From an uncultured Prochlorococcus sp. (GTDB lineage: Bacteria > Cyanobacteriota > Cyanobacteriia > PCC-6307 > Cyanobiaceae), in contig CACOIM010000007.1 in assembly GCA_902627325.1 (NCBI GenBank), positions 1 through 50,519 of the forward strand: 50,519 nucleotides of DNA, in the 5' to 3' direction. How positions within the stretch are numbered: position 1 is the first letter of the stretch; every line of letters begins with the position of its first letter. The notes under the pieces are model-generated. The model was not told the DNA's origin, did no database searches, and worked only from the letters and a program-made list of their open reading frames with translations. The translations under genes were made by a program, and so were the position numbers. This document shows positions 1 through 50,519 of the stretch, piece by piece.

Positions 1-225
1 TTCCCTGACTAAATCTGAATATCCCCCTCTATTTAGAATCTCTATTTTTTCAGCTAATGATTCTTTATATTGAGCTTCTGACAGGGGAAACGACTCTTGC
101 TCTAAATATCCCCACATCATTTGAAAATACAAATAATCTTCCCTTTTAAAAAGTCTAAAATCATATTTTCTTCCCCACCTCTTAGTTAAATAATAAATTA
201 TTTCATCAATTTCCAGTGGTCTCAT
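1..225 (-). CDS. DUF3067 family protein (3' part beyond the window)
   Basis: An open minus-strand frame starts with ATG at 225 and runs off the left edge after 75 codons, so the C-terminus is missing. The product begins MRPLEIDEIIYYLTKRWG and continues with YFQMMWGYLEQESFPLSE. This closely fits the small cyanobacterial and plastid DUF3067 family, whose core has W-G-x-x-Y-D, then Q-x-M-W-x-Y-L-E-Q-x-S-F. The family has no established function that I can name. The gene is transcribed away from petC, with about 120 AT-rich bases between the two starts. Recognition is by pattern memory of the family; the reading frame itself is clear. Confidence 0.8.
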   Translation of the reverse strand, partial: MRPLEIDEIIYYLTKRWGRKYDFRLFKREDYLYFQMMWGYLEQESFPLSEAQYKESLAEKIEILNRGGYSDLVRE

Positions 226-346
226 AAATTTATAAAGATATAAAAAGTAAATTTAATTCTCAAAATATTAAAAGTAATTTCTATTATGAAGAAATTTTTT
301 GCAAATTAGATCATAATAGCTAATAAATAACAGTCCCGAGTATCGA

Positions 347-883
347 ATGACTCAACTAAGTTCCAATGATGTCCCTTCAATGGGGCGAAGGCAATTTATG
401 AATCTTTTAACATTTGGTACTGCAACTGGAGTTGCTCTAGGAGCTTTGTACCCAGTTGCAAATTACTTTATGCCTTTAAGGGCTGGGGGAAGCGGAGGAG
501 GCACCTCTGCAAAAGACGAGTTAGGTAATCCCATAACTAAAACTGGTTGGTTAGCTAGCCATCAACCAGGAGATAGAAGCTTAGTTCAAGGACTTAAAGG
601 TGATCCAACTTATATAATTGTTCAAAATGATGGTGAAATAAGTAATTTTGGGTTGAATGCAATTTGCACTCACTTAGGTTGTGTAGTTCCTTGGGATAGT
701 GGTGCAAATAAATTTATTTGCCCATGTCATGGAAGTCAATATGATACGAATGGAAAAGTTGTTAGAGGTCCAGCTCCTTTATCTCTTGCTTTAGCTCATG
801 TAGATATCGAGGAGGAAGCTGTTCTAGTTAAACAATGGAATGAAACAGATTTCAGGACAAATGAAAACCCATGGTGGGCCTAA
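347..883 (+). CDS. petC: Cytochrome b6f Rieske iron-sulfur subunit PetC
   Basis: The 178-residue protein is the Rieske subunit of cytochrome b6f. It passes electrons from plastoquinol to cytochrome f on the lumenal side of the thylakoid. The N-terminus has a twin-arginine motif (GRRQF, residues 13-17) followed by one hydrophobic segment (about 20-41) that serves as an uncleaved anchor. A glycine-rich hinge follows (AGGSGGG). The cluster-binding boxes are C107-T-H109-L-G-C112 and C125-P-C127-H128-G-S, giving 2Fe-2S ligands C107, H109, C125 and H128 and a C112-C127 disulfide. Length is normal for cyanobacterial PetC. It lies five bases before petA, the standard cyanobacterial petCA operon. Confidence 0.97.
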
Positions 884-888
884 GAATA

Positions 889-1842
889 ATGAAAAACCTT
901 AAAAAATCTATCATGAATAAAGCAATCTCTTATTTTTGTTTTCTTTTCCTAATTTTCAACATATTTTTTAATTCAACACCATTAAACGCTTACCCATTTT
1001 GGGCGCAACAAAATTATGAGTCCCCTAGAGAGGCTACTGGCAAAATTGTATGTGCGAATTGTCATCTTGCTCAAATGCCTACTATTGCAGAAGTGCCTCA
1101 ATCAGTAGGAGCAGATAGTGTATTTAAAGCTATAGTTAAAATTCCTTATAAAAATGATTTAAAGGAAGTTGGAGCTGATGGGTCTGATGTTCCATTACAA
1201 GTTGGAGCAGTTGTAATGCTACCAGAAGGATTTAAATTAGCACCTCAAGAAAGGTGGACAGAAGAGATAAAGGAGGAGACAGAGGGAGTCTATTTTTCAA
1301 ACTACAGCGATGAGAAGGAAAATATTATTATTGTAGGACCTCTACCAGGAGATTCTAATAAAGAAATTATATTTCCTGTTCTCTCACCAAATCCATCTGT
1401 GAATAAAGAATATCATTATGGCAAATATTCAATTCATGTTGGAGCTAATAGAGGGAGGGGACAAGTTTATCCAAATGGAGATAAGAGTAATAATGCACTT
1501 TTCACTTCAAGTTCTTCTGGGAAAATAAGTCAAATAAATACTAATGAAGATGGAACTATTAGCATAAATATTAAAAATGAAAATGGGGATATTTCTACTG
1601 AAGTTTTACCAATAGGTTCGCAAATCATTGTAAGTGAGAATGATGATATTAAATCAGGCGAGGCACTCACTTCTGATCCAAATGTTGGAGGTTTTGGACA
1701 ATTAGATAAAGAAGTTGTATTACAAAGTCCTGTGAGAATTATTGGTCTAATAGCATTCTTTATAGGTGTGGGATTAACACAAATATTATTAGTTCTTAAA
1801 AAGAAACAGGTTGAAAAAGTGCAAGCAGCTGAGGGAATCTAA
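889..1842 (+). CDS. petA: Cytochrome f (apocytochrome), PetA
   Basis: Cytochrome f is the c-type heme subunit of cytochrome b6f; it reduces plastocyanin or cytochrome c6 in the thylakoid lumen. With the ATG at 889 (317 residues) there is a signal peptide with likely cleavage at A34/Y35. This leaves the mature N-terminus YPFWAQQ, whose tyrosine amine is the axial heme ligand in this family. The heme site is C55-A-N-C58-H59. A C-terminal membrane helix spans about 284-303, followed by a basic stromal tail. An in-frame ATG at 871 would overlap petC by 13 bases and adds only six residues; 889 (or 913) gives a more ordinary signal peptide. It is co-transcribed with petC by position. Confidence 0.96.
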
Positions 1843-1857
1843 ACTAAACAGTAAATA

Positions 1858-2736
1858 ATGTATTTTCATCCTGCTTTAATACAATCACCTGGATCACAAT
1901 TAATAAATTTAGGATTCATTAGTATTAAATGGTACGGATTATTAATTGCTATATCAGTTCTATTAGGGCTTAATTTATCAAAAAAGCTTGCGCGATCTAG
2001 AGGTATTGATCCAAATTTTATTAGTGAGATCTTACCTTCTCTAGTATTAAGTTCAATAATTGGAGCTAGAGTTTATTATGTAATTTTTGAGTATCAGCAA
2101 TTTAGTGGAGATAAATTCTTTACTACTATAAAAATTCTCAATATTTATTTAAACATTCCTTCATTTTTAGCAATTTGGGAGGGAGGAATAGCAATACATG
2201 GTGCTTTATTAGGAGGATTTTTATCAATTTATTTATTTTGTAAATCAAAAAAAATCCCATTAAAAATATTTCTTGATTTATTAATGCCATCAGTTATTCT
2301 TGGCCAATCAATTGGCAGATGGGGTAATTTTTTTAATAATGAAGCTTTTGGGATCCCAACCAATTTACCATGGAAATTATTTATTCCTTCAAGCAATAGA
2401 CCTAATATTTTTGCAAACTATCAATATTTCCATCCAACATTTCTATATGAATCTCTGTGGAATTTAATAATATTTACAATATTAATTTATATATTTAATA
2501 AACAAAGTAAAGATAATTCTATTACGCCTGGATTGATAACTTCTCTGTATTTAGTAACTTATAGTTTTGGAAGATTCTGGATTGAGGGTTTACGTATTGA
2601 CTCATTGTGTTTAGGAGGTTTTCCGCCATATTGTGAAGGAGGTTTGAGAGTAGCTCAATTTGTAAGTATATTTTTATTTTCTTCTGGATTAGTATGGCTA
2701 TATTTTTTAAAATTTAAATTTAATAAAAATAATTAA
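1858..2736 (+). CDS. lgt: Prolipoprotein diacylglyceryl transferase
   Basis: Lgt moves a diacylglyceryl group from phosphatidylglycerol to the lipobox cysteine of prolipoproteins in the plasma membrane. The 292-residue product has several hydrophobic helices. It carries the family landmarks: W107-E-G-G-I-A-I-H114-G-A-L-L-G-G and the signature G149[13 protein letters not shown]162. Near the C-terminus, [12 protein letters not shown] and an extra cysteine pair (CLGG, YCEGG) are seen; the cysteines are typical of picocyanobacterial copies as far as I recall. It follows petA by 15 bases and precedes cobM by 3, so it is probably read in the same run. At least two likely substrates in this window carry lipoboxes (near 21.6 and 23.9 kb). 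Confidence 0.96.
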
Positions 2737-2739
2737 ATT

Positions 2740-3510
2740 ATGGAACGAAAAATATCATTTATTGGAGTTGGTCCTGGAGATCCAGACTTACTTACTGTAA
2801 AAGCCATGAAAGAAATAGAGTCTGCTGAAGTCATATTCTGGACCGATTCGTTAATTCCTGAAAAGATTATAAGTTTATCAAACAAAAATACTGAAAGATT
2901 TAAAACAAGCAGTATGAATTTAGAACAGATAATGCGACTAATGATAAGTAAATATAAAGAAGGGAAAAAAGTTATTAGATTGCATGATGGAGATCCTTGT
3001 TTATTTGGCGCTATCAATGAACAGATAAGAATACTGAAGAAAGATAATATAAAAGCTGAAGTAATTCCAGGGATAAGCGCTTTTCAAATAACAGCTGCAT
3101 ATCATCAGGCAGAACTGACTGTTCCAGATATAACCCAAACAATTATTTTATCAAGATATAAAGGGCGAACTGGGATGCCAGAAAGAGAGTCGCTAAAAAA
3201 CTTAGCCAAATTAAAATCATCATTATGTCTTTATCTTAGTGCCAGGCATGTGGCTATTACTCAAAAAACTTTGTTGGAGTTTTATGATCCTCTTACTAAA
3301 GTTATTGTTGGGCATAGAGTCTCTTGGGATGATGGCTGGACAGAAATAATAAATTTAAAAGATATGGAAATGTTCTCAAACAAAAAAAACCTTATTAGGA
3401 CAACAATTTATATAATCAGCCCAGCATTAGATCAGTTAAATAAAACTTCTAACTTATATAATCCAAATTATCAACACCTATTTAGAAACTTTAATAAATT
3501 TGAAGATTAA
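2740..3510 (+). CDS. cobM: Precorrin-4 C11-methyltransferase
   Basis: CobM/CbiF transfers a methyl group from SAM to C11 of precorrin-4 (or cobalt-precorrin-4) in corrin ring synthesis. The 256-residue protein starts with the tetrapyrrole methylase motif VGPGDPDLLTVKA (residues 10-22). It has RLHDGDPCLFGA in the middle, the usual second glycine-aspartate loop, and PGISAFQITAA, a CobM/CbiF hallmark. Length is normal. It starts three bases after lgt. It belongs to the same pathway as the CobT-like gene at 21.6-22.8 kb, consistent with cobamide synthesis by this organism. Whether it acts on the cobalt-free or cobalt-bound substrate cannot be told from sequence. Confidence 0.95.
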   Translation: MERKISFIGVGPGDPDLLTVKAMKEIESAEVIFWTDSLIPEKIISLSNKNTERFKTSSMNLEQIMRLMISKYKEGKKVIRLHDGDPCLFGAINEQIRILKKDNIKAEVIPGISAFQITAAYHQAELTVPDITQTIILSRYKGRTGMPERESLKNLAKLKSSLCLYLSARHVAITQKTLLEFYDPLTKVIVGHRVSWDDGWTEIINLKDMEMFSNKKNLIRTTIYIISPALDQLNKTSNLYNPNYQHLFRNFNKFED

Positions 3511-3533
3511 ATATGTTCTAAATTTATGTGAAG

Positions 3534-3561
3534 TTGATAGTTAAAAATTTATGAGTATAAT
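3534..3561 (+). promoter_or_regulatory. Sigma70-type promoter of the HTH membrane protein gene
   Basis: A -35 box TTGATA (3534-3539), a 16-base spacer and a perfect -10 box TATAAT (3556-3561) lie just upstream of the GTG start at 3579. The predicted transcript would start near 3568, giving a leader of about 11 bases. This supports 3579 as the translation start and separates this gene from the petC-cobM run. Confidence 0.6.
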
Positions 3562-3578
3562 TAAAAAAAATTCTGTAA

Positions 3579-4043
3579 GTGGAAAAAATAAACAGACATA
3601 CTAATGAAGACACTTCTTTGAGAAAGATAGGTAGCATAATAAAAGAAGCGAGACTTAGTAAAAATAAATCAGTTAACGATCTAGCTACAAACTTAAAAAT
3701 TAGTGAACAACAACTGAAAGCTATAGAAGAAGGAAGAGATGATTTATTACCAGAAAAAGTTTTTGTAAAGGCCATGATAAAAAGAATCTCAGAAAAACTT
3801 AAAATCGACATTAATGACCTGATGAACGAATTCAATAATAAAAAAGAACAAATTAAAATTGAAGAAATTGTGGAAGATGTTCAAACAAAAGTAAAGCTAA
3901 AGAATTCATTTACTTTAATTTTTATTTTTAATATTTTCATTTCAGGTTTAATAGGTTTTCTAGCATCTTCATATATTTATAATTTATTTTCAAATATTAA
4001 TAATGGATCTGATACAAAAAATCTAATTAAAGATATTAAATAA
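3579..4043 (+). CDS. RodZ-like membrane helix-turn-helix protein
   Basis: The 154-residue protein has an N-terminal helix-turn-helix of the Xre/RodZ type (about 13-70; IGSIIKEARLSKNKSVNDLA, then an EEGRDDLLPEKVF motif like the RodZ EEGRFEALPGRTF stretch). A short charged linker and one membrane segment (about 110-136) follow. In RodZ, the HTH binds MreB in the cytoplasm and the extracytoplasmic part contacts the elongasome; here the part beyond the membrane is only about 18 residues. It could be a minimal RodZ or another membrane-bound regulator. The start is a GTG supported by the promoter just upstream; no good Shine-Dalgarno site is seen. Its end overlaps the 3' end of ppx by 8 bases (tail to tail). 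Confidence 0.8.
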   Translation: MEKINRHTNEDTSLRKIGSIIKEARLSKNKSVNDLATNLKISEQQLKAIEEGRDDLLPEKVFVKAMIKRISEKLKIDINDLMNEFNNKKEQIKIEEIVEDVQTKVKLKNSFTLIFIFNIFISGLIGFLASSYIYNLFSNINNGSDTKNLIKDIK

Positions 4044-5625
4044 CTTTTAATTCTAAACCTTTGATTTCTTTCAAAATCTGACTGCAAGATCTCAAACTCC
4101 ACTCCTCTAAGAGAGGTTGATTATTTGAATTGGCTGAAATTAACTTAAATAGAATTTGATTATTAGAAATTTTAAGATCGACTTTTAATATCTCAGAGTT
4201 TGGTCTTTTATCTAGAGACGAAGCTAATCTTAAGATTAGAGCCATATCTAGAGCAATTTCTTTCTCTTCTTTAGAAATTAGAATTTGCCAAGATTCATGT
4301 CTCTTCTTGGGAAGTGTTTTTCTGTGATACCTAGCTATTGCTGCAATTATATTTTTTTCAGATAAAGAATAACCTAATAATTCACAATTTCTAATCAAAT
4401 ACCAAGAATGTTTATGATAAGCATTTAAATTAATTTGTTTACCAGTATTACAAAGAAAACATGCTGCCCACAAAAGATTTCTTCCTTTATTTTTTAAGTC
4501 ATTATGCAAAACATTTCTTGTTTGGTCATGAATTTGAAGAGCAAGAGATGCAACTCTTTCAGCTCTTACTTTATCAACTGAAAATTTATCCGCCTGATGC
4601 ATTACTGTAGTTTTACGAATATTACTTTGCAAACTAAATCTACTAGTTAACATTCCTTTCCTAATCATCCAATCAATAACTAAGCCCTCTCTTAAGGCTC
4701 TCTCACTTATTGTTAATTCAGAAATATTTAACATCTCCATAGATGTATTTAAAATCAAACCTCCTGGAATTATAATTTCAGATCTTCTTTCACTTAATGA
4801 TGGGATTTTACGAAGATCTAAAGGCGTCAATTTAATTAACTTTGAAAGCAATGCATCTAAGTTAGACTTATAAAATTTATAACCATGCATTTTTTGTTTT
4901 GGTTCACCCAACTCAGATGAAATTAAATTTCCTAAAGCTATCGCAGTTCCACTTGTTGCTATCATCGAAACTGATTCATTTTTAACTAACCTCCTTTTGA
5001 TTTTGCCAATAGAGGGTTCTAGTGAACCTTGAATAAATGTTTTTATAAAATCAAGTCTATTTGAAGTTAATGGCTCTCCTTGAAAAAAATCATTTTTAAG
5101 TCTGACCGCACCAATTCTTGAGCTTGTTAAGGCGCGAGTATCTTCACTATTAGCAAGTATTAATTCTGTAGATCCTCCACCAATATCTAAAATAATGTGG
5201 GATTTATTTTCTAAGGACATTCCAGATAAAACGCCAAGATATATGAGACGAGCCTCTTCGGCACCACTTATCAATTCAATTTCAATTCCTATATTTTCAC
5301 TAACTCTTGTAATTAAATCTATTCCATTTGGAGACTCTCTAACAGCACTAGTTGCAGCAGTTAAAATTTTTGAGACTCTATAACTAATACAATATTCTTT
5401 AAATCTTTTTAAGGTCTCAATTACTCTCTCTATTGCCTCTTCTGTCAAATTACCATCATCATCTCTTTCTCCAAGTCTAGTAGTTGATTTCTCAGTAAAT
5501 TTAATAGTGAAAGATTTTAAATCTGAATTAATTTGAGCTATTAAAAGATGTGTTGAATTTGTCCCTATATCAATTGAAGCTACACAAAGATCTTTATTAA
5601 TAATATTAATTGAATTATTTTGCAT
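4036..5625 (-). CDS. ppx: Ppx/GppA family exopolyphosphatase
   Basis: The enzyme removes terminal phosphate from polyphosphate (Ppx) or hydrolyses pppGpp (GppA). The 529-residue product has the actin-like ATPase fold motifs: phosphate-1 loop D19-I-G-T-N-S-T-H, the GAEEAR segment at 121-126, and phosphate-2 loop D147-I-G-G-G-S-T-E154. The C-terminal half (about 330-529) looks like the HD-type helical domain of long Ppx proteins (KFSVDKVRAERVASLALQIHDQ), with HKHSWYLI and ARYHRKTLPKKRHESW. The length matches Ppx rather than short GppA-like proteins, but the two functions are hard to tell apart. The start is ATG at 5625. In a phosphate-poor ocean setting, polyphosphate turnover is a plausible role. 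Confidence 0.92.
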   Translation of the reverse strand: MQNNSINIINKDLCVASIDIGTNSTHLLIAQINSDLKSFTIKFTEKSTTRLGERDDDGNLTEEAIERVIETLKRFKEYCISYRVSKILTAATSAVRESPNGIDLITRVSENIGIEIELISGAEEARLIYLGVLSGMSLENKSHIILDIGGGSTELILANSEDTRALTSSRIGAVRLKNDFFQGEPLTSNRLDFIKTFIQGSLEPSIGKIKRRLVKNESVSMIATSGTAIALGNLISSELGEPKQKMHGYKFYKSNLDALLSKLIKLTPLDLRKIPSLSERRSEIIIPGGLILNTSMEMLNISELTISERALREGLVIDWMIRKGMLTSRFSLQSNIRKTTVMHQADKFSVDKVRAERVASLALQIHDQTRNVLHNDLKNKGRNLLWAACFLCNTGKQINLNAYHKHSWYLIRNCELLGYSLSEKNIIAAIARYHRKTLPKKRHESWQILISKEEKEIALDMALILRLASSLDKRPNSEILKVDLKISNNQILFKLISANSNNQPLLEEWSLRSCSQILKEIKGLELKVI

Positions 5626-5747
5626 TATCTTATAATTTTTAATCCCTAAAGATAATCAACACAATAGATAATATACTTAAGGTTGTTTATTTATTTTTTA
5701 ATTAACCTTATCTAGGCAAATTATTTAAACTTATGAAATAAAATTTC

Positions 5748-6632
5748 GTGTTTTTTCAAGAACTTAAAACATATTTACAGCCAATTTTTTCAATATTACG
5801 CTGGAATAAACCAACCGGAAGATTAATCTTACTGATTCCAGCAGGCTGGAGTCTGTGGTTAACTCCAGATAATAGTCCCAATTTTTATTTAATAATAAAA
5901 ATTTTATTTGGAGGATTATTTGTAAGTGGTTTTGGTTGTGTCGCTAATGATATTTGGGATAAAGATATTGATAAAAAAGTTTTAAGGACAAAAAATAGAC
6001 CTTTAGCTGCTAATAAACTTAAAACAAAATATGCATATCTTATTCTTTTTTTATTTTTATTAGGAAGTTTTTTGATAACCCTTTCTTTACCAGAGAATGG
6101 AAGATTTCTTTCAATCATTTTATCCTTAGTAGCATTACCATTAATCTTGATTTATCCATCTGCGAAAAGATGGTTTAAATTTCCACAAGCAATTTTATCC
6201 ATTTGTTGGGGCTTTTCGGTTTTGATACCATGGGCAGCACATGAAGGGAATTTAAATAGTCCTGTTTTATTTTTTTGTTGGCTAGGAACAGTATTTTGGA
6301 CATTTGGATTTGATACCGTATATGCCTTGGCTGACATAGAATATGATAAAAAAATTGGTATCAATAGTTCTGCTATTAATTTAGGATCACATACCAAAAC
6401 AACAATACAAATTTGTTATTTAATAGCTTCAGGCTCTTTAGCTATTTGTTCAATTTTGAGTCAATTAGGTATTATTTTTTGGCCAATTTGGTTTATTACT
6501 TCAATTCTTATGCAAAAAGATGTAAGAAAAATATTTAAAAACGAAGATTTATCACTAAATAAAATCAGCAGCCATTTCAAGAATCAAGTGATTTATGGGA
6601 CTCTTATCTTAATTGGAATAATAATTGGATAA
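5748..6632 (+). CDS. ubiA: 4-hydroxybenzoate polyprenyltransferase (UbiA family, plastoquinone pathway)
   Basis: This UbiA-family membrane enzyme attaches a polyprenyl chain to 4-hydroxybenzoate, the first membrane step of cyanobacterial plastoquinone synthesis. The 294-residue product has many hydrophobic helices and both aspartate-rich motifs: N67-D68-I-W-D71-K-D-I-D75 and D189-T-V-Y-A-L-A-D196-I-E-Y-D200. RPTGRLILLIPAGWSLW near the N-terminus (here KPTGRL, residues 21-26) is typical of UbiA and separates it from ChlG (32.0 kb) and CtaB (13.1 kb), the other two UbiA-fold proteins in the window. The start is GTG at 5748; no in-frame ATG lies nearby. It diverges from ppx. Confidence 0.93.
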   Translation: MFFQELKTYLQPIFSILRWNKPTGRLILLIPAGWSLWLTPDNSPNFYLIIKILFGGLFVSGFGCVANDIWDKDIDKKVLRTKNRPLAANKLKTKYAYLILFLFLLGSFLITLSLPENGRFLSIILSLVALPLILIYPSAKRWFKFPQAILSICWGFSVLIPWAAHEGNLNSPVLFFCWLGTVFWTFGFDTVYALADIEYDKKIGINSSAINLGSHTKTTIQICYLIASGSLAICSILSQLGIIFWPIWFITSILMQKDVRKIFKNEDLSLNKISSHFKNQVIYGTLILIGIIIG

Positions 6633-6644
6633 AATTTTTGAGAA

Positions 6645-7502
6645 ATGATTTATAAATTAAAACAAGGAAATATTGTAAAAGTAATAGCTCCAAGTTCATA
6701 TGTGGAAGATGAAAAAGAATTCTTTACTGGAATCGAGATCATTAAAAATTGGGGACTAAATGTTAAATTTAATAATTTAACCAATAGAAAATCTGGATAC
6801 TTCGCAGGTAACGATAATACAAGATTTGCCGAAATTGAAAGAGCACAGGATAGTGAACTTATTATTTGTGCAAAAGGAGGATGGGGGGCATCTAGAATAT
6901 TAGAAAAATCCCCAAAATGGAAAGATAGGTGGTTATTAGGTTTCTCTGATAATTGTTCATTATTACTATCAAAATATTCGAAGGGTTCATTTGGATCAAT
7001 TCATGGCCCTACTATTTCAACTTTATCAAAAGAGCCTAATTGGAGTATTAACAGATTAAGAACCTTCCTTTTTGAAGGTTATTTAGGAGATATTATTGGC
7101 AACCCTCTAAAAAAAGGAATCGCTGAAGGAGAACTTTTAATTTCTAATTTAACAATTTTTTGCTTTTTGATTGGGACTAATGATATGCCTAATTGTGAGG
7201 GAAAAATTATAATTTTTGAGGACGTAAACGAAGACATTTATAAAATTGATAGGATGTTTACTTACATAAGAATGACACAGGTACTAAAAAATATAGTCGG
7301 GATAGGTTTTGGTAATTTTTTTGATCCGAAAAGAACAGATAAAATAGAATTATTAGAAAATCTAATTTTTGATAGATTCGCAGAATTTAATATCCCAATA
7401 ATTTCTAATCTTCCTGTAGGCCACTTAAAAGGTAATGCTTGCCTTCCTTATGGATATAGCGGGATATTGAATGGAAATATCGGTAAATTATCCATTAATT
7501 AA
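6645..7502 (+). CDS. LD-carboxypeptidase (peptidase family S66)
   Basis: S66 enzymes cut the L,D bond in murein tetrapeptides (LdcA, cytoplasmic recycling) or detoxify microcin C-type compounds (MccF). The 285-residue protein shows the expected triad: S101 in LLGFSDNCSL, E192 in IIFEDVNEDIYKIDRM and H260 in LPVGHLKGN. The N-terminal IAPSS motif (14-18) and CAKGGWGASR (75-84) also fit the family. MccF and LdcA cannot be separated with certainty by eye; murein recycling is the simpler guess next to cell wall genes elsewhere in the window. It begins 12 bases after ubiA, and its end overlaps ispD tail to tail by 4 bases. Confidence 0.9.
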   Translation: MIYKLKQGNIVKVIAPSSYVEDEKEFFTGIEIIKNWGLNVKFNNLTNRKSGYFAGNDNTRFAEIERAQDSELIICAKGGWGASRILEKSPKWKDRWLLGFSDNCSLLLSKYSKGSFGSIHGPTISTLSKEPNWSINRLRTFLFEGYLGDIIGNPLKKGIAEGELLISNLTIFCFLIGTNDMPNCEGKIIIFEDVNEDIYKIDRMFTYIRMTQVLKNIVGIGFGNFFDPKRTDKIELLENLIFDRFAEFNIPIISNLPVGHLKGNACLPYGYSGILNGNIGKLSIN

Positions 7503-8170
7503 CTATTACTTAAAAATAAACTTGCAATCTTTAAATCAATTGGATTTGTTATTTTAATATTAGTTGAATTACCTTCAATGATTTTTACTGGCCATTTTAG
7601 AAGTTCAAATAATGAAGCATCATCTGTGACATTCCAATTATTTTCTTTCGCCTTTTGATGAGCCTTTTTTAATTGTGTTACTAAAAATCCTTGAGGAGTC
7701 TGCGCTGACCATAAAAAGTTGCGATTTGGAGTCTCCTTAATAATTCTATTTTCATTAACGACCTTTATTGTATCGGTAACTTTTAAAGCTAATATTACTG
7801 CATCATTTTCTTCTAATTCATTAAAACATTTATCTATTAATTCAGGTTTAATTAAACATCTTGCACCATCATGAATGAGAACTTTCATTGCATTGTTAGG
7901 GAGATTATTTACGCCATTTCTCACTGATTCCTGTCTTGTATTTCCACCATTAATCCAGTGTATTTTATTTGAGAATTCCTTAATTGAATTTATAATTTCA
8001 GACTTATCGTAAGGTTGCCCAATAATACCAACCCAACTTACTTTTTCAGATAAAAAGACTGCTTTAAGTGTCCAATATAAAATTGACTCGCCATTAAGGT
8101 TCAGAAGTAACTTATTTTTTCCAGCCTTCATTCTACTACCACTGCCTGCTGCTGGAATTAGTAAATGCAA
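7499..8170 (-). CDS. ispD: 2-C-methyl-D-erythritol 4-phosphate cytidylyltransferase
   Basis: IspD couples MEP with CTP to form CDP-ME in the plastid-type isoprenoid pathway that feeds chlorophyll, carotenoids and quinones. The 223-residue product starts with the nucleotide-binding loop PAAGSGSRMKAGKNK (6-20) and carries HDGARCLI, KVTDTIK, and LWSAQTPQGF, all hallmarks of IspD. Length is normal. The start codon appears to be TTG at 8170; the glycine-rich loop begins at residue 7, so little can be missing. It is a single minus-strand gene between LD-carboxypeptidase and fabG. Confidence 0.95.
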   Translation of the reverse strand: MHLLIPAAGSGSRMKAGKNKLLLNLNGESILYWTLKAVFLSEKVSWVGIIGQPYDKSEIINSIKEFSNKIHWINGGNTRQESVRNGVNNLPNNAMKVLIHDGARCLIKPELIDKCFNELEENDAVILALKVTDTIKVVNENRIIKETPNRNFLWSAQTPQGFLVTQLKKAHQKAKENNWNVTDDASLFELLKWPVKIIEGNSTNIKITNPIDLKIASLFLSNS

Positions 8171-8262
8171 AATAATAAAGTCCCTATATTCTAGATAATT
8201 ATAAATAAAACATTAATGTTTGCACAATTAGTACTACGATCTAAATTGATAATAAAATCAAA

Positions 8263-9012
8263 ATGACTCAAAATAAAATACTGTCAGGTAAAGTTGCTTT
8301 AGTCACTGGAGCGAGCAGAGGTATAGGTAAAGCAATTGCTATGTCTCTTGGCGGATTAGGTGCTGAAGTTATTGTGAATTACGCTGCATCAGAAGCTTCA
8401 GCAGAAGAAGTTACGAAATCAATTAATGATAAAGGAGGTAACTCTTACAAATTAAAATTCGATGTGTCTGATGAAGAGTCTGTTAATAATGGCATAAATC
8501 AAATCATTAGAGATAGTGGAAAGATTGATATTCTTATAAATAACGCTGGCATTACAAGAGATGGGCTTTTAATGAGAATGAAAGCATCTCAATGGGATGA
8601 GGTATTAAATACAAATTTAAAAGGTGTTTTTCTATGTACAAAAAATGTATCTAAATTTATGATGAAAGAACGAAGTGGAAAAATTGTCAATATCACTTCA
8701 ATTGTTGGTTTGATAGGTAATCCTGGACAAGCTAATTATGCAGCTTCTAAAGCAGGTGTTATTGGATTTACTAAAACTTGTGCTAAAGAATTTGCGTCGA
8801 GAGGAATAAAAGTAAATGCTATAGCCCCAGGCTTTATTGAAACAGAAATGACAGAAAACTTAAGAACTGATGATCTATTGAAAATGATACCTTTGGGTAA
8901 ACTAGGATCAGCTGATCAAATTGCAAGTTTGGTTAATTTTTTAGTTTCAAGTGATGCAAGTGAATATATTACTGGGCAAACGATAAGTATAGATGGAGGT
9001 ATGAATATATAA
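8263..9012 (+). CDS. fabG: 3-oxoacyl-[acyl-carrier-protein] reductase
   Basis: FabG reduces 3-oxoacyl-ACP with NADPH in each cycle of fatty acid synthesis. The 249-residue SDR protein has T15-G-A-S-R-G-I-G22 for the cofactor, LINNAGITRDGLL (91-103) and the catalytic set N118, S146, Y159 and K163 (NYAASKAG). The R19 and NYAAS features favour NADPH. SDRs are many, but overall similarity to FabG (NTNLKGVFLCTK, IAPGFIETEMT, ITGQTISIDGGM) is strong. It stands alone, converging with the small membrane protein gene that ends at 9041. Confidence 0.95.
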   Translation: MTQNKILSGKVALVTGASRGIGKAIAMSLGGLGAEVIVNYAASEASAEEVTKSINDKGGNSYKLKFDVSDEESVNNGINQIIRDSGKIDILINNAGITRDGLLMRMKASQWDEVLNTNLKGVFLCTKNVSKFMMKERSGKIVNITSIVGLIGNPGQANYAASKAGVIGFTKTCAKEFASRGIKVNAIAPGFIETEMTENLRTDDLLKMIPLGKLGSADQIASLVNFLVSSDASEYITGQTISIDGGMNI

Positions 9013-9040
9013 ATATTGCTTGATTTCATGTATTGAGCAA

Positions 9041-9220
9041 CTAGGTACTTTCATACGGTTGGCCTAATTCATCTCTTAATCTCCTAATCCTCTGCAAAAG
9101 CTTTAATCTTCTACTTCTTGCTGTTAATGTAAGAAAAAATCTTAATGGAAAATATACTAAGGTCATTGTAGCTGCGAGAGTTGCAGTTAATGTAAAAATA
9201 AAATTTCCCGTATCTTCCAT
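9041..9220 (-). CDS. Small membrane protein of unknown function (59 aa)
   Basis: A minus-strand frame of 60 codons runs from ATG at 9220 to TAG at 9041. The product starts MEDTGNFIFTLTATLA and has one membrane segment (about 8-31: FIFTLTATLAATMTLVYFPLRFF). A very basic stretch follows (ARSRRLKLLQRIRRLRDE, about 34-51) and then a short tail GQPYEST. A single membrane helix followed by a basic amphipathic helix suggests a thylakoid or plasma membrane protein with its tail in the cytoplasm. I recognise no family. It fills most of the fabG-groEL gap, is oriented oppositely to both, and its composition is clearly protein-like rather than random AT-rich sequence. Confidence 0.72.
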   Translation of the reverse strand: MEDTGNFIFTLTATLAATMTLVYFPLRFFLTLTARSRRLKLLQRIRRLRDELGQPYEST

Positions 9221-9351
9221 AATTTAAAGATACTATTTTTTTGACTAAATGTGGATATAAATATCAACAAATTCGGCTTTCCCCACTTAAGTCCATAATA
9301 TAAAGCATAATTTCTATGGGAAATTAGAATAGATATAGAAATTAGTAAAAA

Positions 9352-11097
9352 ATGCCAAAGCAATTAAGTTTTTCAGATGAATCACGGGAATCTTTAGAAA
9401 GAGGAGTTAATACAGTTGCAAATGCTGTAAAGGTAACTCTTGGACCTAAAGCAAAAAATGTTGTGATTGAGAGAAAGTTTGGTGCCCCAGATGTTGTTAG
9501 AGATGGTTCTACAGTTGCAAAAGAGATCGATATAGAGAATCCTTTTGCTAATTTAGGAGCAAAATTAATTGAACAAGTGGCCTCTAAAACTAAAGAGAAA
9601 GCAGGAGATGGCACTACAACTGCAACGGTTTTAACTCAAAAGATGGTACAAGAAGGCTTAAAAAATATTGCTGCTGGTGCAAGCCCCATTGAAATTAAAA
9701 AAGGTATGAAAATTGCTTTAAATTACATCCTTGAGATACTTAAAGATAAGAGCATTCAAATAAGTGGTACTGATATTGCAAAAGTTGCCACCGTTAGTGC
9801 TGGTGGAGATGAGGAAATAGGATCAATTATTACAAAAGCTATGGATATTGTTTCTTCAGACGGAGTTATTACTGTAGAAGAATCTCAATCATTAGAAACT
9901 GAATTAGATATCACTGAAGGCATGTCTTTTGATAGAGGTTATAGTTCACCTTACTTTATAACTGATCAAGAGAGACAAATATGTGAGCTCAACAATCCAA
10001 AGATATTAATTACTGATCAGAAAATATCCAATTTAAATAATCTTGTTCCTATCCTTGAAGAGATCCAAAAATCAGGAGAACCATTTCTAATTCTTGCTGA
10101 GGATATTGAAGGCGAAGCTCTTACAACTCTTGTATTAAATAAAAATGCAGGAGTTCTAAATGTATCTGCAGTAAGAGCACCTTCTTTTGGAGAAAGAAGA
10201 AAAGCAGCGCTAGAAGATATTGCAATACTTACAGGCAGTAATTTAATTAGTGAAGATAAATCTATGAATCTTGAGAAAGTAACCTTAAAGGATCTTGGCA
10301 AAGCTAGAAAAATTACCATCACAAAAGACAAAACTACAATTGTTGCTTTTGAAGATACCAAAGATCTTGTTAAAGAAAGGGTTGAAAAATTAAAAAACGA
10401 AGTAGAAATCACTGATACTGATTATGACAAAGACAAAATTAATGAGAGGATTGCAAAACTTTCTGGAGGAGTCGCCTTAATAAAAGTGGGAGCTGCCACT
10501 GAAACTGAAATGAAGTATAAAAAATTAAGAATAGAGGATTCATTAAATGCTACGAGGGCAGCTATTGAAGAGGGTGTAGTGCCAGGGGGAGGACAAACAC
10601 TAATTGAACTTTCAGAGCATCTTGAAAGTTTTAATGAAAATTTAGATCAAGACCAACAAACAGGGCTTGATATAGTTGCAAAAGCACTTCAAGAGCCCGC
10701 TAAACAGATCGCTAAAAATGCAGGATTCAATGGAGAAGTGGTTGCAGCCGATATTAAAAGACTAAAAAAAGGATTTAATGTGGTTACTGGAGAATATGAG
10801 GATCTTAATGAGTCAGGTATTATTGATCCTTCTAAAGTACTTCGCTTATCACTAGAGGACGCAGTTTCAATTGCCTCTATGCTTTTAACAACAGAAGTTT
10901 CAGTCGCAGATATCCCCGAGCCAGAGGCCCCAGCCCCTGCAGGTGACCCCATGGGAGGAATGGGTGGCATGGGTATGCCCGGCATGGGTGGAATGGGTGG
11001 CATGGGTATGCCCGGTATGGGTGGTATGGGTATGCCTGGCATGGGTGGCATGGGTATGCCTGGTATGGGTGGCATGGGCATGCCTGGTATGATGTAG
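9352..11097 (+). CDS. groL: Chaperonin GroEL (60 kDa) with long GGM tail
   Basis: GroEL forms the double-ring folding chamber driven by ATP. The 581-residue sequence has all family landmarks: TLGPKAKNV (31-39), the nucleotide loop [19 protein letters not shown] and [14 protein letters not shown]. The last 47 residues (535-581) are an unusually long, pure Gly-Met-Pro tail built mainly from GGMGMPGM units, versus about 13-20 such residues in Escherichia coli GroEL. No groES gene adjoins it, so this is probably the solo cyanobacterial paralog rather than the groESL operon copy. I looked for a CIRCE inverted repeat upstream and found none, so HrcA control is not supported here. Confidence 0.97.
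10951..11094 (+). repeat. 24-base tandem repeat coding the Gro[10 protein letters not shown] tail
   Basis: The 3' end of groEL is built from 24-base units coding GGMGMPGM. After GGM come one unit, another GGM, four consecutive units and a final Met. The units differ only at a few third codon positions (for example GGC/GGT before ATG), so they look recently duplicated and may vary in number between strains. Confidence 0.85.
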
Positions 11098-11142
11098 GGT
11101 GCTTTATTTATTTACATCAAAAATATTTATCTTATATTTTTT

Positions 11143-11967
11143 CTAAGTTAATTTCTTATTTAATAGTGGCCTTATAATCACTAAAGATAAAATAGTTAAT
11201 AGAAATAGCAAGCTAATACAATCTCTACAAGTTAAATCTCCATAAGGTGCATTTAAAGCTATCAAATCTAAATTAAAATTCGAAGAGTAAGCTATTCTTA
11301 TTGGCTCAATTGCAAATGTTAAAGGATTAAATGATGCAAACCATCCCAACCAAGTAGGCATAAAGGATATTGGAGCCAAAGCAGTACTAGCGAATAGGAG
11401 AGGTAAATTAACAACAAAAATAAGCGCAATTAGTTCTATATGACCTGGGAGAACAAAAGCTAAACATAAACTTATTGAAGTCACGAATAAAACCAATAAA
11501 ATTAAAGTAGCGAAAACAACACCTAATCCATAAAGATCAGGGAATCCATAACCTAATAAAAAAGAAATAAACATTATTGCCAGACTTTGAACAAAGCTAA
11601 GTATTGTGATGTAGAAGAAGGAAGATAAAACTATGGACAAACGACTAGCGAGAGGGGCCACTAATAATCTATTTAGGAATCCAAATTCTCTATCAAACAT
11701 AAGTGGCAAGCCTGAATTTAAAGCTCCACTAAATGCTGTAAAAACTATCAATCCAGCTCCTAAGAAATTTCCATATGAATCAACTCCAGGTAAGAAATCT
11801 TTTGGAGCATTCGCAAACAAAGCTCCAAATAAAAATAGCCAAATAATTGGCTGCAATATTCCAGCAAAAAATGTTGATGGTCTTCTTTTTAATTGAATAA
11901 ATAATCTCTTGGTTAAAGCAGTAGTTTCCTGATAAAGGAATATAAAATTATATTGTTGTATTTCCAT
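11143..11967 (-). CDS. ABC-2 type exporter permease
   Basis: The 274-residue product is an ABC-2 membrane subunit of the DrrB/NodJ type. It has an amphipathic N-terminal stretch (TKRLFIQLKRRPSTFFAG), then six hydrophobic segments. The conserved pieces are PIIWLFLFGALF (about 40-51), LVAPLASRLSIVLS and SFMPTWLGWFASFNPLTFAIEPIR near the C-terminus, the usual signature of this family (P-x-W-L-x-x-x-x-x-x-N-P-L-T). It starts 55 bases after the ATPase gene. Substrate is unknown; see the note on its link to heme A genes. Confidence 0.9.
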   Translation of the reverse strand: MEIQQYNFIFLYQETTALTKRLFIQLKRRPSTFFAGILQPIIWLFLFGALFANAPKDFLPGVDSYGNFLGAGLIVFTAFSGALNSGLPLMFDREFGFLNRLLVAPLASRLSIVLSSFFYITILSFVQSLAIMFISFLLGYGFPDLYGLGVVFATLILLVLFVTSISLCLAFVLPGHIELIALIFVVNLPLLFASTALAPISFMPTWLGWFASFNPLTFAIEPIRIAYSSNFNLDLIALNAPYGDLTCRDCISLLFLLTILSLVIIRPLLNKKLT

Positions 11968-12022
11968 TAAAGTTAAGTTTATAAAATTTATTATAAGTAA
12001 ATGATATACCTAAAATATTAAA

Positions 12023-13039
12023 TTACCTCATAGATTGTTTTGATTCTTTTTTGAGATCTCTTTTACCTGTCATATATAATTCTGCATCTTGAAGAGTTTT
12101 ACCTGTAGCCTGAAGATATACATCATCAAGACTAGGTTGGCTTTGAGATAAAGAGAATATTTTAAATTTTGAGAATGCTAATTCTACTTTTAATTTTGTA
12201 ATTAAATCTTTATCTCTATCTGCAATAAAATTTAAAGAATAACCTTGTGAGGCATTAATTACAATTTGGCTTATCCCATCAATTTTTTCTAATATTTTTT
12301 TAACTTTTTCGGATTCAAGAGAATCACTAAATTCTCGAACTTTCAATATTATTCTGTCTCCTCCAAACTTATTTTTTAATTCAGTGGGTTTGCCTTGATC
12401 AATTATTTTTCCATCATTAATTATCACAACTGTGTCAGCCAATTTATCAATCTCATCAAGATAATGGCTACTTAAAATTATTGTCATCCCATCTTTCTTT
12501 AGATCATTTAATAATTCCCATATAATATTTCTACTTTCAATATCTAGACCAACTGTCGGTTCATCAAGTATTAAAACTTTTGGTAAATGTAAAAGTCCAG
12601 CTGCTAAATCAATTCTTCTTTTCATCCCTCCTGAGTAAGTTCCGCATTTTCTATCAATCCAATTTTGCATATCTAATTGATTAATTAATAATTCAATTCT
12701 TTCTAATTTATTAGATTGATCTATATGATATAAATCCGCTTGAAAATCTAACAACTCTCTACCGGTAAGAATCTTATCAAGAGCTATTTCTTGAGCCACA
12801 TATCCAATTAATTCTCTGATTTTTCTTGGTTCTTTCATTACATCAATATTATTTATCTTAATCGTCCCTTCATCTGGAGAAATCAAAGTTGCTATAGTCC
12901 TGAGTAAAGTTGTTTTACCGGCGCCATTAGGACCTAAGATTCCAAATAAACTTCCTTTTGCGATGTTAATATTTATTTTCTTAAGAGCTTTAACATCTAA
13001 ATAATCTTTTGATAGATTTTGAATTTGAATTTGATTCAT
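12023..13039 (-). CDS. ABC-2 type exporter ATP-binding protein
   Basis: The 338-residue ATPase partners the permease downstream. It has Walker A GPNGAGKTT (36-44), signature YSGGM (135-139), Walker B VLILDEP (155-161) and switch H192 (SSHYLDE). After the core comes a DrrA-type C-terminal domain of about 110 residues with LDDVYLQATGK near the end. A TTG codon directly before the ATG at 13039 would lengthen it by one residue; ATG is preferred. It follows ctaB by 21 bases. DrrA/NodI-type ATPases drive export of lipids, polysaccharides or drugs, but nothing here fixes the substrate. Confidence 0.92.
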   Translation of the reverse strand: MNQIQIQNLSKDYLDVKALKKININIAKGSLFGILGPNGAGKTTLLRTIATLISPDEGTIKINNIDVMKEPRKIRELIGYVAQEIALDKILTGRELLDFQADLYHIDQSNKLERIELLINQLDMQNWIDRKCGTYSGGMKRRIDLAAGLLHLPKVLILDEPTVGLDIESRNIIWELLNDLKKDGMTIILSSHYLDEIDKLADTVVIINDGKIIDQGKPTELKNKFGGDRIILKVREFSDSLESEKVKKILEKIDGISQIVINASQGYSLNFIADRDKDLITKLKVELAFSKFKIFSLSQSQPSLDDVYLQATGKTLQDAELYMTGKRDLKKESKQSMR

Positions 13040-13060
13040 CAAAGTTGAATTTTTATTTAA

Positions 13061-14071
13061 TTAGAAATTTACTAAATAATATAATTGTGAAAAAATTGAT
13101 GAGGCAATTTTTAACGTTTGTTCTTCAAATTCAACTGAAAGATTAGTTCTGGCTAATAAAAGCAACAGGCAAATTCCAAACATATAAAGGATAGACCATC
13201 TAAATAAACCTTTTGCTAGTTTTAAATCATCTGGAGAATTTTTCAATCTAAAAATAAGTTGTAATAATCTAGCGTTAAATGGTATAACCATAATTTCATA
13301 TAAAAGTCCACCTTCAGGAAGTGCAAAAATGCCAAAGATACTCATAACAACAGTTGCTAATCCATATTTAGAAATTGCATTTACAGTAAAAGCAGAACCT
13401 TTTACAGAGGGGAGCATAGGTATACCGACAGACGCATAATCATCCTTGAGTAAAATAGCTAATGCCCAGAAATGAGCAGGAGTCCAGAGCATAACCAAGC
13501 AGAACAGCCACCATCCACTTAAACCTATATGCCCCGTAGCTGCAGATGCACCAACTAAAGGAGGTATTGCACCTGCTACTCCACCAATAACAATATTCTG
13601 AGTAGTTCTTGGTTTAAGAATTATGGTATATAAAAGAACATAACTACACAAACCTAAAAGTGTTAATCCTGCAGCAAGAGAATTTACACCACTTACTAAA
13701 AGCATTGCAGCTGCCAATGTACATGAAATAGCTCCAAAGAAAACAGTATTAAATGATAATTTACCTGCTGGCAATGCTCTACCACTAGTTCTTTTCATAT
13801 TCTTATCTAGATCCATTTCCCACAAACAATTTAGAGCACCTGCAGCAGCAGCGGCTAGAGCTCCTCCCCCAAGAGTACAAACTAACTTGGGAGAAGCCAA
13901 AGGCCACTCTTCGCTTAAAGCCATACCCCCCAAGGTTGTTGCTAAAAGAAGAGGTATGAGCCTAGGTTTAGCTACCTCTAACCATGGTGGAAGTTTTATT
14001 TTTTTCCTTGAAGGGACAACATCTTCTCTTATCGAAGGTTGAACACTTATACTTTCAAAATTACTTTTCAT
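13061..14071 (-). CDS. ctaB: Protoheme IX farnesyltransferase (heme O synthase)
   Basis: CtaB/CyoE attaches a farnesyl group to heme b, giving heme O, the first step toward heme A for the cytochrome oxidase encoded next door. The 336-residue UbiA-fold protein has nine or so hydrophobic segments. The active-site motif is N81-C-L-W-E-M-D87-L-D89-K-x-M-x-R94-T95-x-x-R-A-L-P, specific to heme O synthases; the second loop has [14 protein letters not shown] (DDYxxxxxPML). The N-terminal 25 residues are hydrophilic. Its ATG overlaps the ctaA stop codon by one base (TAATG), a sign of translational coupling. Confidence 0.96.
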
Positions 14072-14994
14072 TAGTTGAAACTTAAAATTACGTTATTTTT
14101 TGTTGGATTAAATAGTATATTTTCTGAAGATTTTTTAAATATTAAAGTTGATAGAGTTGCCACCATTAAGGAAGCCACAATTTGATGACTAATAATTATG
14201 AGAGGTTCATGCAAATTAGTTTTTAAACTTATTACTCCCAAAGTTATTTGACATATTAAAAGCAAAAAAGATGAAATTAAGAATTTCCAATTATTTTTAA
14301 ATAACTCAAACTTTAAAAATGAAACTAATATTATTGATATAATTGAAATAAAAACTGGAATTGCGAATAATTTATGAGAATTTAATACAATACAGTTTTG
14401 ATTCAAAGATAAACATAGATGTGCTGACCATGTTGAAGAAAGTCTTACCCCAATAACTGATTGAACTAAAGTAAGAGACAGAGGTATCGATAAAAAATAT
14501 TTCCACCAAAGGATATTTTTATCCATTTCTTTATTTAATAGAGCTTGATTAACATAAATAGCTGTTATCAAAATAGTAAATGCAATTAAAAGATGACTCA
14601 TTACAGAGAGAGAGGAAAGCATATTGATAACTGTTAGAGCTCCTAATATCCCTTGCAAAATAATTAAAAAAACTAAAAAAGAATATATCTTTGGTAACCA
14701 ATTAGGTAAGAATTTTCTCCAAAGAAAAGATAAAGCAAATTGAGTAACAATTAAAATACCAACTAAAAAAGCATCCAATCTATGAAACCATTCAAGAAAT
14801 ACTCTCAAATTCATATGGTTAAGTGGCAAAAAAGTTCCATAACATAAAGGCCAGTCAGGGCAAGCGAGTCCTGCCTCCATAACCCTAGTAGCACTTCCTA
14901 TAGCAATTAGCGCTATTATTGCCATTACAGTATGATTGCCCAGCGTAAGCAATAATGATTTATATTTTTTTTGATTAATTTCGAATTGATTCAA
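14071..14994 (-). CDS. ctaA: Heme A synthase
   Basis: CtaA oxidises the C8 methyl of heme O to a formyl group, giving heme A. The 307-residue membrane protein has eight hydrophobic segments. It has the extracytoplasmic pair C45-P-D-W-P-L-C51 and conserved histidines in EWFHRLDAF (H71), [17 protein letters not shown] and [11 protein letters not shown], which ligate the two hemes in the family. The start appears to be TTG at 14994; the next Met (residue 24) lies inside the first membrane helix and is too late. It leads the ctaA-ctaB-ABC unit and diverges from ctaC across about 250 bases. Confidence 0.93.
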
Positions 14995-15248
14995 GAAATT
15001 AAACTTATTATTTCGAATACTAATTTAATTTTTAAAGACAAACATTAATAAAAACTGAATAATTTTTATTTAGTTAATTTTTTAATAAAAAATTGTACTT
15101 TCCTAACAAAAAATCGATAAAAGTAACTTTACTTACATATTTTTCTTGTAATTATTAAGAAGTTATGAATTTATAGAATATTCCTTAAACAAATAATGCA
15201 AAAACCCTAAAAGGTAATATCTTGAAAATATAAATTAATTAATCAAAA
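14995..15248. promoter_or_regulatory. Divergent intergenic region between ctaA and ctaC
   Basis: About 250 very AT-rich bases separate the heme A synthesis unit (minus) from the cytochrome oxidase operon (plus). Both promoters must lie here, so the two sets can be co-regulated. I see no open frame of useful length, no RNA gene and no clear -35/-10 pair; several A/T runs make box calling unreliable. Confidence 0.5.
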
Positions 15249-16046
15249 TTGTTAAATAAATCTTATTATTTAATTCTAATTATTTCAATCATAATTGGTA
15301 TATCTTTTTGGATCGGTTTTAATGTAAATTTACTCCCTGAAGAAGCTAGCATTAATGCCCCTATATATGATGAATTATTTAAAATCCTTTTTATTATCGG
15401 ATTAATTTTATTTATAGGTATGACAGCCTTAGTAATATATAGCTTATTTAAATTCAGAAAAAAAGAAGGAGAATTTGGAGATGGAATTGCATTAGAGGGG
15501 AATCTAAGTTTAGAAATAATTTGGACTGTAATTCCATCAATTATTGTTTTATTTGTAGGTATTTATAGTTACAACATTTATGACCGGATGGGAGGAATGA
15601 ATGAATTAAATCACAACCATGGGACCATGAATTCAAATTCAGAAAAAATATGGGCAGGCATAAGTCAAGCTAATAATAGTAATTCTGGTTTAGGTGAAAC
15701 TGCTATAGAAGTATCAGCAATGCAATTTGCATTCTTATTTAATTACCCACAGGGAGAATTTATCTCTGGAGAATTACACGTACCCGTTGACCAAAAAATT
15801 TCAATAAAAATGGAATCCAAAGATGTAATTCATGCTTTTTGGATTCCTGAATTCAGAATTAAACAGGACATAATTCCTGGTCAGCCAACTATTTTAAATT
15901 TCACTCCAACAAAAACAGGCAAATATCCCATCATTTGCGCTGAACTTTGTGGACCATACCATGGAGGAATGAGAGCTTCAATAATTGTTGAAGAAAAGTC
16001 TGATTATGAAAGATGGTTTAACCAAAATAACAAAACCAACCTATAA
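15249..16046 (+). CDS. ctaC: Cytochrome c oxidase subunit II
   Basis: Subunit II takes electrons from a soluble carrier at its CuA site and passes them to subunit I. The 265-residue product has two membrane helices (about 7-25 and 45-66, plus a second hairpin helix near 89-107). Its C-terminal cupredoxin domain has CuA ligands H195, C230, E232, C234, H238 and M241 (CAELCGPYHGGM). The acidic and His-rich linker (NELNHNHGTMN, about 118-128) is odd but not part of the copper site. The start is TTG at 15249; no ATG fits before the first helix. It is first in ctaC-ctaD-ctaE. Confidence 0.95.
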   Translation: MLNKSYYLILIISIIIGISFWIGFNVNLLPEEASINAPIYDELFKILFIIGLILFIGMTALVIYSLFKFRKKEGEFGDGIALEGNLSLEIIWTVIPSIIVLFVGIYSYNIYDRMGGMNELNHNHGTMNSNSEKIWAGISQANNSNSGLGETAIEVSAMQFAFLFNYPQGEFISGELHVPVDQKISIKMESKDVIHAFWIPEFRIKQDIIPGQPTILNFTPTKTGKYPIICAELCGPYHGGMRASIIVEEKSDYERWFNQNNKTNL

Positions 16047-16048
16047 AA

Positions 16049-17668
16049 ATGACTATTTTAATAGACAATAAAGCCGAGGTAAAAGAAAGTCTCCAACCGA
16101 AAGGTTTCCTAAGATATTTCAGTTTCAGCCTAGACCACAAGGTAATTGGTATTCAATATTTGGTTTGTGGTTTTCTCTTTTATTTAGTTGGAGGAACTCT
16201 TGCAAGTGCGATAAGAATAGAGCTTATAAGCCCTCTATCAGACTTCTTACCAAGGGATGTTTACAATCAAGTCCTTACTCTCCATGGGACAATCATGATT
16301 TTCCTATGGATCGTACCTGTCGTAAATGGTGCTTTTGGGAATTATTTAATACCTTTTTACGTAGGTGCGAGAGATATGGCTTTCCCAAGATTAAATGCAG
16401 TTGCTTTTTGGTTAATTCCACCATCAGGTTTAATGCTCATAGCAAGTTATTTTATTGAAGGTGCTGCCCAATCAGGCTGGACAGCATACCCACCTTTAAG
16501 CATAACGACACCTCAATCGGGACAAATAATTTGGATATTGAGCGTTTTACTTCTTGGTGGCAGCTCTATTTTTGGTGGCATAAACTTTATAGTTACAATT
16601 TTAAAATTAAGAAGACCAGGATTAAAACTTATGAATTTACCTATGTATTGCTGGGCAATGCTAGGGACAAGTATTCTAGTAGTTTTATCAACTCCTGTTT
16701 TAGCAGGAACCCTAATATTATTAAGTTTTGATATTGTTGCACATACCGGATTCTTCAATCCTGCTCTGGGAGGTAATGTTGTTGTTTACCAGCATTTATT
16801 TTGGTTTTATTCTCATCCTGCTGTTTACATAATGGTTCTCCCCGCGTTTGGATTGGTGAGCGAAATACTTCCCATACATTGCAGAAAACCACTTTTTGGA
16901 TACACAACTATGGTCTTTTCAATTATGGGAATAGTTGTCCTTGGTTTAGTTGTTTGGGCTCATCATATGTTTACAAGTGGGACGCCTCCTTGGATGAGAT
17001 TATTTTTTACAATAGCCACAGCATTTATTGCTGTTCCTACTGGAATAAAATTTTTTAACTGGGTCGCCACCATGTGGGGAGGGAAAATCTCACTAAATAG
17101 TGCAATGTTATTTTCATGCGGATTCATAATAAATTTTGTATTTGGAGGCATTACTGGTGTTGCTTTAGCACAAGTTCCTTTTGATATCCATGTACACGAT
17201 ACTTATTTTGTAGTTGCACATTTTCATTATATTGTTTATGGAGGCTCAGTTTTTGTTATATTTTCATCTATTTATCACTGGTATCCAAAAGTAGTTGGGA
17301 AACTATTAAATGAGAATTTAGGTTATTTACATTTTGCTCTAACCTTCATTGGATTTAATTTATGTTTTGCCCCACAACACTGGCTTGGATTAAATGGAAT
17401 GCCTAGAAGGGTTGCAGAATATGATCCTCAATTTCAATTCATAAATCAAATTAGTAGTTTTGGAGCCTTATTTATGGCAGTTAGCACTATACCTTTTCTA
17501 ATTAATATATTTATTAGCATTAAAAAAGGCGAAATTGCAGGAAATAACCCATGGAATGGTCTCACCCCCGAATGGTTAACGACTTCGCCTCCCCCTGTAG
17601 AAAATTGGGAAGGCGAGGCCCCATTAGTAAATGAACCTTATGGATATGGGAAAGATTATCTCTCATGA
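16049..17668 (+). CDS. ctaD: Cytochrome c oxidase subunit I
   Basis: Subunit I holds heme a and the heme a3-CuB site where oxygen is reduced. In the 539-residue protein, heme a ligands are H79 and H393, heme a3 ligand H391 and CuB ligands H256, H305 and H306, with Y260 placed for the His-Tyr crosslink. The helix VI segment reads FWFYSHPAVY, with no Glu before the Pro-Val; this YS motif is typical of A2-type oxidases, where it replaces the D-channel glutamate of A1 enzymes. It starts two bases after ctaC and is followed by ctaE after 21 bases. Confidence 0.97.
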   Translation: MTILIDNKAEVKESLQPKGFLRYFSFSLDHKVIGIQYLVCGFLFYLVGGTLASAIRIELISPLSDFLPRDVYNQVLTLHGTIMIFLWIVPVVNGAFGNYLIPFYVGARDMAFPRLNAVAFWLIPPSGLMLIASYFIEGAAQSGWTAYPPLSITTPQSGQIIWILSVLLLGGSSIFGGINFIVTILKLRRPGLKLMNLPMYCWAMLGTSILVVLSTPVLAGTLILLSFDIVAHTGFFNPALGGNVVVYQHLFWFYSHPAVYIMVLPAFGLVSEILPIHCRKPLFGYTTMVFSIMGIVVLGLVVWAHHMFTSGTPPWMRLFFTIATAFIAVPTGIKFFNWVATMWGGKISLNSAMLFSCGFIINFVFGGITGVALAQVPFDIHVHDTYFVVAHFHYIVYGGSVFVIFSSIYHWYPKVVGKLLNENLGYLHFALTFIGFNLCFAPQHWLGLNGMPRRVAEYDPQFQFINQISSFGALFMAVSTIPFLINIFISIKKGEIAGNNPWNGLTPEWLTTSPPPVENWEGEAPLVNEPYGYGKDYLS

Positions 17669-17689
17669 AAATAAATTTTATTTAATGTT

Positions 17690-18292
17690 ATGACAATACT
17701 AAACAATTCTGATGAGATTACAAAAGGAGGTGATGATCTAATCGATCATCACGAGGATTTTAGGATTTTTGGTTTAATAATTTTTTTAATCGCAGATGGA
17801 ATGACTTTCGCTGGTTTTTTTGCAGCTTACCTTACATATAAAGCTGTAAATCCATTACCAGAAGGATCAGTATATGAACTTGAACTCGCAATTCCAACTT
17901 TAAATACTATTCTTTTGCTTATTAGTAGCGCAACATTTCATAAAGCAGGGAAAGCTCTTCTTAATCAAAAAAATGATATTTCACAAAAGTGGCTATTAAT
18001 AACTGCTTCACTAGGAATTACTTTTTTAGGATGTCAGCTTTTTGAATACTTTAACCTGCCCTTTGGCCTAACTGATAATTTATTTGCGAGTACTTTCTAT
18101 GCTTTAACTGGTTTTCATGGATTACATGTAACTCTTGGGACTTTGATGATACTTATAATTTCATGGCAAACAAGAATTAAAGGAGGGATAATTACGTATA
18201 AGAATATGTTCCCATTAGAAGCAGTTGAATTATATTGGCATTTTGTTGATGGAATATGGGTTATTTTATTTATTATTCTTTATCTTTACTGA
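17690..18292 (+). CDS. ctaE: Cytochrome c oxidase subunit III
   Basis: The 200-residue protein is the five-helix form of subunit III, which lines the lipid-filled oxygen path and stabilises subunit I. Conserved pieces are FLIADGMTFAGFFAAYL (about 31-47), SSATFHKAGKALL, QLFEYFNLPFGLTDN, FYALTGFHGLHVTLG (about 137-151) with the family FHG-x-H motif, and VELYWHFVDGIWVILF at the C-terminus. It completes the terminal oxidase operon. No clear terminator follows. Confidence 0.95.
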   Translation: MTILNNSDEITKGGDDLIDHHEDFRIFGLIIFLIADGMTFAGFFAAYLTYKAVNPLPEGSVYELELAIPTLNTILLLISSATFHKAGKALLNQKNDISQKWLLITASLGITFLGCQLFEYFNLPFGLTDNLFASTFYALTGFHGLHVTLGTLMILIISWQTRIKGGIITYKNMFPLEAVELYWHFVDGIWVILFIILYLY

Positions 18293-18380
18293 TAATTATT
18301 ATTAATTTATCAATATATTTTTTATTAAATTTAGTTCCCACAATTATTATTATTAACAAAGATATTAAATCGATAAAATA

Positions 18381-18737
18381 ATGCTTGTAGGACAAGAGCT
18401 ACTAGAAAAATTAAAATTGTTAAGTAAGAACTCTGAAGAAGAAATCGCAAGAGGATGTGGTTATATTGGCCCCAGTGGAAGGGTTTTAAGGAAGAGTTTT
18501 TATAGGGCTTATGTTGAAGCGAAATATGGTAAGTCATCAAAAAGGTTTAGCGTTGGAAGATCAGGTAATAGATCATCCAGAGGAAGACAAGCAGAATTTA
18601 AAACCAAGGTTCATGGAAACGGTAATTTATTAATAGGACATTCTTATACAAAAAAGCTAGGTTTAATTCCTGGGCAAGAATTTCAAATTCATATCAAAAA
18701 AGAATCAAAAATTATACATCTCATACCTATTAAATAA
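18381..18737 (+). CDS. AbrB-like transcriptional regulator (cyAbrB type)
   Basis: The 118-residue protein matches the cyanobacterial AbrB-like family. It starts with LLEKLKLLSKNSEEEIARGCGYIG (helical N-terminus, EIARGCGY hallmark), has a basic middle (SSKRFSVGRSGNRSSRGRQ, about 52-70) and ends with the AbrB-type swapped-hairpin DNA-binding fold. That domain shows FKTKVHGNGNLLIGHSYTKKLGLIPGQEF. cyAbrBs carry this domain at the C-terminus, unlike Bacillus AbrB, and act broadly on carbon and nitrogen gene expression in model cyanobacteria. Which of the two paralogs this is cannot be settled by eye. It is separated from ctaE by 88 bases and ends one base from the convergent ribE. Confidence 0.88.
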   Translation: MLVGQELLEKLKLLSKNSEEEIARGCGYIGPSGRVLRKSFYRAYVEAKYGKSSKRFSVGRSGNRSSRGRQAEFKTKVHGNGNLLIGHSYTKKLGLIPGQEFQIHIKKESKIIHLIPIK

Positions 18738-18738
18738 A

Positions 18739-19389
18739 TTATTTCGCCCATCCATTTTCCTGAAGCCAAAGAAGATTAATATTCTCATTTGCAGATTTTT
18801 TATTACTTGATCCTAAAAGTTTTTCAACATATTTCACCAAAGCATCAGCCTCAAGATTTACATCCTGTCCTTTTGAGAGAAGTTTAAGATTTGTATTATT
18901 CCAAGTATGGGGAATTACAGCAATTTTAAATATCTCTCCATTATTTTTCTGTTCTGCGATTGTCAGACTAATACCATTCACACAAATACTACCTTTCTCT
19001 ACGATATATTTTGAAAATTTTTGATCTTTCCATTTTAAAGAAAGAAGCCAAGATTTACTTAATTTCTCGATATCAACAACCTCGCCTATACCATCAATAT
19101 GTCCACTAACAATATGCCCTCCTAATCTATCTGAAAGTCTTAAAGCAGGTTCTAAATTAACAATTGAATTAAATATAGATTTACCTCCTAAGGAAGTTTT
19201 TTGCATAGTCTCTTCACTTATGTCGACAGAAAAGCTTTTGTTAAAGTGCTCCTTTACAGTCAAACAAATACCGTCAACAGCAATACTATCTCCTATATTT
19301 ATATCAAATAAATTATCGCAAATTTCAATTAAGTATGTATTGTTTTCTTTTTTTAGTTTGCCAGTTGCTTGTATTATTCCAGTAAACAT
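18739..19389 (-). CDS. ribE: Riboflavin synthase, alpha chain
   Basis: The enzyme dismutates two molecules of 6,7-dimethyl-8-ribityllumazine to riboflavin. The 216-residue protein has the invariant N-terminus MFTGIIQATG and two lumazine-binding repeats. Repeat one has GDSIAVDGICLTV and FSVDISEETMQKT (about 33-65); repeat two has GHIVSGHIDGIGEV, KGSICVNGISLTI and FKIAVIPHTWNNTNL (about 91-167). Length is normal, with a short extra tail ending LLWLQENGWAK. It stands alone, converging on the abrB-like gene. Confidence 0.95.
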   Translation of the reverse strand: MFTGIIQATGKLKKENNTYLIEICDNLFDINIGDSIAVDGICLTVKEHFNKSFSVDISEETMQKTSLGGKSIFNSIVNLEPALRLSDRLGGHIVSGHIDGIGEVVDIEKLSKSWLLSLKWKDQKFSKYIVEKGSICVNGISLTIAEQKNNGEIFKIAVIPHTWNNTNLKLLSKGQDVNLEADALVKYVEKLLGSSNKKSANENINLLWLQENGWAK

Positions 19390-19495
19390 AAATGTAGAAA
19401 TAAATCTTTTAAAAAATCATTTACTATTTACATAAATTGATAAATGATTATATATATATATTAAGGGATATTTTCAAAATTAGAATTAGTTAGAA

Positions 19496-20638
19496 GTGAT
19501 TATTAATTCTCAAAAAAGATCATTTGGTAAAGGTCCCAAAGTAAGTGTATTTACTCTAGGGACAATGCGTTCCGCAGAAAGTGCAATAAGAATGTACGAT
19601 ATTATTAAATTAGCCCATCATGCAGGAATAAATCACCTTGAAACAGCTCCATCTTATGGGAGAGCTGAAATCTTTGTAGGTGAAGCACTTGATAAATTAG
19701 ATCAATGTGAAAAAATATCAAAAAAAAACTGGGTAATTACGACCAAAATTTTGCCAAATGGAAACTTTAAGGAATTAAAAGAAAAATTTTTTGACTCATT
19801 AATAAATTTAAATATCAAAAAAATTAATAATTTAGCTATTCATGGCCTTAACCTTTTTGAACATCTTGAATGGGTTCTACAAGGGGAAGGTAGGAAATTT
19901 ATTAATTGGCTATTGAGTCAAAAGTTAATTGATCAGATTGGTTTTAGTTCACATGGAGACTTCCAATTAATTAATTCTGCAATTAATTCTGATATTTTTA
20001 ATTTTTGCAGTTTGCATTTACATTTATTTGATCAATCAAAAATTCCATTAGCTAAAAAAGCTTTAAGAAAAAAAATGGGAGTCATGGCTATTTCTCCAGC
20101 TGATAAAGGGGGTAAACTTTATTTACCAAGTGATATTTTAAAAGAAGCTTCAAAACCATACCATCCTCTTGAGATTGCTTATAGATTTCTACTATCAGAG
20201 GGAATAACAACCTTATCATTGGGTGCTAGCAAACCTAATGATTTTGATTTTCCAATTAAATTAGCTAGTTCCACTCAAAAACTATCAAGATTAGAGATTG
20301 ATGTAATTACAAATATTGAAAGTGAATCAAATAAAAGATTAGGAGATACTAAATGTGAGCAATGTAGAGCTTGTCTTCCTTGTCCAAGTGAAATCCCTAT
20401 CCCTGAAATATTAAGATTAAGGAATATGTATATTGGTAACGGACAAGAAGAATTCGCAAAAGAGAGATATAACTTAATTGGGCGAGCAGGACATTGGTGG
20501 GAAAAAAAGGACGCCAACAATTGTATGAGCTGCAATTTTTGTATCCCCAAATGCCCGCATAATCTGGATATACCAAGTCTTCTAAAGGAAACACATCATC
20601 TTCTTATTGACAAACCTAAAAGGCGATTATGGGGCTAA
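19496..20638 (+). CDS. Aldo/keto reductase with C-terminal ferredoxin-type cysteine clusters
   Basis: The 380-residue protein has an AKR barrel (about 10-265) with catalytic Y54, K84 and H116. The usual Asp of the tetrad is E49 in HLETAPSYGRAE, normal for this iron-sulfur subfamily. The tail adds C287-x2-C290-x2-C293-x2-C296-P and C343-x2-C346-x2-C349-x3-C353-P, enough for one or two 4Fe-4S clusters. An NAD(P)-dependent carbonyl reductase taking electrons to or from ferredoxin is a reasonable guess; the substrate is unknown. The start is GTG at 19496; the downstream KRSFGKGPKVSVFTLGTM is the usual family opening. Its last 12 bases overlap the end of the binding protein gene. Confidence 0.9.
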   Translation: MIINSQKRSFGKGPKVSVFTLGTMRSAESAIRMYDIIKLAHHAGINHLETAPSYGRAEIFVGEALDKLDQCEKISKKNWVITTKILPNGNFKELKEKFFDSLINLNIKKINNLAIHGLNLFEHLEWVLQGEGRKFINWLLSQKLIDQIGFSSHGDFQLINSAINSDIFNFCSLHLHLFDQSKIPLAKKALRKKMGVMAISPADKGGKLYLPSDILKEASKPYHPLEIAYRFLLSEGITTLSLGASKPNDFDFPIKLASSTQKLSRLEIDVITNIESESNKRLGDTKCEQCRACLPCPSEIPIPEILRLRNMYIGNGQEEFAKERYNLIGRAGHWWEKKDANNCMSCNFCIPKCPHNLDIPSLLKETHHLLIDKPKRRLWG

Positions 20639-21622
20639 TGATTTTTTCCATATAATTTCCAATTCAGTTTTTTCAGATTCTTTTAAAGGATTAAAAGACC
20701 AACTATTTCTCCAGCATTCTTCTGATGGTCTTTTTAACAATCTTTCTGATTTAAATGTGTTATTGTAACTGCCTTGATTATATTCATTTTTAAAAGGTAA
20801 ATATAATCCATCTCTTATTAGTTTTTTTACTGAATTTCTTTCTAATAGATTATCTATCCAATCAATTAATAGAGTTTGATTAAAATTATTATTAATTAAA
20901 AGAAAATTCCACATTAATGGAACACCTTTATTTGGAAATACTATTGAAAGCCTAGAATCAACTTTTAGATATTTCTCACAGAGTGTTAACGGTAAAATTG
21001 CTAATACAGCATCTGTATTTATTAGCCAATCGATCGCATTTATATCATCATAAATATTATCTTGATCGATAATTGCCTTTAATGCATTTTTATCATTTAT
21101 TCTCTCAGCTATTGAGATCAAAAGTCTTGGACTATTAGGCAAAATCATTTTCCCAATTAAGTCTTTTGATAAAAGAAAATCCCAATTATTTTTACTTGTT
21201 ATTTTATAACGTTGATTATTTTTAACAACTACTGCATATGGAACAACACCAATTGGGTAAAGTTTTTTTCGTTCAAACAGCTCCCAATTACCTAAATAAC
21301 TTTTAGATCTTTTATCTAGATAGTCTAATAAAGGATCACTAATATCATTAAAGTCTTTAAGATCTACTCTTCTTAGCCAACCATCATTAATTAAAATTAT
21401 ATCTTTATCTCTAAAATTTTTACTCAAATTATATTTATTGAAGTTTAAATTTTCTTTTTTCCAATTTTTAGGTAATAAGTTGATAAAGCTTAAAGGAAGA
21501 AAATTTTTATAAAAACCTATTGAAATCTTTTTAGATAATCCTTTGCATGAAGTTAAAAGAAACAAAACAGATAATTTTGCTATATCTAAAAACTTCCTTC
21601 TAGAAAATTGGTTATTGATCAT
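20627..21622 (-). CDS. Tat-type lipoprotein resembling a periplasmic solute-binding protein
   Basis: The 331-residue product opens with a twin-arginine motif (S7-R8-R9-K10-F11-L12), a hydrophobic stretch, and a lipobox L23-T-S-C26. This suggests Tat export followed by lipid anchoring. The body looks like a degenerate PotD-type binding protein: NDGWLRRVDLKDFND, LYPIGVVPYAVVVKN (the usual VPY motif), WDFLLSKDLIGKMILPNSPR, and INTDAVLAILPLTLC. No transporter partner adjoins it. It is the last gene of the topA unit; its ATG overlaps the upstream stop codon by 4 bases (ATGA). Ligand unknown; polyamine or iron are possibilities only by family resemblance. Confidence 0.78.
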   Translation of the reverse strand: MINNQFSRRKFLDIAKLSVLFLLTSCKGLSKKISIGFYKNFLPLSFINLLPKNWKKENLNFNKYNLSKNFRDKDIILINDGWLRRVDLKDFNDISDPLLDYLDKRSKSYLGNWELFERKKLYPIGVVPYAVVVKNNQRYKITSKNNWDFLLSKDLIGKMILPNSPRLLISIAERINDKNALKAIIDQDNIYDDINAIDWLINTDAVLAILPLTLCEKYLKVDSRLSIVFPNKGVPLMWNFLLINNNFNQTLLIDWIDNLLERNSVKKLIRDGLYLPFKNEYNQGSYNNTFKSERLLKRPSEECWRNSWSFNPLKESEKTELEIIWKKSLAP

Positions 21623-22779
21623 CGATATTCCTTATAGAAAGAAATTTGGCCAACATCTTTCATTCTTTTAATAGTTGCTTCGCACTCTGAAACGATTTCT
21701 TCATATTTAAAACCTTTTAAATATGCTAGAAGAGAAAGCCCTCCAGCTCCAACTCCTTCCTTGACATAACCTTTTTCATAATCTCTTAATTCTTTAATCT
21801 TAGATGAATGAAAATTCAAACCACTAGCAAAACCAAATAACTTTACATTATGCTTGTCCGCCACTTTCTTTAAGAGTTTTTTTAAAGATTCATCGTAAGC
21901 TAACCACCCGGTGGTGATAATAAATACCCTCTCTGAAAAAAATTGCTTTTCAGCTAAGGATATAAATTCTAAAGCAAGTAACAATATTGCAATCATTTGA
22001 CTCCCTCCTGCCAATATAACCGTATTCTTTGACTTTCTAGCACCTACTAGAAGTCCCATTGAGAAAGCTTGAAATGGATCACCCAAGGAAGAAATAACAT
22101 CAATAGAAGTAAAGTCACTACCAAGATTTGCATTTAAAAGACCAGTTTTTATAATTTCTTTTTTTAATTTTCTTGGAGGTCTTAAAAGGCTACTTCCAAC
22201 TAAATCAGCAACATCTAGACCAAAAGCCTCCATAATTGCTTGAGCAGTAGTAGTTCCACCTGGAACTGATTCAGATATTACTATAGGTTTATTTGTCTTT
22301 AGCCCAATAGAAAGTCCTCTTTCATAAAGATTATTAACCCTTGATTTATCCATGGTTTTCCCAGTACTTAGGCAATTTGAGGGGTTTCCATATGTTTTTT
22401 CAACTAATAAGTGTTGAAAGTAAGGTCTTTTATAAACACCAATAGGAATAACAATTAAATTTGCACCTAAAAATACTTTACATACATTACTTATAAGGGC
22501 TGGAGATACTCCTGCTTTTAGCTTTGGCAACTTATATTTATAGTCTTTAATTGTTCCTAGTAAACAAAATTCTGCATCAGCTAATGCAGTTATTTTTCTA
22601 GAATTAGAATCAATACCTGCGGCAGAGATACCAGTTATTTGAGAAGTATTTGTTCCTGCAATAATTAAATAAAATAAAAAACTATTAATATCATTTTTTA
22701 TAATATTTATTTTTTTTGAGATTTCAGTATTACTTATGTCACTACCGAAATATTTAATATTATATTTTAGATTGCCCAT
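21619..22779 (-). CDS. UPF0284 / TIGR00303 protein, CobT-like phosphoribosyltransferase
   Basis: The 386-residue protein belongs to a cyanobacterial and archaeal family related to nicotinate-nucleotide-dimethylbenzimidazole phosphoribosyltransferase (CobT), which activates the lower base of cobamides. Family-like segments include SESVPGGTTTAQAIMEAFG (about 169-187), VDVISSLGDPFQAFSMGLL and NTVILAGGSQMIAILLLAL. The glycine-rich GGTTT loop and a late acidic segment correspond to the CobT fold. Marine picocyanobacteria are known to make pseudocobalamin with adenine as lower base, so the natural substrate here is probably not dimethylbenzimidazole; that is inference. It starts 15 bases after DUF2232. 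Confidence 0.85.
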   Translation of the reverse strand: MGNLKYNIKYFGSDISNTEISKKINIIKNDINSFLFYLIIAGTNTSQITGISAAGIDSNSRKITALADAEFCLLGTIKDYKYKLPKLKAGVSPALISNVCKVFLGANLIVIPIGVYKRPYFQHLLVEKTYGNPSNCLSTGKTMDKSRVNNLYERGLSIGLKTNKPIVISESVPGGTTTAQAIMEAFGLDVADLVGSSLLRPPRKLKKEIIKTGLLNANLGSDFTSIDVISSLGDPFQAFSMGLLVGARKSKNTVILAGGSQMIAILLLALEFISLAEKQFFSERVFIITTGWLAYDESLKKLLKKVADKHNVKLFGFASGLNFHSSKIKELRDYEKGYVKEGVGAGGLSLLAYLKGFKYEEIVSECEATIKRMKDVGQISFYKEYR

Positions 22780-22794
22780 TGTTTCTTAAATAAA

Positions 22795-23433
22795 TTATAG
22801 ACTTAAATCTACAAAGCCACTTATTTTATTTGGAGGCTGTGGAATAGATGATTTTAATCTTGGAAAAACTGCATATGCAATTATATGAATAGTTAAAACA
22901 TATACAAATTCCTGAAAAATAACTAAAAATATTGCAACTAGCTGAATAAATGTTACGGAGGGAGTCCATGTAATATCTATTATTGAAGCAAATTTTTGAA
23001 TTAAACCATAACTAGCCCGTGTGACTAAAATCCAAAGATTCTCTCCAACCAAAATTGAAAGAGCAAATACTCTTATCAAAAATCCAGAAGCCCCTATCAA
23101 AATTCCTGAAAATAAACTAAACCACCAGCTTTTATTTTTAAGCCAACACCAACCTAACCAGAAAGACAAAGTTCCATAAGGGAATAAAAATAAAGGACCT
23201 CTGATTGGCCCCATAAGGATAATTAATAAAAGAATTTGAACAAAAATACCATTCAGAGCAACCTTTGTTCCTCTTCTTAATTGGAGCAAAGATATGGGTA
23301 GGGGCAATATAAGCCTTAAAAGAGCCCCTCCAACAGGCAAATAATAAAGTGCAATCCAAAGCAAAGAAGCAAGCGATGCAAGATAGGAAGGTTCAATTAA
23401 ATCTAAAGCTTGAGATTTTTTTGTTATTTTCAT
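22795..23433 (-). CDS. DUF2232 membrane protein
   Basis: The 212-residue protein has about six hydrophobic helices and opens with SQALDLIEPSYLASLASLLWIALYYLPVG, characteristic of the cyanobacterial DUF2232 family. Other pieces are LILPLPISLLQLRRGTK, PIRGPLFLFPYGTLSFWLGWCW and the C-terminal VLTIHIIAYAVFPRL. The function is unknown. The layout resembles small membrane subunits of energy-coupling transporters (DUF2232 has been compared with ECF S components), but no partner is near. It sits between the lipoprotein and CobT-like genes; a corrinoid or vitamin link is only suggested by that position. Confidence 0.82.
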   Translation of the reverse strand: MKITKKSQALDLIEPSYLASLASLLWIALYYLPVGGALLRLILPLPISLLQLRRGTKVALNGIFVQILLLIILMGPIRGPLFLFPYGTLSFWLGWCWLKNKSWWFSLFSGILIGASGFLIRVFALSILVGENLWILVTRASYGLIQKFASIIDITWTPSVTFIQLVAIFLVIFQEFVYVLTIHIIAYAVFPRLKSSIPQPPNKISGFVDLSL

Positions 23434-23459
23434 TGGAATTTATTAAAAAGCTTTTACAT

Positions 23460-23921
23460 TTATTTTTTATTTTGATTCAAGTCGGGCATTAACTCTATTT
23501 TTTCTATCTCAAAATTAATATCACCGTTTCGCAATACCTTTGAAAAGTTTTCAGTAGGGAAAGAAGGATCAACTTTCTTTAAAATCACAAAAACTCTATA
23601 TGATTTAGGACTATAGTTCTTATTTCTTTTTTCTAGTGTATTTGCATTATCTGCCTTAATCGGAAATGATTTAACGATATTAAGAGGTTTAGTATCAACA
23701 TCTATGTCTATTTTATTAATTGTATCTTTCTTCTTTACCAATATATTATCTTTGGAAATTACGCTACTTTCTAATTTCTTATTGAAATCGTTTTGGAATA
23801 TTTTATTAGAGTGATCATTTTTAAAACTGGATTCTAAGAAATTTCCTAACTTTCCACCAGAACATGATTGTAATAAAAATAATAAAATCAAAAAAACAAA
23901 ATTAGATATTTTGTTTGTCAT
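23460..23921 (-). CDS. Small lipoprotein of unknown function
   Basis: The 153-residue product has a classic lipoprotein signal: basic start (MTNKIS), hydrophobic core, and lipobox L17-Q-S-C20. The rest is very Lys/Asn-rich and of low complexity to about residue 100. A better-ordered end follows (SYRVFVILKKVDPSFPTENFSKVLRNGDINFEIEKIELM). That C-terminal segment reads like a short beta-rich domain. I recognise no family. It starts two bases after the topA stop codon and is 26 bases from DUF2232, so it is almost surely co-transcribed. Confidence 0.78.
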   Translation of the reverse strand: MTNKISNFVFLILLFLLQSCSGGKLGNFLESSFKNDHSNKIFQNDFNKKLESSVISKDNILVKKKDTINKIDIDVDTKPLNIVKSFPIKADNANTLEKRNKNYSPKSYRVFVILKKVDPSFPTENFSKVLRNGDINFEIEKIELMPDLNQNKK

Positions 23922-23923
23922 AT

Positions 23924-26545
23924 TTAATTCTTTGTTCTTTTTGCAGTTTTTACTTTTGAATTTTTTTTCCTCGGTAAATTTGATTTTTTCTTTTTCGTAT
24001 ATCCACCATCTTTTAACTTTTGATTTATCAATTTCAATAATTCCTCAATTGATAATTTTTCTAAATCTGTTTCTTTTGGCAAAGAGATATTTAATTTCCC
24101 ATATTTAGCATACATACCATATGGGCCATTCAAAATTTGAATATTTTCACTATAGCCTTCAGGCTTTCCATAATCCTTTAAAACAGCTCTGCCGCCCCTA
24201 CCTAGTTTTGGCATCGCTAAAACCTCTATTGCTCTTTTTAAATCAACTTTAAAAACATCATCTTCCTTTTTTAAAGATCTATTCTCAGAATTATTTTCAT
24301 TTTTAATCCACCTTAAATATGGACCAAATCTGCCTCTATCAGCTTCTACTATTCCACCTTCTGGATGCTCACCTAATAGTCTAGGTAAGCTAAGCAATTC
24401 AAGGGCTTGATCTAAAGTTAGATCATCTGTCTTCATTTCTTTTGGCAAAGAAGCTCTTCTGGGTTTTTCATTATTATCTTCATTATTACCTAATTGAACG
24501 TAAGGTCCATAGGGGCCAAATCTTAAAAAGACTTTTTCACCAGTCTTTGGATCTTCGCCAAGATCTGAAGGCCCGCTTAAAATCTGATTAACCTTTTTTT
24601 CATCTAAATCACCAGGGATTATATCCATCGGCAAATTACCTTTTGCCTGAATTTCATTTCCAGAAGAATCTAATCTTGTACCTTCAAGCCATGGGCCATT
24701 TGATCCTATCCTTACAACACAAGGTAAGTCATCAAAATCAACTTGCCTATAAGCTTTTCCATCAATATCACCTTCTGTTTTTTGAACTTTAATTTCAAGA
24801 CCATTCTTACCTTTATAAAATGTTTCCAAATAAGGTAACCACTCCAAATTACCTGAAGATATTTCATCTAGAGATGACTCCATTTTTGCAGTAAATGTAG
24901 TATCCACTAAATCAGGAAAATGTTCTTCCAAAAGTGCAGTGACAGCAAAAGCAGTAAAAGTAGGTGCTAGAGAATTATTAGAAATCTGTGCATAACCTCT
25001 ATCGACAATAGTTCCTATTATGCTTGCATAAGTTGAAGGTCTACCAATTCCCTCTTTCTCTAAAATCTTTACAAGTGCGGCTTCTGTATATCTTGAAGGA
25101 GGTTTTGTTTCATGTGAGATTGCATCATTATTAATTAAATCCAAGTCTGATCCAGGAACTAAATTTGGGAGTATTACTTCTTGTTGTTCAAGAGCAGCTC
25201 CCGGATCATCGCTACCCTCAACATAAGCCCTAAAAAAGCCTGGGAAATCGATACTTTTACCACTTGATTTAAAAATAGCTTTACCTGCAGAAATTTCTGC
25301 ATTTATCATTGTAAGCTTAGCTTCAGCCATTTGGCTGGCTACAGTTCTTTTCCAAATGAGATCATATATAGATAAATCTCTTCCTGATAATTCTGTTTCT
25401 TTAGGTGTTCTAAAGTTCTCTCCAGCAGGTCTTATCGCTTCATGTGCTTCTTGTGCATTAATTGATTTTGCACTAAATTGACGAGGTTTATCAGAAAGGT
25501 ATTTTTCTCCATACTTTAATTTGACACAATCTCTTGCTGCTTTGATTGCTTGCTCGGATAAATGAACAGAATCAGTCCTCATATAAGTGATAAAACCTCT
25601 TTCATATAATCCTTGAGCACATCTCATAGTTTCTCTTGCAGAAAGTCTTAATTTTCTATTAGCTTCCTGTTGCAAGGTACTAGTTGTAAATGGAGGTACT
25701 GGTCTTCTCACTGATGGCTTTTTCTCCAGTTTTTCCAATCTCCAATTAACTTCTGATAAAGATTCAACTAAGTGCAATGCTTCAACTTCATTTAAAATTA
25801 TTGATTTGTTATTTTTCTTTAACAGGCCAGTCTTTTCATCAAAATCTGAACCATTAGCAACCTTTTTCCCCTCCAAACTAAATAACTTAGCTTCAAAAGT
25901 TTTACCTTCACACATTAATTTCGCCTTTAAATCCCAGTAAAAAGCTTTCTCAAATGACCTTCTTTCTCTCTCTCTTCTCACTAACAATCGTACAGAAACA
26001 GACTGAACTCTACCTGCAGATAATCTAGGAGCAACCTTCTTCCATAGTAGAGGTGATAATTCATAACCAAAGAGCCTATCAAGTATTCTTCTTGTTTCTT
26101 GAGCTTGAACTAATTCCATATCTATATCCCTTGTTTGATCAAGAGCTTTATTAATAGCCTTTTTTGTTATTTCATGAAAAACCATTCTTTTTGTTGGTAT
26201 TTTTGGCTTTAGAATTTGCATTAAATGCCAACTAATACTTTCACCCTCTCTATCTTCATCAGTTGCGAGTAATAATCTTGTTGCACCTTTCAATGCATTT
26301 TTTAAATCTTTAACAATTTTCTTTTTATCTTTTGGAACGACATAAAGAGGTTCAAAATCCTCAGTAGTGTTTACACCAATTCTTGACCATTTCTCTTTTT
26401 TTAAAGATGCTGGTATCTCACCTGCCCCTTTAGGCAGATCTCTTACATGTCCCATTGAAGCTAATACTTCATAATTAGAGGGCAAAAATCTTCTAATAGT
26501 TTTTGCTTTAGTGGGACTTTCTACAATAACGAGTGTGTGTTCCAA
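23924..26545 (-). CDS. topA: DNA topoisomerase I
   Basis: TopA relaxes negative supercoils by cutting one strand through a tyrosine link. The 873-residue type IA enzyme has a Toprim domain with E9 (VIVESPTKAKTI) and D96-E-D98-R-E-G-E, and catalytic Y321 in GFITYMRTDS. Beyond about residue 600 are several TopoI C-terminal repeat motifs (LPCVVRIGSNGPWLEG, VFLRFGPYGPYVQLG, GRFGPYLRWI, LNGPYGMYAKYGKL) in place of zinc fingers, then a Lys-rich tail. This domain order is typical of cyanobacteria. The start looks like TTG at 26545, just before the invariant LVIVESP. It heads a five-gene minus-strand unit. Confidence 0.96.
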   Translation of the reverse strand: MEHTLVIVESPTKAKTIRRFLPSNYEVLASMGHVRDLPKGAGEIPASLKKEKWSRIGVNTTEDFEPLYVVPKDKKKIVKDLKNALKGATRLLLATDEDREGESISWHLMQILKPKIPTKRMVFHEITKKAINKALDQTRDIDMELVQAQETRRILDRLFGYELSPLLWKKVAPRLSAGRVQSVSVRLLVRRERERRSFEKAFYWDLKAKLMCEGKTFEAKLFSLEGKKVANGSDFDEKTGLLKKNNKSIILNEVEALHLVESLSEVNWRLEKLEKKPSVRRPVPPFTTSTLQQEANRKLRLSARETMRCAQGLYERGFITYMRTDSVHLSEQAIKAARDCVKLKYGEKYLSDKPRQFSAKSINAQEAHEAIRPAGENFRTPKETELSGRDLSIYDLIWKRTVASQMAEAKLTMINAEISAGKAIFKSSGKSIDFPGFFRAYVEGSDDPGAALEQQEVILPNLVPGSDLDLINNDAISHETKPPSRYTEAALVKILEKEGIGRPSTYASIIGTIVDRGYAQISNNSLAPTFTAFAVTALLEEHFPDLVDTTFTAKMESSLDEISSGNLEWLPYLETFYKGKNGLEIKVQKTEGDIDGKAYRQVDFDDLPCVVRIGSNGPWLEGTRLDSSGNEIQAKGNLPMDIIPGDLDEKKVNQILSGPSDLGEDPKTGEKVFLRFGPYGPYVQLGNNEDNNEKPRRASLPKEMKTDDLTLDQALELLSLPRLLGEHPEGGIVEADRGRFGPYLRWIKNENNSENRSLKKEDDVFKVDLKRAIEVLAMPKLGRGGRAVLKDYGKPEGYSENIQILNGPYGMYAKYGKLNISLPKETDLEKLSIEELLKLINQKLKDGGYTKKKKSNLPRKKNSKVKTAKRTKN

Positions 26546-26707
26546 GGGAATTTCAATAAAGTAGTTTTTTTATTCCTTAGGGCATAATATGATTAATTGA
26601 GTTATTTTCAAGCAAAACTTCTTGAGAATTACAATTAACCCGCCCACAAATTATAATCAAGTTAATATTAACTATTACCTATTAAATTTATTATTTTTTA
26701 AAAAAAA

Positions 26708-28234
26708 GTGCCTAACGAAATTCTTACTTTTAATTTAAACACTCAATCAATTATTCCTGAAGCCTTCATTTTGCTAGGAATCGTAGGTACTCTTATAGTT
26801 GATCTTGCTGGAGAAAAGACCGCTTCTAGATTAGCACCGATAATATGTTACGGATCTATAAGCTCTGCTCTTCTATCAATAGCTTTGCAATGGAACAATC
26901 CTGCAGGAAAAGCTTTCTTTGGTTCTTTTTACTCAGATAATCTTTCATTAGCTTTTAGAGGCATTATTGCACTTTCAACATTAATTTCTTTACTGATAAG
27001 TTGGAGATATACAGAACAAAGCGGAAGTCCAATTGGTGAATTCGCCGCAATCGTTTTATCGGCAACTCTTGGAGCAATGCTTTTATGTGGATCAACAGAC
27101 TTAATAAGTGTCTTTATTTCCTTAGAGACCCTTTCTGTTGCAAGCTACTTACTTTCGGGCTATTTAAAAAGAGATCCAAGAAGCTCAGAGGCAGCTTTAA
27201 AGTATCTTCTAGTAGGGTCTGCTGCAGCTGCAGTATACTTGTATGGTGCATCACTTTTGTATGGACTTAGTGGCTCAACAAATCTTACTGCAATTGGCAT
27301 AGAGATAATAAGTAAACCTTCATTCATAACATCTCTTTCCCTAGTCTTTGTTCTATCTACAGTTGCTTTCAAAATTGCAGCTGTACCTTTTCACCAATGG
27401 ACCCCTGACGTTTATGAAGGGTCACCAACCCCAGTAGTTGCCTTTTTATCTGTAGGCTCGAAAACAGCAGGATTTGCTTTCGCTATAAGAATACTGACAA
27501 CAACATTTACTGCTTTTGATGATCAATGGAAATTATTATTTACTATTTTAGCAATATTAAGTATGGCACTTGGAAATGTCGTGGCTTTGGCGCAAACATC
27601 AATGAAGAGAATGTTAGCTTATAGCTCAATTGGGCAAGCAGGCTTTGTAATGATTGGCATTGTTTCTGGTACTCAAGATGGACTTTCCGCTGCAGTTCTA
27701 TATTTGGCTGCATACTTGTTTATGAATCTTGGGGCCTTCTCATGTGTGATCCTATTTTCATTAAAAACAGGATCTGATAAGATCTCTGATTATTCAGGCT
27801 TATACCAAAAAGATCCTTTAATTACATTAGGATTAAGTATTTGTTTACTTTCATTAGGTGGATTACCTCCAATGTTGGGTTTTTTTGGTAAAATTTATTT
27901 GTTTTTTGCAGGATGGGCAAATCATCAGTACGCCCTTGTTATAATTGGTCTCATCACTTCTGTGATATCTATTTACTATTACATTTCAGTTATAAAAATG
28001 ATGGTTGTTAAAGAACCTCAAGAAGCTTCTGAAATTGTTAAATCTTATCCTGAAACAAATTGGAATATTGTTGGTTTACCTCCCTTAAGAGTTGCTTTAT
28101 ATACTTGTGTAGCTGTAACTGCATTGGGAGGGATATTGTCTAATCCACTTTTTAAACTTGCAAATACAGCTGTAACTGAAACCACTGCCCTAAATGAAAT
28201 TTTATCTATGGCTTTTATTAATATTGTTAATTAA
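26708..28234 (+). CDS. ndhB: NAD(P)H-quinone oxidoreductase subunit 2 (NDH-1)
   Basis: NdhB is a proton-pumping membrane subunit of photosynthetic complex I, used for respiration and cyclic electron flow around photosystem I. The 508-residue product has about 14 hydrophobic helices. Antiporter-like signatures are present: [19 protein letters not shown] (about 133-151, with the key Glu), [29 protein letters not shown] (about 220-248) and [19 protein letters not shown]. The start is GTG at 26708, directly before the family opening. It precedes an ABC ATPase by two bases and diverges from topA across about 160 AT-rich bases. Confidence 0.97.
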
Positions 28235-28236
28235 GA

Positions 28237-28929
28237 ATGAACATAGTTGCTTCACTTACAAAAGTATCCAAAACATATGGAAAGGATAATTTAATTGTAA
28301 AAGCTTTAGACAATATAAGTTTAGATATATTTAAAGGTGATTATTTAGCCGTTATGGGCGCAAGTGGCTCAGGTAAAAGTACCGCTATGAACATTTTAGG
28401 ATGTCTTGATCGTCCTACTCAAGGGCGATACATCCTTAATGGATCATCGGTTGAAAATTTATCTGATGACGAATTAGCAGACTTAAGGAATAAAAATCTT
28501 GGTTTTGTTTTCCAACAGTTTCATTTACTATCAGATGCAACCGCTTTAGAAAATGTTATGCTTCCTATGATTTATGCGGGCATTAATACTATAGAGAGAG
28601 AAAAGAAAGCTAGGCAAGCTTTAAATGAAGTGGGTCTCAATGAAAGAATAAATAATCGACCAAATCAACTATCTGGGGGACAACAGCAACGAGTAGCTAT
28701 TGCTAGAGCGATAATAAATAAACCTTCACTTCTATTAGCAGATGAACCCACAGGGGCTTTAGATTCTAAAACGACTGAGGATGTTTTAGATTTGTTTGAT
28801 AAATTACATCGATCAGGAATTACTATTGTCTTGGTTACTCATGAGGATGAAGTAGCCAGTCGTGCAAAAAAAATTGCTAGATTTAAAGATGGAAAAATTA
28901 TCGAAATAAAAAATCAATCAAAAATATGA
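28237..28929 (+). CDS. ABC transporter ATP-binding protein, MacB/LolD/DevA type
   Basis: The 230-residue ATPase has Walker A GASGSGKST (41-49), Q-loop VFQQFHLLSDATALENVMLPMIYAG (about 91-115), signature LSGGQ (145-149) and Walker B LLLADEP (165-171). The FQQFHLL and ALENVMLPM pieces are typical of the MacB/LolD/DevA group, whose members export peptides, lipoproteins or glycolipids. No permease gene adjoins it, so the partner is elsewhere. It starts two bases after ndhB, and its last 12 bases overlap the end of birA on the other strand. Confidence 0.9.
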   Translation: MNIVASLTKVSKTYGKDNLIVKALDNISLDIFKGDYLAVMGASGSGKSTAMNILGCLDRPTQGRYILNGSSVENLSDDELADLRNKNLGFVFQQFHLLSDATALENVMLPMIYAGINTIEREKKARQALNEVGLNERINNRPNQLSGGQQQRVAIARAIINKPSLLLADEPTGALDSKTTEDVLDLFDKLHRSGITIVLVTHEDEVASRAKKIARFKDGKIIEIKNQSKI

Positions 28930-29667
28930 TTTTATTGTTTTTTGATGATTATCATTAAATATTTTTAAATTACCCATTTCATCTATTTCCTTAATCATCC
29001 AATTATTATCGAAACCGCTTGGCAAGCAATCTTTATTTAGAAATTTATTAGCACCATATATTATTTGTTTTTTATTTTTATTGTAAAAAATAGATTTATT
29101 AAAAACTTTCAGAATTTCAGAGGACCAATAGGATTCAGATAAATTTCTTTTATTGAGAATATTTGAAAGAGATATACCTTCATCTGGAGTAATGTTATTT
29201 AAATTCATACCGATTCCAATTTTTGCATAAAGTACTTCATTACCCCTTGTTATTAATTTGGGCAAAAATCCTACTAATTTCTTTGAACCATAGAAAATAT
29301 CATTAGGCCACTTTATTTTGACATCTATAGATTTTTTATAAAACATTTCGCATAAGAAAAATGCTATTGAAACTGGAAAAATATAATTAGAAAAATCTTT
29401 CGAAAATATTGGATATGCAGCACTTAGCCATATTCCACCCGGAGGAGAAATCCATTTTCTTCCATTCTGACCAACCCCATGTAGTTGCTCTCTTGAGAAG
29501 ATTGCAATGGGGGTAGATTGTTTTAATTCATTTTTTCTTAGATATTTGTTAAGTTCGATTTCAGTACTAGAACATTTTTGTTTATATATCAATTTCCAAT
29601 TTGGTAAATTATTCAAGCCATTTTTATAAAAAAATGATGTTTTTGCCGAAGAACCAATAACTTTCAC
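28918..29667 (-). CDS. birA: Biotin--[acetyl-CoA-carboxylase] ligase
   Basis: BirA makes biotinyl-AMP and attaches biotin to the carboxyl carrier protein of acetyl-CoA carboxylase. The 249-residue product lacks the N-terminal HTH of regulatory BirA, so it is a ligase only. The adenylate site reads REQLHGVGQNGRKWISPPGG (about 58-77; a GRGQxGR variant), followed by IKWPNDIFYGSKKLVGFLPK (about 118-137) and KIGIGMNLN (about 149-157). The VGQNGRKW version has lost the usual first Arg (GRGR) and may be a lineage trait. The start is GTG at 29667. It is a single gene facing away from the DUF721 gene. Confidence 0.9.
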   Translation of the reverse strand: MKVIGSSAKTSFFYKNGLNNLPNWKLIYKQKCSSTEIELNKYLRKNELKQSTPIAIFSREQLHGVGQNGRKWISPPGGIWLSAAYPIFSKDFSNYIFPVSIAFFLCEMFYKKSIDVKIKWPNDIFYGSKKLVGFLPKLITRGNEVLYAKIGIGMNLNNITPDEGISLSNILNKRNLSESYWSSEILKVFNKSIFYNKNKKQIIYGANKFLNKDCLPSGFDNNWMIKEIDEMGNLKIFNDNHQKTIKSYF

Positions 29668-29765
29668 AAACTTTTAATGATTAAATGAGTTCTTAATACT
29701 TATTATTAGTAAGTAATTTCAGTTCCTGTAATTATACATAATCTAAATTATTCAATACAAAGAAA

Positions 29766-30224
29766 TTGGTCGAGAGAAAACCTGAAGCCTTAAATAATTG
29801 TCTCTTAAAGTTTAGGAAATCTTGGTCTGATTTTGATAAGATGCTTAATTTATCTAATGATTGGACTAAAGTTGTTGGAAAAGATTTAGCAAAGGAATGC
29901 CAGCCACTTAAAATTGAAAATAATGTACTAACCATTGTTGCTAACCATCCACAATGGAGACAAGCATTAATATACAACAAACATAAAATAAAAGAATCAA
30001 TTTTAGGATTAGGAATAAATTTAAAAAATATTCGTATAGTTCAAAATTATCATGAAGAATCAAATAAGGATAAAGTTTCCAATAATAAATTTATATGGGA
30101 TAATCATCCAAGCAGGATTAAAAACCAGGAAATAATAAATTGTAAAATATGTAATCGACCCACTCCTACAAAAGAAATTGAAAGATGGGGCAAATGTACT
30201 TTCTGCTGGAGAGAAACTATTTAG
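29766..30224 (+). CDS. DUF721 (DciA-like) protein with C-terminal zinc ribbon
   Basis: The 152-residue protein has a DUF721 domain (about 10-95) with the typical WTKVVGKDLAKECQPLKIENNVLTIVANHPQWRQAL pattern; in other bacteria DciA proteins of this domain load the replicative helicase DnaB. Its C-terminus adds four cysteines, C129-x2-C132 (CKIC) and C145-x2-C148 (CTFC), a likely zinc ribbon not present in the well-studied DciAs that I recall. A KH-like fold is expected for DUF721. The start must be TTG at 29766, since the frame upstream meets a stop at about 29739 with no ATG or GTG between. A role in helicase loading is inference from the domain only. Confidence 0.8.
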   Translation: MVERKPEALNNCLLKFRKSWSDFDKMLNLSNDWTKVVGKDLAKECQPLKIENNVLTIVANHPQWRQALIYNKHKIKESILGLGINLKNIRIVQNYHEESNKDKVSNNKFIWDNHPSRIKNQEIINCKICNRPTPTKEIERWGKCTFCWRETI

Positions 30225-30228
30225 ATGA

Positions 30229-30930
30229 TTATTTTTTTAAAATGAATATACCCATCTGGCCACCAAAAAGAGTTATATAATTAACTTTTTTAAAACCGAT
30301 TTTTTTTGCTAAGGAAATTAATTCTGCTCCTTTTGGAAAAGTTTTTATACTATTTTCAATATAGCTATACTCTTCCTTTAAACCAAACAAACTCGATATT
30401 GGTACGACTATAAAACGCAAATATAGTTTCTGAAATATTGAAGAAAGAGAATTTTCTTTTGAATGATTAAAGTCTAAGAATCCTGCTCTTCCATTATCCT
30501 TTAAAAGCAAAAAAACTTTTTGAATACCATTTTCTACATTATTTAAATTTCTTAAACCATACGACATACAAATACCGTCAAATCTCATTAACTTAGTATC
30601 CAAATCAAAAATATTTTTTGTTTTCCAATTGATAACAGTATTTTCTAAATTTTGAGACTTTTTTTGTGCAATTTTTAGAAGTTCTTCTGATATATCAACT
30701 CCAAAAACTTTACCATTTGGAGTAATCAATTGATTTAATAGTAATGTCATATCTCCTGTCCCACAGCATAAATCAGCCCATACCTCTCCATTTTTTGGCT
30801 TCAATAAACTAATTAATTTTCTTTTCCATAAAAAATGTAATCCTAAGCTAAAAAAATTATTAAAGAAATCATATTTATATGAAACTTTATTAAAAATTTT
30901 TCTAATGTAATTGGAATTTTTCTTAATCAT
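30229..30930 (-). CDS. menG: Demethylnaphthoquinone/phylloquinone C-methyltransferase
   Basis: MenG/UbiE performs the last SAM-dependent methylation of the phylloquinone (vitamin K1) ring, the A1 cofactor of photosystem I. The 233-residue protein has the UbiE family start (IFNKVSYKYDFFNNFFSLGLHFLWKR), motif I ADLCCGTGDMTLLL (about 53-66), GVDISEELLKIA, and MSYGLRNLNNVENG (the UbiE SYGLRNV block). In cyanobacteria this gene belongs to phylloquinone, with plastoquinone methylation done by another enzyme. It lies 27 bases after hisF in the same direction. Confidence 0.9.
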   Translation of the reverse strand: MIKKNSNYIRKIFNKVSYKYDFFNNFFSLGLHFLWKRKLISLLKPKNGEVWADLCCGTGDMTLLLNQLITPNGKVFGVDISEELLKIAQKKSQNLENTVINWKTKNIFDLDTKLMRFDGICMSYGLRNLNNVENGIQKVFLLLKDNGRAGFLDFNHSKENSLSSIFQKLYLRFIVVPISSLFGLKEEYSYIENSIKTFPKGAELISLAKKIGFKKVNYITLFGGQMGIFILKK

Positions 30931-30957
30931 TTTTAAAAATTATTTACTTAAAGTCAT

Positions 30958-31728
30958 TTATTCATTTGGCCTAATTAATAGATTCTTTTCTATTAAGTAA
31001 GATTTAATTTCTTTAATAGTTAGTATTTTATCGTGTAACAAAGATGCCAAAAGGGCCGCAGAGGCTCCACCTCTAGTGAATACTTTATATATATCATTTA
31101 AAGAACCTGCTCCGCCTGATGCGATAACAGGTATTTTGACAGATTCAGAAACACATTTATTTAGTTCCAAATCATAGCCTTTTTGGGTACCATCTCCATC
31201 CATAGAGGTTAATAAAATTTCCCCTGCACCTAATCCTTCAACCTGTTTACACCAACTAATAACATCAAGACCTGTATTAATCCTACCTCCGTTAATAAAT
31301 ACCTCCCATTTATTATCCTGATTAAATTTCTTTTTAGCATCAATAGCAACAACAATACATTGACTACCAAACTTTTCAGAACTTTTCTTAATTAAGTCAG
31401 GATTATTAACCGCAGATGAATTCAAACTCACTTTATCTGCTCCTGCTCTCAGTAGTTCATGAATAGAATCAATTGAATTTATCCCTCCACCTACTGTGAA
31501 GGGGATTTTAACAGTTTTAGCTGTCCTTGATACAAGATCAATTAATGTTTTTCTATTCTCATTAGTTGCTTTAATATCTAGAAAAACAAGCTCATCAGCA
31601 CCCTCCTCTGAATAACAACACGCTAATTCAACAGGATCACCCGCATCTCTGAGATTGATGAAATTCACACCCTTAACTACTCGACCATTCGCAACATCAA
31701 GGCAGGGTATTAAACGAAGAGCAACCAT
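30958..31728 (-). CDS. hisF: Imidazole glycerol phosphate synthase, cyclase subunit
   Basis: HisF joins ammonia (from HisH) to PRFAR, giving imidazole glycerol phosphate and AICAR in histidine synthesis. The 256-residue TIM barrel has catalytic D11 ([17 protein letters not shown]) and D130 (VVAIDAKKK). Phosphate loops TVGGGINS (about 78-85) and [10 protein letters not shown] are also present, as is the [20 protein letters not shown] block. Length is normal. It is separated from the divergent petP-like gene by 60 bases. Confidence 0.97.
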
Positions 31729-31739
31729 TTTAAAAAAAA

Positions 31740-31768
31740 TTGTCCAAATGCTGTTAGTCTTGCATAAT
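31740..31768 (+). promoter_or_regulatory. Putative promoter of the petP-chlG-PBP unit
   Basis: TTGTCC (31740-31745), a 17-base spacer and CATAAT (31763-31768) are correctly placed before the ATG at 31789. The predicted transcript start is near 31775. The -10 is one base off consensus, but the -35 is weak (TTG plus one later match), so this is only a candidate. Confidence 0.35.
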
Positions 31769-31788
31769 AGCTCCTATTTTAAAATGTT

Positions 31789-32013
31789 ATGGCTAAACCA
31801 AAATTATTACCAAAAATTGGAAGCAAAGTAAAAATCAATTTTGAAAAAGTAAAAGATCGATTGCCAACAAAACTTATTAAAGAAATTGCTTCTAATCCCA
31901 AAGCAGAGATAGTAGGGTATAAAATGACTGATGGAAGAAGCATTGGTCTGATTCTAAAATTTATTTCTGGTCAAGAGAATTGGTTTTTCCCCGAAGAGAT
32001 TGAAAGAGGTTAA
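31789..32013 (+). CDS. petP: PetP-like protein (DUF2862), probable cytochrome b6f accessory subunit
   Basis: The 74-residue soluble protein contains GSKVKINFEKVKDRLP at the N-terminus and a C-terminal VGYKMTDGRSIGLILKF then ENWFFPEEIE. The pattern G-x-K-V-x-V ... GYKxTDGxGIGxxVxF ... WFFxxE matches the cyanobacterial and red algal PetP family (small, SH3-like, bound to cytochrome b6f on the cytoplasmic side, affecting linear electron flow). No membrane segment is present. It begins six bases before chlG. Family assignment is from memory of the motif; the symbol should be confirmed by profile search. Confidence 0.7.
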   Translation: MAKPKLLPKIGSKVKINFEKVKDRLPTKLIKEIASNPKAEIVGYKMTDGRSIGLILKFISGQENWFFPEEIERG

Positions 32014-32019
32014 TTTTCA

Positions 32020-32967
32020 ATGAATGATCCAAAACAATTATTAGGCATTAAGGGCGCGTCAGAAACTTCTAGTTTGTGGAAACTTAGAATACAACTAATG
32101 AAGCCAATAACTTGGATCCCTTTAATATGGGGTGTTATTTGTGGTGCAGCAGCAAGTGGAAATTTTGTATGGACAATTAATAATGTATTTGCATCATTGG
32201 CATGTATGTTAATGAGTGGTCCATTACTGGCAGGCTATACTCAAACAATTAATGATTTTTTCGATCGTGAAATTGATGCTATTAATGAGCCAAATAGGCC
32301 AATCCCTTCTGGGGCGATATCAATTGCACAAGTAAAATTACAAATCTGGGTTTTGCTAATTTTAGGATTAATAGTTGCATATTTATTAGATATATATGCG
32401 CAACATAATTTCCCTTCTGTCTTTTTTTTGGCATTAGGAGGATCTTTTGTAAGTTATATTTATTCTGCTCCACCTTTAAAATTAAAGCAAAATGGATGGC
32501 TAGGTAATTATGCATTGGGAGCATCTTATATAGCTTTACCATGGTGGGCAGGCCAAGCTCTATTTGGGAAATTAACAATAATAACTGCACTATTAACTCT
32601 CGCTTATAGTCTTTCAGGATTAGGTATCGCGGTTATAAATGATTTTAAGAGTGTAGAGGGAGACTCAAAATTAGGGTTAAATTCCTTGCCAGTAATTTTT
32701 GGAATTAAAAATGCCAGTAGAATAAGTGCTGGTCTTATAGATATATTTCAGTTAGCGATGGTAGGAGTACTTATAATTATTGATCAGCATTTAGCCTCCG
32801 TTATTTTAGTTTTATTAGTTATTCCCCAAATAACATTCCAAGAGATGTGGTTATTAAGAGATCCTCTTAAATATGATGTAAAGTACCAAGCAAGCGCTCA
32901 ACCATTCTTAATAACTGGGATGCTTGTAACTGCACTAGCTATTGGTCATAGTTTTCTAGTAGCATAA
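32020..32967 (+). CDS. chlG: Chlorophyll synthase
   Basis: ChlG esterifies (divinyl-)chlorophyllide with geranylgeranyl or phytyl diphosphate in the membrane, the last step of chlorophyll formation. The 315-residue UbiA-fold protein has N78-D79-F-F-D82-R-E-I-D86-A-I-N-E-P-N-R-P-I-P-S-G, the exact ChlG signature, and a second motif GIAVINDFKSVEGDSKLGLNSLP (about 202-224). MKPITWIPLIWGVICGAAASG near the N-terminus is equally diagnostic. It lies between petP and a class A PBP gene with gaps of six and one bases. Confidence 0.96.
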   Translation: MNDPKQLLGIKGASETSSLWKLRIQLMKPITWIPLIWGVICGAAASGNFVWTINNVFASLACMLMSGPLLAGYTQTINDFFDREIDAINEPNRPIPSGAISIAQVKLQIWVLLILGLIVAYLLDIYAQHNFPSVFFLALGGSFVSYIYSAPPLKLKQNGWLGNYALGASYIALPWWAGQALFGKLTIITALLTLAYSLSGLGIAVINDFKSVEGDSKLGLNSLPVIFGIKNASRISAGLIDIFQLAMVGVLIIIDQHLASVILVLLVIPQITFQEMWLLRDPLKYDVKYQASAQPFLITGMLVTALAIGHSFLVA

Positions 32968-32968
32968 A

Positions 32969-34720
32969 GTGCTTAGATTTAAGCACGTTATTTTATTAAT
33001 ATCTCCAACATTATTTATATTTCTAGGTTTATTTTTTATAAGTAATTTAATTAAAAATAATTTTAATTATGAACCTAATGATAATTATAAATTAGGAAAT
33101 AATTTTTCATACAAAATTTACTATACAAAAAGTAAAATTCTTACTAAATTAAGCAGGAAATTTAATATTGAAAATGAAAAAGATAAAATTCCAGAATTAA
33201 TAAAATATGCTTTTATTTCTGCCGAAGACAGAAGATTTTTAAGACATAATGGTGTAGATATATTTGGATCAGCGAGAGCATTTATAAATAATATTCGAAG
33301 TGGTTATATAAGAGAGGGAGGCAGCACAATTACACAGCAGGCATCAAGATTAATTTTCTTAAATAATGATTTAAACGTAAAAAGAAAAATTAAAGAAATA
33401 ATAATTTCAATAATTATGGATTACAAATATAGTAAAAATCAAATTCTCAAGATCTACCTTAATGAGATTTATTTAGGAGAGGGAGCAAAAGGAATTAATG
33501 AAGCATCTCAAATTTATTTTGGCAAACTTATTGATGAATTAACATTATCAGAAATAGCAATGTTAGCAGGTTTAGCTCCTGCTCCTAACTTTTATTCTCC
33601 TTATCAAAATTATCATTTAGCGATACAAAGAAGAGATGAAATTCTTAAATTAATGTATTTAGAAGGTCACATTGATAAAGCGAATTATGAAAGAGCTTTA
33701 AAAGAAAAAATTAAAGTAATTAATAAAAAAAATAATGAAGATAAACTTTTAATAAATTTTATACTTGCTGAATCAGTAAAAAAAATAAATGCAGAAGTAA
33801 ATTATCAAATTGATGATTTTCTGATAATTAATACCAGTATCGAAAAGGAATGGCAAGATAAAGCGCAAAAACTTTCTCAAGAATTATTACCAGAAGGAAT
33901 TGAGGCAAGTTTAATATCAATTGAATCAGATACTGGTCTTATAAAGACAATGATAAGTGGAAGATACCCAGAATATAATCAATTTAATCGCGCTACATCT
34001 GCTATAAGACCTTTAAGTTCAACATTTAAAATAATTCCATATTCTTTAGCATTTCTAGAAGGTAAAAGTCTTTTAGATACTTATAATGATGCGCCCACTT
34101 GCTGGGAGGATTACTGCCCTAAAAATTTCTCTAACATTTATCAAGGTGAATCTACACTAATTGAATCTTTTAAAAAATCCTCAAATATAGTACCTATAAA
34201 AATTTCATATCAATTTGGTTTAGAAAAAATAATCAACCTAGCTAATCTATTTGGTATAAATTATAAAAAAGAGCTAAGTTCTTTTTTACCTACTGCAATA
34301 GGAGCATTTGGTGATAGCCTATTAAATATCACCAACGCATATTCGACTATTAATAACAAAGGTAAATTAATAAAACCTAGCGTTATAAAAAAAATAATTA
34401 GATCCAAAAACAAAGAAATTATTTGGGAAAATAATTATCAAACAAAAAAAATCATTGATAAGAAAATAGTAAATAAATTAAATTATCTTTTAGAAAAAAC
34501 TGTACAAGATGGTACTGGAATATCAGCTTCAATCGCTGGTAGAAAAATCTTTGGAAAAACTGGAACTTCAGATCTAAATAAAGATCTTTGGTTTATAGGA
34601 TCTATTAAAAATATAACTACAGGGGTATGGATTGGCTTTGATGATAACAGAGCAACAAATCTTTCTAGTGGAACTTCAGCAAATTTTTGGAAGACTTATA
34701 TTAAATCAATAAATATATAA
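32969..34720 (+). CDS. Class A penicillin-binding protein (bifunctional peptidoglycan synthase)
   Basis: The 583-residue protein has one N-terminal membrane anchor (about 8-29), then a glycosyltransferase-51 domain (about 60-230). That domain has catalytic E86 in FISAEDRRFLRHNGVD, EGGSTITQQ (116-124) and the KIYLNEIYLGEGAKGI block. The transpeptidase domain has S351-T-F-K354, an SSN motif (KKSSNIVP) and KTGTS. Both activities are therefore intact: glycan polymerisation and peptide crosslinking outside the plasma membrane. At 583 residues it is short for class A, with no extra C-terminal domains. The start is GTG one base after the chlG stop codon. Confidence 0.93.
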   Translation: MLRFKHVILLISPTLFIFLGLFFISNLIKNNFNYEPNDNYKLGNNFSYKIYYTKSKILTKLSRKFNIENEKDKIPELIKYAFISAEDRRFLRHNGVDIFGSARAFINNIRSGYIREGGSTITQQASRLIFLNNDLNVKRKIKEIIISIIMDYKYSKNQILKIYLNEIYLGEGAKGINEASQIYFGKLIDELTLSEIAMLAGLAPAPNFYSPYQNYHLAIQRRDEILKLMYLEGHIDKANYERALKEKIKVINKKNNEDKLLINFILAESVKKINAEVNYQIDDFLIINTSIEKEWQDKAQKLSQELLPEGIEASLISIESDTGLIKTMISGRYPEYNQFNRATSAIRPLSSTFKIIPYSLAFLEGKSLLDTYNDAPTCWEDYCPKNFSNIYQGESTLIESFKKSSNIVPIKISYQFGLEKIINLANLFGINYKKELSSFLPTAIGAFGDSLLNITNAYSTINNKGKLIKPSVIKKIIRSKNKEIIWENNYQTKKIIDKKIVNKLNYLLEKTVQDGTGISASIAGRKIFGKTGTSDLNKDLWFIGSIKNITTGVWIGFDDNRATNLSSGTSANFWKTYIKSINI

Positions 34721-34735
34721 TCTAAGAAATAAAAA

Positions 34736-36052
34736 TCAATTTTTTTTTGAAACTATTGCAGCATAAAATCCATCCCCTAAATCATCATTATTAGGTAATA
34801 TTTGCTTCTCAAAAACTAATTGTAAGTTTTTATTTTTTTTTAAAAATTTTTCAATAAGTAAATTATTTTCACTTGGGCAAATTGTACATGTTGAATAAAC
34901 TAGCAAACCATTTTTATTAAGTAGAGGAACAATATTTTCTAACAATTTTTCTTGAATAGTTATTAATTGATTAATAGTTTCTTTCGTTATCTTCCATCTT
35001 GCATCTGGATTTCTTGCTAAAGTTCCTAACCCTGAACAAGGAGCATCAATTAAAATCTTGTCAAAGTAATCGATATATTGAGGCATAATCTCTATAAGTT
35101 TTGTAGCATCGACTTTTAAAGTTTTTACACTTTTTATATCTAATCTTTCTAAATTTTCTTTTAACAATTTTAATCTAGTATCCGACCTATCAGTAGCTAA
35201 TATTTGCCCTTCATCTTTTATTAATTGCGCCAAGTGTGTTGTTTTAGTACCAGGTGCAGCACAAGCATCGAGAATTTTATCTCCTTTTTTTGGTCTAAGA
35301 AGAGGCGCTACCCACTGCGAAGATCTGTCTTGGATTAACCATTTTCCTTCAAAATATCCAGGAAGCTTTCGAATTGATCTTGGCTTACTTTTTAACTCCA
35401 TTCCATTTATTAAATTATTTATTGGTTCAACTTCAATATTATTGTTTTGAAAAATCTCTAAAGATTCTCTTATGGTTGTTTTCAGCGAATTGATTCTCAA
35501 GTCAATTTTGGGCTTTTTATTAAATGACATAGCAATTTTCTTTGTTTCAACAATTCCAAACCAAGCAATCATTTCATTTATAAGCCATAGAGGCAATGAT
35601 TCTTTTAAAGAAATTCTTTCTGCCTGATTCTTTGGTAACTTAGGAAGATTATTACTTTTTAGTTTTCTAGTTGCATTTCTAAGTATTGCATTAACAACTC
35701 CACTCAATTTATTTAATTCTGTCTTTTTCGCTATTTCAACACTTGTAGAGATACATGCAGAATCTGGAACTTTATCCATCTTCAATATTTGATATAAACC
35801 TATATGTAGTAGCCATCTCAACTTAGGAGGCTGTTTATGATGATTTAATTTTGAAGTGTGGTCAGTCCAATAATCTAAGAGCTTTCTATATCTAATACAT
35901 CCAAATGATAATTCTGTGATAAATGCAATATCAAGCGAATTAAATTTATAATTTGATAATACTTTTTCTAATGCCAAATCAGAATACATGCCAGAACTTA
36001 CTTTTAACAAAATCTCCCAAGCTGCTTTTCTTTGTAAGTAACCTTCAAGCAA
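34736..36052 (-). CDS. rsmB: 16S rRNA m5C967 methyltransferase RsmB (Sun)
   Basis: RsmB methylates C967 of 16S rRNA. The 438-residue protein has the N-terminal NusB-like RNA-binding domain (about 5-140; RKAAWEILLKVSSGMYSDLAL, ITELSFGCIRYRKLLD) and a SAM-binding Rossmann domain. The latter has VLDACAAPGTKTTHLAQL-type motif (here KILDACAAPGTKTTHL). The two catalytic cysteines lie in DAPCSGLGTLARNPDARW and YSTCTICPSENN. The start seems to be TTG at 36052, immediately before the NusB domain. It converges on the PBP gene, 15 bases away, with no visible terminator. Confidence 0.93.
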   Translation of the reverse strand: MLEGYLQRKAAWEILLKVSSGMYSDLALEKVLSNYKFNSLDIAFITELSFGCIRYRKLLDYWTDHTSKLNHHKQPPKLRWLLHIGLYQILKMDKVPDSACISTSVEIAKKTELNKLSGVVNAILRNATRKLKSNNLPKLPKNQAERISLKESLPLWLINEMIAWFGIVETKKIAMSFNKKPKIDLRINSLKTTIRESLEIFQNNNIEVEPINNLINGMELKSKPRSIRKLPGYFEGKWLIQDRSSQWVAPLLRPKKGDKILDACAAPGTKTTHLAQLIKDEGQILATDRSDTRLKLLKENLERLDIKSVKTLKVDATKLIEIMPQYIDYFDKILIDAPCSGLGTLARNPDARWKITKETINQLITIQEKLLENIVPLLNKNGLLVYSTCTICPSENNLLIEKFLKKNKNLQLVFEKQILPNNDDLGDGFYAAIVSKKN

Positions 36053-36092
36053 AATATTTTTAAATTACTTTTAATATGATAATCAAATATTT

Positions 36093-36242
36093 TTAAATAA
36101 TATAATTAATGGAAGATTTCATCCATATAAAACCCAATACAGTAACCAAGGTTAAATTGAAGCCTAAAAATAGATAAATGTTCAGAGAGTGGATTTTCTC
36201 TTTAGTTAATTTAAAGTTCAATTTATTTGTATTTTTTTTCAT
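36093..36242 (-). CDS. Possible small single-helix membrane protein (49 aa)
   Basis: An open minus-strand frame of 50 codons runs from ATG at 36242 to TAA at 36093. The product starts MKKNTNKLNFKLTKEKIH, is basic and hydrophilic to about residue 18, then has one hydrophobic segment (about 22-41: IYLFLGFNLTLVTVLGFIWM) and a short tail. The shape (basic N-terminus, one helix, short end) is common among real picocyanobacterial small membrane proteins, and the frame lies in the same direction as rsmB just downstream. No family recognised and no clear ribosome site; chance cannot be excluded in AT-rich DNA. Confidence 0.5.
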   Translation of the reverse strand: MKKNTNKLNFKLTKEKIHSLNIYLFLGFNLTLVTVLGFIWMKSSINYII

Positions 36243-36475
36243 AAATATTAGAAAAGTAAATTTAAAGATCAAACGTTTAATCTAAATTCATTTATAAATT
36301 TAAATTTCAAATTTGTATAATTTCCAAACTTAAGAAATCTCAATATATGAAATTATTAAAGCTTGTAAGCCAAGTTAAATAGTGGTAATTCTTTAATTTG
36401 AAGTAAATTTAACACCCTTTTGTTATATTTCGTAATAATCTTATATTTTTTTAATTTTTAAGATTTTCTACTTTT
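36243..36475. other. Intergenic stretch with no recognised feature
   Basis: This AT-rich stretch between the small membrane protein gene and the end of the photolyase gene has no open frame longer than about 12 codons in a sensible position, no hairpin with a T-run and no tRNA-like fold. It must at least hold the promoter for the 49-residue frame, if that is real. Confidence 0.4.
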
Positions 36476-37966
36476 TTAATTAAGTTCATATAAAAATTTA
36501 TCTGCCACTTCGAAATGATGCTTTAGTTTTTCAGGTTTCATTTTGTCTAGATTTCTAGTCAACATGGATAGCCTATATTGTTTACTAAAGTATTTTCTAT
36601 AATCACTTATAAATTTCCAAAATAAAGCATCCCAAACCATACACCAATTATCATTTTTATAATTTGACATCTTTTTAATATAGTTTGATCCAGAAATATA
36701 TGGCTTTGTAGAAAAAATACCTCCATCGCTAAACTGACTCATCCCATAAACATTTGGGACCATAACCCAATCATAAGAATCAATAAACATTTCCATAAAC
36801 CATCTATATACTTCATTAGGATGAATTCTACATAGAAGCATAAAGTTTCCAAGAATCATTAATCTCTCAATATGATGACAATATCCAAATTGCAAAATAT
36901 TTTTTATAACATTATCAACTGGTTCAATCCCAGTTGTCCCTTCATAAAAAGAATTAGGAATTTTTTTATATTCGAAATTCCAGAAATTACTAGTTCTCAT
37001 TTTGACACCATACTTCTCATATGTAAGATTAATAAATTCTCGCCAGCCAATAATTTGCCTAATAAAACCTTCTAAAGAATTCAAAGGTATATTATTTTCT
37101 TTACCATAAATAATTGCTTTATCAATAACCTCTCTAGGAGTTAATAATCCAACATTCAATAGCATTGATAAAAGACTATGCCATAAAAAAACATCTTGCT
37201 TAGATATTGCATCTTCATAATCACCAAATAGAAAAAATCTTTCTTCGAAAAAATCATTCAACCAATCTCTAGCTTCCTTAAAATTTGTAGGATAACAAAA
37301 ATATTGGCTCGATCCTAAATATTTAATATCACTTTTTAAAATTAATTCTTCAGATTCCAAGACTATTTTATTTTTAGTTAATTTTTTTATATTTGGAACA
37401 TCAATATTTTTGGGAATTTTTTTTCTATTTAATTCATCAAAACTCCACTTTCCCCCCAAAGGTTTACCATCATCATTAATCAATATATTTTGACTACGTC
37501 TTTGCTCCTCATAGAATCTCCCCATTAAAGGTTTCTTAGAATTATTTTTAAACTTATTAATTAATTTATTTTCTGTAAGAAACATAGGAGACTCTAAATA
37601 ATTTATTTCCAAATTTTTTTCTTTAACAAAACCATTTAATCTTCTTTCAATGAGATAGTCATTAGGGTTAATTACATTTATTTTTTGATAATCTTCTTTT
37701 AAATATTTATATAAATAGTCTTTGGTTGAAAAGTTTTTTTGATTTGCAGCATAAATAATTTCATAGCCATTTTTTTTCAAATATTCTTTATAAGAATGCA
37801 TACTAGCTTTTAAAAAAATTAACTTATTTATATGGTTTTTAATTTGAAAATACTTATCATTACCCCAAAATAAAGAGTCTTCGATTATCAAAATTTCGCA
37901 ACTATAATTCAACAGAGGACTCAATTCAAATAATTGATTAGGAAAAATGATAGATATTTGCTTCAT
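36476..37966 (-). CDS. Photolyase/cryptochrome-related protein (FeS-BCP/CryPro-type family), apparently without the 4Fe-4S site
   Basis: The 496-residue protein belongs to the bacterial photolyase-related family that includes (6-4) photolyases such as PhrB. It has an N-terminal photolyase-related domain ([35 protein letters not shown]) and a C-terminal FAD domain. Family blocks are [54 protein letters not shown] and GSNYIKKMS. Relatives have YCxxC and ACPFN plus one earlier Cys binding 4Fe-4S; here the segment reads [16 protein letters not shown], keeping only one of them. The start at 37966 overlaps the DUF2256 stop codon (ATGA); an ATG at 37990 would overlap that gene by 28 bases. Light-driven DNA repair is likely; lesion type is unproven. 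Confidence 0.88.
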
Positions 37967-38094
37967 TTCTTTGATTTCCTTTTTCTGCACCTATTTGAGC
38001 AATATTTAACATCATCCCAACAATCATTCCATTTTTTTCTCCAATCAAATGATCTATTGCAAACTGGACAAATTTTATTTGGTAAATTTTTCAC
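37963..38094 (-). CDS. DUF2256 small zinc-ribbon protein (43 aa)
   Basis: A 44-codon minus-strand frame starts with GTG at 38094 and ends with TGA at 37963. The product contains C9-P-V-C12[10 protein letters not shown], then WDDVKYC32-SNRC36-RKRK. This is the DUF2256 pattern (CPVCxRxFxWRKKW ... W-x-x-V-x-Y-C-S-x-x-C-R), almost certainly a zinc ribbon. Another cysteine (C25) is extra. It starts three bases after the TIGR03643-like gene and overlaps the photolyase ATG by four bases, so the three are translated together. The function is unknown; as far as I recall, DUF2256 genes often accompany photolyase-related genes, which suggests a helper role. Confidence 0.88.
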
Positions 38095-38097
38095 AAT

Positions 38098-38334
38098 TTA
38101 AATTTTTCTTTTATGAGTGGACTTAAATCTAGATGAATCTTTTAATTTCATATGTTTTGTATTTCTGCCATTAACTCTTTCTCTCCAAACTATAAATGTT
38201 TTTCTTTTTAAATGTTTTCGCATAATTTTAATCGCATCTTTTTCTTTTAATCCAAATTGAAACTCTATGGATTCAAATGGAGTCCTATCTTCCCAGCACA
38301 TTTCAATGATTCTATCAATATCTTTAATATCCAT
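38098..38334 (-). CDS. TIGR03643-like small basic protein
   Basis: The 78-residue product (from ATG at 38334) reads IDRIIEMCWEDRTPFESIEFQFGLKEKDAIKIMRKHLKRKTF, then VWRERVNGRNTKH. This matches the TIGR03643 family of unknown function: a three-helix domain with a helix-turn-helix look (WEDRTPFxxIExQFGLxExxVIxxMR) and a very basic tail. ATG at 38334 is chosen over ATG at 38355 because it follows the DUF393 stop codon by two bases and is preceded by AGGA at a normal distance (8 bases). DNA binding is plausible from charge and shape but not shown. Confidence 0.85.
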   Translation of the reverse strand: MDIKDIDRIIEMCWEDRTPFESIEFQFGLKEKDAIKIMRKHLKRKTFIVWRERVNGRNTKHMKLKDSSRFKSTHKRKI

Positions 38335-38336
38335 CT

Positions 38337-38732
38337 TTATAGTCCTATTTTGCATTTTGATTCACATAATTTTTCTAAATTACCTCTGCCTGTTAAATTC
38401 AATCTATATTTGGCCCAATATTTATATAAAAATCTTATTAAATTTGAGAGAATTGGTAATTTTGATGGGTAATAAATCCAACCTAGTCCAACTAATTCAT
38501 ATGAATATGCTAGAACATCAATGCCATAAATAATTTCTCCGCTATTAAGAATCCCATGAAGATTTGACATAGCTGCTCGATAGGGAATATTTTTAAAATT
38601 TTCAGGCCTGTAATTAATACTAATATCAACAAAATTTATAAATTTATATGAATCTTTTTTCTTGAGAAATTTCGTTTCCCTAAGGCATAATGGACAAGCT
38701 CCATCGTATAAGAAAGTTAACTTGAAACTCAT
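38337..38732 (-). CDS. DUF393 (DCC family) thiol-disulfide oxidoreductase-like protein
   Basis: The 131-residue protein opens with LTFLYDGACPLCLRETKFLKKKD; the motif YDGxCPLCxxE (C13-x2-C16) defines the DCC/DUF393 family, a thioredoxin-like group. VDISINYRPENF and GVDVLAYSYELVG-type segments (here YGIDVLAYSYELVGLGWIYYPSKLP) also fit. Two further cysteines lie near the C-terminus (ESKCKI and EKLC). The start is ATG at 38732. It is the first gene of the four-gene cassette leading to the photolyase and ends two bases before the next start. A redox role for the cassette is possible. Confidence 0.85.
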   Translation of the reverse strand: MSFKLTFLYDGACPLCLRETKFLKKKDSYKFINFVDISINYRPENFKNIPYRAAMSNLHGILNSGEIIYGIDVLAYSYELVGLGWIYYPSKLPILSNLIRFLYKYWAKYRLNLTGRGNLEKLCESKCKIGL

Positions 38733-38940
38733 ATTTTTCTCTAAATATAAAAAATTTGTTAGACATTCGTGGACAATTAACTGATTTAAATTATGAGTAA
38801 TAGAATTTAAATCAAAAGTTTTTTTTACTTTTTATATAACCTTTATAAAGCTTTAATATTGTTCCCCTTTAATTTAAAAAAAATTAGTTTAACTTATTAC
38901 TACGGACCATTGATAAAGGGATACATCAATGGTTTACTAA
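38733..38940. other. AT-rich intergenic region upstream of the photolyase cassette
   Basis: No open frame of note is present. The stretch must contain the promoter for the DUF393-led minus-strand operon. On the plus strand, ATATAACCTTTATAAAG near 38833-38850 has promoter-like content, but no gene lies properly placed for it. Confidence 0.35.
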
Positions 38941-39144
38941 TTATTCATCTAAAAGATGTACCCCCTCTCCTATATCAGGCTTAAAATCACAATATTTCTC
39001 AAAAACAATTCCCACTTTTCTCATACATTCACCTAATTCATCATTGAACTTCTCCCACTCCTCTGTATTCTTTTCTGGCAAAGACCAACCTTGGTTTTCA
39101 ACCATACTAGTAATTACTGTATAGTCCCATTCAATGTAAGCCAT
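38941..39144 (-). CDS. Small acidic protein of unknown function (67 aa)
   Basis: The 67-residue product starts MAYIEWDYTVITSMVENQGWSLPEKNTEEWEKFND and ends DIGEGVHLLDE. It is acidic, rich in Trp (three) and Glu, with two cysteines (C39 and C52), no signal peptide and no membrane segment. I do not recognise a family; proteins of this kind are common among picocyanobacterial conserved hypotheticals. It stands alone between the photolyase cassette and a SpoU-type methyltransferase gene. Composition is clearly coding and the ATG at 39144 is the only sensible start. Confidence 0.75.
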   Translation of the reverse strand: MAYIEWDYTVITSMVENQGWSLPEKNTEEWEKFNDELGECMRKVGIVFEKYCDFKPDIGEGVHLLDE

Positions 39145-39265
39145 GTATATAAGTTGTTGGTTTATCCAAAATTATAGAACACTTTAATCACCTTAACCTC
39201 TTTTTAAATTTTTAATCTTATCAAAATCTAGTTTTTATTATTAAATAAATTCCTTTTTCAGATAA

Positions 39266-39271
39266 TATAAT
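39266..39271 (+). promoter_or_regulatory. -10 box of the trmH-like gene
   Basis: A perfect TATAAT lies 24 bases before the ATG at 39296, predicting transcription from about 39278. No recognisable -35 box is present at the usual distance. AGGG (about 39284) before the ATG could serve as a ribosome site. Confidence 0.4.
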
Positions 39272-39295
39272 ATTGCTACATTTTAAGGGTTATAA

Positions 39296-39955
39296 ATGTC
39301 AGTTTTACCTAGAAGATTTAAGAGAATTAAGGATGTATTGAATTCTAGGATACAAGATTTAACCGTTCTTATAGAAGGTGTTAATAAACCACATAATCTC
39401 TCAGCAATAATTAGGACTTGTGATGCAGCAGGAGTATTTCAAGCGAATTTTATTTGTAATCATAGTGAAGTAAAAACCTTTAACAGTACTGCTCAAGGTA
39501 GTCAAAAATGGGTAAAATTAAACAATCATGAATCTTATTTATCAGCAACAAATACATTAAAAAAGAGAGGTTTCAAGTTATATGGCACATCTTTAAATGA
39601 GAATTCTATAGATTATCGAGATTTAGATTTTACAAAAAATACTTGTTTTGTACTAGGTGCTGAGAAGTGGGGTTTAAGCAAAGAATTAACTGCCCAAGTT
39701 GACAAATCAATATATATCCCAATGAATGGAATGGTTCAATCACTTAACGTTTCAGTAGCTGGAGCTATATTACTTTTTGAAGCCATTCGCCAAAGAAAGA
39801 ACAAAAATTTAATTCCTTATGATGGAGAAGGTTTAAATCAAGAGGAATATAAAAATACTTTATTTGAATGGACATATCCAGAACTTATTGATATTTATAA
39901 AAAATCAAATAAAGATTATCCTTCTCTTGATGAGAATGGAAAAATATGCTGTTGA
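39296..39955 (+). CDS. trmH: SpoU-family tRNA (guanosine-2'-O-)-methyltransferase, TrmH-like
   Basis: The 219-residue protein has the SPOUT knot motifs: motif 1 NKPHNLSAIIRTCDAAGVF (about 30-48, Asn and Arg conserved), motif 2 FVLGAEKWGLSKEL (about 118-131, the E-x-x-G block), and motif 3 YIPMNGMVQSLNVSVAGAILLFEA (about 139-162). This arrangement and the N-terminal RRFKRIKDVLNSRIQDLTVLIEGV fit TrmH, which methylates the ribose of G18 in tRNA. Other SpoU members cannot be excluded. It converges on the DppC-like gene with nine bases between ends. Confidence 0.88.
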   Translation: MSVLPRRFKRIKDVLNSRIQDLTVLIEGVNKPHNLSAIIRTCDAAGVFQANFICNHSEVKTFNSTAQGSQKWVKLNNHESYLSATNTLKKRGFKLYGTSLNENSIDYRDLDFTKNTCFVLGAEKWGLSKELTAQVDKSIYIPMNGMVQSLNVSVAGAILLFEAIRQRKNKNLIPYDGEGLNQEEYKNTLFEWTYPELIDIYKKSNKDYPSLDENGKICC

Positions 39956-39964
39956 AATTTTCGA

Positions 39965-40801
39965 TTATTTTTTAAAACTTTCTTCTAAATCTTCTCCAAT
40001 AAAAGACAAAGATAAGACTAGAAAAAACATTGCGAAACCGGGGTATAAAGCCGTCCACCAAATACCTGTTGGTAATGCTATTAGAGCTAAGTTTAAATCA
40101 CTACCCCATTCTGGTACATTAGCTGGGACACCTAATCCCAAAAATCCTAAGCTCCCAAGGACAAGAACTGAGTCTGCAGCATTTAATGTTAATAAAACAG
40201 GTAAAGGTGTAATAACATTTGGAAATATATATTTAATAATTATTGCCTTAGTACTTGCCCCAGATATAGTAGCAGCCTCTACATAGTTTTCTGACTTTAT
40301 TAAAAGAGTTTGATTTCTAATTAGCCTATAGTATTGAGGAGAATAAACAATACATAATGCCAACGATGCATTAAGAACTCCTCTCCCTAAGATGAAAGCG
40401 ATTACTACTGATAACAAAATAACTGGTATTGAAAAAATTGTGTCCATTAGAATTGATAACAGCTTATCTACATATCCCCCGAAATACCCACTAATTAATC
40501 CCAATGGTAAACCAACTAATAGTGAAAAAAATAATGATAAAAATACTACTTCAAATGCAATAGTTGATCCTTGCAAGGTCCTTAAGCAAACATCTCTCCC
40601 CAACCTGTCAGTTCCACATAAATGACTTAATGAAGGTGGGGCATATATTTGATTTCTTAAAGGTGTTTCAGAAAAATCAACCAAATTATAAAAATCAAAC
40701 AGCAGCATCAGAAGTACTGTAATAACATAAAAACTTAATATAATAAAACCAGTTTTTCTAATATTTTTTGAAATATTATTATTCACTTTTGATTTAATCA
40801 A
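39965..40801 (-). CDS. DppC/OppC-like ABC transporter permease (orphan)
   Basis: The 278-residue protein has the DppC architecture: one N-terminal helix (about 17-36), a linker with LCGTDRLGRDVCLRTLQGS (family GTDxLGRDVxSRxxxG), then five helices. The permease loop is EAATISGASTKAIIIKYIFPNVITPL (EAAxxxGAsxxxIxxxHxxPN). The system normally imports peptides or nickel, with another permease, two ATPases and a binding protein; none is adjacent. The start appears to be TTG at 40801, with GTG at 40786 as an alternative. It is 77 bases downstream of lepA on the same strand and may be co-transcribed. Confidence 0.88.
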   Translation of the reverse strand: MIKSKVNNNISKNIRKTGFIILSFYVITVLLMLLFDFYNLVDFSETPLRNQIYAPPSLSHLCGTDRLGRDVCLRTLQGSTIAFEVVFLSLFFSLLVGLPLGLISGYFGGYVDKLLSILMDTIFSIPVILLSVVIAFILGRGVLNASLALCIVYSPQYYRLIRNQTLLIKSENYVEAATISGASTKAIIIKYIFPNVITPLPVLLTLNAADSVLVLGSLGFLGLGVPANVPEWGSDLNLALIALPTGIWWTALYPGFAMFFLVLSLSFIGEDLEESFKK

Positions 40802-40878
40802 AACTTGCTGTAAATATTAATATCAATATAACTTTAACTTTTAAGAGAATAAAGTTATTTGTTTTAAATACACACCAA

Positions 40879-42687
40879 TTACTGATTTAATTTTAAAACT
40901 GCCATAAAAGCTTCCTGAGGGACATCTACCTTACCCATTGCTTTCATTCTTTTTTTCCCTTTTGCTTGTTTTTTTAATAATTTTTTCTTCCTTGAGATAT
41001 CACCGCCATAACATTTTGAAAGAACATCCTTTCTTAGAGCACTTATGCTTTCGCTTGCAATTACTCTGCTTCCAATAGATGCTTGAATTGGTATTTTAAA
41101 TTGTTGTTTCGGAATAAGATCTTTTAACTTCTCTACTAAACCTCTTCCAATACCATAAGCTTTATCTTTATGAACAATTGAAGTAAGTGGGTCAGCCCTT
41201 TCTGAATTTATAAGGACATCAAGTCTTACAAGATCATTTTTTCTATAACCAATTAGATGGTATTCCATGGAAGCATAACCTTGGGTTCTACTTTTCATTT
41301 GGTCAAAAAAGTCAGTAACAACTTCAGCAAGTGGAATTTCATAAATTAAAGTAACTCGATCAGTTGTGATATATTTCATGTCAACAAATAGGCCTCTTCT
41401 TTCTTGGCATAATCCCATCAATGTTCCATTAAACTCATTTGGCGCATAAATTTCCATTTTTACATAAGGCTCCTCAATTGATTCTCTAGATTGAGGATCA
41501 GGTATAGTTGATGGGTTATCAACAAGGATATGATTACCATCATTAAGATTTACTTTATAAATTACAGAAGGAGCTGTAACAATTAAATCTAAATCATATT
41601 CTCTTTCTAACCTCTCTTGCACAATCTCCATATGAAGTAATCCGAGGAAACCACATCTAAATCCAAAACCCATAGCACTGCTAGTTTCAGGTTCATATTT
41701 CAAAGCAGCATCTGATAATTGTAGTTTTTCTAAGGATTCCCTTAAATCAGGATATTGATCTGCATCAGTTGGGAACAATCCACAAAAGACCATAGGATTG
41801 GCTTCTTTATATCCTGGCAAAGCGTCTCTGGCAGGATCATTAAATAGCGTAATTGTATCTCCGACTCTTGCATCAGCAACAGATTTAATTGATGCGGCTA
41901 GATAACCAACTTCACCAGCATGTAAATCATTAACTTTTTGCTGATCAGGAGCCATAATTCCAATTTCATCTAATTCATAAAATTTATTACTCGCCATCAG
42001 GAGAATTTTATCTCTTAATGATATTTTCCCAGATACAACTCTAAAATAAACAACTACCCCTCTATATGGATCGTAATATGAATCAAATATAAGAGCCTTT
42101 GTTTTCTTATTTGTATGATCCTCTGGGGCAGGAATATCTTTAACAATAGTCTCAAGTATGTCTTGAATACCAATACCAGTTTTTGCCGAACAATGTATAG
42201 CATTAGATGTATCTAAACCAATAATTTCTTCAATTTCTTTTTTTATTTTTTCAGGGTCAGCACCAGGCAAATCAACTTTATTTAAAACAGGAATAATTTC
42301 AAGATTATTTTCAATCGCAAGATAGACATTTGCCAAGGTTTGTGCCTCAACTCCTTGACTTGCATCAACAACCAACAATGCTCCTTCACAAGCTTGCAAC
42401 GATCTACTAACTTCATAAGAAAAATCTACATGTCCAGGGGTATCAATTAAATTTAAAACATACTCTTCATTATTTTTCGCCTTGTATTTCATTCTTGCAG
42501 CTTGTAATTTAATTGTAATTCCCCTCTCTCTTTCAAGATCCATACTATCTAGAAATTGTTCTTGCATATCTCTTTGAGATACTGTTCCAGTATCTTGAAG
42601 TAATCTATCTGCAAGAGTTGATTTACCATGATCTATATGAGCTATTATGCAGAAGTTTCTTAATTTTGATACTGGTACATCAGTCAT
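40879..42687 (-). CDS. lepA: Elongation factor 4 (LepA) GTPase
   Basis: LepA is a ribosome-binding translational GTPase linked to fidelity and initiation under stress. The 602-residue protein has G1 [15 protein letters not shown] (about 16-30), G3 DTPGHVDF, G4 NKVD ([12 protein letters not shown]) and the EF-G-like later domains. The LepA-only C-terminus ends with [26 protein letters not shown] and [10 protein letters not shown], fully diagnostic. The start is ATG at 42687. It follows mqo by 44 bases in the same direction. Confidence 0.97.
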
Positions 42688-42731
42688 ATAATCTAATAAA
42701 ACATTTCAATATCTATTTAAATATTAGCTAA

Positions 42732-44201
42732 TTAAGTAAATTGATGGAAACCTAGAATTGAATTATTCCTACTTTTAATATTTTCTTGATATTTACAATA
42801 TGGTGTTATCAAATTTGAAATTCGATTTTCAAAAAACTCTTTATCCTCTTTAAAAAAACAAGAATTTCTTAAAACCTCAGTCATAATATTTACAGCTGTA
42901 CTTGCGCCAGGTGAAGCTCCCAATAATGCAGAGAGAGAACCATCAGAAGAATTAACAATCTCGGTACCAAATTTTAAGACACCACCTTTTTGAGTTTTTT
43001 TAATAATCTGAACACGTTGTCCAGCATTTTTTAAGTACCAATCATTTGAATTAGCAGACGGCATCATTTTTTTTAGACTTTTAATTCTAGATGAATGATT
43101 TTGTATAGATTCAGAAATAAGATACTTAATTAGATCTGAATTTTTAAATCCAACATCAACAGCAGGAAGAATATTATTAATTTTTAGAGAATTAAACAAA
43201 TCAAAAAATGAACCTTCCTTTAAGAATTTTGTAGTAGATCCTGCAAAGGGACCAAACAATAGATATCTTTGACCATTTATCCATCTTGCATCTAAATGTG
43301 GAACTGACATTGGTGGTGATCCCATAGCCGCCTTCCCATAAACTTTTGCATTATGCTGTCTTGTCAATTCATTATTTTCGCAAATAAGCCATTTACCACT
43401 GACAGGAAAACCTCCAAATAACTTACCTTCTGGAATTTTTGATTTTTGAAGGAGAGTTATAGATTTTCCACCAGCGCCCAGAAAGATATATTTAGCAACA
43501 AGATTTTTTCTCTTACCATCTTTTTTGAAATGTACTGACCAATTATTATCAAGCTTATTTAAATCAAAAACCTCACTTAGATAGTTTACTTCTACATTTT
43601 TATTTTTAACAAGATATTTTAAATATTCACTAGTTAATGCTCCAAAATCTATATCAGTTCCTCTTTTAACTCTAGTTGCAGCAATTTTTATATTTTTATT
43701 TCTATTTTTTGTTATGAGGGGAACCCAAGAGGAAATTTCAGAAAAATTAGATGATAATTCCATATCTTTAAACTCATTAAACCCTGAGAGTAATTGATAT
43801 CTTTTCTCTAAAAAACTGACATCTTTCTCTCCACTTACAAAACTAATATGCGGCGTAAATCTTAAAAATTTCTTACAATCAATTTTGCCTGTTTCATATA
43901 AAGATGCCCATAGTTCTAATGATTTTTCAAATGAATTGTTTATAGATAAAGCCTTTTTTAATTCAATTTCTCCATCATTATTTATAGGTGTATAGTTTAA
44001 CTCGCAATTAGCAGCATGGCCCGTACCAGCATTATTAAATGCACTAGTACTTTCTTTCCCTGCATTATCAAGCTTTTCTAATATAAGTATGTTTATCTCT
44101 GGATATATTTCTGTAAGTAAAATCGCCAAAGTTGCACTCATTATCCCTGCACCAACAAATATGGCATCGTAATCAGAATTGTTTTTTTTAAGATCAATCA
44201 C
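42732..44201 (-). CDS. mqo: Malate:quinone oxidoreductase
   Basis: Mqo is a membrane-associated FAD enzyme that oxidises malate to oxaloacetate and reduces quinone directly. The 489-residue protein has an FAD-binding start ([19 protein letters not shown], about 12-30), [32 protein letters not shown] (about 41-72) and [17 protein letters not shown]. The end has [15 protein letters not shown], a strong Mqo signature. Length matches the family. The start appears to be GTG at 44201. It diverges from the Nfu gene across about 70 bases. Confidence 0.95.
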
Positions 44202-44274
44202 TTTAAAAAATCATTATTCTTTTTGCAAAGAATTAAATTCTTTTCTAGTCTAACAATTAGATATTGTAAATTTT

Positions 44275-44520
44275 ATGAGTACTGAGACTCTTCCTTTAAC
44301 AAATGAAAACGTAGAAAAAGTTCTTGATGAACTTAGACCATTTTTAATCTCTGATGGTGGAAATGTAGAGATAGCGGAAATTGATGGTCCAATTGTTAAG
44401 GTAAGACTGCAAGGGGCTTGTGGAAGCTGCCCTAGTAGCACAATGACCTTAAAAATGGGTATTGAAAGAAAGCTGAAAGAAATGATTCCTGAGATCAGCG
44501 AAGTTGTTCAAGTTTTATAA
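44275..44520 (+). CDS. NifU-like iron-sulfur scaffold (Nfu domain)
   Basis: The 81-residue protein is a stand-alone Nfu domain: [35 protein letters not shown]49-GSC52[12 protein letters not shown]. The CxxC pair binds a bridging 4Fe-4S cluster in a homodimer and hands it to target proteins. In cyanobacteria the single-domain Nfu is the main cluster carrier toward photosystem I. The start is ATG at 44275. It ends eight bases before the convergent small membrane protein gene. Confidence 0.94.
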
Positions 44521-44528
44521 AGGAAAAC

Positions 44529-44786
44529 TTACTCTCCCTTTAATTCTTTGTTTAAAGCAGTTTTGTAATCTAAGCAATCGATAGGTAATCCTTGGCCAAT
44601 AGCTATAAGAAGAGGAGCTAATATACCTAATGTAAAAACTAAATTAGATAAACTGACTTCGTTTTTGCTTAGAATAAAGCTTATCAAATATATTGTTATT
44701 AAATATGCATGCAGTGAGAAAAATTCTTTCGGCTTTAGTGCCGGCCATCTAAGGGTATTTCCTAAAAAATATAAAAGACCTGTCAT
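44529..44786 (-). CDS. Small membrane protein of unknown function (85 aa)
   Basis: The 85-residue product (MTGLLYFLGNTLRWPALKPKEFF at the start) has two hydrophobic segments (about 26-40 and 46-66) and a short charged C-terminus (DCLDYKTALNKELKGE). I recognise no family with certainty. Its start ATG at 44786 is clear, and composition is that of a real membrane protein. It converges with Nfu and diverges from the riboswitch-controlled DUF4278 gene. Confidence 0.75.
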   Translation of the reverse strand: MTGLLYFLGNTLRWPALKPKEFFSLHAYLITIYLISFILSKNEVSLSNLVFTLGILAPLLIAIGQGLPIDCLDYKTALNKELKGE

Positions 44787-44906
44787 ATTAAAAAAAAATT
44801 GTCAATACAAGACTAAGGTTAGTTCTTAAGATGCATTTATAAAAATAAAATTTACTTTAAATAATAATTAAATAAATATTAAATTTTAATTTCAAAATTA
44901 ATCTTA

Positions 44907-44936
44907 TAGACAACAATAAAAAGTCTAGTTTATACT
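44907..44936 (+). promoter_or_regulatory. Promoter of the riboswitch-DUF4278 transcript
   Basis: TAGACA (44907-44912, five of six to consensus), an 18-base spacer and TATACT (44931-44936) predict transcription from about 44943. That point lies directly at a short perfect hairpin (GTAGC-AAA-GCTAC, 44943-44955) and just before the riboswitch core, so the RNA would begin exactly with structured leader. Confidence 0.6.
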
Positions 44937-44956
44937 TTAGTTGTAGCAAAGCTACT

Positions 44957-45013
44957 ATTCGTTCACCCTCAATTGGGCGCAGTCCGAGCTATACCATGGA
45001 ACGGGGGATAGCC
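44957..45013 (+). ncRNA. Glutamine-II (Downstream-peptide) riboswitch
   Basis: The core CGTTCACCC ... GGGCGCAGTCCGAGC ... GGAACG matches the conserved bases of the Downstream-peptide motif, known as a glutamine-binding riboswitch of marine cyanobacteria. Helix P1 is CGTTC (44960-44964) with GAACG (44999-45003). P2 is CCC (44966-44968) with GGG (44975-44977). GCTAT (44988-44992) pairs with ATAGC (45008-45012), outside P1, as the pseudoknot. The pseudoknot strand overlaps or abuts GGGGGA (45003-45008), which may act as ribosome site, so ligand binding could block translation of the DUF4278 peptide downstream. The class normally sits before just such small peptide genes, which supports the call. 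Confidence 0.88.
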
Positions 45014-45031
45014 GTGTTGTTAAATCGAATT

Positions 45032-45205
45032 ATGACTTCACTAACTTACAGAGGTAAATCTTATACCCAAAACCATTCAAATTCCCAAAATTCTTTTGTA
45101 GAACTTACTTATAGAAGGAATGTTTATACAAACAGAAAGAAAGAAGCCTCTTCAAAAAAAGACTTAGTTACTCTCAAATATAGGGGAATTGAATACAAAA
45201 ACTAA
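45032..45205 (+). CDS. DUF4278 peptide with three LTYRG-type repeats, riboswitch-controlled
   Basis: The 57-residue basic peptide has three copies of an LTYRGxxY unit: LTYRGKSY (4-11), LTYRRNVY (25-32) and LKYRGIEY (48-55), spaced by 21-23 residues. This is DUF4278, the typical peptide downstream of glutamine-II riboswitches. ATG at 45032 fits the usual family opening. An in-frame GTG at 45014, placed five bases after GGGGGA, would add MLLNRI and has the better ribosome site. An ATG at 44996 lies inside the riboswitch and is rejected. In model cyanobacteria, short basic peptides under glutamine riboswitches inhibit glutamine synthetase; whether this one does is unknown. Confidence 0.82.
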   Translation: MTSLTYRGKSYTQNHSNSQNSFVELTYRRNVYTNRKKEASSKKDLVTLKYRGIEYKN

Positions 45206-45219
45206 ACATTAAAATTTAG

Positions 45220-45246
45220 TCCTCCCATTTGGGGGGATTTTTTTTT
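45220..45246 (+). terminator. Intrinsic terminator after DUF4278
   Basis: TCCTCCC (45220-45226) pairs with GGGGGGA (45231-45237) across a four-base ATTT loop, including one T-G pair, and is followed by nine T residues (45238-45246). It is the strongest factor-independent terminator in the window. It closes the small DUF4278 transcript before the arsM-like gene at 45276. Confidence 0.9.
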
Positions 45247-45275
45247 AGTTATATTTAATTTAAAAGTTAAAAATC

Positions 45276-46070
45276 ATGACTGAAGATTGTTGCAGTGTTC
45301 CAAACGAAAGTAATACAAAAGATAATCCTAATCATAAAACTGCTATACAGGAAAGATATAGAGCCGCTGCGATTGAAAAAGAAAGCTGCCTATGTACTCC
45401 AGTCTCATTTAATCCAAAATATCTAGAGGCAATTCCAGAAGAAGTCATTGAAAGAGATTATGGATGTGGAGATCCAACTAACTGGGTAAATTTGAATGAT
45501 GTAGTTTTAGACCTAGGAAGCGGTAGTGGCAAAAATGCATTTATTTGTGCTCAAATTGTTGGAAGGGGAGGACAAGTTATTGGAGTTGATCAAAATCAAG
45601 AAATGCTTAATCTTTCAAGAAAATCAATTGAATATGTTGCCAATAAAATTGGTTATAAAAATACAAGATTTATTGAAGGTTCAATTGAGAAATTAGATGA
45701 ATTAGATATAAATTTGAATCCAATTATTAAAGATGATTCAATAGATATAATTTTAAGTAATTGTGTTTTAAATTTAGTAAATCCTGAGTCAAGAAATAAT
45801 CTTTTAAAAAACATTAAAAGAGTCCTTAAGAGGAATGGAAGGATTGCAATAAGTGATATTGTCTCGAACAAAAAAGTACCCATTGAATTACAGAAAGATC
45901 CAGATTTATGGAGTGGATGTATAAGTGGAGCATGGTATGAGCCAGAATTTATGGAGGACTTCAAAAAGCTAGGATTTAAAAATCTAAATTTTGCTGAAAG
46001 AAGCTCAGAACCTTGGAAAGTTATAGAAGATATTGAATTTAGAACAGTAACTTTAGTTGGTAATCTTTAA
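45276..46070 (+). CDS. arsM: Arsenite methyltransferase (ArsM-type SAM methyltransferase)
   Basis: ArsM methylates trivalent arsenic with SAM. The 264-residue protein has motif I LDLGSGSG (79-86) and the three cysteines needed to bind and methylate As(III): C64 in DYGCGDP, C163 in ILSNCVLNL and C215 in SGCISGAW. Additional Cys pairs, C5-C6 and C38/C40, occur at the N-terminus, as in many ArsMs. The set of three aligned cysteines separates it from generic methyltransferases. In phosphate-poor waters, arsenate enters by phosphate transporters, which would explain the gene. It starts 30 bases beyond the terminator and 15 bases before the next gene. Confidence 0.88.
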   Translation: MTEDCCSVPNESNTKDNPNHKTAIQERYRAAAIEKESCLCTPVSFNPKYLEAIPEEVIERDYGCGDPTNWVNLNDVVLDLGSGSGKNAFICAQIVGRGGQVIGVDQNQEMLNLSRKSIEYVANKIGYKNTRFIEGSIEKLDELDINLNPIIKDDSIDIILSNCVLNLVNPESRNNLLKNIKRVLKRNGRIAISDIVSNKKVPIELQKDPDLWSGCISGAWYEPEFMEDFKKLGFKNLNFAERSSEPWKVIEDIEFRTVTLVGNL

Positions 46071-46085
46071 ATAAAATTTGTTTTT

Positions 46086-47261
46086 ATGAGCGATAATTTA
46101 CGAAGCCTTATGCCTGGCTTAAAAAATAAATTTTATTTCAACTATGGCGGGCAAGGACCTCTACCGTCACCATCCTTAAATAAAATTACTCAAAGTTGGC
46201 AAAAAATCCAGGAATTAGGGCCATTCACTAGTAATGTTTGGCCTTACATTAATAAAGAGATAATAAAAACGAAACAACAAATAGCTGAACAGTTCGGAGT
46301 TAAGCCAAAATACATTTCTCTTTCTGAAAATATATCAACAGGGATGATTTTACCTCTATGGGGAATAAATATAGAGAAAGACGATGAGTTATTAATAAGT
46401 GATTGTGAACATCCCGGGGTCGTAGCGGCAAGTAGAGAATTCTGCAGAAGAAATAATCTGAAATTTAGAATTTTCCCAATTCAAAAAATAAAAAATTTTG
46501 ATAAAAAATTTATAATAAATGAACTTGGAAAGTACATAAATAAGAATACAAAAATTTTTATAATATCTCACATATTATGGAACTTTGGTTATGAAATGCC
46601 TCTGAAAGAAATAAACATTGAACTCAACAGATTACCCAAAAAACCATTTATTCTTGTTGATGGTGCACAAAGCTTTGGCCATATAAAAATCAATGAAAAA
46701 GTTAAGTTCTCTGATGTTTATGCAATCACATCTCATAAATGGGCATGCGGTCCTGAAGGTTTGGGGGCATTTTATGTTTCTGAAAGATTTATTCAAAATA
46801 GTAATCCAACAATAGTAGGTTGGAAATCCTTAAAAAGAGAGCAAGGTATTTATGAGCCTCATGAAAACTTATTTCATAATGATGCAAGAAAATTTGAAAT
46901 TGCAACTTCTTGCATTCCATTGTTATCTGGGTTAAGGGAATCAATTTCTATAATTGAAAAAGATTGCAATGGTTATAAAAAACATAATTTAATCACATCA
47001 ATGAGCAATAAGTTGTGGAATCATTTAAATGAGCTTGATGATGTTAATTTAATTATGAATAGGCCAATACAAAATGGAATAGTTAGTTTTGACATAAAAA
47101 AGATAAATGATAAAAATAATTTTGTTTATAAACTTGGTTTAAAAAATATCTGGATTAGGGTCATAGAAGATCCTCAATGGTTTCGTGTATGCATTCATCA
47201 GATGTCAACTGAAGATGAGATTGAATTATTAGTTGATGAGATTAAATCTATTATTTTATAA
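46086..47261 (+). CDS. Class V aminotransferase-fold protein (cysteine/cystine lyase or desulfurase-like)
   Basis: The 391-residue PLP protein has the NifS-like fold: SENISTGMILPLWG (PLP phosphate loop region), CEHPGVVAASREF, SHILWNFGYEMP, VDGAQSFGHI (D192 to the PLP nitrogen) and K218 in TSHKWACGPEGLGAFY. It lacks the usual flexible-loop cysteine of cysteine desulfurases in an obvious place, and resembles cyanobacterial L-cysteine/cystine C-S lyases and isopenicillin N epimerase-like proteins. It follows the arsM-like gene by 15 bases. The reaction cannot be fixed by sequence alone. Confidence 0.85.
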   Translation: MSDNLRSLMPGLKNKFYFNYGGQGPLPSPSLNKITQSWQKIQELGPFTSNVWPYINKEIIKTKQQIAEQFGVKPKYISLSENISTGMILPLWGINIEKDDELLISDCEHPGVVAASREFCRRNNLKFRIFPIQKIKNFDKKFIINELGKYINKNTKIFIISHILWNFGYEMPLKEINIELNRLPKKPFILVDGAQSFGHIKINEKVKFSDVYAITSHKWACGPEGLGAFYVSERFIQNSNPTIVGWKSLKREQGIYEPHENLFHNDARKFEIATSCIPLLSGLRESISIIEKDCNGYKKHNLITSMSNKLWNHLNELDDVNLIMNRPIQNGIVSFDIKKINDKNNFVYKLGLKNIWIRVIEDPQWFRVCIHQMSTEDEIELLVDEIKSIIL

Positions 47262-47268
47262 TTATTTT

Positions 47269-47973
47269 CTACCAAGGTATCTCTAAACCATCCCAGGCAA
47301 AAAATTTACCACTATCTTCAGGTTTCTGATTAATTAATATATCTATTAAATATTTGGATGCCCTTTCGGTAGAAAATAATTTATCATCAGGAACAAATTT
47401 TTGAAATGGTTTAGATAAATTAGTATTTACGGTGCCTGGATGAAGCAAAGTAATTATTGATTTTGGAAACTTTCTTCTCCACTCAATACTCAATGATTTA
47501 AGAAGCTGATTCTGAGCTGATTTTGCAGCTCTGTAGGAATACCAACCACCAGTTTTATTATCTCCTATGCTTCCAACTCTTGCACTTATGCTTGCAAAAT
47601 TAAATAATGCTTCTTTTGGAATAAATTCCTCAATACTTTTTGCAAGCAATATGGGAGCAAAAGCATTAATTGAAAAACTCTGTATTAAATTTTCTTTTGA
47701 GACATGTTGTAATCTTTTTTCAGGATTGAGTGTTTCGCTATGTAATCTTCCTGTTGCATTAATTACTAGCCTTAAATTAACTGGATAACTTTTAATTCTA
47801 TTTTTTAAATCAATTAAAGAATTATCATTTTCAATATCCAATTCCCAAAATGATTCATGTGCTTTGGTTCTTCCACATAAAATAACATCTAGATCATTGA
47901 ATGAATTTGATAGGTCAGTTGCAAGTTGTTTACCAATACCCCCAGATCCAACTACTAAAGCTAAACCTTTCAT
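47269..47973 (-). CDS. Short-chain dehydrogenase/reductase, CsgA-like
   Basis: The 234-residue SDR has a cofactor loop G9-S-G-G-I-G14 and catalytic S130, Y147 and K151 (YSYRAAKSAQN). NATGRL (72-77) replaces the usual NNAG, and LHPGTVNTNLSKPFQKFVP (about 177-195) resembles C-factor (CsgA)-like SDRs. The short CGRTKAHESFWELDIENDNS stretch fits a shortened loop after beta 2. The substrate is unknown. It converges with the class V gene with seven bases between, and 73 bases separate it from murE upstream. Confidence 0.85.
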   Translation of the reverse strand: MKGLALVVGSGGIGKQLATDLSNSFNDLDVILCGRTKAHESFWELDIENDNSLIDLKNRIKSYPVNLRLVINATGRLHSETLNPEKRLQHVSKENLIQSFSINAFAPILLAKSIEEFIPKEALFNFASISARVGSIGDNKTGGWYSYRAAKSAQNQLLKSLSIEWRRKFPKSIITLLHPGTVNTNLSKPFQKFVPDDKLFSTERASKYLIDILINQKPEDSGKFFAWDGLEIPW

Positions 47974-48046
47974 ATTTAAAATTAAGAATAAATATATTTA
48001 AATATATATTTTTGTTATTCGTGCCTTAAATTCCATTAAAAATTTA

Positions 48047-49576
48047 TTAGTTTTTCTTTTGCCTTTTTTTTAATAAATCTCTAGCAATTTCCCTATCATT
48101 AAAATCTATTATTTTATCTGACAAAATCTGATAATCTTCATGTCCTTTTCCTGCTATCAAAACAATATCTTCATTCTTCGCAAAATCAATAGCTTTTTGT
48201 ATAGCTTTAAATCTATCAATCTCAACAATAATATTATTTTTACTTTTCATGCCACATAAAATATCATTAATAATTTTTATTGGATTCTCAGTACGAGGAT
48301 TATCGGATGTAATAAAGATAAAATCTGATAAATTTTCTGCAATTGATCCCATCTTTGGTCGTTTATTTGAATCTCTATCCCCTCCACATCCAAAAACTGT
48401 TATTAATTTCCCTTTAGAAAATTGCCTTATTGCATTTAAAACATTTTTCAACCCATCTGGAGTGTGAGCATAATCAACAAAAACTTGAGGTAATTTATCC
48501 TCACTGTGGCTTGAATTAATTTTTATTTTTTCCATACGACCAGGAACTCCTGGAAAATTCTTTAATATTTCAGATATTTTATTTAAAGAATAACCGAGCT
48601 TATAAAAAACTAATATGGCCTGCAATGAATTCATAATATTAAATTCACCCATCAAAGGTATGAAAAATTCAACAGACTCAGAGGGAGTATTCAATATAAA
48701 ATATGAACCATTTTCCTTGAAATGAATATTTGTACTATAAAAAAAATTATCTTTTTTTAAATTACGATTCTTAATAGATATTTTCAAGGGATTAGAATTT
48801 AAATTATCTAACAATTTTTTTCCCCATTTATCATCAGCATTAATTACAGAATAAGAATCCTTTTTTATAAGATATGGAGATTTAAATAATTCCATTTTTG
48901 TTTCAAAATATTTTTCCATATCTTTGTGATAATCCAAATGATCCTGAGATAGATTAGTAAATATAGCCGCATCAAATTCACAACCTGATATTCTTTTTTG
49001 AGATAGTGAATGAGAACTGACTTCCATAATCACTACTTCTACTCCTGCCTTTAAAGCAGCACTTAATTTTGGTTGCAACTTATCTGCGAAATCAGTTGTA
49101 TGTGATGATTTTTCTAAATAACCTTCCCATCTGTTAAATAAAGTGCCGAATAATGCGGTTCTATTACCTAATTTAATACTTAAATACTCTAATAAAAAAC
49201 TAACTGTAGTTTTCCCATTCGTTCCTGTTACTCCAATAAGCTTAATTTTTCTTGATGGTCGATTCCAAAATTCAGAAATTAATTGACCAAAAAGATAATC
49301 CAATTGTTCATTCAGTACTAAAACTTTTTTATGATTTAATTCTCCTGAATGTTTTGCTGCTTCCTTACTAATAATTGCAGCTTCCGCTCCATTATTAATT
49401 GCATCCTTCCAATAAATACCCCCATCAGATCTTGATCCAGGTAGTCCTAAAAATAAAGTTCCTTTTGTAACTTCTTTAGAATTAAAACTAATATTATTTA
49501 TTTCAGGATTAAGTAATATTTCAGTGGGCTGAATATTAACTAAATTCAATAATTTATGTAATGTGATTTTCGGCAT
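48047..49576 (-). CDS. murE: UDP-N-acetylmuramoyl-tripeptide synthetase (meso-DAP-adding)
   Basis: MurE adds the third amino acid to UDP-MurNAc-L-Ala-D-Glu. The 509-residue protein has three Mur ligase domains, with ATP loop G115-V-T-G-T-N-G-K-T-T124, EVSSHSLSQKRISGCEFDAAIFTNLSQDHLDYH, and VDYAHTPDGL. In the C-terminal domain, TSDNPRTENP carries the DNPR motif that marks meso-diaminopimelate specificity. Length is normal. It ends the yidD-glutaredoxin-murE run. Confidence 0.97.
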   Translation of the reverse strand: MPKITLHKLLNLVNIQPTEILLNPEINNISFNSKEVTKGTLFLGLPGSRSDGGIYWKDAINNGAEAAIISKEAAKHSGELNHKKVLVLNEQLDYLFGQLISEFWNRPSRKIKLIGVTGTNGKTTVSFLLEYLSIKLGNRTALFGTLFNRWEGYLEKSSHTTDFADKLQPKLSAALKAGVEVVIMEVSSHSLSQKRISGCEFDAAIFTNLSQDHLDYHKDMEKYFETKMELFKSPYLIKKDSYSVINADDKWGKKLLDNLNSNPLKISIKNRNLKKDNFFYSTNIHFKENGSYFILNTPSESVEFFIPLMGEFNIMNSLQAILVFYKLGYSLNKISEILKNFPGVPGRMEKIKINSSHSEDKLPQVFVDYAHTPDGLKNVLNAIRQFSKGKLITVFGCGGDRDSNKRPKMGSIAENLSDFIFITSDNPRTENPIKIINDILCGMKSKNNIIVEIDRFKAIQKAIDFAKNEDIVLIAGKGHEDYQILSDKIIDFNDREIARDLLKKRQKKN

Positions 49577-49582
49577 TAATTT

Positions 49583-49882
49583 TTAAATATTTTGATAATT
49601 TAAAATATTTTTTTGCAACCAATCTTGTAATTGTGAGCCTTTCAATCTAGGAGAAATCCTTGGCAGCTCACTCATTTGATTAGTTAATTTATTTTTTATC
49701 GCAAGCACTGGTACTTCATAATCATATTTTCTAAATTTATCCTGATATAGATCAAACCTATCTATATCAATTTCCTTAATAATTAATTCAGATTGGATAT
49801 TTTTAATATTAATCTTTAGTAAATTATTTTTTACTGCATCACAGATGCAGCACCCTTTTCTAACAAAAACATATAAAATCAT
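49583..49882 (-). CDS. Glutaredoxin-like protein (DUF836)
   Basis: The 99-residue protein starts MILYVFVRKGCCICDAVKNNL, with redox motif C11-C12-I-C14 in the thioredoxin-fold position (CxxC as C11-C14). IDRFDLYQDKFRKYDYEVPVLAIKN follows, carrying the cis-Pro of the fold (VPV). This is the DUF836/glutaredoxin-like family. The role is unknown. Gaps of five and six bases to yidD and murE place it firmly in one operon. Confidence 0.88.
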   Translation of the reverse strand: MILYVFVRKGCCICDAVKNNLLKINIKNIQSELIIKEIDIDRFDLYQDKFRKYDYEVPVLAIKNKLTNQMSELPRISPRLKGSQLQDWLQKNILNYQNI

Positions 49883-49887
49883 TCTCT

Positions 49888-50154
49888 TTAATCAGGAACA
49901 GGATCACATCCACATGGCGTTAATGGGTGACATTTACTTAATCTTTTTAAAGTTAACCATCCCCCTTTCCATGGACCATGCTTTGTAATAGCTTCATATC
50001 CATAAGCACTGCAACTTGGGATAAATCTACACCTTGGTCCGAAAAATGGAGAGAGCCACTTTCTATAAAAAGAGATTAAGAAAAGAAATATTGAAGTTAA
50101 AAGAGAATTGATAAATTTAATCACGTTGATGATGTAAAATAAAATCTCAAGCAA
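49888..50154 (-). CDS. yidD: YidD membrane protein insertion efficiency factor
   Basis: YidD helps insertion of membrane proteins with YidC. The 88-residue product has an N-terminal hydrophobic/amphipathic region, then the hallmark [29 protein letters not shown], a [21 protein letters not shown] block and the end PCGCDPVPD; all family cysteines are present. The longest frame starts with TTG at 50154; GTG at 50124 would give a 78-residue form closer to the usual length and is equally possible. It diverges from rpsD. Confidence 0.92.
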
Positions 50155-50166
50155 TAATTACTTTAA

Positions 50167-50194
50167 TTGAAATTTCAGTTTTTTATTGCATAAT
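50167..50194 (+). promoter_or_regulatory. Putative rpsD promoter
   Basis: TTGAAA (50167-50172), a 16-base spacer and CATAAT (50189-50194), each one base from consensus, stand just before the rpsD ATG at 50212. The predicted leader is only about 10 bases. Confidence 0.45.
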
Positions 50195-50211
50195 TCAATT
50201 TATTTTAAACT

Positions 50212-50519
50212 ATGTCAAGATACCGCGGGCCTAGATTGAGGGTTACGCGTCGCTTGGGAGAACTACCAGGTCTCACTAGGAAGGCTTCTAAAAAGTCTAA
50301 TCCTCCAGGTCAGCACGGCCAAGCCCGTCGCAAGCGATCAGAATACGCAATTCGTCTAGAAGAAAAGCAAAAACTAAGATTTAACTACGGAGTATCCGAG
50401 AGGCAACTTGTTCGTTATGTGAAGAAAGCTAGAGCTCAAGATGGTTCTACTGGTACTAATTTGCTTAAACTTTTAGAAAATAGACTCGATAATGTTTGTT
50501 TCAGATTAGGTTTCGGTCC
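50212..50519 (+). CDS. rpsD: 30S ribosomal protein S4 (3' end beyond window)
   Basis: S4 is a primary 16S rRNA binder that starts small-subunit assembly. The visible 102 residues ([20 protein letters not shown], then [28 protein letters not shown] and [14 protein letters not shown]) cover the N-terminal domain and the beginning of the S4 RNA-binding domain. The SRYRGP start and GLTRKASKK segment are typical of cyanobacterial and plastid S4. The gene runs off the right edge. Its G+C is higher than that of its neighbours, as expected for a highly expressed ribosomal gene. Confidence 0.97.

Follow-up and report, generated by a model that had tools for sequence, protein, structure and literature searches.

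The window analysed here is a 50,519-nucleotide stretch of DNA from an uncultured Prochlorococcus sp. (contig CACOIM010000007.1), in which four minus-strand genes are arranged end to end:

38337..38732, minus strand: DCC1-like thiol-disulfide oxidoreductase (DCC; DUF393, PF04134), first gene of the cassette, with a CxxC within GACPLC
38098..38334, minus strand: DUF2805 / TIGR03643 small basic protein with predicted HTH-like helices, recognised by its PF10985 and TIGR03643 scores
37963..38094, minus strand: DUF2256, a TRASH-clan zinc finger of 43 aa with CX2C...CX3C ligands and a GTG start, recognised by its PF10013 score
36476..37966, minus strand: prokaryotic photolyase of the (6-4) type (PF04244), lacking the Fe-S ligands as in Phr2/PromaPL, recognised by its PF04244 and PF03441 scores

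Both the tight packing of these genes and the family names proposed in a preliminary description of this DNA (DUF393, TIGR03643-like, DUF2256 and photolyase) were confirmed, the former by the coordinates and junctions and the latter by scores that all exceed the cut-offs. The DUF2805 ATG follows the DCC stop codon at a distance of +2 nt, the DUF2256 GTG follows the DUF2805 stop at +3 nt, and the TGA of DUF2256 overlaps the photolyase ATG by four nucleotides (-4, ATGA). The DCC protein scores 78.2 bits against PF04134 (cut-off 27.8) and contains the CxxC motif; DUF2805 scores 100 bits against PF10985 (cut-off 22.5) and 108.2 bits against TIGR03643 (curated cut-off 66.55); DUF2256 scores 70.6 bits against PF10013 (cut-off 25) and has the CX2C...CX3C ligands; and the photolyase scores 154.4 bits against PF04244 and 31.2 bits against PF03441, both above cut-off, which identifies the DPRP N-terminal and FAD-binding domains. 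The list of open reading frames offers other possible starts, namely an upstream ATG at 38355 for DUF2805 and a GTG at 37990 for the photolyase; in five same-genus relatives the earliest DUF2805 start is the ATG located 2 nt past the DCC stop. In the pairs listed, the small genes show purifying selection, with dN/dS values below 0.47 in all those where the ratio is defined (0.14-0.22 for DCC in window pairs) and dS near saturation in many of them. Scans for promoters (19 promoter-like sites vs 24.7 in shuffled sequences) and terminators (one terminator-like site, within the photolyase gene) were uninformative.

The closest solved matches to the window photolyase are PhrB (E 4.2e-69) and then other prokaryotic (6-4) photolyases. 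Alignment with PhrB reveals that the equivalents of His366, Tyr424 and Trp390 are retained, the catalytic His366 equivalent lying in the motif HH-I/L-x-RLM, and that the Trp342 position is occupied by Glu. The HH motif is present in 127 of 129 aligned PF04244 rows, which represent 121 distinct genes; of the two remaining rows, L251 is a real enzyme and L216_1527, a long-branch row reading A--H, is taken to be an out-of-frame ORF. The four Fe-S cysteines of PhrB, which we take to be Cys350, 438, 441 and 454, are replaced in the window photolyase by P, K, a gap and M, and since phmmer places one Cys at the last of these columns, at most one of the four ligands expected of an FeS-BCP is present. 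Among the 121 distinct PF04244 genes, cysteines occupy all four columns in 91, none in 29 and one in a single gene of incomplete sequence. Because of the P, K, gap and M readings, the window enzyme can be assigned to the known group of PF04244 enzymes that lack the Fe-S cysteines, the Phr2/PromaPL type, as described in the available parts of PMC9178010 and PMC9426592. It thus shares with PhrB of Agrobacterium fabrum and other FeS-BCP enzymes the PF04244 and FAD domains and the three residues mentioned above (PMC4619345, in part), and differs from them in lacking Fe-S ligands and in having Glu at the Trp342 position. His366 and Tyr424 are reported to be essential in PhrB (PMC4619345), and CPD repair by Phr2 was inferred in the mBio paper, in the part available, from the lost cysteines (PMC9426592). 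The retention of a PhrB-essential histidine in an Fe-S-less Phr2-type enzyme fits badly with that inference, and the conserved HH motif makes (6-4) chemistry the first candidate for the activity of the window photolyase.

Regarding the small proteins, DUF2256 had at first been called a zinc ribbon. A zinc finger of the TRASH clan is the better description, this being the clan to which the accessible part of PMC4047054 assigns the family. Its four cysteines (C9, C12, C32 and C36) are invariant and a WRKKW motif is also kept in the four sequences aligned. Fusions of DUF2256 to other domains were considered and none could be established, the long matches being artefacts of a scan without a reading-frame check. 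The AF2 model of DUF2805 (pLDDT 77.3, pTM 0.60) is helical, and the protein is described here as HTH-like on the basis of weak structural matches: the best Foldseek hit to known structures has an E value of 4.3 and is thus not significant, and the VIA comparison yields Z values of at most 4.1, with several HTH proteins among its 17 rows.

The cassette is real and conserved. The four-gene order is kept in all six sampled same-genus genomes bearing the enzyme, window included, at about 67% identity to the window photolyase, which points to more than chance. The +2 and +3 junctions occur in the six genomes and the -4 overlap in five, the sixth having +2 at the photolyase start. In the neighbouring genus g3, DUF2805, DUF2256 and the photolyase are found in this order in the four enzyme-bearing genomes, with DCC missing from the fetched stretch, and the fifth g3 genome (G286) lacks PF04244, DUF2805 and DUF2256 alike. 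The remaining 15 picocyanobacterial genomes that have both DUF2805 and the enzyme carry them on separate contigs or with 15 kb or more between them.

Co-occurrence was analysed in 151 genomes of the picocyanobacterial family, of which 82 carry PF04244, 74 DUF2256, 25 DUF2805 and 101 PF00875 photolyases (one of the latter, G231, scoring below the PF00875 cut-off). Within the 101 PF00875-bearing genomes, all counted as independent, DUF2256 is present in 73 of the 82 picocyanobacteria with the enzyme vs 1 of the 19 that have a PF00875 photolyase but not this enzyme, and, with the same proviso, DUF2805 in 25/82 vs 0/19; the Fisher tests applied to these counts likewise ignore kinship. DUF2256 therefore tracks this photolyase type, and not photolyases generally, also where the genes are unlinked. 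The association has exceptions, since 57 of the 82 enzyme-bearing genomes lack DUF2805 and nine lack DUF2256 (G165, G176, G208, G209, G210, G236, G237, G258 and G272; G176 and G272 are both 99% complete). In genus g116, G220 and G245 have the DUF2256 and photolyase genes on separate contigs, and G185 (95% complete) and G265 (76%) have neither gene. The sole case of DUF2256 without a PF04244 photolyase among the 151 genomes is G168, where the gene (L351:3772-3882) immediately follows one that by eye looks ClpP-like.

A quick photolyase tree was built from 78 of the 129 rows, after removing five by hand and retaining every third unlinked Fe-S row; it contains long branches and raised letter-make-up warnings, the window row being among those warned. 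In this tree, the window enzyme clusters with the Prochlorococcus-like and picocyanobacterial enzymes, the PromaPL/Phr2 group, and the 10 Prochlorococcus-like rows form the sister group of 11 rows from picocyanobacteria without the cassette (SH-aLRT 98). Because of this sister group, the cassette was probably built in, or retained only by, the Prochlorococcus-like line, and horizontal import of cassette and photolyase together is not favoured. Parsimony on the 78 rows gives 9 changes for DUF2805 adjacency and 8 for DUF2256 adjacency, figures that count changes and not gains; of two Fe-S changes on the tree one is likely real, because the L216_1527 row is included.

The preliminary description had proposed that the small genes work with the photolyase, with flavin or redox support, recognition of damage or assembly of a complex as conceivable tasks, and had thus expected them beside this enzyme family elsewhere. 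This holds in part: DUF2256 and DUF2805 adjoin PF04244 photolyases in beta- and gammaproteobacteria, in two other cyanobacteria and in two Bacteroidota genomes, in many gene orders, but DCC linkage is rare and many copies of the two other genes stand apart from the enzyme. Within the cyanobacterial phylum, 146 genomes were searched, with DUF2805 in 27, DUF2256 in 65 and PF04244 in 42. A photolyase adjoins DUF2805 in 4 of the 27 fetched loci (window not counted; G107 and G137 are picocyanobacteria), and across the 30 DUF2256 loci fetched from other cyanobacteria (L032-L061) no PF04244 photolyase was found within 1.5 kb of the gene. These two counts speak against a universal cassette. Two side observations come from the same loci. 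An isoaspartyl peptidase-like gene, named by eye, is near DUF2256 in 19 of the 30, and in L187 (G048) DUF2805 adjoins a short PF04244 match in a 78-residue frame, which looks as if the enzyme had decayed while DUF2805 remained.

Outside the cyanobacteria, the DUF2805 sample consists of the best 80 of 582 matches to a query headed by a protein from an Acinetobacter plasmid; it leans to gammaproteobacteria, includes six Polynucleobacter and several Acinetobacter loci, and 19 of its 80 stretches are incomplete. Both DUF2256 and a PF04244 photolyase are present in 12 of these best 80 loci (all three genes are found, for instance, at the Polynucleobacter loci L144, L149, L150, L155, L169 and L176), and a photolyase or cryptochrome of any kind lies within 5 kb of DUF2805 in 22; in the other 58 no photolyase was found within 5 kb, a figure that includes incomplete stretches. 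PF04244 occurs in 24 of 29 DUF2805-bearing genomes searched; these derive from 30 loci hand-picked among the best 80 of 582, and in four the enzyme was known beforehand to be linked. In the 20 loci fetched from such genomes (L250-L269, of which L261, L264 and L268 duplicate loci of the best-80 sample), DUF2256 adjoins the photolyase in 10 and DCC in one, L256. Apart from the Prochlorococcus-like group, L256 is the sole case of DCC-photolyase linkage among all fetched loci. Separately, DUF2805 is followed by DCC in L188 (G105, a cyanobacterium) and L109 (Burkholderiaceae), stretches in which no PF04244 photolyase was found. Twelve linkage orders or orientations were seen altogether; as the flanks are short, some may be fragments of others, and the arrangement and linkage counts enter some genomes two or three times.

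Support for an association with the photolyase is thus good for DUF2256, fair for DUF2805 and weak for DCC. Since the first two are also found next to, or along with, such photolyases in further groups of bacteria, they may be helpers that have so far gone unrecognised, and the reading we prefer, at a probability of roughly 45%, is that DUF2256 and DUF2805 are small DNA- or protein-binding accessory factors of the PF04244 photolyase family. In the proposed model, the locus would be a repair operon of Prochlorococcus-like cells organised around the Fe-S-less (6-4)-type photolyase Phr2/PromaPL. The TRASH-clan zinc finger DUF2256 and the basic, HTH-like DUF2805 would bind DNA or the photolyase and help the enzyme to find, hold or be recruited to lesions, and DCC would be a lineage-specific redox addition. 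Gene order, tight junctions, purifying selection, multi-order linkage and the co-occurrence of DUF2256 with the enzyme are the observations that support such an accessory role; a single transcript, physical contact and a role at DNA or lesions are what we infer from them. Against it stand the 58 photolyase-free loci among the best 80 of 582 DUF2805 matches, the viral DUF2805 genes that occur alone (see below) and the grouping of DUF2805 with translation domains, and not with repair, by abundance correlation across marine metagenomes in the part available of PMC3597751. Furthermore, phr2 of RS9916 by itself confers light-dependent protection in E. coli according to the available part of PMC9426592, and helpers are therefore not obligatory there.

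The main rival, which follows close behind and is a serious though lesser possibility, is that of shared regulation only, i.e., that the small genes belong to a light or UV response and are co-expressed with photolyases without acting on the enzyme. Bacteroidota loci (the best 30 of 80 matches, which come from 73 of 247 genomes; flanks of 1.5 kb, and one member of each neighbour cluster named by Pfam) provide an argument for it. In these best 30 loci, SDR-type (13) and FolE-type (5) genes recur near DUF2805, and a photolyase or cryptochrome lies within 1.5 kb in 11, of which two, L287 and L292, are of the PF04244 type. This composition recalls the LitR-controlled light-inducible gene sets of Pseudomonas, which hold PhrB, CryB, FolE, SDR and genes of unknown function (PMC9758184, in part). 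The presence of DUF2805 on viral contigs with no photolyase nearby also agrees with this reading. However, picocyanobacterial DUF2256 follows this photolyase type and not photolyases generally, even when unlinked, which speaks against shared regulation only.

The viral copies bear as well on a stricter form of the accessory reading, in which DUF2256 and DUF2805 would be dedicated DNA-handling accessories of PF04244 (6-4) photolyases and phages would carry DUF2805 by itself to have their DNA repaired by the photolyase of the host; we consider this unlikely. DUF2805 was found in 77 IMG/VR contigs, and in 76 of them (L361-L436) no partner gene was detected in stretches of at most 4 kb on each side, 17 of the 77 loci being shorter than 8 kb. 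Seventy-four of these 76 have the full DUF2805 domain and two, L435 and L436, a truncated frame only. The single contig with partners, L360, shows the layout seen in Acinetobacter. L361 closely resembles it in sequence, and a bacterial origin is thus possible for both. The retention of DUF2805 without a neighbouring photolyase in viral contigs weakens the reading of this protein as an exclusive partner of the enzyme. For the window DUF2805 and for one of the viral copies, neither a PHROGs family nor a match among annotated phage records was found, and the window photolyase has no match in these records either; a pattern scan of the viral contigs confirmed none of window photolyase, DUF2256 or class-I photolyases, and PF04244 enzymes at large were found in 6 viral contigs.

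Somewhat less probable still is that DUF2805 regulates the transcription of photolyase operons locally, as a protein with an HTH and no sensor domain. Its predicted helices are HTH-compatible and the weak structure matches include Lrp-like, TnpE, resolvase and homeodomain structures, but the Foldseek search gave no significant match. Local regulators are usually encoded divergently from their targets, and yet DUF2805 is itself one of the operon genes in Prochlorococcus, and on the Acinetobacter plasmid it is convergent to DUF2256-photolyase. A function of the small proteins in loading or repairing the flavin, the antenna or an Fe-S cluster seems very improbable. The CxxC of DCC and the FolE-type neighbours in 5 of the best 30 of 80 Bacteroidota loci are consistent with it, but the full cassette sits with an enzyme that lacks Fe-S ligands, and Fe-S assembly or insertion is therefore unlikely, an argument that leaves the flavin and antenna part unaffected. 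Linkage occurs both without the ligands (12 of 30 photolyase genes) and with them (23 of 91), in a sample enriched for linked loci, and Fe-S maturation as the joint role was dropped as a main idea. Chance packing is just as improbable: Prochlorococcus genomes are compact and 15 picocyanobacterial relatives have DUF2805 and the enzyme well apart, but recurrent linkage in other groups far exceeds the approximately 0.7 of 80 and 0.1 of 30 loci expected by rough arithmetic (3 photolyase genes per 4 Mb, independent genomes).

To our knowledge, photolyases are regarded as self-sufficient one-protein repair enzymes, and we know of no helpers of this kind for any other photolyase. A helper role, if true, would provide a testable function for the unassigned families DUF2256 (zinc finger) and DUF2805 (HTH-like), and could bear on the Fe-S-less (6-4)-type enzymes of phototrophs in the sunlit ocean. 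No published link of DUF2805/TIGR03643, DUF2256 or DUF393 with a photolyase was found in a search whose scope left most subscription journals outside, nor does one appear in the accessible parts of PMC3597751, PMC11796252, PMC4047054, PMC8612252 and PMC9239080. The available portions of the PromaPL and Phr2 papers (PMC9178010, PMC9426592) do not mention the small genes, and phr2 of RS9916 is located downstream of uvrC there (mBio paper, PMC9426592). The LitR/CarH light-inducible clusters of Pseudomonas resemble the present locus in having photolyase genes beside redox genes and genes of unknown function, although the part of PMC9758184 available identifies none of the latter as DUF2805 or DUF2256. 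Similarly, the Nudix-photolyase operon of Prochlorococcus MED4 and the two-photolyase operon of Synechococcus PCC 7335 are cyanobacterial photolyase operons, but with other partners, and DUF2805, DUF2256 and DCC are not described for them in the corresponding part of PMC9649867.

Finally, the 76 partner-free viral loci, which hold 51 distinct DUF2805 proteins, have neighbours of their own. Matches to tail fibre, GroEL and thymidylate synthase lie near viral DUF2805 in three example loci, and a gene of the flavodoxin-fold reductase group (one member named by Pfam, PF02525) directly adjoins DUF2805, on either side, in 19 of the 76 loci and 11 of the 51 proteins. Tight pairs of DUF2805 with a flavodoxin-fold reductase-like gene, in either order, are seen at L404:3413-4219, L386:3372-4216, L410:3407-4222 and L362:3986-4820.
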